Notes under the pieces: generated by a model | The model's input: only the letters and a program-made list of their open reading frames with translations | Databases searched by the model: none | Told to the model about the DNA's origin: nothing | Made by a program: the position numbers and the translations under genes | Source: Allobosea sp. CRIB-10 | Lineage (GTDB): Bacteria > Pseudomonadota > Alphaproteobacteria > Rhizobiales > Beijerinckiaceae | DNA length: 64,000 nt | NCBI RefSeq assembly: GCF_900112185.1 | Contig: NZ_FOKP01000003.1 | Location: 310,001 to 374,000 of the forward strand | Direction: 5' to 3' | In this document: positions 1 through 64,000 of the stretch, piece by piece | Layout: the number at the start of each line of letters is the position of its first letter | How positions within the stretch are numbered: position 1 is the first letter of the stretch

Positions 1-843
1 GAGGCCCTATCGACGCCCGATCTGTCAGGCTCGCAGAGTGTCGACCGCGCTTTGCGATTGCTGGCGCTCGTCGGCCGCGAGAGCGCATCGGGCCTGCCGC
101 TCAGCGAGATCGTCGAGGAGAGCGGCCTGAACAAGCCGACCGTCCGGCGCCTGCTGCTGGCGCTGATGCGGGCGGGCCTCGTCGAGCAGGAGGCGCGCAC
201 GCGGCGCTACCATCTCGGCGAGGAGGCCTTCGTGCTCGGCCTGCTCTGCGGCCAGCGCCACGGCCTGCTCGACCTCGCCATGCCCAGCCTGCGGGCGCTC
301 TCGGACACGACGCAGGACACCAGCTTCTTCTCGATCCGGCGCGACCGCTTCGTCATCTGCCTGCATCGCGAGGAAGGCACCTGGCCGGTGCGCACCCACG
401 CCCTCCAGGCCGGCGACCAGCACCCGCTCGGGGTCGGCGCCGGCTCGCTCGCCATGCTGGCGCTGATGCCAGATGCCGAAGCCACGGCGATGATCGAGGC
501 CAATGGTGCCATCCTCGCCGCCCGCTATCCGGCCTATTCGCCGGCGCAGCTCATCGCCGACATCGCACTGGCTCGGGCGCAAGGCTATGCCCTCAATCCC
601 GGCCGGATCGTCACCAATTCCTGGGGCATCGGCGTCGGCGTGCGCTATCCCGACGGGCGCATCGCCGGGGCACTCAGCATCGCCGCGATCGAGTCGCGCA
701 TGCAGAAGCAGCGCCAGGAAGAGCTCGCCGCCCTGCTGCGTCACGAGGCGCGGCAGGTCGAGGCGAGGATCGCCGCCATGCTCGACCGGCGGCAAGCGAG
801 GCCGGCGCAAGACGAGATCAGGACAGCGGAGACGACGCCATGA
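1..843 (+). CDS. IclR family transcriptional regulator (5' end outside the window)
   Basis: The frame is open from the first base, so the start codon lies to the left of the window; the TTG at 52 is internal, because the upstream codons read SVDRALRLLALVG, a normal start of an IclR winged helix. The helix-turn-helix follows (LSEIVEESGLNKPTVRRLL). The rest is the effector-binding domain, with the typical segment ending in GIGVGVRYPDGRIAGALSIA. The stop overlaps the acyl-CoA synthetase start in ATGA, so the two are probably co-transcribed and the regulator may control this catabolic operon and itself. IclR proteins usually respond to small acids, aromatics or acyl compounds; the ligand here is unknown. 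Confidence 0.9.
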   Translation, partial: EALSTPDLSGSQSVDRALRLLALVGRESASGLPLSEIVEESGLNKPTVRRLLLALMRAGLVEQEARTRRYHLGEEAFVLGLLCGQRHGLLDLAMPSLRALSDTTQDTSFFSIRRDRFVICLHREEGTWPVRTHALQAGDQHPLGVGAGSLAMLALMPDAEATAMIEANGAILAARYPAYSPAQLIADIALARAQGYALNPGRIVTNSWGIGVGVRYPDGRIAGALSIAAIESRMQKQRQEELAALLRHEARQVEARIAAMLDRRQARPAQDEIRTAETTP

Positions 844-2477
844 CGAGCGCTGCGAATACCGGCCCGGCCGGCGGACTGAAGCCCGTGACGACGCGGGTGA
901 TGAACCTCGCGCATGTCCTGACGCGCAATGCCCGCTGCTTCGCAGATCGCCCCGGGCTGATCTGGGGAGAGCGGCAATGGAGCTGGGCCGAGCTCGACGC
1001 GGCGGCACACGCGCTCTGCGCGGCGCTGGCGGCGCGCGGCATCGGCAAGGGCGACCGCATCCTAGTCCACTCGAAGAATTGCGACGAGATGTTCGTCTCG
1101 ATGTTCGCCGCCTTCCGGTTGGGCGCCGTCTGGGTGCCGACCAATTTCCGGCTGATGCCGGACGAGGTCGCCTGGCTCGCGACCTCCTCGGGCGCCAGGG
1201 GCTTCCTCTGCCATGGCGATTTCCCCGATCATGCCGCGGCGGTCGCCAGGGAGAGCAAGGCGCTGCAGTTCACCTGGCGGATCGGTGCGGGCGCCTTCGG
1301 CGAGACGACGCTGACGGAGGCGATCGCCGCGCATCAGGGCAGCCGCGTGCCGGACGCCGTCGTCGACCGCGACGATCCCTGCTGGTTCTTCTTTACCTCG
1401 GGGACCACCGGACGCTCCAAGGCGGCGGTGCTCACCCATGGCCAGATGGGCTTCGTCATCACCAACCATCTCGCCGACCTCGTGCCGGGCTCGACGGAAG
1501 CCGACGCATCGCTCGTGGTCGCGCCGCTCTCGCATGGCGCCGGCGTGCACCAGCTCGTGCTCTCGGCCCGTGGCGCGCCCTCGATCCTGCTGCCGACCGA
1601 GCGCTTCGACATCGACGAAGCCTTCCGGCTGATCGAAAAGCACCGGGTCACCAATATCTTCACGGTGCCGACGATCCTGAAGATGCTGGTCGAGCATCCG
1701 GCCGTCGACCAGCACGATCATTCCAGCCTGCGCCATGTCATCTATGCCGGCGCGCCGATGTATCGCGAGGACCAGAAGACCGCGCTGAAGAAGCTCGGCA
1801 AGGTGCTGGTGCAGTATTTCGGCCTCGGCGAGGTCACCGGCAACATCACGGTGCTGCCGACCCATCTGCACGAGGAAGAGGACGGGCCGGCGGCGCGCAT
1901 CGGCAGCTGCGGCGTCGAGCGCACCGGCATCCAGGTCTCGATCCAGAACGACGAGGGCGAAGAGCTCAAGCCCTTCGAGACCGGCGAGATCTGCGTGATC
2001 GGCCCGGCCGTCTTCGCCGGCTATTACGAGAACCCGGAAGCCAATGCGAAGTCCTTCCGCAATGGCTGGTTCCGCACCGGCGACCTCGGCCATATGGACG
2101 AGGAGGGCTTCGTCTACATCACCGGCCGCGCCTCCGACATGTACATCTCCGGCGGCTCGAACATCTATCCGCGCGAGATCGAGGAGAAGCTCCTGACCCA
2201 TCCGGCGATCGCCGAGGCCGCCGTGCTCGGCGTGCCAGATGCGGTCTGGGGCGAGATCGGCGTCGCCGTCTGCGTCGCGCGCGGCCCTGTCGACGAGAAC
2301 GAGCTGGCGAGCTACCTCGCCGAGAAGATCCCGCGCTACAAGATGCCGAAGCGCTTCTTCTTCTTCGAAGAGCTGCCGAAATCCGGCTATGGCAAGGTGC
2401 CCAAGCGGCTGGTGCGCGACGAGTTGGAGAAGCGCGGCCTGCTCGACTTCGTGCGCGTGCCGGGAGCTTCCGCGTGA
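840..2477 (+). CDS. AMP-binding acyl-CoA synthetase
   Basis: This 545-residue protein is an adenylate-forming enzyme that should activate a carboxylic acid with ATP and then join it to CoA. The P-loop-like motif TSGTTGRSK lies at about residues 186-194. The adenylation-site motif YFGLGEVTGN, the hinge region GWFRTGDLGHMDEEGFVYITGR and the C-terminal lysine motif PKSGYGKVPKR are all present. The start overlaps the IclR gene by four bases and the end overlaps the PPC-domain gene by four bases. The regulator points to an inducible catabolic role. The substrate cannot be read from the sequence; short or medium chain, branched or aromatic acids are all possible. Confidence 0.9.
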   Translation: MTSAANTGPAGGLKPVTTRVMNLAHVLTRNARCFADRPGLIWGERQWSWAELDAAAHALCAALAARGIGKGDRILVHSKNCDEMFVSMFAAFRLGAVWVPTNFRLMPDEVAWLATSSGARGFLCHGDFPDHAAAVARESKALQFTWRIGAGAFGETTLTEAIAAHQGSRVPDAVVDRDDPCWFFFTSGTTGRSKAAVLTHGQMGFVITNHLADLVPGSTEADASLVVAPLSHGAGVHQLVLSARGAPSILLPTERFDIDEAFRLIEKHRVTNIFTVPTILKMLVEHPAVDQHDHSSLRHVIYAGAPMYREDQKTALKKLGKVLVQYFGLGEVTGNITVLPTHLHEEEDGPAARIGSCGVERTGIQVSIQNDEGEELKPFETGEICVIGPAVFAGYYENPEANAKSFRNGWFRTGDLGHMDEEGFVYITGRASDMYISGGSNIYPREIEEKLLTHPAIAEAAVLGVPDAVWGEIGVAVCVARGPVDENELASYLAEKIPRYKMPKRFFFFEELPKSGYGKVPKRLVRDELEKRGLLDFVRVPGASA

Positions 2478-3331
2478 GGACGATCCAGCAGCCGGGGCCG
2501 GCCGAGCCCGAGCGCATCCAATGGCTGGAGGCGCGAGGCCGCAAGCTCACGCTGGACTTGAGGCCCGGTCTGCTGCTCGACGCGATCGCAGAGGCCTTCG
2601 CGGCGCAGGGCTTTTCCAGCGGTGTGTTGCGCCTGCCGGCGGCACTGCCGCTGGCGCCCTTCGCCTATGTCATGCCGGCGCTGTCGGCCACGCCGGAGCA
2701 TGCCGCCTTCTACAGCGAGACCTTCCGGCCGGATGGCGTGACCCGGATCGAGACGGGAGCGCTGACCTTCGGCGAGCGCGACGGCGCGCCGTTCTTCCAC
2801 GGACACGCGCTTTGGCGAGAGGCTGACGGCCGGCACAATGGCGGCCATATCCTGCCGGACCAGAGCTTCCTGGCCGAACCTATCAGCGTCGATGCAGTCG
2901 GGCTGGATGGCGCCGGCTTCGTCGCCGGCCATGATCCGGAGACCAATTTCAAGCTGTTCATGCCGGCGGAGCGGCTAAGCACTGGCGCAGAAGCCGCCGG
3001 CCGGTTCTTCGTGCTGCGGCTACGGCCGAACCGCGACGTCTTCACCGCACTGGAAGACTTCTGCGCCGAGCGGGATATCGCTCACGCGGTCATCCATGGC
3101 GGCGTCGGCTCGACCATCGGGGCGCGCTTCGCCGATGGCCGCTCGATCGAACCCTTCGCCACCGAGATCGCGATCACAGCCGGCCATGTCGCGCCCGGCG
3201 CCGATGGCGCTCCGGAAGCTGCGCTCGCCATCGCGCTGGTCGACTATACCGGCGGCATGGCGCAAGGCGCGCTCGCGCGCGGCGACAATCCGGTGCTGAT
3301 GACGCTGGAGCTGGTGCTGGAGGCGCAGTAG
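2474..3331 (+). CDS. PPC (DUF296) domain-containing protein
   Basis: The GTG start at 2474 overlaps the synthetase stop as GTGA and yields 285 residues. The longer open frame upstream is only the shadow of the two preceding genes. The C-terminal half looks like a PPC/DUF296 domain: FFVLRLRPNRDVFTALEDFCAERDIAHAV, then a GGVGS segment and a glycine-rich strand near the end. The N-terminal half may be a second, diverged copy. In bacteria such proteins stand alone without AT-hooks and their biochemical role is poorly known. Its place as third gene of an IclR/acyl-CoA synthetase operon suggests a catabolic or ligand-binding role, which is inference. Confidence 0.75.
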   Translation: MRTIQQPGPAEPERIQWLEARGRKLTLDLRPGLLLDAIAEAFAAQGFSSGVLRLPAALPLAPFAYVMPALSATPEHAAFYSETFRPDGVTRIETGALTFGERDGAPFFHGHALWREADGRHNGGHILPDQSFLAEPISVDAVGLDGAGFVAGHDPETNFKLFMPAERLSTGAEAAGRFFVLRLRPNRDVFTALEDFCAERDIAHAVIHGGVGSTIGARFADGRSIEPFATEIAITAGHVAPGADGAPEAALAIALVDYTGGMAQGALARGDNPVLMTLELVLEAQ

Positions 3332-3390
3332 GCGCTGCCGAACAGACCATCATGGCGGCGGAAAAGCGCCGATACAGCGCGCAACCCGTC

Positions 3391-4848
3391 TCAGGCCGCG
3401 CGAATCCGTCCCAGGAACTGCGCCACTTCGGTATCGAGATCGGCCGACTGGCGCGACAGCACATCGGCGGAATCGGCGACATGGTGCGCCGCTTCGCCGG
3501 TTTCTCCGGCGACGCGATTGACGATGTCGATATGCCCGCCGGCCTTCACCGTTTCGCTCGCGGCACAGCGGACATGCTCGGCGATCTCGACCGTCGCGAT
3601 GTTCTGCTTTTCCACCACTGTCGCGACCGCCCGCGAAATCTGGTTGAGCGTCTCGATCGTCGCCGTCATCGCATCGATCGCCTGGACCGCATCGGCACCC
3701 GACACGCCGATCGCGTCGATCTGACTCTGGATCTGCTCGGTCGCACGCCAGGTCTCGTCGGCGAGCCCCTTGATCTCGTGCGCGACCACGGCGAAGCCTC
3801 CGCCCATGCTGCCGATCCGGGCAGCCTCGATCGAGGCGTTCAGCGCCAGCAAGTTAGTATGTCGGGCAATCGTGGAGATCAGATGGGTGACGTTGCCGAT
3901 CTCCTGCACCTTGCGCGAAAGGTCGCCGACGCGGTCGAGCACGGTGAGCGCCTGCTTCGTGGTGTCGCCGACGAGGCGGGAGGCCTCGTTCACCTGCCGG
4001 TCGACCTCGGTGAAGGAATCGGCCAGCTCCGACGTCGCCGCGGTGATGGCAATCACGTTCGAGGACGATTGCCGCGACGCTTCCGATGCGGCCGTCGAGC
4101 GCTCCGACACTTCCGCGGCGCCATCACGCATCTGCTGCGAGGCGGCGCGCAGCGAGGAGATCGAGGCGATCACCGCCCGCGCGATCACGGCGATCTTGCG
4201 CTCGAACTCGCTGGCAAGGTCGTGCAGGATCCGGCGCCGCTCATGTGCCGCATGCGCCGTCGTTTCAGCGACATCCCGGCGCGCCTCGTCGGCGACCGCC
4301 CGGGCCGTCTGGGCCTCGCTGCGCTCGCGTTCGGACGTCTCCACCGCCTGCCGCAGCGACCAGACGATCCAGCTCAGAGCCGCCGCCTGCACGGCGACGA
4401 TGGCGCCATGCAAAAACGCCCGTCGCAAATCACCGCCACCGGGGAAGACCCCCGCGGAATAGACGAAGCTGAGAGCGAGATGGTGAACGGTGATCGCCAG
4501 CGTCGCCGGCAGGAAGATGCGCCAGTCGAGCCAGCCGGCCAGCACCGCCAGCATGGCGAAGAAATACATGTGCAGGTCAGCCTGATAAGCGTGACCGGCG
4601 AAGGCATAGACCAGCAACATGACCTGGCCGACCAGCGCGACGCTGGAAACCTGACGCGTGACCCAACCGATCCGGTCGATTCGCCAGGCCAGGGTGCCCA
4701 GGATCGCCAGCGCGACGCCCGCCGCAGTGAGGTTCGGCTGGGCCGGCCCGCTGGCCGGCGTTCCGACCAGCAGCAGCCCGGCATTCGTCCACAGGATCCC
4801 GACCAGCAGCCTCGCAAAGCGCGTCCGGAGCCGCTCGACCTCACCCAT
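3391..4848 (-). CDS. Methyl-accepting chemotaxis protein with a six-helix membrane sensor
   Basis: I chose the ATG at 4848 (MGEVERLRTRFARLLVG) because AGGA lies just upstream and the longer frame runs into the preceding gene. About six hydrophobic helices in the first 155 residues form the sensor, with almost no periplasmic domain. No clear HAMP domain is visible; a coiled linker rich in E, R and A leads into the signalling domain. The signalling tip reads [20 protein letters not shown] and then FAVVAHEIKGLADE, a slightly diverged but recognisable hairpin tip. Such receptors probably sense membrane or intracellular signals. The start overlaps the upstream small gene by eight bases, so translation is likely coupled. 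Confidence 0.88.
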   Translation of the reverse strand: MGEVERLRTRFARLLVGILWTNAGLLLVGTPASGPAQPNLTAAGVALAILGTLAWRIDRIGWVTRQVSSVALVGQVMLLVYAFAGHAYQADLHMYFFAMLAVLAGWLDWRIFLPATLAITVHHLALSFVYSAGVFPGGGDLRRAFLHGAIVAVQAAALSWIVWSLRQAVETSERERSEAQTARAVADEARRDVAETTAHAAHERRRILHDLASEFERKIAVIARAVIASISSLRAASQQMRDGAAEVSERSTAASEASRQSSSNVIAITAATSELADSFTEVDRQVNEASRLVGDTTKQALTVLDRVGDLSRKVQEIGNVTHLISTIARHTNLLALNASIEAARIGSMGGGFAVVAHEIKGLADETWRATEQIQSQIDAIGVSGADAVQAIDAMTATIETLNQISRAVATVVEKQNIATVEIAEHVRCAASETVKAGGHIDIVNRVAGETGEAAHHVADSADVLSRQSADLDTEVAQFLGRIRAA

Positions 4849-5158
4849 TTGTAAGGTTCCTCGCCTGACGGATGCATGATTGAGCCAATGAACCATCGAT
4901 GACGAGCCAGGCGCCCGCCCGATAGAGAGATGTCGCGTAATCGCGGCCGTCGCCGACGCTGATCGCGACCGCTGCGTCAGCGTCCAGCTGGAGAATGCTG
5001 CCCCCGGCCCCGGCGACAGCGCGCGCCATCTCCGGCTGGGACATACCCGATGGAAAGAAAGCCGCGATCGGCTGCCCAGGCACCGGCCAGGCGGCGACGA
5101 AAAAGGCGGCCAAAGCCATGGCCAGGCTGAACATCAGGCCAAAGCCGATTTCACGCAT
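4841..5158 (-). CDS. Small membrane-anchored protein upstream of the chemoreceptor
   Basis: This 105-residue protein begins MREIGFGLMFSLAMALAAFFVAAWP, one N-terminal hydrophobic helix or signal anchor. About 75 residues of likely periplasmic sequence follow (GGSILQLDADAAVAISVGD, then YRAGAWLVIDGSLAQSCI). No family was recognised. The stop lies inside the first codons of the chemoreceptor, within ATGGGTGA, so the two are almost certainly made together. Since that receptor has no large periplasmic domain, this protein could be its external sensing partner; that is a guess from context only. A longer frame upstream of 5158 lacks coding character. Confidence 0.65.
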   Translation of the reverse strand: MREIGFGLMFSLAMALAAFFVAAWPVPGQPIAAFFPSGMSQPEMARAVAGAGGSILQLDADAAVAISVGDGRDYATSLYRAGAWLVIDGSLAQSCIRQARNLTNG

Positions 5159-5250
5159 CGCGTGCCCCCCGGCATTCGATCCGCAGTCGAGAAACTGTCC
5201 AAAAGAGTGCAACTGCTGAGCTTTACAACCGGTAAACGGCCGCAATTACT

Positions 5251-5266
5251 GTGAACCAGCGTTCAC
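5251..5266. promoter_or_regulatory. Palindrome upstream of the receptor operon
   Basis: The sequence GTGAAC-CAGC-GTTCAC is a perfect six-base inverted repeat, 93 bases upstream of the small membrane protein. A second, weaker inverted repeat, TTTAC-AACCG-GTAAA, lies at 5222-5236. Both sit where a promoter for the 5158-3391 operon is expected. No binding protein can be named. Confidence 0.35.
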
Positions 5267-5471
5267 TTTCTCACCAGATCTGAGTGTGTACGAACAATTG
5301 CATTGATCGCAGCGTCTCGCCCGCAAGCCACGGTAGAATCCGAGAGATCTCCGCGCGACCACCTTGTCGCCCGCACAGGACACCCGGCCCCAATCCAGGA
5401 TCCGGAGCCGCGCAGTGGCGCGCTGCGGGCCGCTTCGCTATGCTCGCGCCGCAATCTGGAGCCGCGCTCGC

Positions 5472-5615
5472 ATGACATCCGCCTTCCGCCTCATCGCCGT
5501 CTTCGGCATCACCATGCTGCTCGCCGGCTGCGACCGCTGCGGCAACATGATGGAGCTCGACATGTTCCTGCAGCCGGTGAAGAAGGTCTGTACCGGCCAG
5601 AAGCCGGCGGGCTGA
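5472..5615 (+). CDS. Small lipoprotein
   Basis: A 47-residue protein starts with a lipoprotein signal (MTSAFRLIAVFGITMLLAGC) with lipobox LAGC, leaving about 30 mature residues that include three more cysteines and end in GQKPAG. GGAG lies 11 bases upstream of the ATG. No family or function was recognised. It stands alone between the receptor operon and bioY, and ends just before the hairpin that terminates bioY from the other strand. Its size and clean signal peptide make it likely real. Confidence 0.6.
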   Translation: MTSAFRLIAVFGITMLLAGCDRCGNMMELDMFLQPVKKVCTGQKPAG

Positions 5616-5643
5616 CGCTCCACCGCATTCGCACGCAACAAAA

Positions 5644-5667
5644 AAAGCCGGGGCGAGCCCCGGCTTT
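5644..5667 (-). terminator. Rho-independent terminator of bioY
   Basis: The stem AAAGCCGGGG / CCCCGGCTTT (10 bp) has a CGAG loop. On the minus strand it is followed by seven T residues, the classic order for transcripts coming from bioY, whose stop is 25 bases away. On the plus strand a TTT tail is also present, so it may work for the lipoprotein too. Confidence 0.85.
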
Positions 5668-5691
5668 CTGATTCCATGGAGGTCGGTCGGC

Positions 5692-6309
5692 TCAGCCGCG
5701 ACGCTTCAGTACCGACCAGCCGGCGCCGACCAGGCTCGCAGCCAGCGCGGCCTTGATCAGGTCGCCGAGCAGGAAGGGCTGCACGCCGGCGGCCCAGGCC
5801 TTGGCGAAGCCGATGCCGGTCGCCCCGCTCGCCATCTGCGCGCCGAGCGCCAGCCAGGCGAAGCCGAGCGCCATCAGCACGATCTCGGCCAGCACGACGC
5901 CGCCGGCGAGACGCAGGAGCGAGGCGCCGCGCGAGCCGGCCCAGCCGGCGATCGCCGCCGCGGCGACGAAGCCGATCAGGAAGCCGCCCGTCGGGCCGAG
6001 CAGATAGAGCGGGCCAGCGGCGACCGGCGGCGTGTTGGTGAAGACCGGCAGGCCGAACAGGCCATAGGCGATGTAGAGCGCGACGGTCGCAGCGCCGAGG
6101 CGCGCGCCATAGGCCGCGCCGAGGCCGAGCACGGCCAGCGTCTGCAGCGTCATCGGCACCGGCCAGAACGGCACCTTGACCTTGGCGGCGGCGATGATCA
6201 GCAGGCTGCCGACGACGGCGAGCGCGACATTGCGCAGGACCTGGCTGCGCGGGGCCGGCAGGGCCGCGTTGACCATGGAGGTAGCGGGCAGTGGCAGCGT
6301 CTCGGCCAT
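5692..6309 (-). CDS. bioY: BioY biotin transporter S component
   Basis: The 205-residue protein has five to six hydrophobic helices and the BioY pattern KVKVPFWPVPMTLQTLAVLGLG near the N-terminus, followed by YLLGPTGGFLIGF. BioY is the membrane substrate-binding (S) component of biotin uptake; it works alone or with an energy-coupling module. No ecfA or ecfT gene (bioMN) is adjacent, which is common in alphaproteobacteria. The ATG at 6309 has the ribosome-binding site AAGAAGGACGAG; the longer frame upstream overlaps the divergent promoter region. A BioR-like site lies 44 bases upstream and a strong terminator follows the gene. Confidence 0.93.
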   Translation of the reverse strand: MAETLPLPATSMVNAALPAPRSQVLRNVALAVVGSLLIIAAAKVKVPFWPVPMTLQTLAVLGLGAAYGARLGAATVALYIAYGLFGLPVFTNTPPVAAGPLYLLGPTGGFLIGFVAAAAIAGWAGSRGASLLRLAGGVVLAEIVLMALGFAWLALGAQMASGATGIGFAKAWAAGVQPFLLGDLIKAALAASLVGAGWSVLKRRG

Positions 6310-6352
6310 CGGATCTCGTCCTTCTTCTTCGGGCCGTCGACGCCCGGCTCGT

Positions 6353-6362
6353 TCGTCTATAG
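6353..6362. promoter_or_regulatory. Possible BioR-like site upstream of bioY
   Basis: TCGTCTATAG contains the core TCTATA and agrees at 7 of 10 positions with the TTATCTATAA-type site recalled for the GntR-family biotin regulator BioR of alphaproteobacteria. It lies 44 bases upstream of bioY, in the divergent spacer. The match is partial, so the site could equally be part of a promoter -10 element. Confidence 0.3.
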
Positions 6363-6416
6363 GAAATGGCCCGCCGGCCGACAAGCCGGCGATCATGCCT
6401 GCTTCCGGATGTGCAG

Positions 6417-7355
6417 ATGACCAGCGCCGACAAGGACACCACCGACGAGCCGCTCGATTTCGACCGCGACCCCGGCGCGGCCTCCGGCGAGCTGGTGCAG
6501 CTCTCGCCGCTGGTGCGTCGCCTGATCGCCGGCAATGGCGGGCCGATGACCTTCACCGGCACCTGCAGCTATATCGTCGGCCGCGGCAGGATCGCGATCA
6601 TCGATCCCGGCCCGGACGATCCCAGACATGTCGAGCGTCTGCTGGCGGCGATCGCCGGCGAGACCGTCACCGACATCGTCATCACCCACACCCACCGCGA
6701 CCATTCCCCGGCAGCGCGGGAGCTGAAGGCGGCGACCGGGGCGCGCATCGTCGGCTGCGGCCTGCATCGGCCGGCGCGCGAACTGGTGCTGGGCGAGATC
6801 AACCCGCTCGACGCCTCAGCCGACCGGGACTATGCGCCCGATCTGATCATGGCCGAGGGCGACGCCGTTTCCGGCCCGGGCTGGACGCTTGAGGCACTGG
6901 CAACGCCCGGCCACACCGCCAACCACCTCGCCTTCGCCCTGCCGGAGGAGAGCACGCTGTTCTCGGGCGACCATGTCATGGCCTGGTCGACCACGATCGT
7001 CGCCCCGCCCGACGGCTCGATGGTCGCCTACATGGCCTCGATCGAGAAGCTGCGCGGCCGCGAGGACCGGCTCTACTGGCCAGGCCACGGCGGCCCGGTG
7101 CGCGAGCCTCAGCGCTTCCTGCGCGGGCTGGTTCAGCACCGGCGCCTGCGCGAGGCCGCGATCCTCAGTCGTCTGCAGGCCGGCGACGAAACGATCGCCG
7201 AGATGGTGCCGCCGATCTATCAGGAACTGCCGCCTCGCCTCTTAGGCGCCGCCTCGCTCTCGGTGCTGGCGCAGCTTGAGGATCTGGTCGAGCGCGGCGT
7301 GGTGCTCTGTAACGATGCATCGCCGTTGCTGGCGAGCCGCTACCGGCTGGCCTGA
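6417..7355 (+). CDS. Metallo-beta-lactamase-fold hydrolase (LACTB2-like)
   Basis: The 312-residue protein carries the metal-binding set of the fold: THTHRDHSPAA (HxHxDH), ATPGHTANHL, FSGDHVM and YWPGHGGPV. The C-terminal 80 residues look like the small helical domain of LACTB2-type proteins. Such enzymes are assigned as hydrolases or endoribonucleases; the substrate is not known here. The ATG at 6417 was chosen over one 51 bases upstream because conserved sequence begins after it. The gene is divergent from bioY across 107 bases and is followed by a palindromic element. Confidence 0.85.
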   Translation: MTSADKDTTDEPLDFDRDPGAASGELVQLSPLVRRLIAGNGGPMTFTGTCSYIVGRGRIAIIDPGPDDPRHVERLLAAIAGETVTDIVITHTHRDHSPAARELKAATGARIVGCGLHRPARELVLGEINPLDASADRDYAPDLIMAEGDAVSGPGWTLEALATPGHTANHLAFALPEESTLFSGDHVMAWSTTIVAPPDGSMVAYMASIEKLRGREDRLYWPGHGGPVREPQRFLRGLVQHRRLREAAILSRLQAGDETIAEMVPPIYQELPPRLLGAASLSVLAQLEDLVERGVVLCNDASPLLASRYRLA

Positions 7356-7364
7356 GGCTCAACG

Positions 7365-7450
7365 GTCATTGCGAGGAGAATAGCGACGAAGCAATCCAGA
7401 GGTGGCAGTGCTCTACGTCTCATGGATTGCTTCGCTGTGCTCGCAATGAC
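7365..7450. repeat. Palindromic intergenic element, family A
   Basis: The left arm GTCATTGCGAGGAG...AAGCAATCCA is mirrored by TGGATTGCTTCGC...CTCGCAATGAC, giving a hairpin of about 86 bases between two convergent genes. A second copy occurs at 32213-32331. Similar REP-like repeats are common between genes in Bradyrhizobium and relatives. Confidence 0.85.
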
Positions 7451-7461
7451 GGCGATGCCGC

Positions 7462-8238
7462 TCAGCGCAATTCCACCAGCAGCTTCACCTCTTCCTCGAA
7501 CGCCGCAATGCGCTTGGCGTTGGCACCGAAATCGAAGCCACCCAGCCGCGAGGCCGAGCGGATGTCGATGCGGCTGCCGTCGGCGCGCGGCCGGATGCGG
7601 ATGGTGATGTCGTCGACGAGGCGCAGCACGCGCGAGCGCGCCACGGCGTCGAGCCGCCCTGCCCCGCTGCGCCCGCCCGGCGCCGCGCCCTCCAGCACCT
7701 GCCAGCCGAGGTTGACGCAGGCCTTGCGGGCGATGTCGTAGGCGATCTCGGCCGGCAGTTCGAGCACGATCGGCACGGCCTTAGGATAGCCCTGGCGCTG
7801 CGCCTTGCGCCGCTCGGCCGGAACATCGGGCGGCACGATCCCGTCTCTGGCGCCAAGCGCCACGCGCGAGCGGCTGAAGGCCGGCGGCTCGTCGATATCG
7901 GTCGAGACATCGGCAATGAGCGGCAGGGTCGCGAGCTGGAAACCGCCATAGGCGACCGGAGCCAGCAGCAGCAGGCAAAGCAGGAAGGCCTGCACGGCGA
8001 TGGCGACGCCGCGATGCCCCTCCTGCCAGATCCGGACGAAGGCGGCGAGCGCCAGCAGGAAGGCCAGCAGCACGAAGACATAGGCGCCGGCGATTGGCGC
8101 CAGCCGCTCGACCGAGGGCAGGCCGAAGCGGAAGATCAGCACGGCGAGGACGACGACCGTCAACCCGAACAGGGCCAGCCGCCGGCTCCAGATCGCCGCG
8201 CGCGAAATCGGCTCCTCGAAGACGAGACGACGATGCAT
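7462..8238 (-). CDS. DUF1499 family membrane protein
   Basis: The 258-residue protein has an N-terminal cytoplasmic stretch, three hydrophobic helices between about residues 20 and 105, and a C-terminal soluble DUF1499 domain. That domain ends with the family pattern IRIRPRADGSRIDIRSASRLGGFDFGANAKRI. The family's function is unknown. The ATG at 8238 was chosen because the longer upstream frame reads through a palindromic repeat and lacks coding character. It is the second gene after the DUF4384 protein on the same strand, but a repeat separates them, so it probably has its own promoter. Confidence 0.85.
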   Translation of the reverse strand: MHRRLVFEEPISRAAIWSRRLALFGLTVVVLAVLIFRFGLPSVERLAPIAGAYVFVLLAFLLALAAFVRIWQEGHRGVAIAVQAFLLCLLLLAPVAYGGFQLATLPLIADVSTDIDEPPAFSRSRVALGARDGIVPPDVPAERRKAQRQGYPKAVPIVLELPAEIAYDIARKACVNLGWQVLEGAAPGGRSGAGRLDAVARSRVLRLVDDITIRIRPRADGSRIDIRSASRLGGFDFGANAKRIAAFEEEVKLLVELR

Positions 8239-8314
8239 CTCTCTTAGGTGCAGGAGGCTTCGAGGGAAAACAAGGGAGGTCGGAAATCCGAGCTTGTCGC
8301 GGCCAAGTAAACCG

Positions 8315-8359
8315 CCGTCATTCCGGACAAGCGGCGAAGCCGCGCAGCTCCGGAATGAC
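8315..8359. repeat. Palindromic intergenic element, family E
   Basis: CCGTCATTCCGGA and TCCGGAATGACGG form perfect 13-base arms around a 19-base centre that contains its own small hairpin (GCGGCGAAGCCGC). The element ends 18 bases before the stop codon of the DUF4384-like gene and may end its transcript. It is the only copy of this family seen here. Confidence 0.75.
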
Positions 8360-8377
8360 GGATACAGGCCCACAATC

Positions 8378-9715
8378 TCAACGCACGATGATCGGCGCCG
8401 TCGCCTCGACCATGCCCGGCACGGCGCGCAGCCTCTCGATCAGGTCGAGCACCTCGTCCGGTTGCAAGATCGCCGCATCGTCGTTCGCGCTCGGCGCTGC
8501 CTTCAGCCAGCGCTGGCGCAGCGCCGCCGGCAAGTCCGCCTCCGTGCCGAAGCAGGCGAACAGGTTCTCGAAGGCCGCGTCGAGCACGATGTCGGTCAAT
8601 CCGAAATCATAAGGGTAGGACTGGCTGCCGGCGCGCAGCACGCTCTTGCCCTCTTCGCCACGCACCGGCAGCACGACCGAGGCGGTGCCATCCGAATCCA
8701 ACACCCAGCAATAGAGCCTCATCCCCGCCTTGCCCTCGATGCGCACATCGAGCCGCCGCCCTTTCGCGAAGGGCGAAGCCGCCGGCAGCAGCGCGAGCCG
8801 CGCCCGGTCCGAGCCGGCTGTAGCGGCGACATGCTCGAGGAAAGGCCTGACCGCCGGGTCGCAGCCTAGTCCCTCGACCGGAATGCGATTGCGCCCGGTC
8901 GGGGCCAGCACGGCATCGCCGCGGCGGAATTCGAGCTCCATCCAGCTTTGGCCGTTGCGGTCCTGCTCAAAGCGGCCGCGCGTCGTGACGGCGTCGCTGG
9001 ACGCCGCACATTGCCCGGGCGTGGCCTTGCGGAGGTCCAATGGCCGGGCGCGCAGGATGCGATCGTCCGAGCGTGACTCGGCGTCGAGCGCCAGCAGCAG
9101 TCGCTCGCCGAGCGCGGCGCTGCAGGCGCTGTAGCCGCTCGCCGCCGAGAACGGACAGATGTCGACCCGTTTCAGATCAGGCGCGGCCCGCACGAGGTTC
9201 TCGACCGCCTTACTCATCACCTGATCGACATCGACCACGCCCGGCTTGGTCCGGATCGCGATCTCGACCGGCTCGCTCGTCGCCTTGCAGTCGCCCGTCC
9301 TGGCGATCGCCTGCAGGCGGAAGCTTGCCTTGTCCTCCTGCCGCGCCGGCTCGGTGAAGAAGACGCTGGCATCGCCGTCGAAGGCTTTGCGGATCTGCGC
9401 CTCGGCCTCGCCCGGCTTGTGCAAATTGAGGCTGTCGCGCAGCGTCTTGATGCGGACGACATCGGCGCTCGCTGCCAGCCTGACCCGCCCCTCGCTCTGC
9501 AAACGGCTCTCGATCGCCAGCCTGACCTCGTCGGCCTGCTTGCCCGACAAGATCTGCTGGCCGGCATCGAAGCCAACCACGGCAAGCGAGAGGTCGCGCT
9601 TGCCGGCGCAGGCGGCGACATTGTCGAGCCAGGCCGACAGCGCATCGGCGCGCGCGGCGCAGCCCCCGGCGACGAACAGTCCGGCGACGAGAAGACTTCG
9701 CAGCAAACCGCTCAC
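8378..9715 (-). CDS. Exported DUF4384-like partner of a caspase-type protein
   Basis: The 445-residue protein starts at GTG and opens with a signal sequence (MSGLLRSLLVAGLFVAGGCAARADA) containing a possible lipobox GGC. Residues 320-400 resemble DUF4384: GMRLYCWVLDSDGTASVVLPV, then SYPYDFGLTDIVLDAAFENLFACF. The middle has scattered cysteines and no recognised domain. The gene starts nine bases after the stop of the caspase-like gene, so both come from one transcript. From recall, DUF4384 domains often occur beside or fused to caspase-like peptidases, so it may be a substrate or regulator of its neighbour. The family call rests on pattern memory. Confidence 0.65.
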   Translation of the reverse strand: MSGLLRSLLVAGLFVAGGCAARADALSAWLDNVAACAGKRDLSLAVVGFDAGQQILSGKQADEVRLAIESRLQSEGRVRLAASADVVRIKTLRDSLNLHKPGEAEAQIRKAFDGDASVFFTEPARQEDKASFRLQAIARTGDCKATSEPVEIAIRTKPGVVDVDQVMSKAVENLVRAAPDLKRVDICPFSAASGYSACSAALGERLLLALDAESRSDDRILRARPLDLRKATPGQCAASSDAVTTRGRFEQDRNGQSWMELEFRRGDAVLAPTGRNRIPVEGLGCDPAVRPFLEHVAATAGSDRARLALLPAASPFAKGRRLDVRIEGKAGMRLYCWVLDSDGTASVVLPVRGEEGKSVLRAGSQSYPYDFGLTDIVLDAAFENLFACFGTEADLPAALRQRWLKAAPSANDDAAILQPDEVLDLIERLRAVPGMVEATAPIIVR

Positions 9716-9724
9716 GGCCGGCTT

Positions 9725-11779
9725 CTAATGCTCCTGCTCCAGCGAACGCGCATAGCCATCCAGCGCCCGGACGAACACCGGGTTGAAGCGGCCATCGATC
9801 GCGCCGCTGTAATGATCGGCCTTCTGCGCTGCCCGTTGCAAGGCCCGCACCGTGTCCGGCTTCAGCTTCTGCTCGGAAACGTCGCTGGCGGAGATCGCCG
9901 CGGCGCCCGCTTCGCCCTTCGCCAGCGCCTTCATCAGCATCTGCAGCGAATTCGTGCCGGGAAAGAAGGAGCCGAAGCCGTTGTCGATCAGCGTCGCCAT
10001 CGAAACCATGGCGATCGGATCGCCCTTGTCGGCGGCCTGCCGGAACAGGTCAAAGCCCTTCTGCGGGTTCTTCGGGAAGCCCGGCCGCCCTTCGAGATAG
10101 GCCGGCACCAGCTTGGCGATCGAGAAGGCGTCGCCCGCCTCCGCCGCCTTCTGGTACCAGCGCAGCGACGCCGCCTCGTCGCGCGGCCGGCCGCGGCCAT
10201 ATTGCAGCATCCGCCCGACATTGCTCATCGCGATGGCGTTACCGGTACCGGCGGCCTGCTCGTAGAGCGAAAAAGCCTTCTGCAGGTCGACCCTGCTGCC
10301 CTGGCCGTTCTCGTAGAGCGCGCCGAGATTGTTCATAGCCGCGGCGCTGCCGGCATCGGCCGCCTTGTCATAGGCCGCGAGCGCATCCTTGTAGCGCTCG
10401 GCTTTGTCATGGGCGCGGCCAAGCTGGTAGGAGAGCCGCCTGATCTGCGGCTGCGACTCCACCGCCTGCTTGCAGGCCACGATCGCGGCGCGCGCATCGA
10501 TCCGCGCGAACTTCACGCCCTTGATGCCCTCGCGCCGGTCGGGATCGGCAGGATCGCCGGCGAGTTCGTCGCAGTCCTGCACACGCGGATCGCGCGAGGC
10601 GTCGGTGCGGCCGAGATAGCCCTCGGCCAGCGAGCGATAGGCGCAGACCGTGCCGCAGCCCTTGAGATAGTCCTCATAGCGCCCAGAGCCGCCGAGCCTG
10701 ATCCAGTTCTGCTCGTCGGTGGCGGCCTCGCCGCTGCGGCGCTTGTCAAGCAGCAGCGCCATCGCCGCCTCGCGATAGCCGCAGGTCTCACCGCAGCGTG
10801 CGACATACCCCTCGAGCGCGCTGCGCTCGCCTGCCGCCTTGGCCCGCTGCCAATTGGCCTCGTCCCGCGCCGATGCGACCGCCCGCGCCACCGCTGGCAC
10901 CGGCTGCGCCACCGGCAGGGCGATCGAGGCAAGGTCGATCTCCGGTGCCTGCTCGCGGCCGCTGTCTCGCCGTGCCGCGGCTTCGACGCTGTCCTTGAGA
11001 TAGCGCTGCAGGTCGGACCAGGCGAGCGGCCCGCTCTCGGGCGCGCCGGCCGGCCGCGCCAATCCGGCGGCGCCCATCAGGAAGCGGCTGGTGAACAGGC
11101 CGAGCTTCTGGCTCTCGTCCCAGTTGGCCGGCGTCGTGCCGGAGGTCGCGACCAGCTTGACGATGCCACCGCCCGTGCGCGGCTTGGCTGGGGTGAAGCC
11201 CGGCGCCGAGACGGCGAGCAGGCTCTCGCCCTTGCGGCCGGTCTCGCCGGTGAAGCAGGCATCGATCATCACGATCAATTGGCGCTGCGCTCCGATCTTC
11301 TGCCGGACCAGTTCGAGGTTCCGGTAGAGCGTCTGCAGCGCATAGCCGCTCTCGGCGGCATTGGGATTGCCGTCCTGCGGCAAGAGGAAAGGCTGGCGCG
11401 TCGCAAGGTCGGGCACGCCATGGCCGGAATAATAGACGAAGACGTTGGAGCGGCCCTCGACCGCGCTGCGCCAGAGCTTGCCGCCCTGCGGATTGGCCTC
11501 GCTGCCGAACATCTGGGTGAGTTCGCCGAGCGTCGCATCCTTCAGCAGGAAGACGTTCTGCTCGCGGAAACCAAGCGTTCCGGTGAGATAGGCCTTGATC
11601 GCCTCGGCATCGTTATGGGCGAAGTCGACGGTGCTGGTCTGCTTGTAGGCCCTGTTGCCGATCACCACCGCGATCGACTCGGCATTGTCGGAGAGGGTGG
11701 CCGGCGGCGCCTGCGCGATCGAAGGCGAGAGGAGCCCGAGCCAGAGCAGGGCTGCGATCAGGAACGCCGGCAAGGCCAC
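9725..11779 (-). CDS. Caspase-like (peptidase C14) protein with Sel1 repeats
   Basis: The 684-residue protein begins with a signal peptide (ALPAFLIAALLWLGLLSPSIAQA). The caspase fold covers about residues 33-270, with catalytic His120 in VYYSGHG and Cys175 in IDACFTG. Two or three Sel1-like repeats lie at about 462-605 (AAYDKAADAGSAAAMNNLGALYENG). Residues 638-684 look like a small peptidoglycan-binding-type domain. The GTG at 11779 is taken as start, but a TTG at 11773, five bases after GGAGG, is equally good. It would be exported and act in the periplasm. It forms a two-gene operon with the DUF4384-like gene. Confidence 0.85.
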   Translation of the reverse strand: MALPAFLIAALLWLGLLSPSIAQAPPATLSDNAESIAVVIGNRAYKQTSTVDFAHNDAEAIKAYLTGTLGFREQNVFLLKDATLGELTQMFGSEANPQGGKLWRSAVEGRSNVFVYYSGHGVPDLATRQPFLLPQDGNPNAAESGYALQTLYRNLELVRQKIGAQRQLIVMIDACFTGETGRKGESLLAVSAPGFTPAKPRTGGGIVKLVATSGTTPANWDESQKLGLFTSRFLMGAAGLARPAGAPESGPLAWSDLQRYLKDSVEAAARRDSGREQAPEIDLASIALPVAQPVPAVARAVASARDEANWQRAKAAGERSALEGYVARCGETCGYREAAMALLLDKRRSGEAATDEQNWIRLGGSGRYEDYLKGCGTVCAYRSLAEGYLGRTDASRDPRVQDCDELAGDPADPDRREGIKGVKFARIDARAAIVACKQAVESQPQIRRLSYQLGRAHDKAERYKDALAAYDKAADAGSAAAMNNLGALYENGQGSRVDLQKAFSLYEQAAGTGNAIAMSNVGRMLQYGRGRPRDEAASLRWYQKAAEAGDAFSIAKLVPAYLEGRPGFPKNPQKGFDLFRQAADKGDPIAMVSMATLIDNGFGSFFPGTNSLQMLMKALAKGEAGAAAISASDVSEQKLKPDTVRALQRAAQKADHYSGAIDGRFNPVFVRALDGYARSLEQEH

Positions 11780-11791
11780 CTCCAGAATCCG

Positions 11792-11819
11792 CGCGCCAGC
11801 GCAGTGCCGCGCTGGCGCG
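11792..11819 (-). terminator. Hairpin between ilvD and the caspase gene
   Basis: A perfect 11-bp stem, CGCGCCAGCGC / GCGCTGGCGCG, encloses a six-base loop. It lies 62 bases after the ilvD stop and 13 bases before the caspase start codon. There is no T-run, so it may only slow or partly end ilvD transcripts, or affect translation of the caspase gene. Confidence 0.5.
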
Positions 11820-11881
11820 TCGATTTGTCGATGCGGCTTTTGTCCGGACGATCCGTGGCGAAGATGTGACGCTACGTGCGC

Positions 11882-13723
11882 TCAATCGATCGCCCGCACC
11901 GCCCCCTTGGCCGCGCTGGTCGCCAGCGCCGCATAGGCTTTCAGCGCGGTCGAGACCTTGCGCTTGCGCGGCGCCGCCGGCTTCCAGGCCTCCTTGCCCC
12001 TGGCCTCCATCGCCGCGCGCCGGCGCGCCAGCTCCTCGTCGGAGACCTTGAGGACGATGCTGCGCCTGGGGATGTCGATCTCGATCACGTCGCCGTTCTC
12101 GACCAGGCCGATCGCGCCGCCCTCGGCCGCTTCCGGCGAGACATGGCCGATCGAGAGACCGGACGAACCGCCGGAGAAGCGCCCGTCGGTGACCAGGGCG
12201 CAGGCCTTTCCGAGCCCTTTCGACTTCAGATAGCTCGTCGGATAGAGCATTTCCTGCATGCCCGGTCCGCCGCGCGGCCCCTCATAGCGGATGAGGACGA
12301 TGTCGCCTTCCTTGACCTTGCGGTTCAGGATGCCCTCGACCGCCGCGTCCTGGCTCTCGAAGATCACCGCCGTGCCGGAGAAGGTCAGGATCGAGGCGTC
12401 GACGCCGGCCGTCTTCACGATGCAGCCGTCGAGCGCGATATTGCCGTAGAGCACGGCGAGGCCGCCATCCTGCGAATGCGCATGCGCCTTCTCGCGGATG
12501 ACGCCCTTTTCGCGGTCGAGGTCGAGCTCCTCATAGCGCCGGTCCTGGCTGAAGGCGGTCTGCGTCGGCACGCCGCCGGGCGCGGCGCTGTAGAAGCTCC
12601 GCACCGCCTCGCTCGTGGTCTGCCTGATGTCCCAGCGCTCCAGCGCCTCGCCCAGCGTCGCGCTGTGGACGGTCGGCAGCGAGGTGTCGAGCAGCCCGGC
12701 CCGGTCGAGCTCGCCGAGGATCGCCATGATGCCGCCGGCGCGGTGGACGTCCTCCATGTGGACGTTGGCCACGGCCGGCGCGACCTTGCACAGCACCGGC
12801 ACATTGCGCGACAGCCGGTCGATATCGGCCATGGTGAAGTCGATCTCGGCTTCGTGCGCCGCGGCGAGCAGATGCAGCACCGTATTGGTCGAGCCGCCCA
12901 TCGAGATGTCGAGCGTCATCGCGTTCTCGAACGCCTTGAAGCTCGCGACATTGCGCGGCAGCACGCTTTGATCTTCTTGTTCATACCAGCGCTTGGCGAT
13001 GTCGACGATGAGATGGCCGGCCTCGACGAAGAGGCGCTTGCGGTCGGCATGGGTCGCCAGCGTCGAGCCGTTGCCGGGCAGCGCGAGGCCGAGCGCCTCG
13101 GTCAGGCAGTTCATCGAATTGGCGGTGAACATGCCCGAGCAGGAGCCGCAGGTCGGGCAGGCCGAGCGCTCGATCACCTCGACTTCGCTATCGCTGTACT
13201 TGCTGTCGGCGGCGGCGACCATGGCATCGACCAGGTCGACCTTCTTCAAGACGCCCTCGGCGATGTATTTGCCGGCCTCCATCGGCCCGCCCGAGACGAA
13301 CACGGTGGGGATGTTGAGGCGCATCGACGCCATCAGCATGCCGGGCGTGATCTTGTCGCAATTGGAGATGCAGACCATCGCGTCGGCGCAATGGGCGTTG
13401 ACCATGTATTCGACGCTATCGGCGATCAGTTCGCGCGAGGGCAGCGAATAGAGCATGCCGTCATGGCCCATGGCGATGCCGTCATCGACCGCGATGGTGT
13501 TGAATTCCTTGGCGACGCCGCCGGCCTTCTCGATCTCGCGCGCGACCAGCTGGCCGAGGTCCTTGAGGTGGACATGGCCCGGCACGAACTGGGTGAAGGA
13601 GTTCACCACCGCGATGATCGGCTTGCCGAAATCGCTGTCCTTCATGCCGGTGGCGCGCCAGAGGCCGCGGGCGCCGGCCATGTTGCGGCCATGGGTGGTG
13701 GTGGCGGATCTCAGCCTCGGCAT
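11882..13723 (-). CDS. ilvD: Dihydroxy-acid dehydratase
   Basis: The 613-residue enzyme dehydrates 2,3-dihydroxy acids to 2-keto acids, the third common step of isoleucine and valine synthesis. The N-terminus ([23 protein letters not shown]) and the iron-sulfur cysteines ([12 protein letters not shown] and [17 protein letters not shown]) are standard for the long, E. coli-like type. The C-terminus shows [15 protein letters not shown]. Length is normal. It is divergent from a LysR gene across 135 bases. No leader peptide or attenuator was seen upstream. Confidence 0.97.
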
Positions 13724-13858
13724 GCTTGACCTCGTTGACGCTACATCCGAACAGAAGGGCTCGCCCTATAGCTAGCGGCGGCGCCCGGCCAGCCAAAATT
13801 GAATTATTCGATTTTGATCATCGGCGCCGTCCATGCTGCGGGCGCGAAAGGCCTTGCG

Positions 13859-14719
13859 ATGCTGCGCAATATCGACATCGACCTGCTGCGTTCCTTCGTC
13901 ACCATCGCGGAGCTACGCTCCTTCACGCGCGCCGCCACAGCGCTCGCACGCACGCAGTCGACGATCTCGACGCAGGTGCGAAAGCTCGAGGAGATCGCCG
14001 GCCAGACCCTGCTGCAGCGCTCGCCGCAGGAGGTGCTGCTGACCCGCGCCGGCGAGGATTTTCTCGGTTACGCCCGCCGGATCGTCGCGCTGCATGACGA
14101 GGCCCTAGACGTCGTCCGGGCGCAAAGCGTGTCCGGCCGGGTCCGGCTCGCGGTGATGGACGACTACGCCACCATCGTTCTGCCCGAGACGCTGGCGCGC
14201 TTCGCCCGCTCGCATCCGGAGGTCGAGCTCGAGGTCACCACCGGCTTCACCCGCGACCTGATCGGCAGCCTCGGAGAGGCCTTCGACCTCGTATTGGCGA
14301 CGCAGAAGGCCGGCGACGGCGGCGGCGAGGTGCTGCGGGCCGAGCGCACCGCCTGGGCCTGGTCGGATCGGCACGATTTTCCACCCGCCGGCCCCTTGCC
14401 GCTCGCGCTACTCAAGGCGCCGAACATGTATCGCGAGTGGGCCCTCGCCGCGCTGAACGAGGCCGGAAGACCCTGGCGCATCCTGTTCTCCTCCTCCAGC
14501 ATCGGTGCGGTCGAGGCCGTGGCGGCAGCGGGGGGTGCGCTGACAGTGGTCAAGGCCGGCACGGCGCACGAAGGCCTGCGTCTGCTCGGCGAGGCGGAGG
14601 GGCTGCCCCAGCTGCCGGCCTCCGAGATCGCGCTGCACCTGGCGCCGGGCCGGCCGACGCCAGCAGTACGGGCACTTGCCGGCTTCCTCACGGATACGTT
14701 GAAGATGACGACTGACTGA
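13859..14719 (+). CDS. LysR family transcriptional regulator
   Basis: The protein has an N-terminal winged helix (NIDIDLLRSFVTIAELRSFTRAATALARTQSTISTQVRKLE) and a C-terminal substrate-binding domain. The ATG at 13859 has AAAGG upstream; an in-frame ATG at 13799 would add 20 residues without homology to the family. It is divergent from ilvD, which is the usual arrangement for a LysR target, but control of ilvD is inference only. The ligand is unknown. Confidence 0.88.
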   Translation: MLRNIDIDLLRSFVTIAELRSFTRAATALARTQSTISTQVRKLEEIAGQTLLQRSPQEVLLTRAGEDFLGYARRIVALHDEALDVVRAQSVSGRVRLAVMDDYATIVLPETLARFARSHPEVELEVTTGFTRDLIGSLGEAFDLVLATQKAGDGGGEVLRAERTAWAWSDRHDFPPAGPLPLALLKAPNMYREWALAALNEAGRPWRILFSSSSIGAVEAVAAAGGALTVVKAGTAHEGLRLLGEAEGLPQLPASEIALHLAPGRPTPAVRALAGFLTDTLKMTTD

Positions 14720-15170
14720 AAGGCTCCATTGCGCTGGCTGGAATCTTTCGATGAGGAAATGGTCGCAAGACCGAGAGTATAAAGAAGGTTGCAAAAACTA
14801 CTAGAAACCCGCGGAAGCTGCAAAAACACCCTTCTAAAACGCTCTCAAGCTGCTTCAATGCGACAGCTTGGCAACAAACGTCGCTGATCTGGAGCAAATT
14901 GCAACCACTCCACCGGCTTATTTAGTCAAAATTTACTATCACGACGCACCGTCTGCTTAGAAAAAGAGCACCCGGATTTCTCCTGTGTCTATCGCAGATA
15001 GTACAGCGTGCGCCCCTGGCCGCGCACCCTTTCGTATTGACCAATACACCAGCCGGACGAATGTCCAGCGCTCAGATCTCCGGTCAGTTGATCGCGCCGA
15101 TCAGGCCGATTTCGCCCTCGCCTTCGCTCATGCGAGTTCCTGCCCACATCATGTCATTTAGGACCACGCT
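14720..15170. other. Intergenic region upstream of a chemoreceptor
   Basis: These 451 bases are less GC-rich than the flanking genes and no reading frame looks coding. A 14-base palindrome, GTATTG-AC-CAATAC, lies at 15034-15047, 124 bases upstream of the receptor start, and could be an operator. No RNA gene or terminator with a clear T-run was recognised after the LysR gene. Confidence 0.5.
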
Positions 15171-17384
15171 ATGCGTTTGGCAGCCAATCTCACGATCAAG
15201 CAGACATTCCTATGCATTGCCGGGCTCTTCACCGCCCTGATCGCAGCCATCATCGGCGCGTGGTATTTTCAGCAGCGGGCGGTCGATGCCCGGGCCGGCG
15301 CTTATCGCCAGGCGCATGCGTCCTATCTGCTCGCCGACGAATTCCGGCAGAGCTCGGATGATCTGACGCGCCTGGCACGGACCTTCGCGGTGACCGGCAA
15401 CGCGCGCTACGAGCAGCAATATCTCGAAGTCATCGCCATGCGCAGCGGCGAGAAGCCGCGCCCGGTCGAGCCGCACCGAATCTACTGGGACCTCGTCCTC
15501 GACAATGCCGTGCGCCCGCGCGGCCCCGGCGAGACCAAGGCCCTGCTGACCGCGATGAAGGAGGCGGGCTTCACGGACGCCGAGTTCGCAAAGCTCGGCC
15601 AGGCCGCCGCCAAGTCGGACGGTCTCGTCGCTCTCGAAACCCGCGCCATGAACGCCGCCAAGGGCCTGTTCGAGGATGGCGGCGGCAAATACACCGTCAA
15701 GAAAGAGCGCGACCTCAACCTCGCCCGCGAGCTGCTGTTCTCGGCCGATTACGACCGCATGAAGGCCGAGATCATGAAGCCGGTCGACGAGTTCTTCGGG
15801 CTGGTCCAGGCGCGCACCAATGCCCTCCTCGCCGCGACCGGGGCCACGGTCAACCAGATCCAGTGGGTGTTCAACCTGCTGCTCGGCACGCTGGTCGCGC
15901 TGATGCTCGCAACCGGCGCCCTGATCGTCTCGCGCGTCATCAGGCCGCTCGCCGCGATCAAGACCAGCATCGACGGCCTCTCCAATGGCGAGCTCGAAAC
16001 GCCGATCCCGCAGACTGGGCGCAATGACGAAGTCGGCGCCGTCGCCGGCGCGCTGCTGCTCTTCCGCGACAAGCTGGTGCAGATCCGCGCGCTGGAGGCG
16101 CAGGAGCGGGCCGAGGCCGCAGCCCGCGCGGCCCGAGCCGATGCGATGTCGCGCGTCGTCTCCGATGTCGGCGAGGTCGTCGCCGCCGCCGCCGATGGCG
16201 ACTTCTCGGCCCGGCTGCAGATCGACGATGCCGACGAGCAGATGCAGAAGCTGGTCGCCGGCATCAACGAGATCAACGCCGTCGTCGACAGCGCCACGAC
16301 CGAGTTCGTCGCCGTGCTGCAGCGCGTCGCCGAGGGCGACCTGACCCAGGACATCGCCACCCAATATCGCGGCCGCTTCGGCGAGCTGAAGGCGGCGGTG
16401 AACGAGACCGTCGAGCGCCTGTCCTCGACGGTGAAGACGATCCAGCTCACCTCCGCCGATGTCGGGCTCTCGGCCCGCGAGATCGCGACCGGCGCGGACG
16501 ATCTGTCGAAGCGCACCGAGGAGCAGGCTTCTTCGCTGGAGGAGAGCGCCGCGACCACCGAGGAGCTGGCCGCCTCGGTCAAGGCCTCGGCCCAGGCCTC
16601 GCGCCAGGCGGCGACGACCGCCGAGGAAGCGATGCGCGCGGCCGAGGGCGGCGGCGAGATCGCCGGCAAGGCAGTCAGCGCCATGGCCCGGATCGAGGAC
16701 GCCTCAAAGAAGATCTCCGACATCACCCGCGTGATCGACGATATCGCCTTCCAGACCAATCTCCTCGCCCTGAACGCAGCGGTGGAAGCGGCCCGCGCCG
16801 GCGATGCCGGCAAGGGCTTCGCTGTGGTCGCCTCGGAGGTGCGCACCCTGGCGCAGCGCTCGGGCGAGGCGGCCAAGGACATCTCGACGCTGATCTCCTC
16901 CTCGAACGCCGAGGTCGGCGAGGGCGTCAAGCTGGTCCGGCAGGCCGGCGATGCGCTGACCCAGATCCTCGCGGCCTCGCAGAAGGTCGCCGCGACCATC
17001 GCCGACATCTCCTCGGCCGCGGCCGAGCAGGCCAACGGCATCGAGGAGATGAGCCAGACCGTCGCCCATATGGACGAGATGACCCAGCAGAACGCTGCCC
17101 TCTCCGAACAGAGCGCCGCCAGCGCCAATGCGCTCAACCAGCGCATCACGCAGCTCAACGACCTCGTCGCCGCGTTCAAGACGGGTGGCGACGCCGTCGC
17201 CACCCGCGCGGCCACGCCTCATGCCGCCCCGGCCCGCTCGGCGGTCAGGCCTGCTGCCGCACGCAAGCCCGCGGCGGCCGAGCCGCAGCGCCTGCAGCAG
17301 CTCGCCGCCACCGCCTTCAGCCCGGCGCCGCGCAAGGTCGCCAATGCCGGCAAGCACGGCGACAGCGGTTGGGCCGAGTTCTGA
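15171..17384 (+). CDS. Methyl-accepting chemotaxis protein with HAMP domains and a CheR-docking tail
   Basis: The 737-residue receptor has TM1 at about residues 12-32, a periplasmic helical domain to about 230, TM2 at about 233-255, a HAMP domain ([20 protein letters not shown]), at least one further HAMP-like segment ([14 protein letters not shown]), and the signalling domain. The tip reads [20 protein letters not shown] and [16 protein letters not shown]. The last residues are GWAEF, which fits the xWxxF pentapeptide used to tether CheR or CheB, after a flexible alanine/proline-rich linker. No ligand is predicted. No che genes are nearby. AGGA lies just upstream of the ATG. Confidence 0.95.
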
Positions 17385-17465
17385 GCACATAGCCGGTCGC
17401 CTTTCGGAGGCGGCCGGCATCCTTGCGAAAGGGGCCGCCACAGGCAGAATGGCCGTCCCTGACAC

Positions 17466-18272
17466 TTGCCGGCAAAGCGTGCCCGCGTGACGACGATCGA
17501 CCAACGGGATGCCCTGCTTCGGCTCGGCGAGCACGAGCTCTTCACGCGCAGCTGGACGCCCTCGGATCCTGAGCATGATCGGCGCGCGCCGGTCCTGCTC
17601 CTTCACGACTCGCTCGGCTGCGTCGAACTTTGGCGCAGCTTCCCCCAGAAGCTCGCCGCGGCGACCGGCCGGCGCGTCGTCGCCTATGACCGCCTCGGCT
17701 TCGGCCGCTCCGACCCGCATCCGGGCAAGCTAGGCCTCGATTTCGTCGCGGACGAAGGTCACAGCGTCATCCCGCAGCTTTGCGATCGGCTCGGCATCGG
17801 CGATTTCGTCGCCTGCGGCCACAGCGTCGGCGGCGGCATGGCGATCGAGACGGCGGCGCGCTGGCCGCAGCGCTGCCGGGCGCTCGTCACCATCGCCGCC
17901 CAGACCTTCATCGAGGAGATGACCCTCGCCGGAATCAGGGTGGCCGAGCGCGATTTCCAGGATCCGGACAACCTCGCCCGGCTGGCGCGCTATCACGGCG
18001 ACAAGACGCCCTGGGTGCTCGACGCCTGGATCGGGACCTGGCTCTCGCCCGCCTTCGCCGACTGGGCGCTGGATCGCCCCCTGGCCGGCATGCGCTGCCC
18101 CGTCCTCGCCGTCCACGGCGAGGACGACGAATACGGCTCGACCCGCCACCCCCGGCGCATCGCCGAAGGGCGAGGCGAGGCGCTGATCCTTCCTGGGGTC
18201 GGCCATGTCCCGCATCGCGAGGCGGAAAGCGCGCTGGTTAAGGCGATCGCGGGTTTTCTGGCGGCGATCTGA
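17466..18272 (+). CDS. Alpha/beta hydrolase
   Basis: The protein (268 residues from a TTG at 17466, or 261 from a GTG at 17487) has the alpha/beta-hydrolase set: oxyanion region LLLHDSLGC, nucleophile elbow GHSVGGG, acid HGEDDEYG and histidine GVGHVPH. Family members include esterases, haloalkane dehalogenases and MhpC-type C-C hydrolases; the substrate is not evident. Neither start has a strong ribosome-binding site. It follows the receptor gene at about 80 bases and is followed by a family B palindrome. Confidence 0.85.
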   Translation: MPAKRARVTTIDQRDALLRLGEHELFTRSWTPSDPEHDRRAPVLLLHDSLGCVELWRSFPQKLAAATGRRVVAYDRLGFGRSDPHPGKLGLDFVADEGHSVIPQLCDRLGIGDFVACGHSVGGGMAIETAARWPQRCRALVTIAAQTFIEEMTLAGIRVAERDFQDPDNLARLARYHGDKTPWVLDAWIGTWLSPAFADWALDRPLAGMRCPVLAVHGEDDEYGSTRHPRRIAEGRGEALILPGVGHVPHREAESALVKAIAGFLAAI

Positions 18273-18300
18273 AACCCGAAGGCGATTCCACCCGCCATTC

Positions 18301-18384
18301 CGTCATGGTCGGGCTTGTCCCGACCATCCACGTCTTCCTTCACCAGATGCGGTGTTCAGCTCGCCACAAGGGCGAGGATGACGG
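18301..18384. repeat. Palindromic intergenic element, family B
   Basis: It begins CGTCATGGTCGGGCTTGTCC and ends with AAGGGCGAGGATGACGG, with an inner CCACGTCTTCC. Related copies lie at 25417-25510 and 30799-30892, and a degenerate one at 35618-35695. Reading frames of neighbouring genes often run spuriously into it. Confidence 0.8.
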
Positions 18385-18804
18385 TTGAAGCGACCCGCCT
18401 CCGCGGGGATAATTCCCCAATCAATCCCCGCCTTCGAAACCTGTCGTATTCTCCCCCCGTCCCGTCCGACCAAGGGGCTGTCGCGAGGCATCGTGCGGCC
18501 GGGCGGGAGAGCGGTGTCCGCCTTGAACAGCCGTCGCGGGCTGGAATGGCGGAGGGGCCTCGCCGGGCGAAGCCGGGTCTGCCCGACCCGATGGCACGAC
18601 GAGGCACCGGAAGAGAACCGCGCGCGGGGTTCGGCAGCGGCAAGCATCGGCCGCTTCGACATCTCGACATCGACATTCGACATGGCGGCGGAAGGCCGCC
18701 GCGACTGGACCCCGCGCACCCCTTTGGGATCGCGCTCGCCTTTCAGAGCCTCACGGCGCAAGCCGGCGAGGTTGCAGTCGCGCGCGAAGTACCGGCCTTG
18801 CGCC
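18385..18804. other. Unexplained GC-rich intergenic stretch
   Basis: About 420 bases separate the family B element from the bestrophin-like gene. It is GC-rich and contains several small inverted repeats (for example CCCGC-CTCC-GCGGG at 18390-18403). Open frames exist on both strands, but their amino-acid make-up is rich in R, P and S and shows no family. It does not match RNase P, SRP or tmRNA motifs that I know. Confidence 0.4.
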
Positions 18805-19590
18805 CTACCGCACCATGTCGGCGAGCGCATCGCGCATCGCCGCGCTGGAGACGTGAAACACGCCCTCATAGGGCAGGCTGAGATCGACGATCACGAACAT
18901 GATGCTGGAGACCGAGAGCACCCCGATCGCCAGTACGGCGGCGCTGAGCGCGCGGCGCGGGATCTGCAGGCCGAAGCTCAGGAACACCAGGCTGAGCCAG
19001 AAGCTGACGATGCCGACGAAGAATCCGCCCGAGGCCGTGTTCGCATCCTCGATGACGTTCCATCTCGCTGCCGAGACGGCCGCATAGGCGGCGCGGCAAC
19101 GGGCCGCCGAATGTTCGAGCCCGGCGGTCTCGAGCCCGTCGACCTCGGCGCCGATCGCGTTCATCAAGCGGGTGAGGCCGCTGTCCTCGCCGCGCACCGC
19201 CATGCCGCGCGGATCGGGCATGCCCGCGACCTCGGGCGCTGTCTCGCGCGGCCAGGTGCTCGCGATCACCGCGGCGGTGTACTGCCGAAGCTTCAGCCGG
19301 GTCGGCTCGGCCGCCGCCCTGAACACGCGCAGGCATTGGTCGAGATTGGCGAGGCGCGCGGCATAGGCCGAGCGATGGGCGCTGGTGAGGTCGTAGTGCG
19401 TCCGCGCCGTCGACAATTGCAAGCTGAGGATCAGCGCGGCGAAGGTGACCATCAGCCCGGTCACCAGCCTGATCGACTCCATGTTCTCGCTGGTCAGATG
19501 GCGCTCGTGCAGGCGCTTGCGCAGCGCCAGCCCCGCCAGCGCGCTCAGGCTGAACAGAGCGAGGAACGCCAGGACCAGGAGGAATTCCAT
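18805..19590 (-). CDS. Bestrophin-like (DUF4239) membrane protein
   Basis: The 261-residue protein has two N-terminal helices (FLLVLAFLALFSLSALAGLAL and LVTGLMVTFAALILSLQLS), a long central helical region and two C-terminal helices (FFVGIVSFWLSLVFLSFGL and ALSAAVLAIGVLSVSSIMFVIVDL). This two-plus-two plan and the LPYEG segment near the end fit DUF4239, called bestrophin-like. An anion-channel role is suggested by the family name but is not shown for bacterial members. A clear GAGGAG precedes the ATG. Confidence 0.75.
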   Translation of the reverse strand: MEFLLVLAFLALFSLSALAGLALRKRLHERHLTSENMESIRLVTGLMVTFAALILSLQLSTARTHYDLTSAHRSAYAARLANLDQCLRVFRAAAEPTRLKLRQYTAAVIASTWPRETAPEVAGMPDPRGMAVRGEDSGLTRLMNAIGAEVDGLETAGLEHSAARCRAAYAAVSAARWNVIEDANTASGGFFVGIVSFWLSLVFLSFGLQIPRRALSAAVLAIGVLSVSSIMFVIVDLSLPYEGVFHVSSAAMRDALADMVR

Positions 19591-19685
19591 GCGCGCTCCT
19601 CGGCTCGGCCTATTGGGGACGCTCGGTCGGTGTGGGCCTCGGCTTTCGCATCGTCAATCGCTGTGGGCGCTTTGATGAACCGGAA

Positions 19686-20435
19686 TCAGGGTCCTACCAA
19701 CTGCCCACCATCGACCACGATGGTCTGGGCGGTGACCCAGCTCGCCTTGTCGGACGCAAGGAAGAGCACGACCTGCGCAACCTCCTCCGGCTTGCCCATC
19801 CGGCCGAAGGCAATGCTGGCCAGGGTCGAGCGATAGAGTTCGGGATTCGAGGTCTTCCGATCCTCCCATGTCCCGCCGGGGAACTCGATCGAACCGGGGG
19901 CGACACCGTTCACCCTTATGCCCTGCTTCGCCAGCATCTTCGCCTGGCTGGCGGTGTAGTGCATCACGGCCGCCTTGATGGCGCCGTAGGGCGCCGAACG
20001 CGATGACGCTCGCAAGGCTGAGATCGAGGAGATGTTCACGATCGACGAGCCCGGCTTCAGATGCGGGATCGCCGCATGGCTGCCGCGGACGATCGCCATC
20101 ATGTCGACATTGAGCGAGGCGGCCCAGCCTTCCTCGTCATCCGAATGGCCGAAGCCGGAAGCGTTGTTGACGAGGATATCCAGGCCTCCAAGCGCCTTGA
20201 CCGCCTCGGGCACATAGGCCTCGATCGCCTTGGCATCGGCGAGGTCGACGCTGGCTGCGTGAGCGGTTACGCCGAGAGCCTCGATCTCCTGCCGCGTCGC
20301 ATCGAGCGGCCCTGGCCCCCGTGCACAGATCGAAACCGACGCCCCTTGCGCTGAGAAGCCCAGCGCAATCGAGCGCCCGATGCCGCGGCTGCCCCCCATC
20401 ACGATCACGCGTTTGCCGGCGAAGTCCTTGGCCAT
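19686..20435 (-). CDS. Short-chain dehydrogenase/reductase
   Basis: The 249-residue SDR has the nucleotide-binding motif GGSRGIG, the NNAS motif, catalytic Ser (NISSISAL) and YGAIK, and the C-terminal VDGGQL. Charge residues after the second strand (ARGPG) suggest NADP(H). Length is typical for classical SDRs. AAGGAG lies upstream of the ATG. The substrate is unknown; the nearest neighbours on the same strand are the bestrophin-like gene and, upstream, nothing for 200 bases. Confidence 0.88.
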   Translation of the reverse strand: MAKDFAGKRVIVMGGSRGIGRSIALGFSAQGASVSICARGPGPLDATRQEIEALGVTAHAASVDLADAKAIEAYVPEAVKALGGLDILVNNASGFGHSDDEEGWAASLNVDMMAIVRGSHAAIPHLKPGSSIVNISSISALRASSRSAPYGAIKAAVMHYTASQAKMLAKQGIRVNGVAPGSIEFPGGTWEDRKTSNPELYRSTLASIAFGRMGKPEEVAQVVLFLASDKASWVTAQTIVVDGGQLVGP

Positions 20436-20635
20436 GTGGGCTCCTTGCTGATTTGCCGGAACCTAGATAACCGCGGCGGACGGCTTGGCTTCAATACCCA
20501 TCGCCCGCGGCCCACGCATGGGTGCCTTTCGAGTCGCTACGGACATTTGGGGACCGGCGATCACCGGCGCCGGCAATAGCCCTCGAATCCAGGAACAACT
20601 GCGACGCTTTCTTTAGGCAACGCCTGTAACGTCGA

Positions 20636-22303
20636 ATGATGCGTCGCGTATTTCCATTCTCGCTGGTCTTCTTTGTGGCGACCGGAATCGCCTTTGCCCT
20701 CCAGGCGATGCCGATCCCCGGCATCTATCTGATGGTTTTTATGGCGCCGTTCTGGTCGGTGTTCTTGGTGAACGCTGGATCGATAGGCATCGCAGCCGAA
20801 GCCGCAACTGGGCGAGTTTCCCGCTGGTGGCTCATCGTCCCCGCCTTGTTCTACGGCGGCTATTGGATCGTCGCGGCTCAAGAACACCTCATGCTTCGCA
20901 AGCTTTCGGCCTCGTACGTTTCCGCCAATGCACAGGTGGCCGTGGACTTCGATTCAGAGCGCCAGGCTCTCGTTCTTGAAGGCAACGATGGATCGGGAGA
21001 TGGGCCTTGGCTGACGCAGAACTACGCGCTGCCGATCGTCTATTCGGTGAACGCCAATGTGCCTGAAGGCTATTTATCCAACCGAATGCTGGATCAGGCA
21101 GTCCGCGCGAAGTTGGGGCCGGCCACGATGGCCGCCTCTGTATTCTGCTTCGGCTTCTCCGACGAACGCCCAAACGGCTATCCGAAGTCGGAAGCGCGCT
21201 TCTGCACGTTGTCGATGCCTGAGAGACCGACCCTTCCTCAGATCCGCGTCTCGCGCCGGCAGGAAACACTGCAGGATGGCAGCCTTCCCGTCACGCGCGT
21301 CACGGCGAACATCGCCACTCCGGACGGACGCAACTTCCAGATTTTGACCGGCCACGCGGCTCCATTGAACTGGTTTCCGATGCCCGTGATCGGATGCGCG
21401 CTCATTTCGAGTGCCCCGAGCTGGAGCTGCTCTGCAAGCTTCTCGCGCAACAGGTTCACGCCGATCATCTCGGGCAGCTCCCGACATCGTCACGACACTG
21501 AAACACTGGCAAGGGCGCTTGGCTTGAAGCCCGTCGCCATTCCGGAGCGACGCAGCGCCGATCCGGAGCCGGTTCTGGCGAAGATCAGGGCGGTCGAGGA
21601 AGCCACGTTGAGTCGCCAACTCGCCAATATCGACTCGATGATACGTAATCCTGCCGCCGGGGTCTCCGACTGGCAGATCGAGCTCGTTCTGCGCCGCCCG
21701 GACGCGCTGGAATCGCGCGCAGACGCGATCATGGCGGGCATCGAGCATGCCGCAACGTTCACCGGTAACGACCGGTACAGGGCAAGAGAGAGCGGCCGCA
21801 TCTTGGCGAGATTGCTGGCCACCCTGCCTCACGACCGGTTTGTCGGCTTTGGCTCCCGAATACTTGCCATATACGCGAAGGCCGACCGCGAGCACTGGCT
21901 TTGGGATGCCGAGCCGCTTTTGCGCCGGTTGGGCGACCTCGGCACCGACGCACTGCCCTACTTGATCAATCCATCCGCCCTGCGCCCAGCCATCAACAGA
22001 GCCGGAGTAGAAGGTCTTTGCCGTGTCGGAAGCGCTGGGCGAGAGAATGCCGAGCCGATCCTGCTAGCTTTATGGACGTCGCACTCTCGATATGATCGAG
22101 ATTTGCACGGACCGATGTTCGTTGCATTGCGTCGTATCGGAATAACGCCGCCGCCGCTCGCCGACGAACGATTTGCCCGGCTTGAAGCGGAATGGGCTGA
22201 TATTTCGAGCGCATCGCCAAACCGGGTCTGCGCCGTAGACGCAGAGAGAAACGCCCGGCGGGATGAGAAAGAGAACGGAAAGCGTCGGTGGAACATGGAG
22301 TGA
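20636..22303 (+). CDS. Hypothetical membrane protein, lower GC than its neighbours
   Basis: The 555-residue protein has about three N-terminal hydrophobic segments ([19 protein letters not shown], then [18 protein letters not shown], then [14 protein letters not shown]), a middle domain and a mostly helical C-terminal half rich in R, L and A. No family was recognised. Codon use is less GC-biased than in flanking genes, which suggests a horizontally acquired or fast-evolving gene. A stretch near 21376-21500 is unusually rich in S and R and could hide a compensated frameshift. It starts with two ATGs in tandem (20636 and 20639) without a strong ribosome-binding site. Confidence 0.6.
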
Positions 22304-22325
22304 GCGGCCGCCCCCGCTCTTCCCC

Positions 22326-23948
22326 TCACCCCGGCAGCCGATACTCCTTGAACATCTCCCGCAGCGCCGTCTTCTGGATTTTCCCCGTCGCGGTGTGCGG
22401 GATCGCCTCGACCAGCACGACATCATCGGGCAGCCACCATTTCGCGACCTTGCCGGTCATGAAGGCGAGCATCTCCTCGCGGCCGGGCGTCCTGCCGGGC
22501 TTGGGCACGATCACCAAAAGCGGCCGCTCGTCCCATTTCGGATGGGCGACGCCGATCACTGCCGCCTCCGCCACATCGGGATGGCCGATGGCGAGGTTTT
22601 CGAGCTCGATCGATGAGATCCATTCGCCGCCCGACTTGATCACGTCCTTGGAGCGATCGGTGACCTGCATGTAGCCATGCGGATCGATGGTCGCGACGTC
22701 GCCGGTGTCGAAGAAGCCGTGCTCGTCGAGGATCGGCTGATCGTGCTTGTAGTAGGCGCCGGCGACCGCCGGCCCGCGCACCTTCAGGCGCCCGAAGGTC
22801 TTGCCGTCCCAGGGCAGGTCCGTGCCGTCATCGTCGGTCAGGCGGAACTCGACGCCGAACTGCGGATGGCCCTGCTTGACCTTGAGGTCGTAGAGCGCAT
22901 CGCCTTCGAGCCCGTCATAGACAGGCTTGATCGAGCAGAACGAGCCGATCGGGCTCATCTCGGTCATGCCCCAGGCATGGTCGACGGTGACGCCGTATTT
23001 CTTTTCAAAGGCCTCGGTCATCGTCCGCGGGCAGGCCGAGCCGCCGATCACCACCCGCTTCAGCGTAGCGAGCCTGCCGCCGGTCGCCTCCAGATGCTGC
23101 AGCAGGCCGAGCCAGACGGTGGGCACCGCCGCGGTCAGCGTCACGCCCTCGCCGTTGAGCAAGTCGAGCAGCGAGGCGCCGTCGAGCTTCATGCCGGGCA
23201 TGACCAGCTTGGCCCCGGTCATCGGCGCCGAGAAGGCGAGCGACCAGCTATTGGCGTGGAAGAGCGGCACCACCGGCATCACCACGGTCCGCGCCGACAG
23301 GCCCATATAGTCCGGCTGGGCGCAGGCCATGGCGTGCAGCACATTGGAGCGGTGCGAATAGAGCACGCCCTTGGGCCCGCCAGTCGTGCCGGAGGTGTAG
23401 CAGAGTCCCGCGGCGGTGTTCTCGTCGAACTCTCCCCAGGCGAAATCGGCATCGGCCTGCGCGAGCCAGTCCTCGTAAGCGACGGCGTTCCGGAGCGAGG
23501 TCTCAGGCATATGCGCGGCGTCGGTCAGGACGATGTAGCGCTCGACCGATGGCAACTTGTCCTGCAGGCCCTCGACCAGCCCAACGAAGGTCAGGTCGAG
23601 GAAGAGCAGACGATCCTCGGCATGGTTGATCAGCTGGGCGATCTGCTCGGGAAAGAGCCGCGGATTGACGGTGTGGGTGATCGCGCCGATGCCGCTGATG
23701 CCGTACCAGAGCGCAAGATGCCTGTCGGTGTTCCAGGCCAGCGTCGCGACCCGGTCGCCGAGACGGATGCCCTCGCGCGTCAGGCGCTTGCCGATCCTGA
23801 GGGCGCTCTGGCGGATCTCGGCATAGGTCGTGCGGCGGAACGGCCCTTCGACACTGCGGGAGACGACCTCACGCGTGCCATGCTGGATCGCCGCGTGGTC
23901 AATGATCCGGTGGATCAGCAGCGGCCAATTCTGCATCAGCCCGAGCAT
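22326..23948 (-). CDS. Fatty-acyl-CoA synthetase (long-chain type)
   Basis: The 540-residue AMP-forming ligase has [16 protein letters not shown], the [10 protein letters not shown] motif, [25 protein letters not shown] and the catalytic-lysine end [14 protein letters not shown]. It resembles the long-chain/3-methylmercaptopropionyl-CoA ligase group, which loads fatty acids or methylthio acids onto CoA. The ATG at 23948 has AGGGAGA upstream. It is divergent from a MarR regulator across 117 bases that contain a palindrome, so it may be a target of that regulator. Confidence 0.92.
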
Positions 23949-24042
23949 GCGTTTCTCCCTGTCGTCCTGCCTCGCTTTTTGGCAGCATAGCCAGCGGACG
24001 GCTCGTGGCGAAAGCCCTCGCCTCCGACTTGGAGATGAGTTA

Positions 24043-24056
24043 GTTTACAAGTAAAC
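24043..24056. promoter_or_regulatory. Candidate MarR operator
   Basis: GTTTAC-AA-GTAAAC is a perfect six-base inverted repeat, nine bases upstream of the MarR ATG, in the divergent spacer with the acyl-CoA synthetase gene. MarR proteins bind such short palindromes as dimers and commonly repress their own gene, so autoregulation is plausible. Confidence 0.55.
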
Positions 24057-24065
24057 GATCTAGGG

Positions 24066-24542
24066 ATGAACGCCTTGTCAGTGCCGCGCCCAATCCCCGC
24101 CCCGGAACCCGTCGAGCCCGACCGCGTCTGGTTCCGCTTCATGCGCCTGCACCAGCGCATGCTCGGCCAGATGACCGCGCGTATCCGCGAGCTCGGCCTT
24201 TCCATCCCGCAATTCGACCTGCTGTCGACCCTGACCGAGCGCGAGGGCATCAGCCAGAGCGAGCTCGCCGAACGACTCTATGTCACCAAGGGCAATGTCT
24301 CCGGCCTGGTCGACCGGCTGGTCCAGGCGGGCCTGGTCGAGCGCCGCGCCATCGTCGGCGACCGACGCTCTTATGCCATGCACCTGACACCGGAGGGCCG
24401 CCGACTCGCCGAGGCCGGCATGGCGACGCAGCGCGACTATGTCGCCCAGACGCTCGGCAAGCTGCCGACGGAGGACCTCGCCGAGCTCGACCGGCTGGTC
24501 CTGGCCTGGCGCGAGCGCGCCCGCGCTCTCGACACGCCCTGA
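24066..24542 (+). CDS. MarR family transcriptional regulator
   Basis: The 158-residue protein has the winged-helix core of MarR proteins (LSIPQFDLLSTLTEREGISQSELAERLYVTKGNVSGLVDRL) followed by the wing (RRAIVGDRRSYAMHLTPEG). Length is typical. Its stop overlaps the patatin start as TGATG, and it is divergent from a fatty-acyl-CoA synthetase; both neighbours act on lipids, so a fatty acid or acyl-CoA ligand is a fair guess. A palindrome sits nine bases upstream. Confidence 0.92.
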   Translation: MNALSVPRPIPAPEPVEPDRVWFRFMRLHQRMLGQMTARIRELGLSIPQFDLLSTLTEREGISQSELAERLYVTKGNVSGLVDRLVQAGLVERRAIVGDRRSYAMHLTPEGRRLAEAGMATQRDYVAQTLGKLPTEDLAELDRLVLAWRERARALDTP

Positions 24543-25390
24543 TGTTCGCCGGTCTGGCTTATGCCGGCGGCGGCAATCGCTGCTACTGGCAAGGCGGCTT
24601 CTACGAGACCGTCGCGCCTGAGATCGGCCTGAAGCCACGCCGCATCGTCGGCGCCAGCGCTGGGGCCGGGGCGATGCTCTACAATGCGCTTGGGCTCGGC
24701 CCAGCCGTGCGCGAAATGCTGCGCGAAGCCTGCACCGGCAGGACGTCCGAGGTCGACTGGGCCGCCTTTCGCCGCGGCGGCCGGCTCTTTCCGGTGGCAG
24801 AGATGTATCGCGGCATGCTCGCGACCCTGTTCACGCCGGAGCGGCTGGCGGCGCTGAAAGCCCAGGCCGATTTCCTGATCGCGATCTCGCGGCCGCCGCG
24901 CTTCTGGCCGCTGCCCGTCATCACCACGATCGGCATCGGCGCCTACCAGTTGGAGAAGCGCTTCCGCCGACCGGTGCATCCGACCGTCGGCCGGAAACTC
25001 GGCTTCCGGCCCGATCTCATCCGCATCGCCGACTGCGCCGATCCCGAGCAATTGGTCGACGCGCTGATGGCGAGCGCCGCCGTGCCGCCCTTCATGCCGG
25101 CGGGGAATATCGGCGCCCGTGCCGCGCTCGATGGTGGCCTGGTCGACAGCGCCCCGGCCTGGGCGCTCGCCGAGATGGAGGCGGCCGGCGAGCAGACGCT
25201 GGTGCTGCTGACCCGCCCCTTCGCCGAGGTGCCGCAGGTTCAGAACCGCACCTATGTCCGCCCCTCGCAGGTGATCCCGGTCAGCCAGTTCACCATCCGC
25301 AACTGGGAGGGCATCCGCTTCGCCTATGAGCTTGGGGTGAAGGACGGCGAGGCGTTCCTGCGGACAGTGGAACGGCGGAAGGCGGGGTAG
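24542..25390 (+). CDS. Patatin-like phospholipase
   Basis: The 282-residue protein shows the patatin fold: glycine-rich oxyanion motif YAGGGNRCYWQGG, nucleophile elbow GASAG and the catalytic-dyad aspartate in LDGGLVDSAP. It should hydrolyse acyl esters of phospholipids or related lipids, probably in the cytoplasm because no signal peptide is seen. It overlaps the MarR stop by one base, so the two are co-translated. Together with the divergent acyl-CoA synthetase this suggests a small lipid-recycling unit: release a fatty acid, then activate it. Confidence 0.87.
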   Translation: MFAGLAYAGGGNRCYWQGGFYETVAPEIGLKPRRIVGASAGAGAMLYNALGLGPAVREMLREACTGRTSEVDWAAFRRGGRLFPVAEMYRGMLATLFTPERLAALKAQADFLIAISRPPRFWPLPVITTIGIGAYQLEKRFRRPVHPTVGRKLGFRPDLIRIADCADPEQLVDALMASAAVPPFMPAGNIGARAALDGGLVDSAPAWALAEMEAAGEQTLVLLTRPFAEVPQVQNRTYVRPSQVIPVSQFTIRNWEGIRFAYELGVKDGEAFLRTVERRKAG

Positions 25391-25416
25391 CGCAGCTAAG
25401 GCGATATCATCCACAC

Positions 25417-25510
25417 CGTCATGCTCGCCCTTGTGGCGAGCATCCACGTCTTGAACACCGCATTGCGTCCGGAAAGACGTGGATAGTCGGGACAAGCCCG
25501 ACCATGACGG
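25417..25510. repeat. Palindromic intergenic element, family B
   Basis: The element starts CGTCATGCTCGCCCTTGTGG and ends GGGACAAGCCCGACCATGACGG, with inner CCACGTCTT / AAGACGTGG. It is close in sequence to the copy at 30799-30892. The amidase frame runs open through its right end, which explains a spurious N-terminal extension there. Confidence 0.85.
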
Positions 25511-25571
25511 GTGCGGTTCCGCCGCCTGCCGCAATGCTCTACGACTTGAGTCCCCTCCGCCGGACCTCCCG

Positions 25572-27035
25572 ATGGGCTCGATCGACCTCACCGCCTCCGC
25601 CATCAGCCTGCGCTCCGATCTGCTCGCCAGACGCTTCAGCGCCACGGAACTGCTCGAAGCGACCTTCGCCCGCATCGACGCGCTGAATCCGTCGCTCAAC
25701 GCCATCGTCGCGCAGGATCGCGAGGCCGCGCGGGCGATGGCAGCTGAGTCGGATCGGCACATCGCCACTGGGCAAGCCCGCCCGCTCGAAGGCCTGCCGA
25801 TCACGATCAAGGACGCCTTCGACGTCGCCGGCCTGCCCTCCTCCGGCGGCCTGCCGGCCTATAAGGAACGCATCCCGCAGGAGGACGCCGCCGCCGTCGC
25901 CCGCCTGCGCGCCGCCGGCGCGGTCATCCTCGGCAAGACCATGGTTCCGGTCTTCTCCGGCGATTTCCAGAGCTACAACCCGGCGCATGGCGTGACCAAC
26001 AACCCGTGGAATCCCGACTACTCGCCCGGCGGCTCCTCGGGCGGGGCGGCGGTCGCCGTCGCCACCGGCATGAGCGCCTTCGAACTCGGCTCCGATCTCG
26101 GCTCCTCGATCCGCTGGCCGGCGCAGGCCTGCGGCGTCTTCGGCCTCAAGACCAGCTGGGGCCTGGTCTCGACCTGGGGCCTGATCCCGCCGCCGCCGGA
26201 GCGGCGCACCTTGCGCAATGCCGACCTCGTCGTCGCCGGCCCGATAACGCGTGCGACCGAGGACCTCGACCTGATCCTGCCGGTGCTCATGGGCCCGCGC
26301 GATCCGAATGTCGTGGGCGCCGCCCTGCCCGCTCCGCGCAAGACCGAGGCGAAGGGCCTGCGCGTCGCGATCTGGGCGCAGGAGCCGTTCGCACTGGTGA
26401 CGAAGGAGGTCTCGGATACCGTACGCGAAGCCGGCCGGCGTCTCGCCGAAGCCGGCGCGATCGTCGACGAGACGGCGCGCCCCGGCTTCCGCTTCAGCGA
26501 AGCCTATGAGGTCTATGCGCTCTTGAACCACGCCGTCGTCGCCTATGGCTTGCCGCCGAAAGTGCGCGCCCGCATCCAGGCGCAGGCGGCGAAATTCGCG
26601 CCCGGCGACCTCTCGCATCAGGCGCTGCAGGCCCGCGGCGCGAGGATGACGCCCGGCCTCTATCAGCAGCTCCATCAGCGCCGCCTCGCCCTGAAGCGAC
26701 AATGGGCTCGCTTCTTCCAGAACTGGGACGTGCTGCTCTGCCCGCCCGCCCCGGTTGCGGCGCAGAAGCACGACCATCTGCCCGATTTCCACGCCCGCCG
26801 GCTCGACATCGACGGCGTCGAGCGACCCTATCTCGACTTCCTGTGCTGGGCGAGCCTTGCCACCGGCTCCGACCTGCCTTCGCTGAGCGCGCCGGTCGGG
26901 CTGTCGCGGGCCGGACTGCCGACCGGCGTCCAGATCATCGCCCCCCTCGGCGAGGACCGGACGGCGATCGCGGTCGGGGCGATGCTGGAGAGATTGGGCG
27001 GCGGCTATCGCGTGCCACCGGTCGCTGCGTCCTAG
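25572..27035 (+). CDS. Amidase (amidase signature family)
   Basis: The 487-residue enzyme has the Ser-cisSer-Lys triad: Lys in LPITIKDAFDVAG, cis-Ser in GGSSGG and nucleophile Ser in SDLGSSIRWPA. It hydrolyses an amide of unknown identity; GatA is unlikely because no gatC or gatB is adjacent. The ATG at 25572 (MGSIDLTASAISLRSDLLA) was chosen because sequence before it comes from the neighbouring palindromic repeat. Its TAG stop shares the palindromic CTAG at 27032-27035 with the stop of the convergent P1 peptidase gene. Confidence 0.9.
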   Translation: MGSIDLTASAISLRSDLLARRFSATELLEATFARIDALNPSLNAIVAQDREAARAMAAESDRHIATGQARPLEGLPITIKDAFDVAGLPSSGGLPAYKERIPQEDAAAVARLRAAGAVILGKTMVPVFSGDFQSYNPAHGVTNNPWNPDYSPGGSSGGAAVAVATGMSAFELGSDLGSSIRWPAQACGVFGLKTSWGLVSTWGLIPPPPERRTLRNADLVVAGPITRATEDLDLILPVLMGPRDPNVVGAALPAPRKTEAKGLRVAIWAQEPFALVTKEVSDTVREAGRRLAEAGAIVDETARPGFRFSEAYEVYALLNHAVVAYGLPPKVRARIQAQAAKFAPGDLSHQALQARGARMTPGLYQQLHQRRLALKRQWARFFQNWDVLLCPPAPVAAQKHDHLPDFHARRLDIDGVERPYLDFLCWASLATGSDLPSLSAPVGLSRAGLPTGVQIIAPLGEDRTAIAVGAMLERLGGGYRVPPVAAS

Positions 27036-28093
27036 CCGTTCAGCCAGTCTGCCAGCGACGGCCGGCGGTTGCCGTCGCGCCCGATCATCTCCGGCGCGGC
27101 CAGCATCGCGTTCAGCACCGCCTCCTGCGTCGCTTCGGCGGCGGCACGGAAGGGCAGATCGATCCGGTTCTCGTTGAGCACGGCGAGCGGGACGAGATCG
27201 GCCTGCTCGTGATGCGCGATCCGGCCCGCGGTCGAGAACGCGATGGCGATGTCGCCGCTGCCATTGCCCCAGAAGGCGCCGAGCCGCGCCAGACCGGCGC
27301 CGCAGCGCCGGGCTATGCGGGTAAGCTGCCGGCTCTCCAATGGCAGGTCGGTCGCCAGGATGATGATCACCGAGCCGCGCTCCGGCGGCTGGACCGGGTT
27401 CGCAGCCGGCGGCAGCGGACGGCGCCCGTCTGGCAGGACGAGATCGCCGGCATTGCCGAAATTCGCCTGCACCAGCACGCCGACAGTGAAGCTGCGGCCA
27501 TCGAGCTCGATCAGGCGTGAGGCCGTGCCGATGCCGCCCTTGAAGCCGAAGGCGCTCATGCCGGTGCCGGCGCCGACCGCACCCTCCTCGACCGGCCCGC
27601 CGCTGGCAGCATCGAGCGCCGCTTCCGCATCGGAAACGGTCAGGCGGCGCGCCCTGATATCGGAGAGGAAGCCGTCATTGCATTCGAGCACGAGCGAATT
27701 AACGGTCCCGGTGCTGCGGCCGATCTCCGGATTGCCGGCGAGCGCCCGGCCGACCAAGGCCTCGACCCCCGTCGCGACCGAGAAGGTGTTGCCGAGCAGG
27801 AGCGGCGTCTCGATCTGGCCGAGTTCGGCGAGCTGCATCAGCCCGGCGCTCTTGCCAAAGCCGTTGATGACATCGACGCCGGCCCTGACCTTCTCGCGGA
27901 AGAGATCGCCGCCATGGGGCAGCACCGCGGTGAAGCCGGTGCGGATATCGCCCTCGCGGATCGTGCGGTGGCCGACGGCGACGCCCGATACGTCGGTGAT
28001 CGCATTGAGCGGCCCCGCCGGCAGCGTGCCGCAGACCAGGCCGTAATCGCGCGCCCGCTTGCTCAAGGGAAGCTCCTGCTCAGGGCTGATCAT
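27032..28093 (-). CDS. P1 family (DmpA-type) aminopeptidase
   Basis: The 353-residue protein matches the self-processing P1 peptidases. It starts with ITDVSGVAVGHRTI, contains GNTFSVATGVEALVGRAL and the cleavage site GSVIIILATD, where cleavage before Ser241 would expose the nucleophile and give alpha and beta chains. Family members remove N-terminal D- or L-amino acids or beta-amino acids from peptides. No signal peptide is seen. It is last in a three-gene run with YkgJ and VOC proteins; its ATG overlaps the VOC stop as ATGA. Confidence 0.92.
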   Translation of the reverse strand: MISPEQELPLSKRARDYGLVCGTLPAGPLNAITDVSGVAVGHRTIREGDIRTGFTAVLPHGGDLFREKVRAGVDVINGFGKSAGLMQLAELGQIETPLLLGNTFSVATGVEALVGRALAGNPEIGRSTGTVNSLVLECNDGFLSDIRARRLTVSDAEAALDAASGGPVEEGAVGAGTGMSAFGFKGGIGTASRLIELDGRSFTVGVLVQANFGNAGDLVLPDGRRPLPPAANPVQPPERGSVIIILATDLPLESRQLTRIARRCGAGLARLGAFWGNGSGDIAIAFSTAGRIAHHEQADLVPLAVLNENRIDLPFRAAAEATQEAVLNAMLAAPEMIGRDGNRRPSLADWLNG

Positions 28094-28488
28094 GTCGCCG
28101 CGTTGAACACGGCCTCGATATTGTGACCGTCGGGATCGATGACGAAGGCGGCATAGTAATGCGGGCCATAGTGCGCCCGCACGCCCGGAGCGCCATTGTC
28201 GCGGCCGCCCTGCCGGAGCGCGGCGCGATGGAATGCGTCGACGGCCTGCCGATCGGGCGCGGCGAAAGCCACATGGAAGCCCGGCCCCGGCGGCCGCTGC
28301 CCGTCCGGGCGATGCTTCAGAGCCAGCGCGTCACCGCCACCCGCAACGCCGTAGCCGACCGCCTGATTGCTCTCGCCGGGCCGAAGGTCGCTCCAGACCC
28401 GGACATAGCCGAGCGGCGCCAGCACCGCATCGTAGAATGCGATCGCGCGCTCGATATCGGCCACCCCCAGCGACAGGTGATGCAGCAT
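28090..28488 (-). CDS. VOC family (glyoxalase/bleomycin-resistance fold) protein
   Basis: The 132-residue protein starts MLHHLSLGVADIERAIAFYDAVLAPLGY and ends YYAAFVIDPDGHNIEAVF, the two beta-alpha-beta-beta-beta halves of the vicinal oxygen chelate fold with possible metal ligands His and Glu. Members include glyoxalases, dioxygenases and antibiotic-binding proteins; this short single-module form has no assigned substrate. It is 17 bases after the YkgJ gene and overlaps the peptidase start. Confidence 0.87.
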   Translation of the reverse strand: MLHHLSLGVADIERAIAFYDAVLAPLGYVRVWSDLRPGESNQAVGYGVAGGGDALALKHRPDGQRPPGPGFHVAFAAPDRQAVDAFHRAALRQGGRDNGAPGVRAHYGPHYYAAFVIDPDGHNIEAVFNAAT

Positions 28489-28505
28489 CGGCCGGTCCGG
28501 CGCGC

Positions 28506-29036
28506 TCACGCCGCGGCCTTGACCTTCGCCACGGTCACCCGCGGCCGGCCACCGGCCAGTTCCTCGCGCAGCACCAGCCGCTCGTCGGCGGCGATCAAGC
28601 CGAGCGGCACGTCGTGATCGGGCATGACCGCCGTCGCTGACTTGTTGAGGAAGACGATGACCGGGCGGCTGCCGGCGGCGGCCCAGCGGCGCAGCTGGGT
28701 GAGATAGGGTTCCTTGCGCCAGGCCTGCGGCACGCCGGGGTCGAGCTGGACGAAGAGCCAGTTGGTCGCCGGATCCATGGTCAGAACGAAGCGCGCCTTG
28801 TCCGGCTTCCATTCCGGGCCGAGGAAGCCCTGCGTCATCCACAGGCAGAAGAAGGCGCGGCAATGGTCCGGTCGGGTCGCGTGGATGCCGCAGCCCCGCC
28901 CCGGCAGGCAGTGCTTGCACCAGCTGCCGGCGACGCTCTCCACCGCCGGCACGTCGTAGACCTTGCAGCACAGCGTACAGCTGCCGCAGTCGCGGCCGGG
29001 CGCCGGCTGGTTCACCATGCGGGCGGGATCGATCAT
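28506..29036 (-). CDS. YkgJ-type cysteine-cluster protein
   Basis: The 176-residue protein carries CGSCTLCC near the N-terminus, then CKHC, GCGIHATRPDHC and FFCLW, about eight conserved cysteines that fit the zinc/iron-chelating YkgJ family. The second half is a small alpha/beta region. The ATG at 29036 is preceded by GAAGAG; an upstream ATG at 29090 is less likely. The role is unknown. It heads a compact operon with the VOC and P1 peptidase genes. Confidence 0.82.
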   Translation of the reverse strand: MIDPARMVNQPAPGRDCGSCTLCCKVYDVPAVESVAGSWCKHCLPGRGCGIHATRPDHCRAFFCLWMTQGFLGPEWKPDKARFVLTMDPATNWLFVQLDPGVPQAWRKEPYLTQLRRWAAAGSRPVIVFLNKSATAVMPDHDVPLGLIAADERLVLREELAGGRPRVTVAKVKAAA

Positions 29037-29130
29037 GAAGGCCTCTTCAAAAACGCGCGGCACCATGCGCATCGCCGTTGTAGCTGGCAAGCCATGATTG
29101 GAATCGTTCCAGGTGCGATGTTGCCTTTTT

Positions 29131-29250
29131 CAGCCCTCATCCCGAGGGCAGCCTTCAGGTTGCGTCGCGAAGGATGCTCCATGGGGCTCCGGGACCATCT
29201 TGAGCATCCTTCGAGACGCGATCTGCGATCGTCCCTCAGGATGAGGGCTG
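29131..29250. repeat. Palindromic intergenic element, family C
   Basis: CAGCCCTCATCC at one end mirrors GGATGAGGGCTG at the other, with inner GAAGGATGCTCCA and GAGCATCCTTCGAGACG segments. A second copy is at 34115-34236. It lies between the divergent YkgJ and aminotransferase genes. Confidence 0.85.
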
Positions 29251-29394
29251 CGGGTTGGAGGTCGTCTCAAGATTCCGACGCACAAGCCCCGCCCCGCGCC
29301 AGACTCTGCCCCGTCCTGCAGGAAAATCGCTCAGCGCTTGCGCAGGGCGCGGTCTATGCTCGCATAAACGACGCATAAGCATCGGGAGCCGGAA

Positions 29395-30777
29395 ATGCTG
29401 ACCAACCTCGCCGTCCGCGACATCGAGACCCTCGTCCACCCCTATACCAATCTGGCGGTGCATCGCGAGGTCGGCCCGCTGGTGCTGGAGCGCGGCAAGG
29501 GCGTCTATGTCTACGACGTCTCCGGCAAGGACTATATCGAGGGCATGGCCGGGCTCTGGTGCACCTCGCTCGGCTATTCCAACGAGGAGCTCTGCGACGT
29601 CGCCTATGAGCAGCTGAAGAAGCTGCCCTTCACCCACATCTTCTCCGGCCGCAGCCACGACCCGGCGATCGAGCTGGCCGAGAAGCTGAAGGAGATCGCG
29701 CCGGTGCCGATCTCAAAAGTGTTTTATGGCGCCTCCGGCTCGGATGCGAACGACACCCAGGTCAAGCTGGTCTGGTACATGAACAATGCGCTCGGCCGCC
29801 CGAAGAAGAAGAAGATCATCTCACGGCTGAAGGGCTATCACGGCGTCACCGTCGCCTCGGCCTCGCTGACCGGCCTGCCGGCCAACCACACCGATTTCGA
29901 CCTGCCGCTCCCCGGAATCCTGCACACCTCCAGCCCGCACCATTATCGCTTCGCGCAGCCCGGCGAGAGCGAGCTCGATTTCTCGGCGCGCCTAGCCGCC
30001 GAGCTCGACGAGATGATCCAGCGCGAGGGGCCGGACACGGTCGCCGCCTTCATCGCCGAGCCCGTGATGGGCGCCGGCGGTGCGGTCACGCCGCCGGAGG
30101 GCTATTTCGAGGCGATCAACGCCGTTCTAGCGAAATACGACATCCTGTTCATCGCCGACGAGGTCATCACCGGCTTCGGCCGCACCGGCGAGATGTTCGG
30201 CACGACCACCTACAAGATGAAGGCCGACACGCTGTCCTGCGCCAAGGCGCTGACCTCGGCCTATTTCCCGCTCAGCGCCGTGCTGATCAACGAGCCGGTC
30301 TATGAGGTGCTCGTCGACCAGAGCCGGAAGATCGGCACCTTCGGCCACGGCAACACCTATGCCGGCCACCCGGTCGGCTGCGCGGTCGCGGTCAAGACGC
30401 TGGAAATCTACCAGCGCGACAAGATCATCGAGCATGTCCGCAAGGTCGCGCCGACCTTCCTGCAGCGTCTCGGCAAGCTCGCCGAGCACCCGCTCGTCGG
30501 CGAAGCCCGTGGCGTCGGCCTGATCGGCGGCGTAGAGCTCGTCAAGGACAAGGCGAGCAAGGCGCAGTTCGAGGCCAAGAAGGCCGTCGCCGCCAAGTCG
30601 GTCTCCTTCGCCCAGGATGAAGGCGTGATCCTGCGCGCCATGGGCGGCGACCGCGTCGCCTTCTGCCCGCCGCTGGTGATCACCGAGGCCGAGATCGGCG
30701 AGATGTTCGACCGCTACGAGCGGGCACTCGCCAAGACGCTAGACTGGGTCAAGGCCGAAGGCCTGCTCGCGGGCTGA
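29395..30777 (+). CDS. Class III aminotransferase (omega-amino acid:pyruvate type)
   Basis: The 460-residue PLP enzyme shows GMAGLWCTSLGYSNEEL at the N-terminus, cofactor motifs GASGSDANDTQVK and GYHGVTVAS, the Asp pair in FIADEVITGFGRTG, and the Schiff-base lysine in SCAKALTSAYFPLSAVLI. This pattern fits omega-transaminases that use beta-alanine, 4-aminobutyrate, putrescine or similar amines with pyruvate. The substrate is not resolved. It stands alone with GGGAG upstream of the ATG and a family B repeat downstream. Confidence 0.9.
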   Translation: MLTNLAVRDIETLVHPYTNLAVHREVGPLVLERGKGVYVYDVSGKDYIEGMAGLWCTSLGYSNEELCDVAYEQLKKLPFTHIFSGRSHDPAIELAEKLKEIAPVPISKVFYGASGSDANDTQVKLVWYMNNALGRPKKKKIISRLKGYHGVTVASASLTGLPANHTDFDLPLPGILHTSSPHHYRFAQPGESELDFSARLAAELDEMIQREGPDTVAAFIAEPVMGAGGAVTPPEGYFEAINAVLAKYDILFIADEVITGFGRTGEMFGTTTYKMKADTLSCAKALTSAYFPLSAVLINEPVYEVLVDQSRKIGTFGHGNTYAGHPVGCAVAVKTLEIYQRDKIIEHVRKVAPTFLQRLGKLAEHPLVGEARGVGLIGGVELVKDKASKAQFEAKKAVAAKSVSFAQDEGVILRAMGGDRVAFCPPLVITEAEIGEMFDRYERALAKTLDWVKAEGLLAG

Positions 30778-30798
30778 AGGCGCACTCTGGAACCACGA

Positions 30799-30892
30799 CG
30801 TCATGCTCGCCCTTGTGGCGAGCATCCACGTCTTGGGCACCGCATGCAATTAAGGAAGACGTGGATGGTCGGGACAAGCCCGACCATGACGG
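30799..30892. repeat. Palindromic intergenic element, family B
   Basis: Starts CGTCATGCTCGCCCTTGTGG and ends GACAAGCCCGACCATGACGG, with inner CCACGTCTT and AAGACGTGG. It differs from the copy at 25417-25510 mainly in the loop. It lies just after the aminotransferase stop. Confidence 0.85.
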
Positions 30893-31082
30893 AAGAAAGT
30901 GGCCAACGCTGATTTCAGCCACCCCTGCGAAACTGTGCCAAAGCTGACCAAGGCCTCGGTGTGACGATGAAAACGTCACAACAAATTCAAAATGCCGCCG
31001 CCGGCCCGACCCGATCGGCAGCGACATTGATGGTGCTGACGGCCCAGGAACCGTCGGCGCCCACAACCGGAAACCGAGGATC

Positions 31083-31280
31083 ATGTCTACGCATAAGCCG
31101 CGCCACCCCGCGCACCGTTCCGCCAGCTTCCATGATGCCAGCGCCCGGGAGGCCTATGCATCGCGCTTCCGTCCGATCGCGATTCCTGCCATTGTCGCGG
31201 GAACCCGCTGGACCCCGGCCGCGTTGACCTCGCAGCACAGGGACGTTCCGGCGCTCCTGCGCAACGGTTTCGAAGATTGA
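31083..31280 (+). CDS. Uncertain small open reading frame
   Basis: This 65-residue frame has ATG after CCGAGGATC, high-GC third positions and ends 27 bases before the metallophosphoesterase gene, so it could be a small co-transcribed gene. It matches no family I know and has no signal peptide. The overlapping minus-strand frame also looks partly protein-like (its end reads RFPVVGADGSWAVS). From 30893 to 31307 nothing else is supported except an inverted repeat GTGACG...CGTCAC at 30960-30978. Confidence 0.3.
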   Translation: MSTHKPRHPAHRSASFHDASAREAYASRFRPIAIPAIVAGTRWTPAALTSQHRDVPALLRNGFED

Positions 31281-31307
31281 TACGACGACCTCCGACTGAG
31301 ACCCAAA

Positions 31308-32204
31308 ATGCTTGACCGGCGCAGAGTCCTGCAGACTCTCGCCGGTCTTTTTCTGTCCAGCGTCGGGCTCGGCGGTTATGCCTATGCTTGGGAGCCGACC
31401 CATCAGGGCGTGACCCGCTACAGGCTGAAGCCCACCCGCTGGCCGGAGGGGCGGAAGCTGCGCCTCGCCGTGCTCACGGACCTGCATGTCGGCGGCCCGC
31501 ATATGCCGGTCGCGCGCGTCCGCGAGATCGTCGACCAGACCAACGCGCTGCAACCGGACCTTACCCTGCTGGTCGGCGATTTCGTCGCCAGCCGCACTCG
31601 CCGTTCCGGTGACCCGGCACCAGCGGAATGGGCGGCCGAGCTCGCCCGGCTGCGGGCACCGGCCGGGCGCTTCGCCGTCCTCGGCAATCATGACTGGTGG
31701 CAGGACGAGCGCGCGCAGCGGGAGCTCAAGGGGCCGACCCAGTCCACCATTGCGCTCGAGGCCGTCGGTATTCCCGTGCTGGAGAACCGGGCGGTCAGGC
31801 TCGAGACCAGAGCCGGACCGCTCTGGATCGCCGGGCTGGGGGATCAGGAAGCATTCGTGCTGCGCCGCCGCCCACGCGGGTTCCGCTATGGCGTCGATGA
31901 CCTCCCCACCACGCTCGCCATGGTCGAGGACGACGCGCCGCTGATTCTGATGGCGCACGAGCCCGACATCTTCGCCGAAGTCCCTGACAGGGTCGACCTC
32001 ACCCTGTCAGGCCACACCCATGGCGGGCAGGTCAGGCTGTTCGGCTGGTCGCCGATCGTGCCGTCGCACTACGGCAACCGCTATGCCTATGGCCATGTCC
32101 AGGAGAACGGCCGCGACCTCGTCGTCTCGGCCGGGCTCGGCACCAGCAAGCTGCCGATCCGGCTGGGCGCGCCGCCGGAGATCGTGCTGATCGAATTGGG
32201 GTGA
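31308..32204 (+). CDS. Metallophosphoesterase (calcineurin-like)
   Basis: The 298-residue protein has a full calcineurin-type metal set: LTDLHVG, LVGDFV, GNHDWW, MAHEPD and SGHTHGGQ. The start MLDRRRVLQTLAGLFLSS looks like a twin-arginine or membrane-anchor signal, so the enzyme probably acts at the outer face of the membrane, as YkuE-like phosphoesterases do. Its substrate may be a lipid or nucleotide phosphate. The ATG has only a weak ribosome-binding site. Confidence 0.9.
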   Translation: MLDRRRVLQTLAGLFLSSVGLGGYAYAWEPTHQGVTRYRLKPTRWPEGRKLRLAVLTDLHVGGPHMPVARVREIVDQTNALQPDLTLLVGDFVASRTRRSGDPAPAEWAAELARLRAPAGRFAVLGNHDWWQDERAQRELKGPTQSTIALEAVGIPVLENRAVRLETRAGPLWIAGLGDQEAFVLRRRPRGFRYGVDDLPTTLAMVEDDAPLILMAHEPDIFAEVPDRVDLTLSGHTHGGQVRLFGWSPIVPSHYGNRYAYGHVQENGRDLVVSAGLGTSKLPIRLGAPPEIVLIELG

Positions 32205-32212
32205 ACGCCCCC

Positions 32213-32331
32213 GTCATTGCGAGGAGCAAAGCGACGAAGCAATCCAGAAGGGCTCGCTCTGCCGCACTGGATTGCTTCGCGGAGCCTGTCCTCGGACCTG
32301 CCGAAGGCAGGACCCGGGGGCTCGCAATGAC
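32213..32331. repeat. Palindromic intergenic element, family A (long form)
   Basis: The arms GTCATTGCGAGGAG / CTCGCAATGAC and AAGCAATCCAG / CTGGATTGCTTCGC match the copy at 7365-7450. The right arm here holds an extra 36-40 bases (GGAGCCTGTCC...GACCCGGGGG) with its own small palindrome TGCC-GAA-GGCA. It lies between two convergent genes. Confidence 0.85.
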
Positions 32332-32349
32332 GGTGAAGCGACGACGCCC

Positions 32350-32946
32350 TTAGCGAACGATGACCTTCCCGCCGACCTGGGCGCGGTTGTAGAGGTCGAT
32401 CGCATCGATATTGCGCATCCGGATGCAGCCGGACGAGGCCGAGCGGCCAATCGTCTCCGGCTCATTGGTGCCGTGGATGCGATAAAGCGTGTCCTTGCCG
32501 TTCTGGTAGAGATAGAGCGCGCGGGCGCCGAGCGGGTTCTCCGGCCCGCCCTCCATGCCGCCGGCGCGCGGCGCCAGATGCGGCCAGCGCGCGATCATCT
32601 CGGCCGGCGGCGTCCAGCGCGGCCACTCGGCCTTGCGCTGCATCACCGCGGTGCCGGTCCAGCCGAAGGCCTCGTCGCCGGTGGCGACGCCGTAGCGGAT
32701 CGCCTTCTTGTTCGGCAGCACGAAGTAAAGGTACTTCTCGGTCGTATCGACCACGATCGTGCCGGGCTCTTCGCCGGTCGGATCGTTGATCTCGTAAGGC
32801 AGATGCGTGATCTGCGTCTCGAAATTCGGGACGAGCGCCATGTATTCGGCATCGCGTGCCGAGAGCGATGGGGCATGAACCGTCTTGTACTGGCAGGCGC
32901 CAAGAAGCACCGACAAGCCGAGCACCACAACGAAAGTCTGCTTCAT
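32350..32946 (-). CDS. L,D-transpeptidase lipoprotein (YkuD domain)
   Basis: The 198-residue protein starts with a lipoprotein signal (MKQTFVVVLGLSVLLGAC, lipobox LLGAC). The YkuD domain follows (TIVVDTTEKYLYFVLPNKKAIRYGVATG) with His158 in IHGTNEP and catalytic Cys174 in SSGCIRM. Such enzymes make 3-3 cross-links in peptidoglycan or attach proteins to it in the periplasm. The usual SHGC motif reads SSGC here, a variant seen in many alphaproteobacterial copies. The start was placed at 32946 by the signal peptide. Confidence 0.92.
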   Translation of the reverse strand: MKQTFVVVLGLSVLLGACQYKTVHAPSLSARDAEYMALVPNFETQITHLPYEINDPTGEEPGTIVVDTTEKYLYFVLPNKKAIRYGVATGDEAFGWTGTAVMQRKAEWPRWTPPAEMIARWPHLAPRAGGMEGGPENPLGARALYLYQNGKDTLYRIHGTNEPETIGRSASSGCIRMRNIDAIDLYNRAQVGGKVIVR

Positions 32947-33178
32947 GGGTTCCACCGCCGGCATCGAGACGATGCTCGTTATGATGAATGCTTCGTTAAA
33001 AAACGGTGACCCGACAAGGCACGGCCCGGGTCGAACACGACCCGGTCTTACGGCGCAAACGTATTTCAGGCAATGAAGTTCCAGCGCTGCTCTGGCGTCT
33101 TGCTGCGGTGCAGTGACAATATGGTCACGCTTGCGGCCTACCCGGTTCGGCCTGTTCCTTGACTTCGGAGACCTTCCT

Positions 33179-34108
33179 GTGACGACGCTCCTGATCAGCC
33201 ACCCGTCCAGCCTGCGCCATGCCACGCCGCAGGGTCATCCCGAGCGCGCCGACCGGATTCGAGCTGTCGAGCAGGCCCTGGAAGACGAGCGTTTCGCGCT
33301 CCTGCAGCGCGTCGAGGCTCCGGAAGGCACGCTTGCCCAGGTCGAGCTCTGCCACCCGGCCGCCTATGCGCAGGCGATTTCCGAAGCGGCGCCGCAGCAA
33401 GGCCTCGTCCAGATCGACGCAGACACCATCATGTCGCCAGGCACGCTCTCCGCGGTGCTGCACGGCGTCGGCGGCGCCGTCCATGCCGTCGACGAGGTGA
33501 TGTCCGGGCGCGTCGACAACGCCTTCAGCGCCATGCGCCCTCCCGGCCACCATGCCGAGAGCGAAAAGGCAATGGGCTTCTGTTTCTTCAACAACGCCGC
33601 CATCGCCGCCCGCCATGCGCAGCGGGTTCATGGCGCCGAGCGCGTCGCCATCGTCGACTGGGACGTCCATCACGGCAACGGCACACAGGAGATCTTCTGG
33701 GGCGATGCCAGCGTGCTCTATGCCTCGACCCATGAGATGCCGCTCTATCCGGGCACCGGCGCCCCGTCCGAGCGCGGCGAGCATGGCACCATCGTCAACG
33801 CGGCACTCAGGGCCGGCGACGGCAGCGACGCTTTCCGCGACGCTTTCGAGAGCGCGATCCTGCCCCGGCTCGCGGATTTCCGGCCCGATCTCGTGATCAT
33901 CTCGGCCGGCTTCGACGCGCATTGGCGCGACCCGCTCGCCAACATCAACCTGAAGGAGCCTGATTTCGCCTGGGCGACACAGAAATTGATGGAGATCGCC
34001 GACCGCCATGCCGCCGGTCGCATCGTCTCGATCCTGGAAGGCGGCTACGACCTCGAAGGCCTGTCGAAATCGACCGCCGCCCATGTCATGGCGCTGATGC
34101 GGGGGTGA
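33179..34108 (+). CDS. Histone-deacetylase family amidohydrolase
   Basis: The 309-residue protein has the deacetylase core: RPPGHHAESEKAMGFCFFNNAA, zinc ligands in DWDVHHGNGTQ and SAGFDAH, and the C-terminal LEGGYDLEGLS. Bacterial members (acetoin utilisation, acetylpolyamine amidohydrolase or HDAH types) remove acetyl groups from small amides or proteins. The GTG at 33179 is preceded by GGAG at a good distance; the open frame upstream lacks family sequence. The target is unknown. Confidence 0.92.
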   Translation: MTTLLISHPSSLRHATPQGHPERADRIRAVEQALEDERFALLQRVEAPEGTLAQVELCHPAAYAQAISEAAPQQGLVQIDADTIMSPGTLSAVLHGVGGAVHAVDEVMSGRVDNAFSAMRPPGHHAESEKAMGFCFFNNAAIAARHAQRVHGAERVAIVDWDVHHGNGTQEIFWGDASVLYASTHEMPLYPGTGAPSERGEHGTIVNAALRAGDGSDAFRDAFESAILPRLADFRPDLVIISAGFDAHWRDPLANINLKEPDFAWATQKLMEIADRHAAGRIVSILEGGYDLEGLSKSTAAHVMALMRG

Positions 34109-34114
34109 ATCCCG

Positions 34115-34236
34115 CAGCCCTCATCCTGAGGAGCAGGCGGGAGCCTGCGTCTCGAAGGATGCTCCAGCTCGCGAAGATGGCGCCCTCTGGATCATCCTTC
34201 GAGGCGTGCCTGCGGCGCTCCTCAGGATGAGGGCTG
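34115..34236. repeat. Palindromic intergenic element, family C
   Basis: CAGCCCTCATCCTGAGGAGC mirrors GCTCCTCAGGATGAGGGCTG, perfect over the outer 20 bases. Inner GAAGGATGCTCCAG...GGATCATCCTTCGAG continue the hairpin. It separates the convergent deacetylase and ribBX genes and can serve both as a transcript end. Confidence 0.88.
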
Positions 34237-34248
34237 AGTTATGGCCGC

Positions 34249-35535
34249 TCACTCCAACGGCGCGGTCTCGGCGATCTCGATGCCGAAGCCGGAGAGACCG
34301 ACGAAGGCGCGAGTCGAGGAGGCCAGGTTGACGATCGAGGCGACGCCGAGATCGCGCAGGATCTGGGCGCCGAGGCCGACCTCGCGCCATTGCTGCGAGC
34401 GCAGCGCATCCGAGCCTTCCTCGCCCTCGACGCTCTTGATCGGCACGCCGGCCGAGCCGTCGCGCAGATAGACCAGCACGCCCTTGCCCTCCTGCTGGAA
34501 GCGGCGCAGCACGCACTGGATCGAGGACGCCCCGCCGAGCACGTCGGCGACGACACTGGCGCGGTGCAGCCGAGCCGGGACCTTCTCGCCGTCGCCGAGC
34601 TTGCCCATGACGAAGGCGAAATGCTGGGTGTCGTCGAACGGCGTCACATAGACATGGCCGGTCATCTCGCCGAACTCGGTCTTGACCGGGAAGGAGTGCA
34701 CCCGCTCGACCAGCTTCTCGCGCGCCTGGCGATAGGCGATGAGGTCGGCGACGGTGATCTGCTTGAGATTGTGCTTCTGGGCGAAGGCGGTGATCTGCGG
34801 GCCCTTCATCACCGTGCCGTCATCATTGGCAAGCTCGCAGATCACGCCGACAGGCGGCAGCTCGGCGAGCTTGCAGAGATCGACGGCGGCCTCGGTATGG
34901 CCCGAGCGCATCAGCACGCCGCCATCCTTGGCGATCAGCGGAAAGACATGGCCGGGCCGGACGAAATCGGCGGCGCCCATATTGCCATTGGCGAGCGCAC
35001 GCACCGTATTGGTGCGCTGCTCGGCCGAGATGCCGGTGGTCAGCCCATGCTTGACGTCGACGGTGATGGTGAAGGCGGTGCCGAGCGGAGCATCATTGGA
35101 GGAGACCATCGGGTCGAGCCGCAAACGGCGCGCCTCGCCCGCCGTCAGCGGCGCGCAGACGATGCCGCAGGTGTTGCGGATGATGAAGGCCATCTTCTCC
35201 GGCGTGCAGAGCGAGGCGGCGACGATCAGATCGCCCTCGTTCTCGCGGTCGTCGTCATCGGTAACGATGACGATCTCGCCGCGCGCGAAGGCTTCGACGG
35301 TCTCGGCGACATTGCTTGCGGTCATGGCAGCCTCGCGCGGGCCCTGCAGGCCCAGGAAGTCGTTGGGGGTGACGGCGCCGCCGGTCGCGGCGGTGATGCG
35401 CTCGGCACTCTCGCGCGAAATCCAGGCAGTGGGATCGTTGCAGAGCGCCGTGACGCTGGCAGGCGACAGGCCGACCTGCCGCGCGAAGGCGCTGCGGGCG
35501 GTCTTGGTTTGCTGGAGCCAGACGTCGAGCTTCAT
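34249..35535 (-). CDS. ribB: RibBX: dihydroxybutanone-phosphate synthase with degenerate GTP cyclohydrolase II half and N-terminal helix-turn-helix
   Basis: The 428-residue protein has three parts. Residues 1-65 form a Cro/YdaS-like helix-turn-helix (SAFARQVGLSPASVTALCND). Residues 71-275 are RibB, with active-site motif RENEGD at 97-102, and make the four-carbon unit of riboflavin. Residues 280-428 resemble GTP cyclohydrolase II, but the zinc cysteines are gone (ARLHRASVVADVLGGAS where active enzymes have C...CDCG) and the QEGRGIGL motif reads DGSAGVPI. That is the inactive RibX form known from alphaproteobacteria. An in-frame ATG at 35325 with GAGG upstream could make a shorter form without the DNA-binding domain. 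No other rib genes are nearby. Confidence 0.9.
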   Translation of the reverse strand: MKLDVWLQQTKTARSAFARQVGLSPASVTALCNDPTAWISRESAERITAATGGAVTPNDFLGLQGPREAAMTASNVAETVEAFARGEIVIVTDDDDRENEGDLIVAASLCTPEKMAFIIRNTCGIVCAPLTAGEARRLRLDPMVSSNDAPLGTAFTITVDVKHGLTTGISAEQRTNTVRALANGNMGAADFVRPGHVFPLIAKDGGVLMRSGHTEAAVDLCKLAELPPVGVICELANDDGTVMKGPQITAFAQKHNLKQITVADLIAYRQAREKLVERVHSFPVKTEFGEMTGHVYVTPFDDTQHFAFVMGKLGDGEKVPARLHRASVVADVLGGASSIQCVLRRFQQEGKGVLVYLRDGSAGVPIKSVEGEEGSDALRSQQWREVGLGAQILRDLGVASIVNLASSTRAFVGLSGFGIEIAETAPLE

Positions 35536-35558
35536 GACGCCAAGTTAGTACGGCTCCA

Positions 35559-35575
35559 CTTCATTCGCAATGAAG
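35559..35575. promoter_or_regulatory. 17-bp palindrome upstream of ribBX
   Basis: CTTCATT-CGC-AATGAAG has perfect seven-base arms and a three-base centre and lies 23 bases upstream of the ribBX ATG, within the expected promoter or leader. It is a natural candidate operator for the helix-turn-helix carried by RibBX itself. No FMN riboswitch was recognised in the leader. Confidence 0.5.
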
Positions 35576-35617
35576 AGCGTAAGATTTTTTAGTGATACTG
35601 AAATGACTATTCCAAGC

Positions 35618-35695
35618 CGTCATGGTCAGGCTTGATCCGACCATCTCGGAAACCAGAGGCATCTCGTCACGAGATTCTCGGGTCAAGCCCATGGC
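35618..35695. repeat. Degenerate palindromic element, family B-like
   Basis: It starts CGTCATGGTCAGGCTTGATCC like family B but ends in GATTCTCGGGTCAAGCCCATGG, so the right arm belongs to a different variant. A matching fragment (GCAAGCCCGAGAATGACG) lies 260 bases away at 35957-35974, as if the element had been split. Confidence 0.55.
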
Positions 35696-35760
35696 TGTCC
35701 GGTTCACTGAACGCAGGCGTTGGAGCCTCTATCCTTGGAGGGTTGGAGAGCCGCGACAGG

Positions 35761-35860
35761 CTCTCTCTCCCGGAACGGGGGAGAGATGGAGAGGGGGCCG
35801 GCGCAACATCCGGCCAGTCCGGCTCTGCTCCCTCCCAAACCCTCCCCCGTTCCGGGAGAG
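35761..35860. repeat. Palindromic intergenic element, family D
   Basis: CTCTCCCGGAACGGGGGAG (35763-35781) and its exact complement (35840-35858) form perfect 19-base arms around a 58-base centre. A related element lies at 57801-57947. The 35576-35981 gap holds this, the family B-like element and no gene. Confidence 0.85.
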
Positions 35861-35981
35861 GGCTTCCGCGCATGTCCGTCCGGTGTCGCTGACTGAAAGA
35901 GTCGAGATCCCTTGAGTTTTCCGGCACACAGTCGGGTTGAGCCGGACAGCCGCGGGGCAAGCCCGAGAATGACGCCTGTGG

Positions 35982-37100
35982 TCACCCCTCGAACGGCCAG
36001 CGCGGCTCGATCACGCCGACCTGCGCGCGATGGCGCAAGAACTGGTCGGCAAGAACGCAAGCGACCATCGCCTCGCCGACCGGCACGGCGCGGATGCCGA
36101 CGCAGGGGTCGTGCCGGCCCTTGGTGAACATCTCGGTCTCGCCGCCGGTGCGGTTCACCGTGGCGCGGGGCGAGAGGATCGACGAGGTCGGCTTGACCGC
36201 GAAGCGCGCCACGATCGGCTGGCCGGTCGAGATGCCGCCCAGGATGCCGCCGGCATGGTTCGACAGGAACAGCGGCTTGCCGTCATTGCCGGCGCGCATC
36301 TCGTCGGCATTCTCCTCGCCGGAGAGCTCGGCCGCGCCGAAACCGTCGCCGATCTCGACACCCTTGACCGCGTTGATGCTCATCAGCGCCGCGGCGATCT
36401 CGGCGTCGAGCTTGCCGTAGATCGGCGCGCCCAGCCCCGCCGGCACGCCCTCGGCGACGACCTCGAGCACCGCCCCGATCGAGGAGCCGGACTTGCGGAT
36501 GCCGTCGAGATAGTCGGCGAAGCGCTCGGCCGCCTTGGCGTCCGGGCAGAAGAACGGGTTGTTGCCGACCTCGTCCCAGTCCCAGTTGCCGCGGTCGATC
36601 TTGTGCGGGCCCATCTGCACGAGCGCGCCGCGCACCACCATGCCCGGCACGACCTTGCGGGCGATCGCCCCGGCCGCGACCCGCATCGCCGTCTCGCGCG
36701 CCGAGGAGCGGCCGCCGCCGCGATAGTCGCGGATGCCGTATTTCACGTCATAGGTGAAATCGGCATGGCCGGGCCGGTACTTGTCCTTGATCTCGGAATA
36801 GTCCTTCGAGCGCTGGTCGACATTGTCGATCATCAGCCCGATCGAGGTTCCCGTCGTGACCTGCTCGCCATCGCTCTCGCGCGCGAAGACGCCGGAGACG
36901 ATACGGACCTGGTCCGGCTCCTGACGCTGCGTCGTATAGCGCGACTGGCCGGGCCGGCGCTTGTCGAGGTCGCGCTGGATCTCGGCCTCGCTCAACGGGA
37001 TCAGCGGCGGGCAGCCATCGACGACGCAGCCGATCGCAGGCCCATGGCTCTCGCCGAAGGTGGTGACGCGGAAGAGATGGCCGAAAGTGTTGTGCGACAT
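35982..37100 (-). CDS. aroC: Chorismate synthase
   Basis: The 372-residue protein converts 5-enolpyruvylshikimate-3-phosphate to chorismate, the last step of the shikimate pathway, using reduced FMN. The signatures [53 protein letters not shown] and [13 protein letters not shown] are all present. Length is standard. It lies 30 bases after the VapC toxin gene on the same strand, so some read-through from the toxin-antitoxin operon is possible. Confidence 0.97.
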
Positions 37101-37130
37101 GAGGACCCGACGAACTGAAGCGCTGGCTTC

Positions 37131-37577
37131 TTATCTCGTTTCCGGCAGCGGCGGCAGCCCCTGAAACGGGTCGAGCACGGAAACGCCCAAGGGCGCGAAA
37201 TGCCGGAGGTTTCGGGTCAGCACGGTCAGGCCGTGCGCCTGCGCCGTCGCGGCGATGGCGATGTCCTCGAAACCAGGACGATGCGCCCGCGCCCGATCCA
37301 GCAAGTCTCCAGCGAGATGCGCGCAGCGCAGATCGAACGGCAGGACTTTCTCCCCATAGAAGTGTTCGACCGCCTGCCACCATTCGCGGAGCGAACGTGC
37401 CTTGGCGCTGGCGCCTTCCCGCTCGGCTTTTGCGACACCCGCCGCCACCTCGGCGGCGGTGATGACCGACAGAAAGAGATGTGGGCTCGCCTGATCGAGC
37501 CAGATGGCCAGGTCTTTCGCGTCCGCTCGCTTCGAGGGGGCGAGCGCCGAGATCACATTGGTGTCGACCAGGAACAT
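37131..37577 (-). CDS. VapC-type PIN-domain toxin
   Basis: The 148-residue PIN protein begins FLVDTNVISALAPSKR, with the first acidic residue in VDTN; the second is in ITAAEVAAG and the later pair is around RPGFEDIAIAATAQAHGLTVLTRNLRHF. It resembles the FitB/VapC group. Such toxins cut RNA (often initiator tRNA) with magnesium when the antitoxin is lost. The start overlaps the antitoxin stop in TGATG, which ensures coupled translation. Confidence 0.9.
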   Translation of the reverse strand: MFLVDTNVISALAPSKRADAKDLAIWLDQASPHLFLSVITAAEVAAGVAKAEREGASAKARSLREWWQAVEHFYGEKVLPFDLRCAHLAGDLLDRARAHRPGFEDIAIAATAQAHGLTVLTRNLRHFAPLGVSVLDPFQGLPPLPETR

Positions 37578-37819
37578 CAGAGATCGACGGGCGAGCGCAG
37601 CTCTCCGCTTCGAGCGGGAATGTCCTCCGCATCGCCCGGAAAGGCCGCGAGCAGGCGCCCGAAGCTCGGTGCGCGTGCGAGCCGCTCATAGTCCTCGAAC
37701 GACAGGATGACCGCATCCTTGCGGCCATGGCGCGTAATGATCGACGGGGTTCCCCGGACCGCCTGATCGACCACCGCCGACAGCGTCGCCTTCGCATCCT
37801 TGAGCTGGATTTCCCGCAT
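37577..37819 (-). CDS. Phd/YefM-type antitoxin
   Basis: The 80-residue protein MREIQLKDAKATLSAVVDQA...IITRHGRKDAVILSFEDYERL is a Phd/YefM (prevent-host-death) antitoxin: an N-terminal DNA-binding domain followed by a flexible toxin-binding tail (PSFGRLLAAFPGD). The ATG at 37819 is preceded by a strong GGAGG; a frame starting at 37849 would run through the operator. It should neutralise the PIN toxin and repress its own operon. Confidence 0.9.
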   Translation of the reverse strand: MREIQLKDAKATLSAVVDQAVRGTPSIITRHGRKDAVILSFEDYERLARAPSFGRLLAAFPGDAEDIPARSGELRSPVDL

Positions 37820-37830
37820 CGCGACCTCCG

Positions 37831-37851
37831 ATATGACCACTGTAGTCATAT
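37831..37851. promoter_or_regulatory. Operator of the Phd/VapC operon
   Basis: ATATGAC and GTCATAT are perfect seven-base arms with a seven-base centre (CACTGTA), which itself is nearly symmetrical, giving a 21-base palindrome with one mismatched pair. It lies directly upstream of the antitoxin ribosome-binding site, as in other autoregulated toxin-antitoxin operons. Confidence 0.7.
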
Positions 37852-37883
37852 ATTGTCGAAATGGCTGCGGGCAAGACTATCAG

Positions 37884-40800
37884 CTAGGTCGAGCGATGAG
37901 CGGCAGGCCGCTCGCCTAGTACCCCGCTCGCCGGCACGGCCGGCGCGCCTTCCCAGCGGGTGTTCGCCGGCAGGTTCTCGCCCTTCATGATCACGGTGAG
38001 CAGGCCGATCTGGGCGTAGTCGCCGACATGGGTGTCGTAGAGCACGGTCGCGCCGGCGCCGACGCAGACGCCTTTGCCGAGCGTGACCTTGCCGACCTTC
38101 ATCACCCGGTCCTCGTAGAGATGGGTCTGCAGCGCGGAATGGGCGTTGACGGTGCAGAAGTCGCCGACCTTGATGCAGTCGAACTCGGTGATGTCAGTCG
38201 AGTCCAGCCAGACGCCCTGGCCGTATTGCGCGCCGAACAGGCGCAGGAACCAGGGCAGGAACGGCGTGCCGCGCAGATAGTCGAACAGCACCTTGCCGCC
38301 CAGGCCCCAATAGAGCACGGCGATCGCCTCGGTGCGCATCGCCCAGAACGACCACATCGGCTTCATCACCGGCTTGTAGACGCCCATCAGCAGCCATTTC
38401 ATCAGCGCGCAGATCAGCGCCTGGGTGATAGCGATGACCACGGCACAGCCCATGAAGGCGAGAACGAGGCCGGCCCAGTCGCGATCGAATATCTTCTGCT
38501 GCAGCACGAGGTCGACCGCGATGGTGCCGAAGGTGATGAACAGCATCGCCGGGAAGGAGGTGTGCAGCGCCTCGAAGCCGGCGCGCGCCAGCTTCTTGCC
38601 GAGCGAGGGCTTGTAGGTCCAGTCGGCTCCGAGATCGACCTTCTGCCGCGTCGGCAGCTTGATCGGCGGCGAGCCGAACCAGGTGTCGCCGGCGCTCATC
38701 AGCTCGTTCGCCGGCGGCTTCGACTTGATGCCGATCAGCACCTTGTCGGGAATCACCGCACCCGGCGGCACGACCGCATCGTTGCCGACGAAGACCTGCT
38801 CGCCGGTGCGGGTCATGTCGAGGCGCATATAGCCGCGCCGCATGTCCTCGTCGCCGAAGATCACCTCGTCGGCGATGAAGTTGCCGGCGCCGATCCCGGT
38901 GATGTCGTAGCGCCCCGAGAGATTGGTCGAGATCTCGGCGCCCTGCCCGATCCGTGCGCCCATCATCCGGTACCAGAAGCGCATATAGATCGTCGCGAAC
39001 AGCGAGGACAGCGTCTCCAGCGTCACCTCGGTCGCCAGCGCCACCGTCCATTTGCGGGCGTAGAAGCCCGAATGGATCGAATAGGTGCCGGAGGAGACGC
39101 GCGGCAGGATCGCCCAGCGCAGCGCGCAAATCAGGAAGACCGTGACGGTGATGAGCCCGATCGCCGTCGGCCAGGTCAGGATCGGCAGATACCAGAGATA
39201 GCTGACGTCGGACCAGGTCGCGACCCAGTTGTCGATCTTGTCGAACAGCCAGAAGGCCGGGAAGATCGGCAGCAGGCTGATCGGCGGCAGCACGATCAGC
39301 ATGACCACGTAGAACAGCGTCATCGCCGCCCGGCGCCCAGCGCTCGCTTCGGCCTGAGGCGGCAGGGACTCGAGATCGACCGTGCCGGTCTTGCGGGCGG
39401 GTGAACCGTCCCAGATCTCGGCCGTGCCGACGGTCGCGCCGGGCGCGATCGCGGTGAGGTCCCCGATTTCGGCATGGTCACCGATGGTGCAGCCATGGCC
39501 GAACACAACCGAGGAGCCGGCATAGACGTCCTTGCCGATCGTGATCCTGCCGATGATGAAATCGGCGCCGATCGCCTCGGCATTGGCGAAGGTGGTCTTC
39601 GATCCCAGCGTCGTGCCGTCGCCCAGCTCGACCAGGTCGACCGCGCCGGCCTCGTAATCGGAGATGATGACGTCGCGCCCGACCTTGGCGCCGAGCAGGC
39701 GCCAGTAGAAGCGCATCACCGGCGTGCCCTGCAGCCATTTGATGTGCACCAACCCGGCGACGCGCGAGGCGAACCACCAGCGGAAGTAATAGACGCCCCA
39801 GAGCGGATAGGTCCCAGGCTTGGTCCGGCCGAGCACCAGCCATTTCAGGCCGATCGCGATGAAACCGGTGACGATGGTGATCGCGACATAGATGCCGAGC
39901 AACGCAAAGACCTGCGCCATCGCCGACAGCTCTTCGCCCGAGAGTAGCATGTAGCTGACGAAGATGCCGAGCCATTGCGCCGTCGACAGGCTGATGATGA
40001 TCGGCAGCGCGATTGCCTGGGCCAACCCGCAGAGGAAGCGGCGGCGCAGCGGCGGCGGCGTGAAGGAGAGGTCCTCCTCGGCCCGCACGCCACGCGCATC
40101 GAGCAGTTCCGCCATCGCCCGCAAGGTGCGCGCGCCATAGACGTCCTGCAGGGTGATGCCGGCATAGGCCGGCGTCTCGCGCACGATCGAGATGAAGCGC
40201 GCCGCCAGCAGCGAATGGCCGCCCAGATCGACGAAGAAGTCGGCCTCGAGCGGCAGCGCCTGCGCGCCGAGCACGCGCTTGGCCGCGTCGAGCAGCGCAG
40301 CCTCGGTCTCGTTGCGCGGCGGCTCCTGCTCGCCGCTCGCGGCCGGCGCCGTCAACGGCGCAGCCTTCAGCATCTTGCGGTCGACCTTGCCCGAGACCAT
40401 GCGCGGCAGCGAGCCAACCGGCTCGAAATGCGCCGGGATCATGTAGGGCGGCAGCTTCTCGCGCAGCGATGCCCGCAGCACCGAGCCCTCGATCTGTACG
40501 CCGGGCTCGCCGACCAGGAAGGCGACGAGCCGCTCGATGCCGTCATCACTGCGCAGCACCACGGCGGCCTGGCTGATGCCGGCCTCGTCGGACAAGGCCG
40601 TCTCGATCTCGCCGAGCTCGACGCGGAAGCCGCGGATCTTGACCTGGTCGTCGATTCGGCCGTGGAAGACGATGTTGCCGTTCTCGTCGAGGCTGACGGC
40701 ATCGCCGGAGCGGTAGAGGATCGGATCGCCGCCGCTGCCGCCGAACGGGTTGGCGATGAACTTCTCGGCCGTGAGCTCGGGCCGCAGATGATAGCCCTTG

Positions 40801-41924
40801 GCGACGCCCGGCCCGCCGATCAGCAGCTCGCCCTGCTGGCCGACGCCGGTCAGCTTCATCTCCTCGTCGACGATATAGGCGGTGTAGTTCGGGATCGGCT
40901 TGCCGATGGTGACGGTCTCGCCCGGCTCGACCGGGGCGGCCGTCGCCACCACCGTCGCCTCCGTCGGCCCGTAGGTGTTGAAGATGCGCCGGTCGGGTTT
41001 CGACCATTTCTGCACGATCGAGGGCGGCAACGCCTCGCCGCCGAGCAGGATCAGTTTCAGCGATGGCACGTCGGCCGGCAGGATGCCGAGCAAAGTCGGC
41101 ACCGTGTCGATCACGGTGACGCCGGCCTCGGTCAGGATCGCCGGCAGCTTCTCGGCGTCGCCCATCATCTGCGGCGTCGCGACGAACAGGGTCGCGCCGA
41201 CGAGATAAGGCGTCCAGATTTCCTCCATCGACAGATCGAAGGCAACGGAGGCGCCCTGGAAGACGACATCGTCCGGCCCCATGCCGTAGAGCGCGTTCCC
41301 CGAGCGCAAGAAATGGCAGATGTTGCGCTGGCTGATGACGATCGCCTTGGGCGTACCGGTCGAGCCCGAGGTGTAGATCAGATAGGCGGGATGGTCGGGG
41401 GTCAGCCCCACTGCCCGCGCTGGCATCGCCTGACCGTCGCTGGCCTGTGCGAGTTGCTGCGGGCACCAGACCTTGCGTTCGGTGGCTGCAGCACGCGCTT
41501 TCCAGTCGGTCTGCGTCACCAGCCCCTTGGCGCTGGCATCGTTGAGGCAGATGGCGATGCGCTCGACCGGCGCCTCGGCGTCGAAGGGCAGCCAGGCGGC
41601 GCCCGACAGCGTGATCGCGATCTGCGCCACCAAGAGCTCGATGCCGCGCGGCATCCAAAGGCCGACCATGTCGCCCGGCCCGACGCCGGACAGCGCGAGC
41701 CCGCGCGCCTGCGCCTGCGCCTCCGCCCAGACCTGCGCATAGCTCAGCCGCCGCTCGCCGCAGATCAGCGCCGGGTGGTCTGGGCGCGCGGACACACTCG
41801 CTGCAAAGATCTCGGCGAGCACCTCGTCGCGCAGCAGCTCTGGCCGCTTTTCGCCCGCCAGCATGGCGAGCGCGGTCGCGCTCGAATCGGCGATGCCGGC
41901 CGAAACTGTGGTGATGTCGTTCAT
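37884..41924 (-). CDS. Pls/PosA family non-ribosomal peptide synthetase
   Basis: The 1346-residue protein has an adenylation domain (about 30-520; YTSGSTGTPK at 184-193, NTYGPTE at 316-322, Lys513), a carrier domain with phosphopantetheine Ser571 in LGGHSLLA, and a long C-terminal part of alternating helices (about 630-690, 865-935, 1125-1180) and three left-handed beta-helix acyltransferase-like modules (about 745-850, 985-1075, 1225-1325). This is the plan of poly-epsilon-lysine synthetase Pls and relatives, which lack condensation and thioesterase domains and polymerise at the membrane. Pocket residues read D230, L231, E234, D273, L293, G295, T317, V325, V326; two extra acids suggest a basic amino acid. 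Confidence 0.9.
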   Translation of the reverse strand: MNDITTVSAGIADSSATALAMLAGEKRPELLRDEVLAEIFAASVSARPDHPALICGERRLSYAQVWAEAQAQARGLALSGVGPGDMVGLWMPRGIELLVAQIAITLSGAAWLPFDAEAPVERIAICLNDASAKGLVTQTDWKARAAATERKVWCPQQLAQASDGQAMPARAVGLTPDHPAYLIYTSGSTGTPKAIVISQRNICHFLRSGNALYGMGPDDVVFQGASVAFDLSMEEIWTPYLVGATLFVATPQMMGDAEKLPAILTEAGVTVIDTVPTLLGILPADVPSLKLILLGGEALPPSIVQKWSKPDRRIFNTYGPTEATVVATAAPVEPGETVTIGKPIPNYTAYIVDEEMKLTGVGQQGELLIGGPGVAKGYHLRPELTAEKFIANPFGGSGGDPILYRSGDAVSLDENGNIVFHGRIDDQVKIRGFRVELGEIETALSDEAGISQAAVVLRSDDGIERLVAFLVGEPGVQIEGSVLRASLREKLPPYMIPAHFEPVGSLPRMVSGKVDRKMLKAAPLTAPAASGEQEPPRNETEAALLDAAKRVLGAQALPLEADFFVDLGGHSLLAARFISIVRETPAYAGITLQDVYGARTLRAMAELLDARGVRAEEDLSFTPPPLRRRFLCGLAQAIALPIIISLSTAQWLGIFVSYMLLSGEELSAMAQVFALLGIYVAITIVTGFIAIGLKWLVLGRTKPGTYPLWGVYYFRWWFASRVAGLVHIKWLQGTPVMRFYWRLLGAKVGRDVIISDYEAGAVDLVELGDGTTLGSKTTFANAEAIGADFIIGRITIGKDVYAGSSVVFGHGCTIGDHAEIGDLTAIAPGATVGTAEIWDGSPARKTGTVDLESLPPQAEASAGRRAAMTLFYVVMLIVLPPISLLPIFPAFWLFDKIDNWVATWSDVSYLWYLPILTWPTAIGLITVTVFLICALRWAILPRVSSGTYSIHSGFYARKWTVALATEVTLETLSSLFATIYMRFWYRMMGARIGQGAEISTNLSGRYDITGIGAGNFIADEVIFGDEDMRRGYMRLDMTRTGEQVFVGNDAVVPPGAVIPDKVLIGIKSKPPANELMSAGDTWFGSPPIKLPTRQKVDLGADWTYKPSLGKKLARAGFEALHTSFPAMLFITFGTIAVDLVLQQKIFDRDWAGLVLAFMGCAVVIAITQALICALMKWLLMGVYKPVMKPMWSFWAMRTEAIAVLYWGLGGKVLFDYLRGTPFLPWFLRLFGAQYGQGVWLDSTDITEFDCIKVGDFCTVNAHSALQTHLYEDRVMKVGKVTLGKGVCVGAGATVLYDTHVGDYAQIGLLTVIMKGENLPANTRWEGAPAVPASGVLGERPAAHRST

Positions 41925-42151
41925 CTTGCCCCGTCGAGATCCGGACCGGCGCCCGGACCACTCTCACGCCGGCCGTCTCCCCGTGACGACGCGTCCGCCA
42001 GTCCCCCGGCCGGCCCCGCAGCCGCGCGGGTCCTCACCAGCCGATCATACCTGCGAAGGTGTGGCTGAACCGAGGCTGAACGGCAAGCGGGAAGACGGGA
42101 CGCGGTTAAGCAGTGGCGCGCATTTGCGCCCGACTGTCACATCCAGGCCCC

Positions 42152-42760
42152 TTACATCCAAGTCGCCTTGCCGCCCTCGACCACCAGGATCTTGCCCTGC
42201 CAGATCTCGACGCGCGCCGCATCGGCCGTGCCGACCGCACCGATCAACGCCAGCACCGCCCGCGCCACGCCGCCATGGCTGACCATCACCGTGTCCGGCG
42301 CCAGCCCTTCCAGCACCGGCCGGATGCGCTCGGCCAGCATGCGGTAGCTCTCGCCGCCGGGGGGCACGAAGCCCCATTTGTCGCGCTCGCGGGCTTGGGC
42401 GCGCTCACGCTCGCTCGCATTCGCACTCTTGCGGATTTCGCGCCAGGTGAAGCCTTCCCAGTCGCCGAAGGTCAGTTCGCGCAGGCGCTCGTCGATACGG
42501 AACGCTTCGGGCGGCAGGTCGAGCTCGCGGCGCAGGATCGTCATAGTCTCCCGCGCCCGCTCCATCGGCGAGCAGATATAGTCGACGCTGGCGTAATCGG
42601 GCGTCAGCGCCTTGAGCCGGCGCGCCGCCTCCTCCGCCTGCATGCGGCCGAGGGCGTTGAGCGGAATGTCCTTGCCGCCCTGCAGCCGCCCCTCCCGATT
42701 CCAGTCGGTTTCGCCGTGGCGGACAAGGAAGAGGCGACCGGGAATCGTCAGCGGAATCAT
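42152..42760 (-). CDS. Histidine phosphatase family protein (phosphoglycerate mutase-like)
   Basis: The 202-residue protein starts MIPLTIPGRLFLVRHGETDWNREGRLQGG; catalytic His lies in RHGE, the second His in VMVSHGG, and SPMERARETM and RLRELTFGDWEG are typical of the branch. It is a phosphatase rather than a mutase by its short length and lack of the mutase insert; the substrate is open. The start at 42760 has GAGGCGAAG upstream. It is divergent from folP. Confidence 0.88.
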   Translation of the reverse strand: MIPLTIPGRLFLVRHGETDWNREGRLQGGKDIPLNALGRMQAEEAARRLKALTPDYASVDYICSPMERARETMTILRRELDLPPEAFRIDERLRELTFGDWEGFTWREIRKSANASERERAQARERDKWGFVPPGGESYRMLAERIRPVLEGLAPDTVMVSHGGVARAVLALIGAVGTADAARVEIWQGKILVVEGGKATWM

Positions 42761-42905
42761 GCTTCGCCTCATGCACGCTGCCGACAGCAAGGTCAAAGCG
42801 GCGAAAGCGCCGCAGGTCCCATCCTCACCGTCTCGTGAGCTTTGTGGTGGCCGCGTCCCGAAGGCCTGTGTAAGAGGCAGGCAATCGCACCGACATGATC
42901 GCCGC

Positions 42906-43739
42906 ATGACCGCCACGCTGACATTGCCGGATGGCCGCAGGCTCGACCTCGGCGGAAGGCCCCTGCTGATGGGCGTGGTCAACGTCACCCCGGATTCCTT
43001 TTCCGATGGCGGCCTCTTCGCCGACCCCGCGGTCGCCGTGGCGCATGGGCTGAGGCTGGCGCGGCAGGGCGCCGATATCGTCGATGTCGGCGGCGAATCG
43101 ACACGGCCGGACCATACCCGCCTCGATGCGGCAAGCGAGCTCGCCCGGGTCATGCCGGTCATCACCGGCATCGCCGCGCAGAGCGACATCCCGATCTCGA
43201 TCGACACCTACAAGGCCGAGGTCGCCGAGGCCGCGCTCAAGGCCGGCGCCTCGATCGTCAACGATGTCTGGGGCGCGCAGCGCGAGCCCGCGATCGCCGG
43301 CGTCGCGGCGCGCCATGGCGCTCCCATCGTCCTTATGCACAACCGCGAGGAGGTCGATCCCGAGATCGACATCCTCAACGAGGTCCTGCGCTTCCTCGAG
43401 CGCTCGATCGCGATCGCCATCGAAGCTGGCGTGCCGCGCAGCCAGATCGTCGTCGATCCCGGCATCGGCCGCTTCGGCAAGACCGCCGAGCAGTCGCTAC
43501 TGCTGATGAAGCAGCTTCGCCGCATCAGTGAGCTCGGCTGCCCGGTCCTACTCGGCGCCTCGCGCAAATCGGTGCTCGGCCACGTCATCGGCAAGACGGT
43601 CCCGGCTCAGCGCGTCGCCGCCAGCATCGCCGCGCATCTCTACGGCGTCACCCAAGGCGCCGCCATTATCCGCGCCCATGACGTCGACGAGCATGTCGAC
43701 GCCCTGAAAATCTGGGCGGCGATCGGAGCAGCACAATGA
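42906..43739 (+). CDS. folP: Dihydropteroate synthase
   Basis: The 277-residue protein joins p-aminobenzoate to the pterin diphosphate in folate synthesis and is the sulfonamide target. MGVVNVTPDSFSDGG, DVGGESTRPD, NDVWG and the end motif LGASRKS are present. The ATG at 42906 was chosen because family sequence starts there, although the frame is open further upstream. It heads an operon with folB (ATGA overlap) and folK. Confidence 0.96.
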   Translation: MTATLTLPDGRRLDLGGRPLLMGVVNVTPDSFSDGGLFADPAVAVAHGLRLARQGADIVDVGGESTRPDHTRLDAASELARVMPVITGIAAQSDIPISIDTYKAEVAEAALKAGASIVNDVWGAQREPAIAGVAARHGAPIVLMHNREEVDPEIDILNEVLRFLERSIAIAIEAGVPRSQIVVDPGIGRFGKTAEQSLLLMKQLRRISELGCPVLLGASRKSVLGHVIGKTVPAQRVAASIAAHLYGVTQGAAIIRAHDVDEHVDALKIWAAIGAAQ

Positions 43740-44110
43740 GCGCGACCGGACAGATCTTCATCGAGGCGCTCGACCTCTACGCCTATCATGGCCATTTCGC
43801 CGAGGAGGGCCGGCTCGGCCAGCGCTTCTCGATGGACCTGGTGCTCGACTGCGACCTGCGGGCCTCCTCGCTCAGCGACGACATCGCCGACACCGTCGAC
43901 TATGGCGAGGTCGTCGGCCTGGTGACGCGCACCTTCTCGGCCAAGCGCTTCAAGCTGCTTGAGGCGGCGGCGCGGGCGCTGGCAACCGCGATCCTGGCGG
44001 AATACCCGACGGTGACCCGTGTCGCCGTCACCTTGCGCAAGCCGGCCCCGCCGATTCCGGGCCGGATGGAATCGGTCGGCATCAAGCTGGATTTCACGCG
44101 TGACGGTTGA
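43736..44110 (+). CDS. folB: Dihydroneopterin aldolase
   Basis: The 124-residue protein shows the family start IFIEALDLYAYHGHFAEEGRLGQRF and the catalytic region LLEAAARALATAILAEYP, then VTLRKPAPPIPGRMESVG. It cleaves dihydroneopterin to hydroxymethyl-dihydropterin and glycolaldehyde. It overlaps folP by four bases and folK by eleven bases, so the three folate genes are translated as a unit. Confidence 0.95.
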   Translation: MSATGQIFIEALDLYAYHGHFAEEGRLGQRFSMDLVLDCDLRASSLSDDIADTVDYGEVVGLVTRTFSAKRFKLLEAAARALATAILAEYPTVTRVAVTLRKPAPPIPGRMESVGIKLDFTRDG

Positions 44111-44624
44111 AGCGACGCTCGGGCTGGGCGGCAATCTCGGCGATCCCGTGGCGGCCTTCGCCGCGGCGCTGGCACGGCTGCGCGCCCATGCCGCCGTCGA
44201 GCTGAAGGCCGCTTCTTCAGTCTGGCGCACCGCGCCCTGGGGCAAGCTCGACCAGCCGGAATTCCGCAACATGGCGGTGCTGATCGAGACGTCCCTCTCG
44301 GCCGAGGACCTGCTATCGCTCTGCCTCGACATCGAGCGTCAGAGCGGCCGCGAGCGGCGCGAGCGCTGGGGGCCGCGCACGCTCGACATCGACATTCTGA
44401 CCTATGGCAACGTGGTCATCGACCGGCCCGGCCTGCAGATCCCGCATCCGCGCATCGCCGAGCGCGCCTTCGTGCTGGCGCCGCTGGCGGAGATCGCGCC
44501 GGGGATCGTGATAGGGGAACGCAGCGTCGCTGAACTCTTCGCGGCGATCGCCAGCGATGATGTCAGCCGCGATGCCGAGGGCATGACGCGGCTGAAAGCG
44601 ATGCTGACATCTCAGCCGGGCTGA
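44100..44624 (+). CDS. folK: 2-amino-4-hydroxy-6-hydroxymethyldihydropteridine diphosphokinase
   Basis: The 174-residue enzyme adds diphosphate to hydroxymethyl-dihydropterin, between the FolB and FolP steps. It begins VTVEATLGLGGNLGDP from a GTG at 44100 that overlaps folB; an open frame upstream has no family sequence. The signature RERRERWGPRTLDIDIL, with its metal-binding aspartates, is intact. The gene ends four bases before the stop of convergent fabI. Confidence 0.95.
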   Translation: MTVEATLGLGGNLGDPVAAFAAALARLRAHAAVELKAASSVWRTAPWGKLDQPEFRNMAVLIETSLSAEDLLSLCLDIERQSGRERRERWGPRTLDIDILTYGNVVIDRPGLQIPHPRIAERAFVLAPLAEIAPGIVIGERSVAELFAAIASDDVSRDAEGMTRLKAMLTSQPG

Positions 44625-44628
44625 ACGC

Positions 44629-45468
44629 TCACTCGCCCTTGTCGAGCGAGATGTCCGGCGCGGTCGGCACCTTCATGCCGACGACATGGTAGCCGGCGTC
44701 GACATGCATGATCTCGCCGGTGATGCCGCGCGACATGTCGGAGACCAGGAACACCGCGGTCTCGCCGACCTCCTCGATGGTGACTGTGCGGCGCAGCGGC
44801 GAGTTGTACTCGTTCCACTTCAGGATGTAGCGAAAATCACCGATGCCGGAGGCCGCCAGCGTCTTGATCGGCCCGGCCGAGATGGCGTTGACGCGGATTT
44901 TCTGCGGGCCGAGATCGGCGGCGAGATACTGCACGCTCGATTCCAGCGCAGCCTTGGCCACGCCCATGACGTTGTAGTGCGGCATCCACTTTTCGGCGCC
45001 GTAATAGGTCAGCGTCAGCAGCGAGCCGCCATCCGGCATCAGCTTCTCGGCGCGCTGAGTGATCGCCGTGAAGGAATAGCAGGAGATCAGCAGCGACTTC
45101 GAGAAATTGGCCTCGGTCGTGTCGACATAGCGGCCGGTGAGCTCGTCCTTGTCGGAGAAGGCGATGCAGTGGACGACGAAGTCGAGCTTGCCCCAGAGCT
45201 TCTCGATCTCAGCGAAGACCGCATCGATCGATGCCCCGTCGGTGACGTCGCAATGGCCGACGACATGGCCGCCAAGCTGCTGCGCCAGCGGCTCGACCCG
45301 CTTCTTCAAGGCGTCGCCCTGATAGGTGAAGGCGAGCTCGGCGCCGGCATCCGCGGCCGCCTTGGCGATGCCCCAGGCGATCGAGCGGTTGTTGGCGACG
45401 CCCATGACGAGACCGCGCTTGCCCCGCAGGAGGTTGGCGGTCGGGGCGGCGCTGCTGGATTCAGGCAT
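44629..45468 (-). CDS. fabI: Enoyl-[acyl-carrier-protein] reductase (FabI)
   Basis: The 279-residue SDR-type protein has the FabI cofactor loop GVANNRSIAWGIAKAAADAGAEL, FVVHCIAFSDKDEL, and the catalytic Tyr-x6-Lys pattern in YYGAEKWMPHYNVMGVAK. It catalyses the last reduction of fatty-acid elongation with NADH. The ATG at 45468 has GAAGG upstream; the upstream frame is not conserved. Alphaproteobacteria often carry two fabI genes; only one is visible here. Confidence 0.95.
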   Translation of the reverse strand: MPESSSAAPTANLLRGKRGLVMGVANNRSIAWGIAKAAADAGAELAFTYQGDALKKRVEPLAQQLGGHVVGHCDVTDGASIDAVFAEIEKLWGKLDFVVHCIAFSDKDELTGRYVDTTEANFSKSLLISCYSFTAITQRAEKLMPDGGSLLTLTYYGAEKWMPHYNVMGVAKAALESSVQYLAADLGPQKIRVNAISAGPIKTLAASGIGDFRYILKWNEYNSPLRRTVTIEEVGETAVFLVSDMSRGITGEIMHVDAGYHVVGMKVPTAPDISLDKGE

Positions 45469-45565
45469 CTGAGACCTTCGAACTGGACGAACCGGCAAAA
45501 GAGAACCGGACGGTCTCTTAACCGAGGCGGTCGAAGGGTGGAAGCGCCCTGTGCCGAAATCCTGT

Positions 45566-46486
45566 TCAGCCCGCGCGCGCCTTCATCAGCGCGGTCAGCT
45601 CGGCATCCTCAGCCGGCATCTCGATGTCGATCGAGACGAAGAGGTCGCCATGCTCGCCCTTCTTCGCGCCCGGCAGCCCCTTGCCACGCAGGCGGAACTG
45701 GCGCGTCGTGCCGGTCAGCGGCGGTACCTTCATCTCGACGGCGCCTGACAGCGTCGGCACATGAATCGGCCCGCCCAGCACGGCGGTCGCGAGCGGCACC
45801 GCGACGCGCGCGCGCAGGTTGATGCCGTCTATCGTGAAGCGGGAATCGGGCCTCACCTTGATCGTCATCAGCACGTCGCCGGCCTCGCCGGTGAGCGGAT
45901 GAGTCTGGCCGAGGCCGCGCAGGCGCATGACCTTGCCGTCGGCGACACCCTCGGGGATCGTCACCTCGACCTCGCGCCCGCCGGGCAGCTTCACCCGGCG
46001 CGTGCCGCCATTGACCGCTTCGGCCAGGCCGACTTCCAGCGTGAAGCTCTGCTCCGGCGGCTTCTGCGGCGCGCTCTGCCGGCCCCGGGCACCGCCGCGC
46101 CTGGCGGCCTCGCCGAAGAGCGAGCCGAAGATGTCGGCGGGGTCGAAGCCGGGATCGCCGCCACGGCCGAAAGGCGCGCCGCCGCCGTCGAAATTGAACT
46201 CGAAGCCGCCATGCTGCGCCCCGCGGCGTCCCGCGCCCATGCCCTCGAAACCGGAGAAGCGCGGCTTGCCCTCGGCATCGATCTCGCCGCGGTCGAATTG
46301 CTTGCGCTTGTCGGCGTCGCCGAGGACCTCATAGGCGGTGTTGAGCTCGGAGAATTTTTCCTGCGCCTTCGGGTCGCCCTGGTTGCGGTCGGGGTGCAGG
46401 TCCTTGGCGCGGCGGCGATAAGCCTTCTTGATCTCGGCCTCATCAGCCGATTTCGCCACGCCCAGAACCTGATACGGATCACGCAT
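45566..46486 (-). CDS. DnaJ C-terminal domain protein (CbpA-like co-chaperone)
   Basis: The 306-residue protein has an N-terminal J-domain with HPD ([12 protein letters not shown]), a G/F-rich linker ([20 protein letters not shown]) and two C-terminal peptide-binding domains, but no zinc finger, which separates it from DnaJ proper. It should stimulate a DnaK ATPase and hand over substrates. The true dnaJ is presumably elsewhere. It lies between fabI and the surface lipoprotein on the same strand. Confidence 0.92.
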
Positions 46487-46570
46487 TCAAACACACCCCC
46501 GGAGGCTTCGTATTCCGGCGTACCGGAACCGCCCCCTAGATGGGAAGACTGTGGCGTAGTTGCAACAGGC

Positions 46571-47110
46571 CTAGGCCGCGCCTTTCCACGGCTTGGCATC
46601 TTTTACAGCCCATTCGCCGCCGGACGGACGACAGGCCGTGCCCTGCAGCTTTACCGGGCCGGTCTGCAAGATCATCGAGGCCAGGAACGCCCGGCAGATC
46701 TCGTCCGATTTCAGGAACGGCCCGCCGACCGGGGTGAAGACGCCCTTCATGCCGCTCTGGGCATTGTCCCAGGAAACCGGCGCACCGTTGCCCTGCGGGT
46801 CGAGCGCCAGCGCCATCGCACCTTCCGCCCGGCGCCAGTCCTCGGGGCCGAGATCGGGCGCGAGCGTGGTGAGCGGGCTCCTGCCCTCCACGGCCCGCGC
46901 CGGCAGCACCGAGGCGGTGGTCATCGCGACCTCGTCCTCGGCCTTGCTCGACAGGCCCATGATCGGGAAGGAGATCGAGCAGCCGGCTGAAACCAGCGCA
47001 AGCAGGACCGCGCCGGCGAGCGATGCCCCGCATGCAAGGGGACTGCGCTCACGCGGCCTCTGGCTCCGCTGCGCGCGGGGCTTATATATGTCTGCCAAAT
47101 CAAACCGCAT
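46571..47110 (-). CDS. RT0821/Lpp0805-type surface lipoprotein
   Basis: The 179-residue protein has a basic N-terminus followed by a lipoprotein signal ([18 protein letters not shown]). The mature part matches the RT0821/Lpp0805 surface protein pattern: [31 protein letters not shown], then [20 protein letters not shown] and GTACR. These are outer-membrane antigens with unknown function in Rickettsiales and Hyphomicrobiales. The basic stretch before the helix is long (about 28 residues), so the true start may be internal. It is divergent from pdxH. Confidence 0.8.
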
Positions 47111-47161
47111 TACGGATCGCGCTCGCCCAACGCTTCCCAAAAACCTTCGAGGATTAAGCAC

Positions 47162-47776
47162 GTGAATGCGTTAATGAGCGGTGACTTCACCGAAGCGAGC
47201 GAGCCTTTCGCCCTGTTCGAAAGCTGGCTGGATGAGGCCAAGGCCTCCGAGCCCAACGACCCCAACGGCATGGCGCTCTCGACGGTCGACGCCGACGGCA
47301 TGCCCAATTCGCGCATGGTCCTGCTCAACGGCCGCAGCCCCGAAGGCTTCGTCTTCTACACCAATACCCAGAGCCAGAAGGGCGAGGAACTCGCCGGCCA
47401 GCCCAAGGCGGCGGCGCTGTTCCACTGGAAGAGCCTGCGCCGCCAGGTCCGCATCCGCGGCCCGGTCAGCCGCGTCAGCGACGCCGAGGCCGACGCCTAT
47501 TTCCAGTCGCGCCCGCGCGACAGCCGCATCGGCGCCTGGGCCTCCCAGCAGTCGCGGCCGCTCGAGAGCCGGTTCGCCCTTGAGAAGGCGGTAGCGAGCT
47601 ATGCGCTGAAATTCGGCGTCGGCGAGGTGCCGCGCCCGCCGCACTGGACCGGCTTCCGCATCGCCCCGGTCTATATGGAATTCTGGCGCGACGGCGCCTT
47701 CCGCCTGCATGACCGCATCGTCTTCCGCCGGGGCAACCCCGGCGACGCCTGGACCAAGACCCGGCTCTACCCCTGA
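47162..47776 (+). CDS. pdxH: Pyridoxamine 5'-phosphate oxidase
   Basis: The 204-residue flavoenzyme makes pyridoxal 5'-phosphate. It has the FMN-binding region SRMVLLNG and [13 protein letters not shown], the motif [12 protein letters not shown] and the C-terminal end [13 protein letters not shown] at 47162 with CGAGGA upstream is taken as start; ATG at 47174 is possible. Its stop overlaps the DUF3800 start in TGATG. Confidence 0.95.
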
Positions 47777-48522
47777 TGCCCGACAAGGATTTCAGTGATT
47801 ACATCGTCTATGTCGACGAGAGCGGCGATCACAGCCTGACTGCGATCAACCCGCAGAATCCTGTCTTCGTGCTGGCGTTCTGTATCGTTGAAAAGGCGGC
47901 CTACTACGAGACTATCGTCCCGCGCATGCAGAAGCTGAAATTTGACTTCTGGGGCCACGATTGCGTCATCATGCACAGCCATGACATCCGCAAAGCGAAG
48001 GGTGATTTCAAGATCTTGTTGAATGCGCAGACGCGCGCAGAATTCGTCGAGCGGATGAACGCAACGATGGAGGATTTGCCGTTCACGGTGATTGCAGCAG
48101 TTATCGATAAGCCGCGGCACCGAGCACGCTATGCGAACCCCAGAAATCCCTATGAGATCGCTCTAGCCTTTTGTGTCGAGCGCCTTCAACATTGGCTACG
48201 CGAACGCAATCAATCCGAACCGTTGACCTATGTCGTGGTAGAGCGGCGCGGAGCTGCTGAGGATGCTAAGCTCGAATTAGAGTTTAGAAGGATCGCCGAC
48301 GGCCAGAATGCCTTAGGTCAAATCGATAATCTCGCCATTCGATTCATGGACAAGCGCAACAATTCAACCGGCTTGCAACTCGCCGATCTCGTCGCGCACC
48401 CGATAGGTCGGCACGTCATTGATCCAGCCCAGGCGAACCGTGCTTTCGAGCTGATCGAACCCAAGCTACGTCGTGGCCCAAATGGTCGCGTACCCGGCTA
48501 TGGTCTCAAAATATTCCCTTGA
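47776..48522 (+). CDS. DUF3800 domain-containing protein
   Basis: The 248-residue protein starts DYIVYVDESGDHSL, the hallmark of DUF3800, and contains TGLQLADLVAHPIG near the end, the second conserved block. The acidic residues in these blocks recall an RNase H-like nuclease fold. Family members are frequent in phages, plasmids and defence-rich regions. Codon use is clearly less GC-rich than in pdxH and the next SDR gene, suggesting a recent arrival. It is translationally coupled to pdxH by TGATG. About 150 AT-richer bases without a gene follow it. Confidence 0.85.
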   Translation: MPDKDFSDYIVYVDESGDHSLTAINPQNPVFVLAFCIVEKAAYYETIVPRMQKLKFDFWGHDCVIMHSHDIRKAKGDFKILLNAQTRAEFVERMNATMEDLPFTVIAAVIDKPRHRARYANPRNPYEIALAFCVERLQHWLRERNQSEPLTYVVVERRGAAEDAKLELEFRRIADGQNALGQIDNLAIRFMDKRNNSTGLQLADLVAHPIGRHVIDPAQANRAFELIEPKLRRGPNGRVPGYGLKIFP

Positions 48523-48675
48523 AAGCGAAGGGCCCCGAGGAGTTCCCCGAGGCCCAGCGCCGAACGAGCATTCCCGTTCCATTTGTATGATAGCTAGTGA
48601 ATTGAGCATAAAAAGTCAAGTAAAAATTCCTATAGCAGCCAACGCAGACCCGGTGAATCGGAGCAGATTGCCCAA

Positions 48676-49452
48676 ATGGCCATGCCCAAATTCGACTTTC
48701 CGAAGACCGAGCCGGGCAAGCGCCCGGTCATGCTGCTCACCGGCGCCAGCCGCGGCATCGGCCACGCCACGGTGATGCAGTTCGCCATGGCCGGCTGGCG
48801 TATCCTCTCCTGCTCGCGCCAGGCCTTCTCCGAAAAATGCCCCTGGCCGTCGGGCGCCGACGACCATGTCCAGATCGATCTCGGCGACCCCGAGGACACG
48901 ATGCGCGGCATCGCCGAGATCAAGAAGCGCCTCGCCGCGGAGGGCGGCAAGCTCAACGCGCTGGTCAACAATGCCGGCATCTCGCCGAAAGGGCCGAAAG
49001 GCGGACGCCTCGGCGCCGCGACGACCTCCTTCAACGACTGGCACCAAGTCTTCCAAGTCAATTTCTTCGCGCCGATCATGCTGGCGCGCGGCCTGCTGGA
49101 CGAGTTGACCGCAGCGCAGGGTGCGATCGTCAACGTCACCTCGATCGCCGGCTCGCGCGTCCACCCCTTCGCAGGCGCCGCCTATGCGACCTCGAAGGCG
49201 GCGCTCGCCAGCCTGACCCGCGAGATGGCCGCCGATTTCGGGCCGCTCGGCATCCGCGTCAATGCGATCTCGCCGGGCGAGATCGACACCGCCATCCTCT
49301 CCCCCGGCACCGAGAAGATCGTCGAGAAGCTGCCGATGCAGCGCCTGGGCAAGACCGAGGAGGTCGCCAAAGCGATCTATTTCCTCTGCACCGACGCCTC
49401 GAGCTACGTCACCGGCGCCGAGCTCCACATCAATGGCGGGCAGCACGTGTGA
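48676..49452 (+). CDS. Short-chain dehydrogenase/reductase
   Basis: The 258-residue SDR has TGASRGIG, VNNAGISPKG, the serine of VNVTSIAGS and YATSK, plus the C-terminal ELHINGGQHV. The cofactor region after the second strand reads SCSRQ, a weak hint of NADP(H). The function is unknown. It overlaps the Nudix gene by four bases (GTGA), so the enzyme and the hydrolase are made together. Confidence 0.9.
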   Translation: MAMPKFDFPKTEPGKRPVMLLTGASRGIGHATVMQFAMAGWRILSCSRQAFSEKCPWPSGADDHVQIDLGDPEDTMRGIAEIKKRLAAEGGKLNALVNNAGISPKGPKGGRLGAATTSFNDWHQVFQVNFFAPIMLARGLLDELTAAQGAIVNVTSIAGSRVHPFAGAAYATSKAALASLTREMAADFGPLGIRVNAISPGEIDTAILSPGTEKIVEKLPMQRLGKTEEVAKAIYFLCTDASSYVTGAELHINGGQHV

Positions 49453-49928
49453 GCGAACAGGACAACGGCCAGATCATCCGTTTCCCGAACCCCGCCCGCG
49501 CCCTGGCGCGCCCGGTGCTGGCCGCCTCGGTCGCCGTCTTCCGTGACGGCGAGGTGCTCTTGGCGACGCGGACGAAGCCGCCGGCCGACCAACTCTGGTC
49601 GCTGCCCGGTGGCAAGGTCGAGGCCGGAGAGAGCCTGGAGGAAGCGGCGCTGCGCGAACTCCAGGAAGAGGTCGGCGTCAGCGCCCGGATCATCGGCTTC
49701 AATCGCCATGTCGAGATCGTCGGCCGCGATCCCAAGGGGGCGGTGACCCATCATTTCGTCATCGCCTCCTTCGTCGGGGAGTGGCTGTCCGGCGAGCCGC
49801 AGCCCGGCCCCGAGGCCGGCGCGGTGATGTGGGCCGATCCGCTCAAGCTTGGTGGCCTGCCGACGACGCGCGAACTCGGCGACGTGCTGCGTCGCGCCGC
49901 GACCATCTTCGCGGGTGATGCTCGCTGA
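49449..49928 (+). CDS. Nudix hydrolase
   Basis: The 159-residue protein has a full Nudix box, GGKVEAGESLEEAALRELQEEVG, which binds the metal and cleaves a nucleoside diphosphate bond. The N-terminus (ASVAVFRDGEVLLATRTKPPADQLWSLP) is typical of MutT/ADP-ribose-type enzymes. The GTG at 49449 overlaps the SDR stop; the stop overlaps the TIGR02301 start in TGATG. The substrate is not evident. Confidence 0.9.
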   Translation: MSEQDNGQIIRFPNPARALARPVLAASVAVFRDGEVLLATRTKPPADQLWSLPGGKVEAGESLEEAALRELQEEVGVSARIIGFNRHVEIVGRDPKGAVTHHFVIASFVGEWLSGEPQPGPEAGAVMWADPLKLGGLPTTRELGDVLRRAATIFAGDAR

Positions 49929-50377
49929 TGAGGGGACACGCGCTCGCAGCCCTCATCCTCGCGGCACTGATTGCGAGCCCCGAGGCGCTACAAGCGCAGA
50001 CGCGACGACCGGCCCAGCCGCAACAACAGCAGCAACGTCCGGCGGAACCCGCGCCGCCGGAACCCGAATCATCCGCCCCGCCCTACGAGCCGCAATTGCT
50101 GCAGCTCGCCGAGATCATCGGCTCGCTCGCCTATCTGCGCACGCTCTGCGAGACTCGCGAAGCCCAGGACTGGCGCGAGCGCATGGCGGCGCTGCTCGAC
50201 TCGGAGGGCCGCTCGCCGCAGCGACGCGAGCGACTGGCGAGCGCCTATAATCGTGGCTTCCGCGCCTATTCGGCGACGCACCGCACCTGCAGCGACGGTA
50301 CGCAGGAGGCTTCGGCCCGGCTGGCCCAGGAGGGCGAGAAGCTGGCGAAGGCGCTCGCAAGTCGCTTCGGCGGCTAG
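49928..50377 (+). CDS. TIGR02301 family protein
   Basis: The 149-residue protein starts with a signal peptide (MRGHALAALILAALIASPEALQA), then a Q/P-rich linker and the conserved block LLQLAEIIGSLAYLRTLCETREAQDWRERMAALLDSE with a later RGFRAYSATHRTC. This is the TIGR02301 pattern, an alphaproteobacterial family of unknown function, probably periplasmic. It is last in the SDR-Nudix operon. Confidence 0.87.
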   Translation: MRGHALAALILAALIASPEALQAQTRRPAQPQQQQQRPAEPAPPEPESSAPPYEPQLLQLAEIIGSLAYLRTLCETREAQDWRERMAALLDSEGRSPQRRERLASAYNRGFRAYSATHRTCSDGTQEASARLAQEGEKLAKALASRFGG

Positions 50378-50667
50378 GAGATCGCAGCGCAAGGCGATGT
50401 CAGTTTTCGGGACAATCCGATGCATGAGCGGCGGGAAGCACCGCCGTTCTGCGCGGAATGGCGGGTGCCGCGCTCCGATTTCGGCACGGACCTGCGCCAT
50501 CCTTAGGCAGAATTGTCCCCTACGAATTAACCTTTCTTAAAGACCATGATGGCGCCCGCCGGCTGCGGGCCGTATCCTTGGCGGGCAAATCACTGGAATG
50601 GTCGCGGGTTCTCGCCCGCCCCGTTCCTTCCGACAGGTTCCTTTCCACGCCGGATACCGCTGCCTTC

Positions 50668-50937
50668 ATGTCCGCTCTCTCCGACGACCTGCCGCTCGAC
50701 CCGACCCTCGCCGAGGACGTCAAAGACGCCCGGCACGTCGCCTACAGCTATGTCGAGGACGCCTTCGCCGAGGCGCGCCAGGACGGACTCGATTCCGACG
50801 CGCTCGCCCACGCCGCCCTGTTCGCGGCGATGCGCACGCTGGTCGAGACCTATGGCGAGGAGGCGACGGCCGTCTTCGCCGAGGCCCTGCCCGAGAAGAT
50901 CCGTTGCGGCAGCTTCACCACCGGCACCCGGCACTGA
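50668..50937 (+). CDS. Small conserved hypothetical protein
   Basis: From ATG at 50668 the protein is 89 residues (MSALSDDLPLDPTLAEDVKDARHVAYSYVEDAF...). It is acidic and helical, without signal peptide or membrane helix. The frame is open back to 50458, which would add a 70-residue N-terminus of unclear origin. I recall similar small proteins in Rhizobiales but no function. It ends at the base before the convergent HxlR stop. Confidence 0.6.
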   Translation: MSALSDDLPLDPTLAEDVKDARHVAYSYVEDAFAEARQDGLDSDALAHAALFAAMRTLVETYGEEATAVFAEALPEKIRCGSFTTGTRH

Positions 50938-51285
50938 TCATTCGGCCGCAACGGGGAGTCCGCTGCGCCCGGAATGGGCGAGCCCCCATAGCGCCAGAGT
51001 ATGCGCGGCGTCGTTGAGCGCGGTCCCGGCCGGCGTCAGCGAATACTCGACCCGCAGCACCGCCTCGTCGAAGGCCTCGCGCCTGACGACGCCGTCGCGT
51101 TCCATCTCGCGCAATTGCTCAAAGAGCACCTTCTCGCTGATGCCCGGCAGACGCCGGCGCAATTCGCCGAAGCGCAGCGCCCGCTCATGCAGTTCCCACA
51201 GGATCGCCGACTTCCAGCGCCCGCCGATCACCGACAGTGCCTGGCCGAGACCACATTCGTCCGGCAGATTGACCCTGATTGGCAT
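50938..51285 (-). CDS. HxlR family transcriptional regulator
   Basis: The 115-residue protein has the HxlR winged helix: CGLGQALSVIGGRWKSAILWEL, FGELRRRLPGISEKVLFEQLREMERDGVV, and wing residues LRVEYSLTPAG. The ATG at 51285 has GGAG upstream; an ATG at 51315 would lie inside the palindromic operator. The single cysteine near the N-terminus is the type used for redox sensing in some members (inference). It is divergent from an NAD(P)-dependent oxidoreductase, its likely target. Confidence 0.9.
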   Translation of the reverse strand: MPIRVNLPDECGLGQALSVIGGRWKSAILWELHERALRFGELRRRLPGISEKVLFEQLREMERDGVVRREAFDEAVLRVEYSLTPAGTALNDAAHTLALWGLAHSGRSGLPVAAE

Positions 51286-51303
51286 GGCCTTCTCCAATCG
51301 ACC

Positions 51304-51321
51304 ACTTACATTCATGTAAGT
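51304..51321. promoter_or_regulatory. Candidate HxlR operator
   Basis: ACTTACAT-TC-ATGTAAGT has perfect eight-base arms with a two-base centre and lies 19 bases upstream of the HxlR start, in the divergent spacer. It is the expected size and position for an HxlR dimer site controlling both genes. Confidence 0.65.
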
Positions 51322-51471
51322 AATTGAAATAAAAAACTAAATCACAAATTCTCCTGCGGAAGCCGCCGGCATGAGCCGGGATCGGCCGACACAGAAACCT
51401 GCGCGACGCCGCGCGATCGAAGGCCTGCCTTCTATCGCAGCCGTGCTCCCGCCCTGTCAGGAGAATGAACT

Positions 51472-52347
51472 GTGAAACCCACGATCGCTGTCATTGGCCT
51501 CGGCCGCATGGGCTCGGCCCTCGCCCGGGCCTTCCTCGCCGCCGGCTACACCACCCATGTCTGGAACCGCTCGCCCGACAAGGCGACCGCGTTCGCTGAC
51601 CAGGGCGCGAGCATCGCGCCGTCGGTCTCCGTCGCCGCCGCTGCAGCCGACATCATCGTCGTCTGCGTCAGCACCTATGCCGATTCGGACAGGCTGCTTC
51701 GCTCTCCCGAAGCTGCGGCCACCCTGCGCGGCAAGTTGATCGTCCAGGTCTCGTCCGGCTCGCCGAACCAGGCGCGCGAACAGGCCCGGTGGGCGGCCGG
51801 CAACGGCACCGCCTATCTCGACGGGGCGATCATGGCGACGCCGGACTTCATCGGCGAGCCGGGCGGCACCGTCCTCTATTCCGGGCCGCGGGCCCTGTTC
51901 GAGGCGAACCGGGAAGTCTTTGCCGCGCTCGGCGGCAATCCGCAATTCGTCGGCGAGGATGTCGGCCACGCCTCGGCGCTCGACCTTTCCCTGCTCGGGC
52001 AGATGTGGGGTGCGCTCTTCGGCCAGTTCCAGGCAGCCGCGATCTGTCAGGCCGAGGGCATCGCGCTCGACCTGTTCGAGGAACACCGGCAGGCCTTCCA
52101 CCCCGTCGTCGAGGGTGCAGTGGTCGACCTGGTCACCCGCATCCGTGACCGCCGCTTTGCCGCCGACGCGGAGACCCTGGCCTCGCTCGACGTCCACTAC
52201 GGCGCCTTCGGCCTGCTCCTGCAGCTCTGCAGCGAGCGTGGCCTGCACGATCTCGTCCCCAAAGCGCAGGACAGCCTGTTCCGCAAGGCGATCGAGGCCG
52301 GCCACCGCCAGGACGATTTCGCCGCCATCGCGCAATTCATGCGCTGA
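51472..52347 (+). CDS. NAD(P)-dependent oxidoreductase (6-phosphogluconate dehydrogenase-like)
   Basis: The 291-residue protein has the Rossmann motif IAVIGLGRMGSALARAFLAAGY and a C-terminal all-helical domain (LDLSLLGQMWGALFGQFQAAAICQAEG), as in hydroxyisobutyrate dehydrogenases and imine reductases. HVWNRSP after strand two points to NADP(H). The GTG start has CAGGAG upstream. The divergent HxlR gene and palindrome suggest induction by a reactive or toxic compound. Confidence 0.88.
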   Translation: MKPTIAVIGLGRMGSALARAFLAAGYTTHVWNRSPDKATAFADQGASIAPSVSVAAAAADIIVVCVSTYADSDRLLRSPEAAATLRGKLIVQVSSGSPNQAREQARWAAGNGTAYLDGAIMATPDFIGEPGGTVLYSGPRALFEANREVFAALGGNPQFVGEDVGHASALDLSLLGQMWGALFGQFQAAAICQAEGIALDLFEEHRQAFHPVVEGAVVDLVTRIRDRRFAADAETLASLDVHYGAFGLLLQLCSERGLHDLVPKAQDSLFRKAIEAGHRQDDFAAIAQFMR

Positions 52348-52378
52348 CGAACAGCCTGCTCGGCGGCTGCGCTCGGTT

Positions 52379-53647
52379 TCAGCCGGCCGCCTTGCGGGCC
52401 GTCTCCGCCCGGCCGAGCAAGAGATCGCGCTCGCGCCGGTTCCGGGTCATGCCGGCGGCACGGGTGAACTCGATCTCCGCCTCGCTATGCCGGCCGAGCT
52501 TGACCAGGAAATCGGCGCGCACGCTCGGCAGGAGATGGTAGTTCTTCAGCGCCGGCGCCGAGGCGAGCGCGTCGACCAGCACCAGCCCTGCCGCCGGCCC
52601 CTCCGCCATCGAGACCGCGACGGCGCGGTTGAGCTCAATCACGGGTGACGGCGTCAATGCGCCGAGCGCGCCATAGAGCGCAGCGATCCTGCGCCAGTCC
52701 GTCTCCTCGGCGGTATTGGCGCGGGCATGGCAGGCGGCGAGCTCGGCCTGCAGGACATAAGGGCTGGGCGCGGTGGCAAGCCGACGCGCCCTCTCCAGCG
52801 CCTTGAGGCCGTGATTGATCAGCAGCCGGTCCCAGCGCGCCCGGTTCTGGTCGAGCAGCAGCACCGGCTCGCCATCAGGGCCGATCCGGGCGCGCAGGCG
52901 CGAGGCCTGCAACTCCATCAGCGCGACGAGGCCGTGCACTTCCGGCTCCTGCGGCGCGAGCCCGGCGAGGATGCGCCCGAGCCGCATCGCCTCCTGGCAC
53001 AGGGCGGGACGCACCCAGTCCTCGCCGGCAGTCGCGGCATAACCTTCGTTGAAGATCAGGTAGACCACCTCCAGCACCGAGGCGAGGCGGTTAGCCAGCT
53101 CGGGGCCATGCGGCACGTCGTAAGGCACCTTCGCCTCGGCCAGCGCCTTCTTCGCCCGGACCAGGCGCTGCGCCATGGTCGGCTCCGGCACCAGGAAGGC
53201 GCGGGCGATCTCCTCGGTGGTGAGGCCGCCGATCAGGCGCAGCGTCAGCGCCAGGCGCGCCTCGACCGCGAGCACCGGATGGCAGGCGGTGAAGATCAGG
53301 CGCAGCAGGTCGTCGCCGAGTTCGTCGTCGAGCGCCTCCTCGATCTCGGCGATCGGATCGGTCTCCTCGTCGACGTCGCGGCCGATTTCCTCGTGCTTGC
53401 GCTTCAGCATCTTGGCGCGGCGGAGGCCGTCGAGAGCGCGATGCTTGGCGGCCTGCATCAGCCAGGCGCCGGGATTGCGCGGCACGCCCTCGCCCGGCCA
53501 TTGCTGGAGCGCGGCGACGAGTGCGTCCTGCGCCAGCTCCTCGGCCCGGCCGACATCGCGGGTGACGCGGGCGAGGCCCGCGATCAGCCTGGGAGCCTCG
53601 ATCCGGAAGACCACCTCGATGGCGCGGTGTGCATCGCTTACCGTCAT
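52379..53647 (-). CDS. ECF42-type RNA polymerase sigma factor
   Basis: The 422-residue protein has sigma regions 2 and 4 in the first 180 residues (LAQDALVAALQQWPGEGVPRNPGAWLMQAAKHRALDGLRR and LTTEEIARAFLVPEPTMAQRLVRAKKAL), then a long helical C-terminal extension of about 230 residues with TPR-like pattern. This size and layout fit the ECF42 group, whose extension is thought to tune activity instead of an anti-sigma factor. It is the last gene after two DGPF/YCII proteins, the usual partners of this group. Confidence 0.9.
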   Translation of the reverse strand: MTVSDAHRAIEVVFRIEAPRLIAGLARVTRDVGRAEELAQDALVAALQQWPGEGVPRNPGAWLMQAAKHRALDGLRRAKMLKRKHEEIGRDVDEETDPIAEIEEALDDELGDDLLRLIFTACHPVLAVEARLALTLRLIGGLTTEEIARAFLVPEPTMAQRLVRAKKALAEAKVPYDVPHGPELANRLASVLEVVYLIFNEGYAATAGEDWVRPALCQEAMRLGRILAGLAPQEPEVHGLVALMELQASRLRARIGPDGEPVLLLDQNRARWDRLLINHGLKALERARRLATAPSPYVLQAELAACHARANTAEETDWRRIAALYGALGALTPSPVIELNRAVAVSMAEGPAAGLVLVDALASAPALKNYHLLPSVRADFLVKLGRHSEAEIEFTRAAGMTRNRRERDLLLGRAETARKAAG

Positions 53648-53689
53648 GGCCTGCGATACACACCATCAGCAGCTGGGCTGGCAAGCGGC

Positions 53690-54115
53690 TCAGCCGTTGT
53701 CGCCGACTTCGCTCTTGAGGCGCTTCCAGGCCGCATCGGCTTCCGGTGAGACGGCGTCGCCGAAATCGGCGAGGTCGACGACCGGGCGGATCTCGATCTC
53801 GGACGGGCCCGGCATCGGGTTGGGGCAGCGCTTGACCCATTCGATCGCCTCGTCGAGCGATTTGCACTCCCAGATCCAGTAGCCGGCGACGAGTTCCTTG
53901 GTCTCGGCAAAGGGCCCGTCGACCACAGCGCGCTTCTCGCCATCGAACTGGACGCGTGCGCCCTTCGCGCTCGGCTGCAGGCCGTCGCCGCCCTTCATGA
54001 TCCCGGCTTTCACAAGCTCCTCGTTATAGGCCATCATCGCATCGACCAGTTCGCGGGTCGGCGGGGCGCCGGCTTCGCTGTCCTTGGTCGCCTTGACCAG
54101 CACCATGAAACGCAT
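53690..54115 (-). CDS. YCII/DGPF domain protein 1
   Basis: The 141-residue protein has MRFMVLVKATKDSEAG, the namesake DGPFAETKELVAGYWIWE and the end SLDEAIEWVKRCP. DGPF proteins are small ferredoxin-like folds whose role is unknown; they pair with ECF42 sigma factors. It starts after GGAGAAGACCG, the same ribosome-binding sequence as its paralogue, and shares about half of its residues with it by eye. Confidence 0.92.
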   Translation of the reverse strand: MRFMVLVKATKDSEAGAPPTRELVDAMMAYNEELVKAGIMKGGDGLQPSAKGARVQFDGEKRAVVDGPFAETKELVAGYWIWECKSLDEAIEWVKRCPNPMPGPSEIEIRPVVDLADFGDAVSPEADAAWKRLKSEVGDNG

Positions 54116-54190
54116 CGGTCTTCTCCATTTTTGCTGGAACGGTGCAGGCCTCGCCTCGCACCCTCCGGGTTGAATGACGCTCCGACAATG

Positions 54191-54613
54191 TCAGCCGCCG
54201 AGCTTGGCCGTCTCGGCGCGCAGGCGCTCCTCCTGCTCGCGCAGTTCGGGCGTCATCGCCTCGCCGAAATCCTCCATCTCGAAGATCGGGCGCAGCTCGA
54301 TCTCGGTGCCGCCGTCGAAGGGCGCGCGCTTCAGCCACTCGACCGCCTCGTCGAAGGAGCGCACCTGCCAGATCCAGAAGCCGGCCAGCAGCTCCTTGGT
54401 CTCGGCGAAGGGGCCGTCGATGATCGTCCGCTGCGAGCCCGAAAAACGCATACGCAAGCCCTTCGAGCTCGGATGGAGCCCATCGCCCGCCAGCATCACG
54501 CCGGCCTTCACCAGCTCTTCGTTATAGGCACCCATCCTGGTGAGGATGTCCCCGCTCGGCATCACGCCGGCTTCGCTGTCCTTGTCGGCCTTGACCAGAA
54601 CCATCACGCGCAT
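54191..54613 (-). CDS. YCII/DGPF domain protein 2
   Basis: The 140-residue paralogue reads MRVMVLVKADKDSEAG, DGPFAETKELLAGFWIWQ and SFDEAVEWLKRAPF. Its leader carries a candidate ECF42 promoter at 54685-54713. The high similarity to the next gene implies a tandem duplication. Both probably serve as effectors or sensors of the same sigma-factor response. Confidence 0.92.
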   Translation of the reverse strand: MRVMVLVKADKDSEAGVMPSGDILTRMGAYNEELVKAGVMLAGDGLHPSSKGLRMRFSGSQRTIIDGPFAETKELLAGFWIWQVRSFDEAVEWLKRAPFDGGTEIELRPIFEMEDFGEAMTPELREQEERLRAETAKLGG

Positions 54614-54684
54614 CGGTCTTCTCCTGTCTCTTCGAGTTGGTTTCGCTTCGGTATGGGGCGGGAGAATTCCCGCCCTCTGTTGCC

Positions 54685-54713
54685 ACGTCGAACGAGGCGC
54701 GCCCCGATCGACA
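54685..54713 (-). promoter_or_regulatory. Candidate ECF42 promoter, upstream of DGPF protein 2
   Basis: On the minus strand TGTCGA (54713-54708) is followed after exactly 17 bases by CGACGT (54690-54685). The site is about 70 bases upstream of the DGPF start. The same pair with the same spacing occurs at 55490-55518. TGTCGA is, from recall, the -35 motif reported for ECF42 sigma factors. Confidence 0.6.
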
Positions 54714-54727
54714 GGCTTCCCAAAAAA

Positions 54728-55390
54728 TCAGCCCTTGATCGAATATTTTTCGCGGCGGGCGATTTCGGCGGGGCTCGGCTGCTCGAATGCGAACGAGCCA
54801 GTGGTGACCTCACCCTCGCGGCGATAGGTCGCCATGAGCACGCCGGTGCTGGAGGCGCTGGTCTCGACCAGCTTGAACGCGGCCGGCATGGCGCCGCCAC
54901 CGAACAGCCGCTTGCCCTTGCCGAGCACGACCGGGAAGGTCAGCAGCGTGATCTCGTCGATCAGGTCCTTGGCCAGCAGGGCCTGGATCAGCTCGCTCGA
55001 ACCCTGTAGCAGAAGCTTGGGGCCATCCTGACGCTTCAGCGCCGCGACTTCGGCAGCGGGATCGCCGCGCAGCGCGACGCTGTTCTGCCAGGTCAGGGTC
55101 TGCGGCTCGGAGGTCGCGACATATTTGGTGATGGCGTTGAACTTGACCGCGATCGGATCGTCGCCGGCATAGGGCCAGTGCGCCGCGAAGATGTCGTAGG
55201 TCCGGCGGCCGAGCAGCAGGTCGAACTCCTCGGTGAAGGCCTTGTCCATCACCCTGCCCATCGCCTCGTCCCAGTAGTGGAAGGTCCAGCCGCCATGGCT
55301 GAAGCCGCCCTGCGGATCCTCCTCCGGACCGCCCGGCGCCTGCATGACGCCATCGAGGGACACGAAGGTGGCAGCAACGACTTGTCTCAT
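54728..55390 (-). CDS. Dihydrofolate reductase family protein (RibD C-terminal-like)
   Basis: The 220-residue protein begins VVAATFVSLDGVMQAPGGPEEDP, has LLGRRTYDIFAAHWP and LLLQGSSELIQALLAKDLIDEITLLTFPVVLGKGKRLF, the pattern of RibD C-terminal/DHFR-fold proteins. Such stand-alone members are reductases of unknown substrate often found beside DGPF proteins and ECF sigma factors. It carries its own candidate ECF42 promoter 100 bases upstream and is first in the four-gene module. Confidence 0.9.
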   Translation of the reverse strand: MRQVVAATFVSLDGVMQAPGGPEEDPQGGFSHGGWTFHYWDEAMGRVMDKAFTEEFDLLLGRRTYDIFAAHWPYAGDDPIAVKFNAITKYVATSEPQTLTWQNSVALRGDPAAEVAALKRQDGPKLLLQGSSELIQALLAKDLIDEITLLTFPVVLGKGKRLFGGGAMPAAFKLVETSASSTGVLMATYRREGEVTTGSFAFEQPSPAEIARREKYSIKG

Positions 55391-55489
55391 GATCAGTCTC
55401 CCGAACTCGCGGGAGCTCGTCCCGCCTTGCTTCTCCGAAGCTCGGGCGGAGCTGGCAATTACCTGCCGCCTCCGCTGCTTCTTGCTGAC

Positions 55490-55518
55490 ACGTCGAACGG
55501 CAAATCGCCGGATCGACA
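55490..55518 (-). promoter_or_regulatory. Candidate ECF42 promoter, upstream of the DHFR-family gene
   Basis: On the minus strand TGTCGA (55518-55513), a 17-base spacer and CGACGT (55495-55490) repeat the arrangement at 54685-54713; the bases just before the second motif (GTT) and after the first (TC) also agree. The downstream gene starts about 100 bases away. Confidence 0.6.
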
Positions 55519-55676
55519 GCTCTCTGAAAAAATCTTCAGCGGGACGGCCGCGCGGCGTACGGCACCCGTTTCCTGTCTCCCGGGTCGCATCGGTTGAGCC
55601 TTTGGCCGAAGCACCCTAACTATCGGGACGAACGGCGCCCCATGCCGAAACAGCGATCGCTCAGAGAGCCCCAGCC

Positions 55677-56564
55677 ATGCCGGCAACCAGACTGGTCGAC
55701 CGCGGCGTCATCCGCGTCAGCGGCGACGACGCCCGCGATTTCCTCGAGAACATCGTCACCAACGCGATGGATGCCGTCACGGCCGAACGCGCCGGATACG
55801 GCGGGCTGCTGACACCGCAAGGCAAGATCATCGGCGATTTTCTCATCGTCGCGGTCCCGGACGCGGAAGGCGGCGGCTTCCTGCTCGACACGCCCCTGCT
55901 CCAGATCCCCGACCTGATGAAGAAGCTGAAGCTCTACAAGCTGCGCGCCAAGGTCACGCTCGACGATCTCAGCGAGAGCGCCGCGGTGATCGCCGCGACC
56001 GATGGCGGCAGGCTGCCGGCCGATGCCGGGCTGGTCCATGCCGATCCGCGCCTCCCCGAGCTCGGCGAGCGCGCCATCGTCGACCGCGAGGGCGCCGACG
56101 AGCTCGTCGATGCGTCGATGGACGACTACCACGCTCGCCGCATCGGCCTCGGCATTCCCGATGGCGGGCGTGACTTCCTCTATGGCGACGCCTTCCCGCA
56201 CGAGGCGCTGTTCGATCAGCTCGGCGGGGTCTCCTTCAGGAAGGGCTGCTATATCGGCCAGGAGGTCGTCTCGCGCATGCAGCACCGCGGCACCGCGCGC
56301 TCGCGCATCGCGCCGATCGTCTTCGACGAAGGCGTCATCCCGGAGCATGGCGTCGAGGCCAGCGCCGGCGGCAAGACGCTCGGCCGGGTCGGCTCCTGTG
56401 CCAATGGGCGCGGGCTTGCGCTGCTCAGGCTCGACCGGGTGGCGGATGCGCTCGCCGCCGGCCACAAGCTCGACGCAGGCGGCCTTGCCTTCACGCTTGG
56501 CCAAAAACCATCCTTCATCCGCTTCCCTTATCCGGGTGAGCCTGAATTCGGAGCTGCGGCATGA
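55677..56564 (+). CDS. ygfZ: YgfZ-type folate-binding protein
   Basis: The 295-residue protein shows the YgfZ/GcvT fold and the signature KGCYIGQEVVSRMQHRG with the key cysteine. YgfZ uses tetrahydrofolate to support assembly or repair of certain iron-sulfur enzymes. The N-terminus (LVDRGVIRVSGDDARDFLENIVTN) is standard. Its stop overlaps the tag start in ATGA, so it leads an operon with tag and the HD hydrolase. Confidence 0.92.
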   Translation: MPATRLVDRGVIRVSGDDARDFLENIVTNAMDAVTAERAGYGGLLTPQGKIIGDFLIVAVPDAEGGGFLLDTPLLQIPDLMKKLKLYKLRAKVTLDDLSESAAVIAATDGGRLPADAGLVHADPRLPELGERAIVDREGADELVDASMDDYHARRIGLGIPDGGRDFLYGDAFPHEALFDQLGGVSFRKGCYIGQEVVSRMQHRGTARSRIAPIVFDEGVIPEHGVEASAGGKTLGRVGSCANGRGLALLRLDRVADALAAGHKLDAGGLAFTLGQKPSFIRFPYPGEPEFGAAA

Positions 56565-57196
56565 CCGACGTCACCGGCGGGCGGGCGGCGGTCGAGGGAC
56601 CCGACGGCAGATATCGCTGCATCTGGCCGGGGAGCGACCCGCTCTATCTGGCCTATCACGACACCGAGTGGGGCGTGCCGGAATATGATTCCCGCGCGCT
56701 TTGGGAAAAGCTGATGCTCGACGGCTTCCAGGCCGGCCTGTCCTGGATCACCATCCTGCGCAAGCGCGACGCCTTCCGCGCCGGCTTTGCCGGCTTCGAG
56801 CCTGAAGTCGTCGCCCGTTTTAGCGAAGCCGATGTCCAGCGCCTGCTGGCCGATGCCGGGATCGTGCGCCACCGCGGCAAGATCGAGGGCACAATCCGCA
56901 ATGCGCAGGCCTATCTCAGGCTGAGCGAAAAGGGCCCCTTCGCCGACTTCCTCTGGAAGCATCTCGACGGACGCGTAATCCAGAACGCCTTCCGCACCCA
57001 TGAGCAGGTTCCGGCCGAGACCGCCGTCTCCAAGGCGATTTCCAAGGAACTCAAGGCCGCCGGCTTCACCTTCTGCGGCCCGACCATCGTCTACGCGGTG
57101 ATGCAGGCTTGCGGCATGGTCAACGACCACCTCACCGGCTGCTTCCGCTGGCAGGAATGCGCGGCGCTCGCCCGCGACACGCGCCCCGCCGCCTGA
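56561..57196 (+). CDS. tag: DNA-3-methyladenine glycosylase I
   Basis: The 211-residue enzyme removes 3-methyladenine from alkylated DNA. It has the zinc-binding residues of the Tag family (RCIW at the start, YHDTEWG, and VNDHLTGCFRW near the end) and the core FQAGLSWITILRKRDAFR. Length is slightly above E. coli Tag. It is translated in overlap with ygfZ and, by TGATG, with the HD gene. Confidence 0.95.
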   Translation: MTDVTGGRAAVEGPDGRYRCIWPGSDPLYLAYHDTEWGVPEYDSRALWEKLMLDGFQAGLSWITILRKRDAFRAGFAGFEPEVVARFSEADVQRLLADAGIVRHRGKIEGTIRNAQAYLRLSEKGPFADFLWKHLDGRVIQNAFRTHEQVPAETAVSKAISKELKAAGFTFCGPTIVYAVMQACGMVNDHLTGCFRWQECAALARDTRPAA

Positions 57197-57795
57197 TGGT
57201 GAAGCCGCCTGTCCCGCCGCGCGCCTGGCAGCGCATGCTGTCGGGCCGGCGGCTCGACCTGCTCGATCCCTCGCCGCTCGATGTCGAGATCGAGGACATC
57301 GCCCATGGCCTCGCCCGCGTCGCCCGCTGGAACGGCCAGACCCGCGGCGCGCATTCCTTCTCGGTCGCGCAGCACAGCCTCCTGGTCGAGGCGATCGCCG
57401 GGCATCTCAACCCGGAGTGGCCGCGCGACTGGCGGCTGATGGCGCTCCTGCACGATGCACCGGAATACGTCATCGGCGACATGATCTCGCCGTTCAAGGC
57501 GGTGATGGGCGATGCCTATAAGGGCGTCGAGCTGCGCCTGCTGGCGGCGATCCATCTGCGCTTTTCTCTGCCGGCGACGACCCCGGCCATCGTCAAGCGC
57601 AAGACCAAGGACGCCGACAAGATCTCGGCCTTCCTCGAAGCGACCGAGCTCGCCGGCTTCGAGCGCGAGGAAGCCCTGCGCTTCTTCGGCCGCCCGCAGG
57701 CCTTGCCGCGCGAGGTGCTGGCGCTGATCGAGCCGCAGGCGACGGAGGAGGCGCAGGGCGCGTTCCTGAAGCGGTTTACGGAGTTAGCAGGATAG
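57196..57795 (+). CDS. HD-domain phosphohydrolase (YfbR-like)
   Basis: The 199-residue protein has the HD metal set, HSFSVAQHSLLV and LLHDAPEYVIGDMISPFK, with a later KTKDADKISAFLEATEL. This matches YfbR/YedJ-like HD hydrolases, 5'-nucleotidases that remove phosphate from deoxynucleotides. The ATG at 57196 overlaps the tag stop. Placement after a repair glycosylase makes a nucleotide-cleaning role reasonable. Confidence 0.88.
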   Translation: MVKPPVPPRAWQRMLSGRRLDLLDPSPLDVEIEDIAHGLARVARWNGQTRGAHSFSVAQHSLLVEAIAGHLNPEWPRDWRLMALLHDAPEYVIGDMISPFKAVMGDAYKGVELRLLAAIHLRFSLPATTPAIVKRKTKDADKISAFLEATELAGFEREEALRFFGRPQALPREVLALIEPQATEEAQGAFLKRFTELAG

Positions 57796-57800
57796 GCGCG

Positions 57801-57947
57801 GGATCCCCTCTCCTGGAAGGAGAGGGGTAGGGGTGAGGTGTTCGGAGCGGAAACGTTAGCCTGAACCCGACCGCGCGGTCAGGCCCCGCGGAACTGGTCA
57901 CAGGGCGTACACCTCACCCTGCCCTCTCCTTCCAGGAGAGGGTTCCC
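57801..57947. repeat. Palindromic intergenic element, family D
   Basis: A 21-base arm (57806-57826, centre TCCTGGAAGGA) is exactly mirrored at 57922-57942, and GGGTGAGGTG (57831-57840) is mirrored at 57910-57919. The whole forms a long hairpin between the convergent HD and SH3 genes. It is related in layout to 35761-35860. Confidence 0.88.
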
Positions 57948-57979
57948 CGCGCTTGCATCGTCGGCCGGTACGCTAGGCC

Positions 57980-58267
57980 TCAATAACAAGAAACAAATTC
58001 CCGATAGACCCAGCCCACCACATGGTTGCGCCCGCGCGGGCTGATCAGCGCCCAGGCCCGGCCGCGCTCGTCGGACGAGGTGTTGATCACGCGGATGCCG
58101 GCGCCGTTGCTGACGCGGCCGATGATCTCGCCGTTCGGCGTCTCGCGGATGTTGAGCGGCGTGCCCGTGGGATCGGTGACGGCGCAGCGGTTCTGGGCGA
58201 AGGCCGGCGCGGCCATGAAGCCGCTGGCGAGCGCGGCGGTGAGCAAGCCGAGGCGGATGGCGGTCAT
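57980..58267 (-). CDS. Exported SH3-domain protein
   Basis: The 95-residue protein has a signal peptide ending AAPAFA-QN and a bacterial SH3 domain (LNIRETPNGEIIGRVSNGAGIRVINTSSDERGRAWALI...WVYREFVSCY). Such small proteins bind cell-wall or periplasmic partners. It is followed by a family D element and is divergent from aceB. Confidence 0.85.
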   Translation of the reverse strand: MTAIRLGLLTAALASGFMAAPAFAQNRCAVTDPTGTPLNIRETPNGEIIGRVSNGAGIRVINTSSDERGRAWALISPRGRNHVVGWVYREFVSCY

Positions 58268-58375
58268 GAACTGGTCCCCTGATCGTCAACCGGCACGCCC
58301 CGCGCCGTGACACGCACTGCAATGGCGCGCTCAGGACCGCTTTCGCCGACGAGATCAGATTATTTCTATTTTGGA

Positions 58376-58450
58376 TCAGATCATCTGACATTCTCTGCCA
58401 TTCACGACATAATCAGATCCCTGCATACTGCGTTCACCTGATGTAGGTGA
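58376..58450. promoter_or_regulatory. Palindromes upstream of aceB
   Basis: TCAGAT-C-ATCTGA (58376-58388) is a perfect 13-base palindrome in an AT-rich patch with more copies of the word AATCAGATC nearby (ATAATCAGATCC at 58409). TCACCT-GATGT-AGGTGA (58434-58450) lies just before the aceB ribosome-binding site. Either could be an operator for glyoxylate-shunt control; the binding protein is unknown. Confidence 0.45.
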
Positions 58451-58462
58451 GAGACAAGAACC

Positions 58463-60070
58463 ATGACCGTTCCGACCAGCCTGAACCTTCCTGCCGGCGT
58501 CGTCGTCAAGGGCGCGCTCGCCGAGCGCTATGACGAGATCCTGAGCCATGACGCGCTCGCCTTCGTCGCAGGACTGCAGCGCCGCTTCAACGAGACCCGC
58601 AAGCGCCTGCTCGCCGTCCGCAAGGAGCGTCAAAAGCGCTTCGACGCCGGCGAGACCCCGGATTTCCTCGCTGAAACCAAGCATATCCGCGAAGGCGACT
58701 GGAAGGTGGCGCCGATCCCGGCCGACCTGCTCGACCGCCGCGTCGAGATCACCGGCCCGGTCGACCGCAAGATGATCGTCAACGCGCTGAACTCCGGCGC
58801 CAAGGTCTTCATGGCCGACTTCGAGGACGCCTCCTCGCCGGTCTGGGCCAATATGGTCGAAGGCCAGATCAATCTGAAAGACCGCTGGGCCGGCAAGATC
58901 GACTTCACCGATGCGACCTCGGGCAAGGCGTACGCGCTCAAGGACAAGCCGGCGGTGCTGATCATCCGCCCGCGCGGCTGGCACCTGCCGGAGCGGCATA
59001 TCGAGATCGACGGCGAGGTCGCCTCGGGCTCGCTGGTCGATTTCGGCCTCTATCTCTTCCACAACGCCAAGGCGGCGCTGGCGCAGGGTTCGGGCCCGTA
59101 TTTCTATTTGCCCAAGCTCGAGAGCCACCTGGAAGCGCGCCTCTGGAACGACGTCTTCGTCGCCGCCCAGAACGCGCTCGGCCTCAAGACCGGCACGATC
59201 AAGGCGACCGTGCTGATCGAGACCCTGCCGGCCGCCTTCGAGATGGACGAAATCCTCTACGAATTGCGCGACCACATGGCCGGCCTCAATTGCGGCCGCT
59301 GGGACTACATCTTCTCCTTCATCAAGAAGCTCGCCCGCAACAAGGCCTTCGTCCTGCCCGACCGCTCGCAGGTGGTGATGACCAAGGCTTTCCTGCGCGC
59401 CTATTCGCTGCTGTTGATCAAGACCTGCCATCGCCGCGGCGCCTTCGCCATGGGCGGCATGGCGGCGCAGATCCCGGTCAAGAACAATCCCGAGGCCAAT
59501 GCCGCCGCCTTCGCCAAGGTCAAGGCCGACAAGGAGCGCGAGGCCGGCGACGGCCATGACGGCACCTGGGTCGCCCATCCCGACCTCGTTCCTGTCGCGA
59601 TGGAGGTGTTCGACCGGCTGATGCCGCAGGCGAACCAGCTCGACAAGGCGCGCGAGGACGTCTCGGTGAGCCGCGAGAACCTGCTCGAAGTGCACGAAGG
59701 CACCCGCTCGGAAGCCGGCTTCCGCGAGAACATCCGCGTCGGCGTGCAGTATCTCGAAGCCTGGCTGCGCGGCCGCGGCGCGGTGCCGATCTACAACATG
59801 ATGGAGGATGCCGCGACCGCCGAGATCAGCCGCGCCCAGATCTGGCAGTTCGTGCAATACGGCGTCGAGGTCGATGGCGGCACCAAGGTCGATGCCGACC
59901 TCTTCAAGCGCTGCCTCGCCGAAGAGATGCTCGTCGTGAAGGGCGAGCTCGGCGCCGAAGCCTATGACAAGGGCCGCTTCCCCGAGGCGATCGACCTGTT
60001 CTCGAAGCTCTCGCTCGCGCCGGAGTTCGAGGAGTTCCTGACCGTGCCGGCTTACGGGAAGCTGGGCTGA
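58463..60070 (+). CDS. aceB: Malate synthase A
   Basis: The 535-residue enzyme condenses glyoxylate with acetyl-CoA to malate. It has RPRGWHLPERHIEIDG, the substrate-site stretch NCGRWDYIFSFIKKL and the catalytic region MMEDAATAEISRAQIWQF. It is the A form, about 530 residues, not the larger G form. Isocitrate lyase is not in the window. A strong hairpin follows the gene. Confidence 0.96.
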   Translation: MTVPTSLNLPAGVVVKGALAERYDEILSHDALAFVAGLQRRFNETRKRLLAVRKERQKRFDAGETPDFLAETKHIREGDWKVAPIPADLLDRRVEITGPVDRKMIVNALNSGAKVFMADFEDASSPVWANMVEGQINLKDRWAGKIDFTDATSGKAYALKDKPAVLIIRPRGWHLPERHIEIDGEVASGSLVDFGLYLFHNAKAALAQGSGPYFYLPKLESHLEARLWNDVFVAAQNALGLKTGTIKATVLIETLPAAFEMDEILYELRDHMAGLNCGRWDYIFSFIKKLARNKAFVLPDRSQVVMTKAFLRAYSLLLIKTCHRRGAFAMGGMAAQIPVKNNPEANAAAFAKVKADKEREAGDGHDGTWVAHPDLVPVAMEVFDRLMPQANQLDKAREDVSVSRENLLEVHEGTRSEAGFRENIRVGVQYLEAWLRGRGAVPIYNMMEDAATAEISRAQIWQFVQYGVEVDGGTKVDADLFKRCLAEEMLVVKGELGAEAYDKGRFPEAIDLFSKLSLAPEFEEFLTVPAYGKLG

Positions 60071-60077
60071 GAGGCGC

Positions 60078-60107
60078 GAGCAGGCGCGGCTCAAGCCGCG
60101 CCTGCTC
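60078..60107 (+). terminator. Hairpin after aceB
   Basis: GAGCAGGCGCGGCT and its exact complement form a 14-bp stem with a two-base centre, eight bases after the aceB stop. There is no long T-run (ATTCTAAT follows), so termination may be partial. It also separates aceB from the convergent nSTAND3 gene. Confidence 0.7.
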
Positions 60108-60170
60108 ATTCTAATACGACCGCTGGGTTTAAGTTCGCTTGATCCAGCCCAGAACAGAACTCAGGCGAAG

Positions 60171-62495
60171 TTAATCATTGCCGCGAGGTAGACTGTCGAA
60201 AAGGTCGCGTACATCGGTCTCTTCAACGCGCTGTTCGTATCTCTGCTCTCTATAGTAATCCATTTGCTCATCAGCACGCGCCTCCTCATGCTCTTCGAAC
60301 TCGTCCCACTCCGTTTGGATGGCATCGAGGCGACCTTCGAGATTGACCGGCAGAGCCTGTTGTAGCTGCTCCAGTTGGTCCTTGAATTGGTGATATTCAG
60401 ATGACGAGCGAAGCTCGCCTAGGCGATCCGAAAAGCCGAATGTCAACCAATATTCTAGACCCTCGCAAATCGCTGCCTTCTCATTTTGCGTACCGTTCTC
60501 AAATAGCGTCAGCATGGCCAGTGCTTCTTCGGGCGCAATGCGGGTTCGCGCGATTCTCAGTAGTTCAATCCGCAACGGCTCCGTGAATTGGTCGATTCCG
60601 ATATAGACGGGCCAAGGCATGTCACGGACTGCTTCGATAACGCGCACGCCATCCTCGAACTCGGCCTCGTCAAAAGCTCGCCATTCGTCAAGCAACGCCT
60701 CCAGCGCAGATCCCACGATAGCAAAAATCTCCTCAGCTTGAACGCTTTGTGCGATCTGAATGAGAAAGAGGACGCGCCGCTCAAGGCTTGGCGCGAGATG
60801 GACAACAGCGCCCTTAACCACAAGACGGCGAGGTGTAGCCATTAGCCGCTGAAAGCTATCCCGCAGCACAGCGGGCGCCGCTGCAATGGCCGCACGCAGT
60901 TTAGTCCCGTCGGCAGCCGTGGCCAAAGCCCAGCAGTGCTCAATCTGCGCGACACTCACTGCGCCTCGGATAACGTCAACCCCGTTTTCGGGCTCAGAGC
61001 GAAGCACTGCGTTCATCAAGTCAATGACTGACGGGTCCAAAAACTCCACCACATCACGACGCAGATTGATAAAAGTGCCAGTGAGGCTACGGAGTCCTGC
61101 CTCAAAATCGCCAGGAGCGAGGGGAAAGCGATAGGTTTCGCCTCTGGCAGAGTGCAGCTTCTTGAAAGCTTCATGCAAGCGGGAAAGAGTAGCTTGCCCG
61201 CTTAACGAATGAAGGGAAAGCAGCAAGCTCCGCTCGCTATCCCCGATCTGCCTATCATAGGCATGGCGCCAGATATCAGAAGGGTCAGAAAGCAAACTCC
61301 GAACAAAAGATCGGAAATCCTGCACGCTCACTCGTTTGATTCGCTTGAAATCAGAAAGCCACTCTACCAGCCTAGGTGAAAATTTCTGATGCCTGACGAT
61401 CTCAAGATAAAACTCCTCTCGCAACAGCTCCTTTTGATATGGCTTAGGTAAATCACCAAAGAATAAGTGGTTGTAGAGAATTCGGGCCCGTTTGCGCTCG
61501 TCGAGAGCCGTTAACGAAATAGTCAACTTGTGGCTATCGACCATGGCGTGCCGCAGCCGCTCCGAGCCAGACAGCGCTTGCGCAAATAGATGCTCGCGCG
61601 TGGTGAGAACCAATCTAGTCTGAGGATTGCCGCGTACAAACTCTATGAAATCGACAATAGCGCGATCCTCATTGCGCGCCAGCGGCATCCCACCTTCCCT
61701 TAAAAAAGTTGCTCCAAGGAAATCATCATAGTAGAAAATCGCCTTCTCATCTCCGAAATATAACTTACGTGCCTCATCAAAGCCATTACGAGCAATTATT
61801 GCTTTATAATCGTGGCGTAAATGTTCAAAGAGTAAGATATCTGCCAAAGTACTCTTACCTACACCGGGCGGACCGGAGATAATTACAATTCGCTCGGAAG
61901 CAAGATTTTGATGAGCTATAGGATATACATTGCTACGAACAAAACGCTGTATTTTTCTTCGGATACGATTTACTTCTAATTCACTCTGCGTCACTTCTGC
62001 ATTGTAAAGTACTTTTTGTAGAACAGCAACACTGGAAAGCCATAACTTAAAATGCTGCCGTTCTACCTTGGGGTATTGACCTAAAAGATTATTTAAATCA
62101 TCACGCCCAAGCAGGTTGGCAGTTGTCAAAATCGGCCCGAATAAGTTGACGATCTTCTCCTTCTGCGTGAGCGAGAGATCGACCGAGGTTGAGAGTATAT
62201 AGCGACTAACTGGAAGGGTTAGGTTCGGAAGCTTAAGCGCCTCCTCTTTCAGGTCACGGAAGAGCGCATCATACCCGGATCGCGCATAGTGCTTGCACTG
62301 CACCACACTTTGGTCGCGACCATGCGCGCGCCGGAAATCGACACCGCCATCTCGCCCGGTTTTGAAACTCTCAAAATCGACGCCATCGCGGGCTTGAAGG
62401 ACGTCTCTGGTGAGGTCCTCGAAATCGGCAGGCGACAATGTATGGAAATCATAATCTGGCAAGTTGTATCCCACTGAAACCGAACAACACTGCAT
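60171..62495 (-). CDS. Restriction endonuclease-like/nSTAND3 NTPase (probable defence protein)
   Basis: From the ATG at 62495 the protein has 774 residues. Residues 18-90 form a Mrr-type nuclease: Glu26, Asp53 in GGVDF and Gln66-x-Lys68 in VQCKHY. The NTPase follows, with Walker A GPPGVGKST around residues 208-216 and Walker B YYDDFLG at 255-261, the DDFLG form typical of nSTAND3. The rest is helical repeats, likely a sensor. GC content is far below the flanking genes, and its codon use is mixed, which implies transfer. A TTG at 62462 is another possible start. This layout matches antiviral STAND-type proteins in which target sensing triggers a nuclease. Confidence 0.85.
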   Translation of the reverse strand: MQCCSVSVGYNLPDYDFHTLSPADFEDLTRDVLQARDGVDFESFKTGRDGGVDFRRAHGRDQSVVQCKHYARSGYDALFRDLKEEALKLPNLTLPVSRYILSTSVDLSLTQKEKIVNLFGPILTTANLLGRDDLNNLLGQYPKVERQHFKLWLSSVAVLQKVLYNAEVTQSELEVNRIRRKIQRFVRSNVYPIAHQNLASERIVIISGPPGVGKSTLADILLFEHLRHDYKAIIARNGFDEARKLYFGDEKAIFYYDDFLGATFLREGGMPLARNEDRAIVDFIEFVRGNPQTRLVLTTREHLFAQALSGSERLRHAMVDSHKLTISLTALDERKRARILYNHLFFGDLPKPYQKELLREEFYLEIVRHQKFSPRLVEWLSDFKRIKRVSVQDFRSFVRSLLSDPSDIWRHAYDRQIGDSERSLLLSLHSLSGQATLSRLHEAFKKLHSARGETYRFPLAPGDFEAGLRSLTGTFINLRRDVVEFLDPSVIDLMNAVLRSEPENGVDVIRGAVSVAQIEHCWALATAADGTKLRAAIAAAPAVLRDSFQRLMATPRRLVVKGAVVHLAPSLERRVLFLIQIAQSVQAEEIFAIVGSALEALLDEWRAFDEAEFEDGVRVIEAVRDMPWPVYIGIDQFTEPLRIELLRIARTRIAPEEALAMLTLFENGTQNEKAAICEGLEYWLTFGFSDRLGELRSSSEYHQFKDQLEQLQQALPVNLEGRLDAIQTEWDEFEEHEEARADEQMDYYREQRYEQRVEETDVRDLFDSLPRGND

Positions 62496-62701
62496 TTGCA
62501 GAATAATTAATATCGAGGCCGACGAAAGGACAAGGCCGCTAAATCTGAAAGCAAATATCCTGATGTAAAAGTGATCCCGCCCTCCCGACCTCCCGTATGA
62601 TGCCGCGCATCCCATCCCCAAGGGGCGGCCGACCGGAGGCATGTCGTTTGGCGTGACATTCCGCTTGACGATGAATGCCGGCGCCGACAGTGTCCCGGGG
62701 C

Positions 62702-62797
62702 ATGCTCAGGAACCCGACCCTTTGCGACCGACGCCGACGCCGCTTCACCCGAGCGGCGGCTTCTTGGCTGCGCGTCGATCACCGTCCTTCCGTGTGA
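62702..62797 (+). CDS. Candidate arginine leader peptide of argC
   Basis: A 31-codon reading frame (ATG 62702, TGA 62795) lies upstream of argC. Codons 10-14 at 62729-62743 are five arginine codons in a row (CGA CGC CGA CGC CGC), and nine of 31 residues are arginine (positions 3, 10-14, 17, 24 and 28). CCGGGG precedes the start by one base, a weak ribosome site. The frame ends 51 bases before a terminator hairpin. The set is that of a ribosome-mediated attenuator. No expression evidence exists. Confidence 0.6.
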   Translation: MLRNPTLCDRRRRRFTRAAASWLRVDHRPSV

Positions 62798-62848
62798 AGG
62801 CCTCACCATAGGCCCCACCCGCCGGAGCGACCCCGGCCCGCATTCCTG

Positions 62849-62880
62849 AACCTCCGCAGCCCTCGGCTCCGGGGGTTTTT
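62849..62880 (+). terminator. Terminator hairpin in the argC leader
   Basis: The left arm (62849-62861, AACCTCCGCAGCC) pairs with 62865-62877 (GGCTCCGGGGGTT) with one C-C mismatch and one wobble, loop CTC, followed by T residues to 62880. It ends 30 bases before the argC ATG, so it should block argC unless it is prevented from forming. Its left arm CGCAGCC can alternatively pair with GGCTGCG at 62766-62772. Confidence 0.75.
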
Positions 62881-62909
62881 CTTTGCCCGAACCCCAAGAG
62901 GACACCACC

Positions 62910-63884
62910 ATGAGCATTCGCGTCGGCATTGTCGGCATCAGCGGTTTTGGCGGCGGCGAGGCGCTGCGCCTGATTGCGAGCCACCCGTCATTCGAGCTGG
63001 TCTACGCCGCCGGCGAGAGCAGCGCCGGCGGCCGCCTGGTCGACCGTTTCCCCGGTGTGCCGGCCAGGCTGGCCGGGCTGGTGATCGAGAAATGGGACCC
63101 GGCAACCCTGCCGAAGCTCGACCTGCTGTTCGCCTCGCTGCCCACGGGCGCCTCGGCCGAGGCGCTGGCGCGCGTCCCCAAAGACGTGAAGATCGTCGAT
63201 ATCGGCGGCGACCACCGCTATGTCGACGGCTGGGCCTATGGCCTAGCCGATATCTGGCCTGCCGAGATCGAAGGGCAGACCCGCGTCGCCAACCCCGGCT
63301 GCTTTCCCGCTGCGACACTGACCGCGCTGGCGCCGCTGCTGGCGGACAAGCTGATTGAGCCCGGGAATATCGTCATCGACGTCAAGACCGGCATCTCCGG
63401 CGCCGGCCGGGGCGGCGACAGCAAGTTCGGCTACGCCGAGAGCAATGAGAACCTGGTGCCCTACGGCCTGCTCAGGCACACCCACATGCCCGAGATCGCC
63501 AGCACGATCGAGCGGCTGAGCGGCGGCAGTGCGGCCGGGCTGGTGTTCACGCCGCATCTGGTACCGATGACCCGCGGCATCCTCGCCACGATCTACTGCC
63601 GCGGCCACGCCACCACGGACCAATGCCTGGACGCAGCGCGGCGCTTCTATGCCGGGCGCTCCTTCGTGCGCGTGACCGACAAGCCGCCGCAGACCAAATG
63701 GGCGACTGGCTCGAACCTCGCCTTCGTCAGCTATGCGGCCGATCCGGAGCGCAATCTGGTGATCGCGCTGGGCGTCGTCGACAATCTCGGCAAGGGAGCG
63801 GCGGGCCAGGCGATGCAGAACGCGAACCTGATCTGCGGCCTGCCGGAAACCGCGGGATTGGACGGCGCACCTGTCTGGCCGTGA
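62910..63884 (+). CDS. argC: N-acetyl-gamma-glutamyl-phosphate reductase
   Basis: The 324-residue enzyme reduces N-acetylglutamyl phosphate to the semialdehyde in arginine synthesis. It has the NADP motif GISGFGGGEALR, active-site Cys131 in NPGCFPAA and the histidine region RHTHMPEI. The ATG at 62910 has AGAGGAC upstream. Upstream lie a terminator hairpin and an arginine-rich short reading frame, suggesting attenuation. No other arg genes are in the window. Confidence 0.95.
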   Translation: MSIRVGIVGISGFGGGEALRLIASHPSFELVYAAGESSAGGRLVDRFPGVPARLAGLVIEKWDPATLPKLDLLFASLPTGASAEALARVPKDVKIVDIGGDHRYVDGWAYGLADIWPAEIEGQTRVANPGCFPAATLTALAPLLADKLIEPGNIVIDVKTGISGAGRGGDSKFGYAESNENLVPYGLLRHTHMPEIASTIERLSGGSAAGLVFTPHLVPMTRGILATIYCRGHATTDQCLDAARRFYAGRSFVRVTDKPPQTKWATGSNLAFVSYAADPERNLVIALGVVDNLGKGAAGQAMQNANLICGLPETAGLDGAPVWP

Positions 63885-63889
63885 TCAAG

Positions 63890-63931
63890 GCGGACCTCCC
63901 GGCAGCTCATCAATCTGCTTCGGAGGTCCGC
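63890..63931. terminator. Hairpin after argC
   Basis: GCGGACCTCC and GGAGGTCCGC are perfect ten-base arms around a 22-base centre, with further pairing of GGCAG and CTGCT. It begins five bases after the argC stop and probably ends the transcript; no T-run follows. It could serve a gene arriving from the right on the other strand. Confidence 0.6.
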
Positions 63932-63962
63932 TCATGCGCGCAAGCGGCGCCGGTGTCGCGGC

Positions 63963-64000
63963 TCAAAAGCCGTACATCGCGATCATGATCCCGAAGGCGA
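63963..64000 (-). CDS. Possible 3' end of a minus-strand membrane protein
   Basis: The minus-strand frame entering from the right edge reads AFGIMIAMYGF and then stops (TGA at 63965-63963). The hydrophobic end resembles a membrane protein C-terminus. Only about 11 codons are visible, so neither family nor reality can be settled; the convergent hairpin at 63890-63931 is consistent with a gene here. Confidence 0.25.
   Translation of the reverse strand, partial: AFGIMIAMYGF

Follow-up and report, generated by a model that had tools for sequence, protein, structure and literature searches.

How is an argC gene controlled when a short open reading frame (ORF) rich in Arg codons and a terminator hairpin stand before it? 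The question is raised by a locus of Allobosea sp. CRIB-10, which lies within the 64,000-nucleotide stretch of DNA analyzed here (hereafter the window). In the trp and his attenuators of Escherichia coli, a protector, an antiterminator and a terminator act by a logic to which the argC leader appears to conform, and an original prediction had proposed such an attenuator for this locus. Classical attenuators are described as serving trp, his, thr, phe, branched-chain and cys genes, whereas arginine control at the RNA level is described for T-boxes and, for a polyamine gene, for speF orf34 (available parts of PMC6386406, PMC1262725 and PMC8632094). A survey of Actinobacteria, in its accessible text, reports that no structure is conserved 5' of the arginine operons of this group and that arginine T-boxes occur outside it (PMC1262725), and the available part of PMC4448311 names argC only in tables. 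Among the records listed in searches of open-access full texts, we found no attenuator of the trp/his type for arginine biosynthesis.

Anatomy of the argC leader

In 5'-to-3' order, the window holds a promoter-like element, the leader ATG, the Arg run, TGA, a terminator hairpin with a U-rich tail and argC (Table 1). The sequence confirmed the 31-codon frame with five Arg codons that had been predicted ahead of a terminator and argC, and the predicted limits of the terminator (62849–62880) proved right to within a few bases. Its stem is formed by 62850–62856 and 62870–62876 plus an inner stem, the U-rich stretch spans 62876–62884, and the isolated hairpin of the window has a predicted energy of −16.5 kcal/mol. 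The three short segments first proposed to pair also lie where they had been placed (GGCTGCG at 62766–62772, GCGTCG at 62772–62777 and CGCAGCC at 62855–62861). The window leader RNA was more stable than 200 of 200 dinucleotide shuffles (z −2.94). A simple terminator scan of 60500–64000 returned 4 sites versus 3.8 expected, the site given here being a weaker hairpin at 62858–62877.

A TTGAC motif is found 35–38 nt upstream of the leader ATG in 65 of 66 distinct copies of the leader. The putative −10 element (CAGTGT) is weak by the E. coli-type consensus, and a scan of 60500–64000 for E. coli-type promoters listed none at the leader, so the promoter case rests on the conserved spacing. Because the distance from TTGAC to ATG is constant, the transcription start is placed at or next to the ATG. 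The transcript would thus begin at or very near the leader ATG, as deduced from promoter spacing, and the leader ORF is probably leaderless. The trpL of S. meliloti is likewise described as leaderless in the available parts of PMC7298713 and PMC10117765.

Adjoining the leader, a divergent gene (window 60171–62477, minus strand) carries Mrr_cat and nSTAND3 domains, and its product looks like an Mrr/STAND-type defence protein.

Table 1 Features of the argC leader region, in window coordinates
Feature	Position	Strand	Basis
Putative promoter	62665–62693	+	TTGACG 62665–62670, 17-nt spacer, CAGTGT 62688–62693
Leader ORF, 31 codons + TGA, probably leaderless	62702–62797	+	ATG 62702, TGA 62795–62797
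Sensor, five adjacent Arg codons (CGA CGC CGA CGC CGC)	62729–62743	+	Read from the sequence
Protector structure hiding the antiterminator 5' arm	62726–62780	+	Predicted fold
Protector outer stem	62726–62734/62772–62780	+	79.1% of cells paired
Protector inner hairpin over the last Arg codons	62739–62745/62751–62757	+	89.9% of cells paired, including a 3-pair extension
Antiterminator 5' arm	62753–62777	+	Single-sequence folding and pair counts
Antiterminator 3' arm, its end being the terminator 5' arm	62834–62857	+	90.4% of 1089 cells paired with the 5' arm
Intrinsic terminator, hairpin (62850–62876) and U-rich tail	62850–62884	+	99.3% of 604 cells paired
argC, N-acetyl-gamma-glutamyl-phosphate reductase, TIGR01850 type, accessory copy	62910–63884	+	Above the TIGR01850 cut-off

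Distribution of the leader

Relatives of argC were collected by a scan of genome contigs, with the best 80 of 276 retained; 79 were usable, since upstream sequence is missing for L053. Among these best-scoring relatives, a leader with terminator was present 5' of argC in 55 of 79, directly before the gene in 50 of the 55 and 546–1260 nt before it, with other sequence between, in five (L032, L040, L062, L079 and L052). The top argC matches of the same best 80 of 276, at 94–96% identity, include Bosea lupini, other Bosea and a MAG labelled Methylobacterium. Leader DNA was detected in 27 of 67 genomes of the genus, and ArgC of the TIGR01850 type (E ≤ 1e-60) in the same 27; one of them (G026) has two copies of each.

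The 85 nhmmer rows for the leader were reduced to 67 by removing one weak row and collapsing exact duplicates, and to 66 by excluding L034, whose leader has no in-frame start. Their titles name Bosea, Reyranella, Methylobacterium, Vineibacter, Belnapia, Roseomonas and relatives, Asaia and unclassified alphaproteobacteria, with many MAGs. Alignments A1 and A2 hold 55 of the 66 copies (<93% identical).

The leader model R1 was further run on 385 genomes of the class (an even draw, with strict filters), of which 29 matched at E ≤ 0.001. True leaders were present only in the source genome, G346 and G424 (168–193 bits), so the element is sporadic in this draw. In the other 26 genomes, none of the best hits (L121–L146, 21–31 bits) showed two of the four marks (GCGGCGGC, CCGCAGCC, CGACGCCG and an ArgC motif downstream), and these weak matches were therefore taken as chance or unrelated terminators. 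Within the source genome, R1 had 8 places at E ≤ 10, and only the known site was strong (193 bits; next 15.5). The recurrence of the leader in argC relatives and genus genomes, together with its better-than-shuffled fold, indicates more than chance.

Several further arrangements were observed at these loci. In L032, an ORF between attenuator and argC (2432–3004) resembles, by eye, a GNAT acetyltransferase. A second, truncated leader copy in L147 (~1501–1610; G424:C1:2590577-2590686) is followed by sequence that by eye resembles the 3' part of argC, perhaps the relic of an internally deleted cassette. The 24 relatives without leader (best 80 of 276) yielded no terminator-like site in a simple motif search; in the leaderless loci L011, L017, L024, L025, L027, L028, L039, L054 and L070, another short element, common to them, can be seen by eye near TTCGCTCACTCCAGCAGTAGGACACC before the start codon; it looks like a different leader. 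In the Reyranella/Rhodospirillales loci L030, L036, L044 and L058, argC seems, again by eye, to lie directly 3' of the end of another argC-like gene.

The leader frame and its Arg run

The Arg run is in frame with the ATG, without a stop between them, in all 66 copies. It comprises five codons in 36 copies, four in 26, three in 3 and six in 1. Because the letters CGACGC served to locate the copies, this selection partly dictates the first two codons of the run. The selection is not absolute, as L119 has an interrupted run (CGA TGC CGA CGT CGC); the plasmid copy L151 has two Arg codons only. ORFs with at least three consecutive Arg codons also occur in 8 of the 24 argC upstream stretches without leader (best 80 of 276), so an Arg run alone is weak evidence in such GC-rich DNA, and frame +1 is likewise open over 45 nt in 53 of the 66 copies.

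Two leader families were distinguished: 52 copies are of a Bosea type, with 9 codons before the run, and 14 of a Roseomonas type, with 10 codons and different residues. Both keep the frame and the Arg run. The families are not strictly taxonomic, given that Belnapia and Paracraurococcus (L051, L068), which we take to be Acetobacteraceae like Roseomonas, carry the Bosea type. The window leader is 62–63% identical to those of the Roseomonas-type copies L035 and L072, versus 87–88% for argC DNA, and the core segments are nearly invariant (the Arg run, GCGGCGGC, GGCTGCG, CCGCAGCC and the terminator, with the U-tract also conserved), which argues for retention of the leader beyond recent descent. 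Conservation in relatives, which the original prediction had made its check, held for the Arg codons, the terminator and the alternative pairings.

CGA accounts for 39% of the 299 run codons versus 3.4% of Arg codons in 40 long window ORFs, a preference that is also fixed by base pairing and partly by the CGACGC anchor used for locating copies. Most bacteria decode CGA, CGC and CGU with a single tRNA, which would make a CGA/CGC run a sensitive gauge. Heterozygosity at codon positions 1, 2 and 3 was 0.14, 0.21 and 0.22 in 50 of the 52 Bosea-type leaders, and 0.25, 0.22 and 0.17 in the 14 Roseomonas-type leaders. In many relatives the leader ORF has 36–37 codons and its stop lies further downstream. 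A 1-base deletion after the Arg run, found in the window and several copies, shifts the frame to an earlier stop and leaves the segment GGCTGCGCGTCGATC largely unchanged, suggesting that selection there acts on RNA pairing and not on the peptide C-terminus.

Predicted folding follows the ribosome

In the ribosome-free window RNA, folding placed the Arg codons inside the protector structure and formed the terminator. For RNA under translation, the part covered by the ribosome, taken to extend 14 nt beyond the start of its A-site codon, was removed, and the nascent RNA was folded to just past the terminator 5' arm. A long antiterminator was derived from this single-sequence folding and then tested. 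In it, GCGG.GG..GTCG pairs with CGGC..CCTCCGC, sequestering the terminator 5' arm. Its probability in the window at 30 °C was 0.97, 0.97, 0.97 and 0.98 with the A-site on Arg codons 1 to 4, 0.31 with the A-site one codon before the run, and 0.00 without a ribosome or from the fifth Arg codon on. Among the 66 copies, it exceeded 0.5 in 37, 51, 49 and 38 with the A-site on run codons 1 to 4, in 2 and 14 with the A-site two and one codons before the run, and in none without a ribosome or from the fifth codon; 11 copies never exceeded 0.5 on codons 1–4.

The view that a ribosome stalled for Arg would favor an antiterminator is thus supported by nascent RNA folding, and the pairing first named for it is replaced by 62753–62777 with 62834–62857. 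The 5' arm starts 9–15 nt downstream of the last Arg codon's first base, immediately in front of the stalled ribosome, which answers the caveat, attached to the original prediction, that the competing segment precedes the leader stop. Under the assumed 14-nt footprint, a ribosome on the fifth Arg codon would already mask this arm; a somewhat smaller footprint would make the fifth codon active. At 37 °C, expressed by the ribosome leading edge, exposure was confined to about 11 nt.

The dependence on ribosome position was lost when the linker was shuffled (every second of the 66 copies, n = 33, and 132 shuffled). Mean sequestration of the terminator arm in the 33 real copies was 0.18 without a ribosome, 0.81 with the ribosome on the second Arg codon and 0.24 at index +8, versus 0.41, 0.45 and 0.42 at the same positions after shuffling. 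The sequestration contrast was greater than 0.4 in 19 of 33 real but only 3 of 132 shuffled copies. It was also seen in four of five further copies (L119, L120, L151 and L152); in the fifth, L150, the arm is sequestered at 0.83 even without a ribosome, leaving no contrast. The specific long pairing reached at most 0.12 in L120 despite the contrast, and in L151 it spans the three codons that precede the run plus the first, but not the second, of the two Arg codons.

In full-length RNA at equilibrium, the terminator had a mean probability of 0.75–0.87 with the ribosome on codons 1–4 (66 copies), and in the window 0.92 on codons 1–3 and 0.38 on codon 4. Because the terminator usually wins at equilibrium, kinetics must be assumed in which the antiterminator forms first and persists. 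In the window, the antiterminator leaves room for a weaker residual hairpin (−11.2 kcal/mol), which could cause leaky termination. RNAalifold, applied to the whole leader and to the linker, did not return the long antiterminator as the consensus; the pairings that it proposed were different ones, none of them with changes on both sides.

The antiterminator proposed at the outset, GGCTGCG with CGCAGCC, is probably wrong: it is nearly invariant, yet for a ribosome on any of Arg codons 1–5 of the window the predicted probability of this pairing is 0.00. High values appeared in the window only with the A-site 2–6 codons before the run (0.79–0.99) or 5–7 codons after its first codon (0.82–1.00), and 0.5 was exceeded in 9 of 66 copies for a stall on Arg codon 1, in 5 of 66 on Arg codon 4 and in 6 of 66 without a ribosome. 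With the ribosome at other positions, this pairing may serve as a decoy.

Conservation and covariation of the pairings

Pairs were counted in 55 copies (<93% identical; Table 1). For the antiterminator, 0 of 500 shuffles were as highly paired, and versions slid along the alignment were paired at 34–61%; changes on both sides were seen in 1 cell versus 1.8 expected in shuffles, and 93 of 500 shuffles reached its covariation score. The terminator showed 0 double changes. The inner protector hairpin had 12 double-change cells versus 8.5 in shuffles, and 3 of 500 shuffles reached its covariation score; when slid by 3 columns it was still 78% paired, with a higher covariation score. For the outer protector stem the figures were 2 double-change cells versus 1.3, with the score reached by 24 of 500. 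The pairing of GGCTGCG with CGCAGCC was 97.4% paired, with four of seven pairs invariant and no double change.

In an alignment-free comparison, 3' arms were swapped among species. The own arms gave a mean of −24.7 kcal/mol versus −23.7 kcal/mol for permuted ones, and 1 of 20000 permutations was as good as the own pairing, a figure that is inflated by relatedness. Overall covariation is weak; compensatory changes are scarce and the segments are nearly invariant, as expected of segments that each take part in two pairings and are partly coding. In the covariation check suggested at the start, the pairings thus proved conserved and compensatory changes few.

An accessory and apparently mobile argC

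A different ArgC, of type TIGR01851, is present in 66 of the 67 genus genomes, one copy each, whereas the TIGR01850 type occurs in 27. The source genome holds both, and the TIGR01850-type argC downstream of the attenuator is an accessory second ArgC. In the phylum, ArgC of this type reached E ≤ 1e-120 in 3 of 398 genomes, namely the source, a second member of the genus and, within the class, G173; R1 detects no leader at the G173 locus (L149).

When the window is compared with seven other genera or lineages, argC DNA identity (87–90%) is similar to protein identity (88–91%). The flanks of the locus are common to 8 of 231 pairs upstream and 5 of 231 downstream, a result that is partly trivial since distant genera are included. 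The gene was found in varied contexts, plasmids included: 19 plasmid records matched, 6 of which hold at least 80% of the query. Among these six, the leader is present on Methylobacterium aquaticum pMaq22A_1p, Agrobacterium leguminum pTiCFBP4996 and Roseomonas haemaphysalidis p546-1, and argC occurs without it on two Paracoccus plasmids and one Paraburkholderia plasmid. Judged by these sequences, the leader–argC cassette appears to move horizontally, and the gene seems mobile. ArgR (PF01316) was not found in the source genome (0/1), and a control detected PF01316 in 9 of 14 named genomes.

An attenuator model and its alternatives

The anatomy of the locus, its conservation, its linkage to argC and the dependence of the predicted fold on ribosome position are established, and the anatomy, conservation and fold dependence support the trp/his-type logic originally invoked. 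As in attenuators of that type, a short leader ORF lies between the predicted promoter and the gene, with tandem end-product codons and an intrinsic terminator before the gene; nascent-RNA folding predicts a mutually exclusive antiterminator, and full-length equilibrium mostly favors the terminator. We conclude that the leader is very probably a ribosome-mediated transcription attenuator that senses charged tRNA-Arg and controls the accessory argC, and that the long antiterminator is its likely form.

According to this model, a ribosome that has passed the Arg codons, or the lack of one, would let the protector form over the Arg codons and the GCGGCGGC segment. With the protector formed, the terminator would form and RNA polymerase would halt before argC. 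When charged tRNA-Arg is scarce, the ribosome would stall on the Arg run, breaking the protector and freeing GCGGCGGC..GTCG; the freed segment would pair with CGGC..CCTCCGC and hold the 5' half of the terminator, so that the polymerase would read into argC. We infer that transcription, stalling and read-through occur in this way in the cell.

A first alternative is that the terminator serves as a simple insulator, or that its attenuation rate is constant, and that the Arg run is a by-product of GC-rich paired RNA, in which CGACGC pairs with GCGTCG. Indeed, the Arg codons coincide with paired segments, so the conservation of CGACGC does not separate coding from pairing, and the open +1 frame and the Arg-run ORFs of leaderless stretches described above point the same way. 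This account is nevertheless improbable in our estimate. The run stays in frame with the ATG in every copy, even though the stretch preceding it varies between the two families in both length and sequence; the predicted switch depends specifically on where on the run the ribosome stands and vanishes on shuffling; and the promoter-like element keeps a fixed spacing.

The leader might alternatively encode an arrest peptide like TnaC or the fungal arginine attenuator peptide, the nascent chain stalling the ribosome in response to arginine or another ligand, and many copies do keep part of the peptide past the Arg run (AAA..AARRS..VTASP). However, the residues before the run are almost wholly different between the two families, and in several copies, the window among them, a one-base shift alters the C-terminal frame but leaves the RNA conserved. 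Moreover, if high arginine caused the stall, a biosynthetic gene would respond in the wrong direction, and we regard such a switch as very unlikely. Even less probable is a ligand-binding riboswitch or a T-box, which a structured leader with a terminator 5' of an amino-acid gene might bring to mind: the Rfam 15 covariance models, those for T-box and speF RNA included, gave no match at E ≤ 1 in 61000–64000, and the predicted switch needs a ribosome, not a ligand.

Discussion

The argC attenuator, as we envisage it, differs from those of E. coli trp and his in its arginine signal, its probably leaderless ORF and a stop that lies past the antiterminator 5' arm. Another close system is the S. meliloti trpL (rnTrpL/peTrpL), described in the available part of PMC7298713 as an alphaproteobacterial ribosome-dependent attenuator with a transcript that starts at the ATG, consecutive end-product codons and a terminator before the gene. 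That system responds to Trp, has 14 codons and precedes trpE(G), whereas the present one has Arg codons, ~31–37 codons, an accessory argC and a different RNA. In Salmonella speF orf34, as the accessible text of PMC6386406 describes it, consecutive Arg codons in a short upstream ORF also sense arginine via ribosome pausing. It differs in having two Arg codons, in acting through Rho, RNase G and ribosome-site access, and in serving a polyamine gene; for the speF 5' UTR its authors state that they found no Rho-independent terminator (same source, same part). The uORFC-8-2 upstream of cysS in Rhodobacterales is similarly presented, in the part of PMC8632094 available, as a predicted attenuator of alphaproteobacteria that combines tandem codons within a stem and an intrinsic terminator, but with Cys codons and cysS in place of Arg codons and argC.

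A bolder reading, which we consider rather unlikely as a whole, is that the leader is a self-contained, portable arginine-starvation switch. It would travel with the spare argC among alphaproteobacteria and onto plasmids and work in hosts without ArgR, being portable since only the host ribosome and tRNA-Arg are needed, and its ~180-nt terminated leaderless mRNA may act in trans like rnTrpL.

Notable in the proposed argC attenuator are the amino acid sensed, the ORF that is probably leaderless and the apparent co-transfer with a spare gene. This kind of control would be extended to arginine by a classical attenuator of its biosynthesis, which would also show one arginine-sensing route in a genome where ArgR was not found. 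The lineages that carry the leader and argC can be grown and tested. Our findings further suggest that an accessory isozyme could move together with its own host-independent starvation switch.
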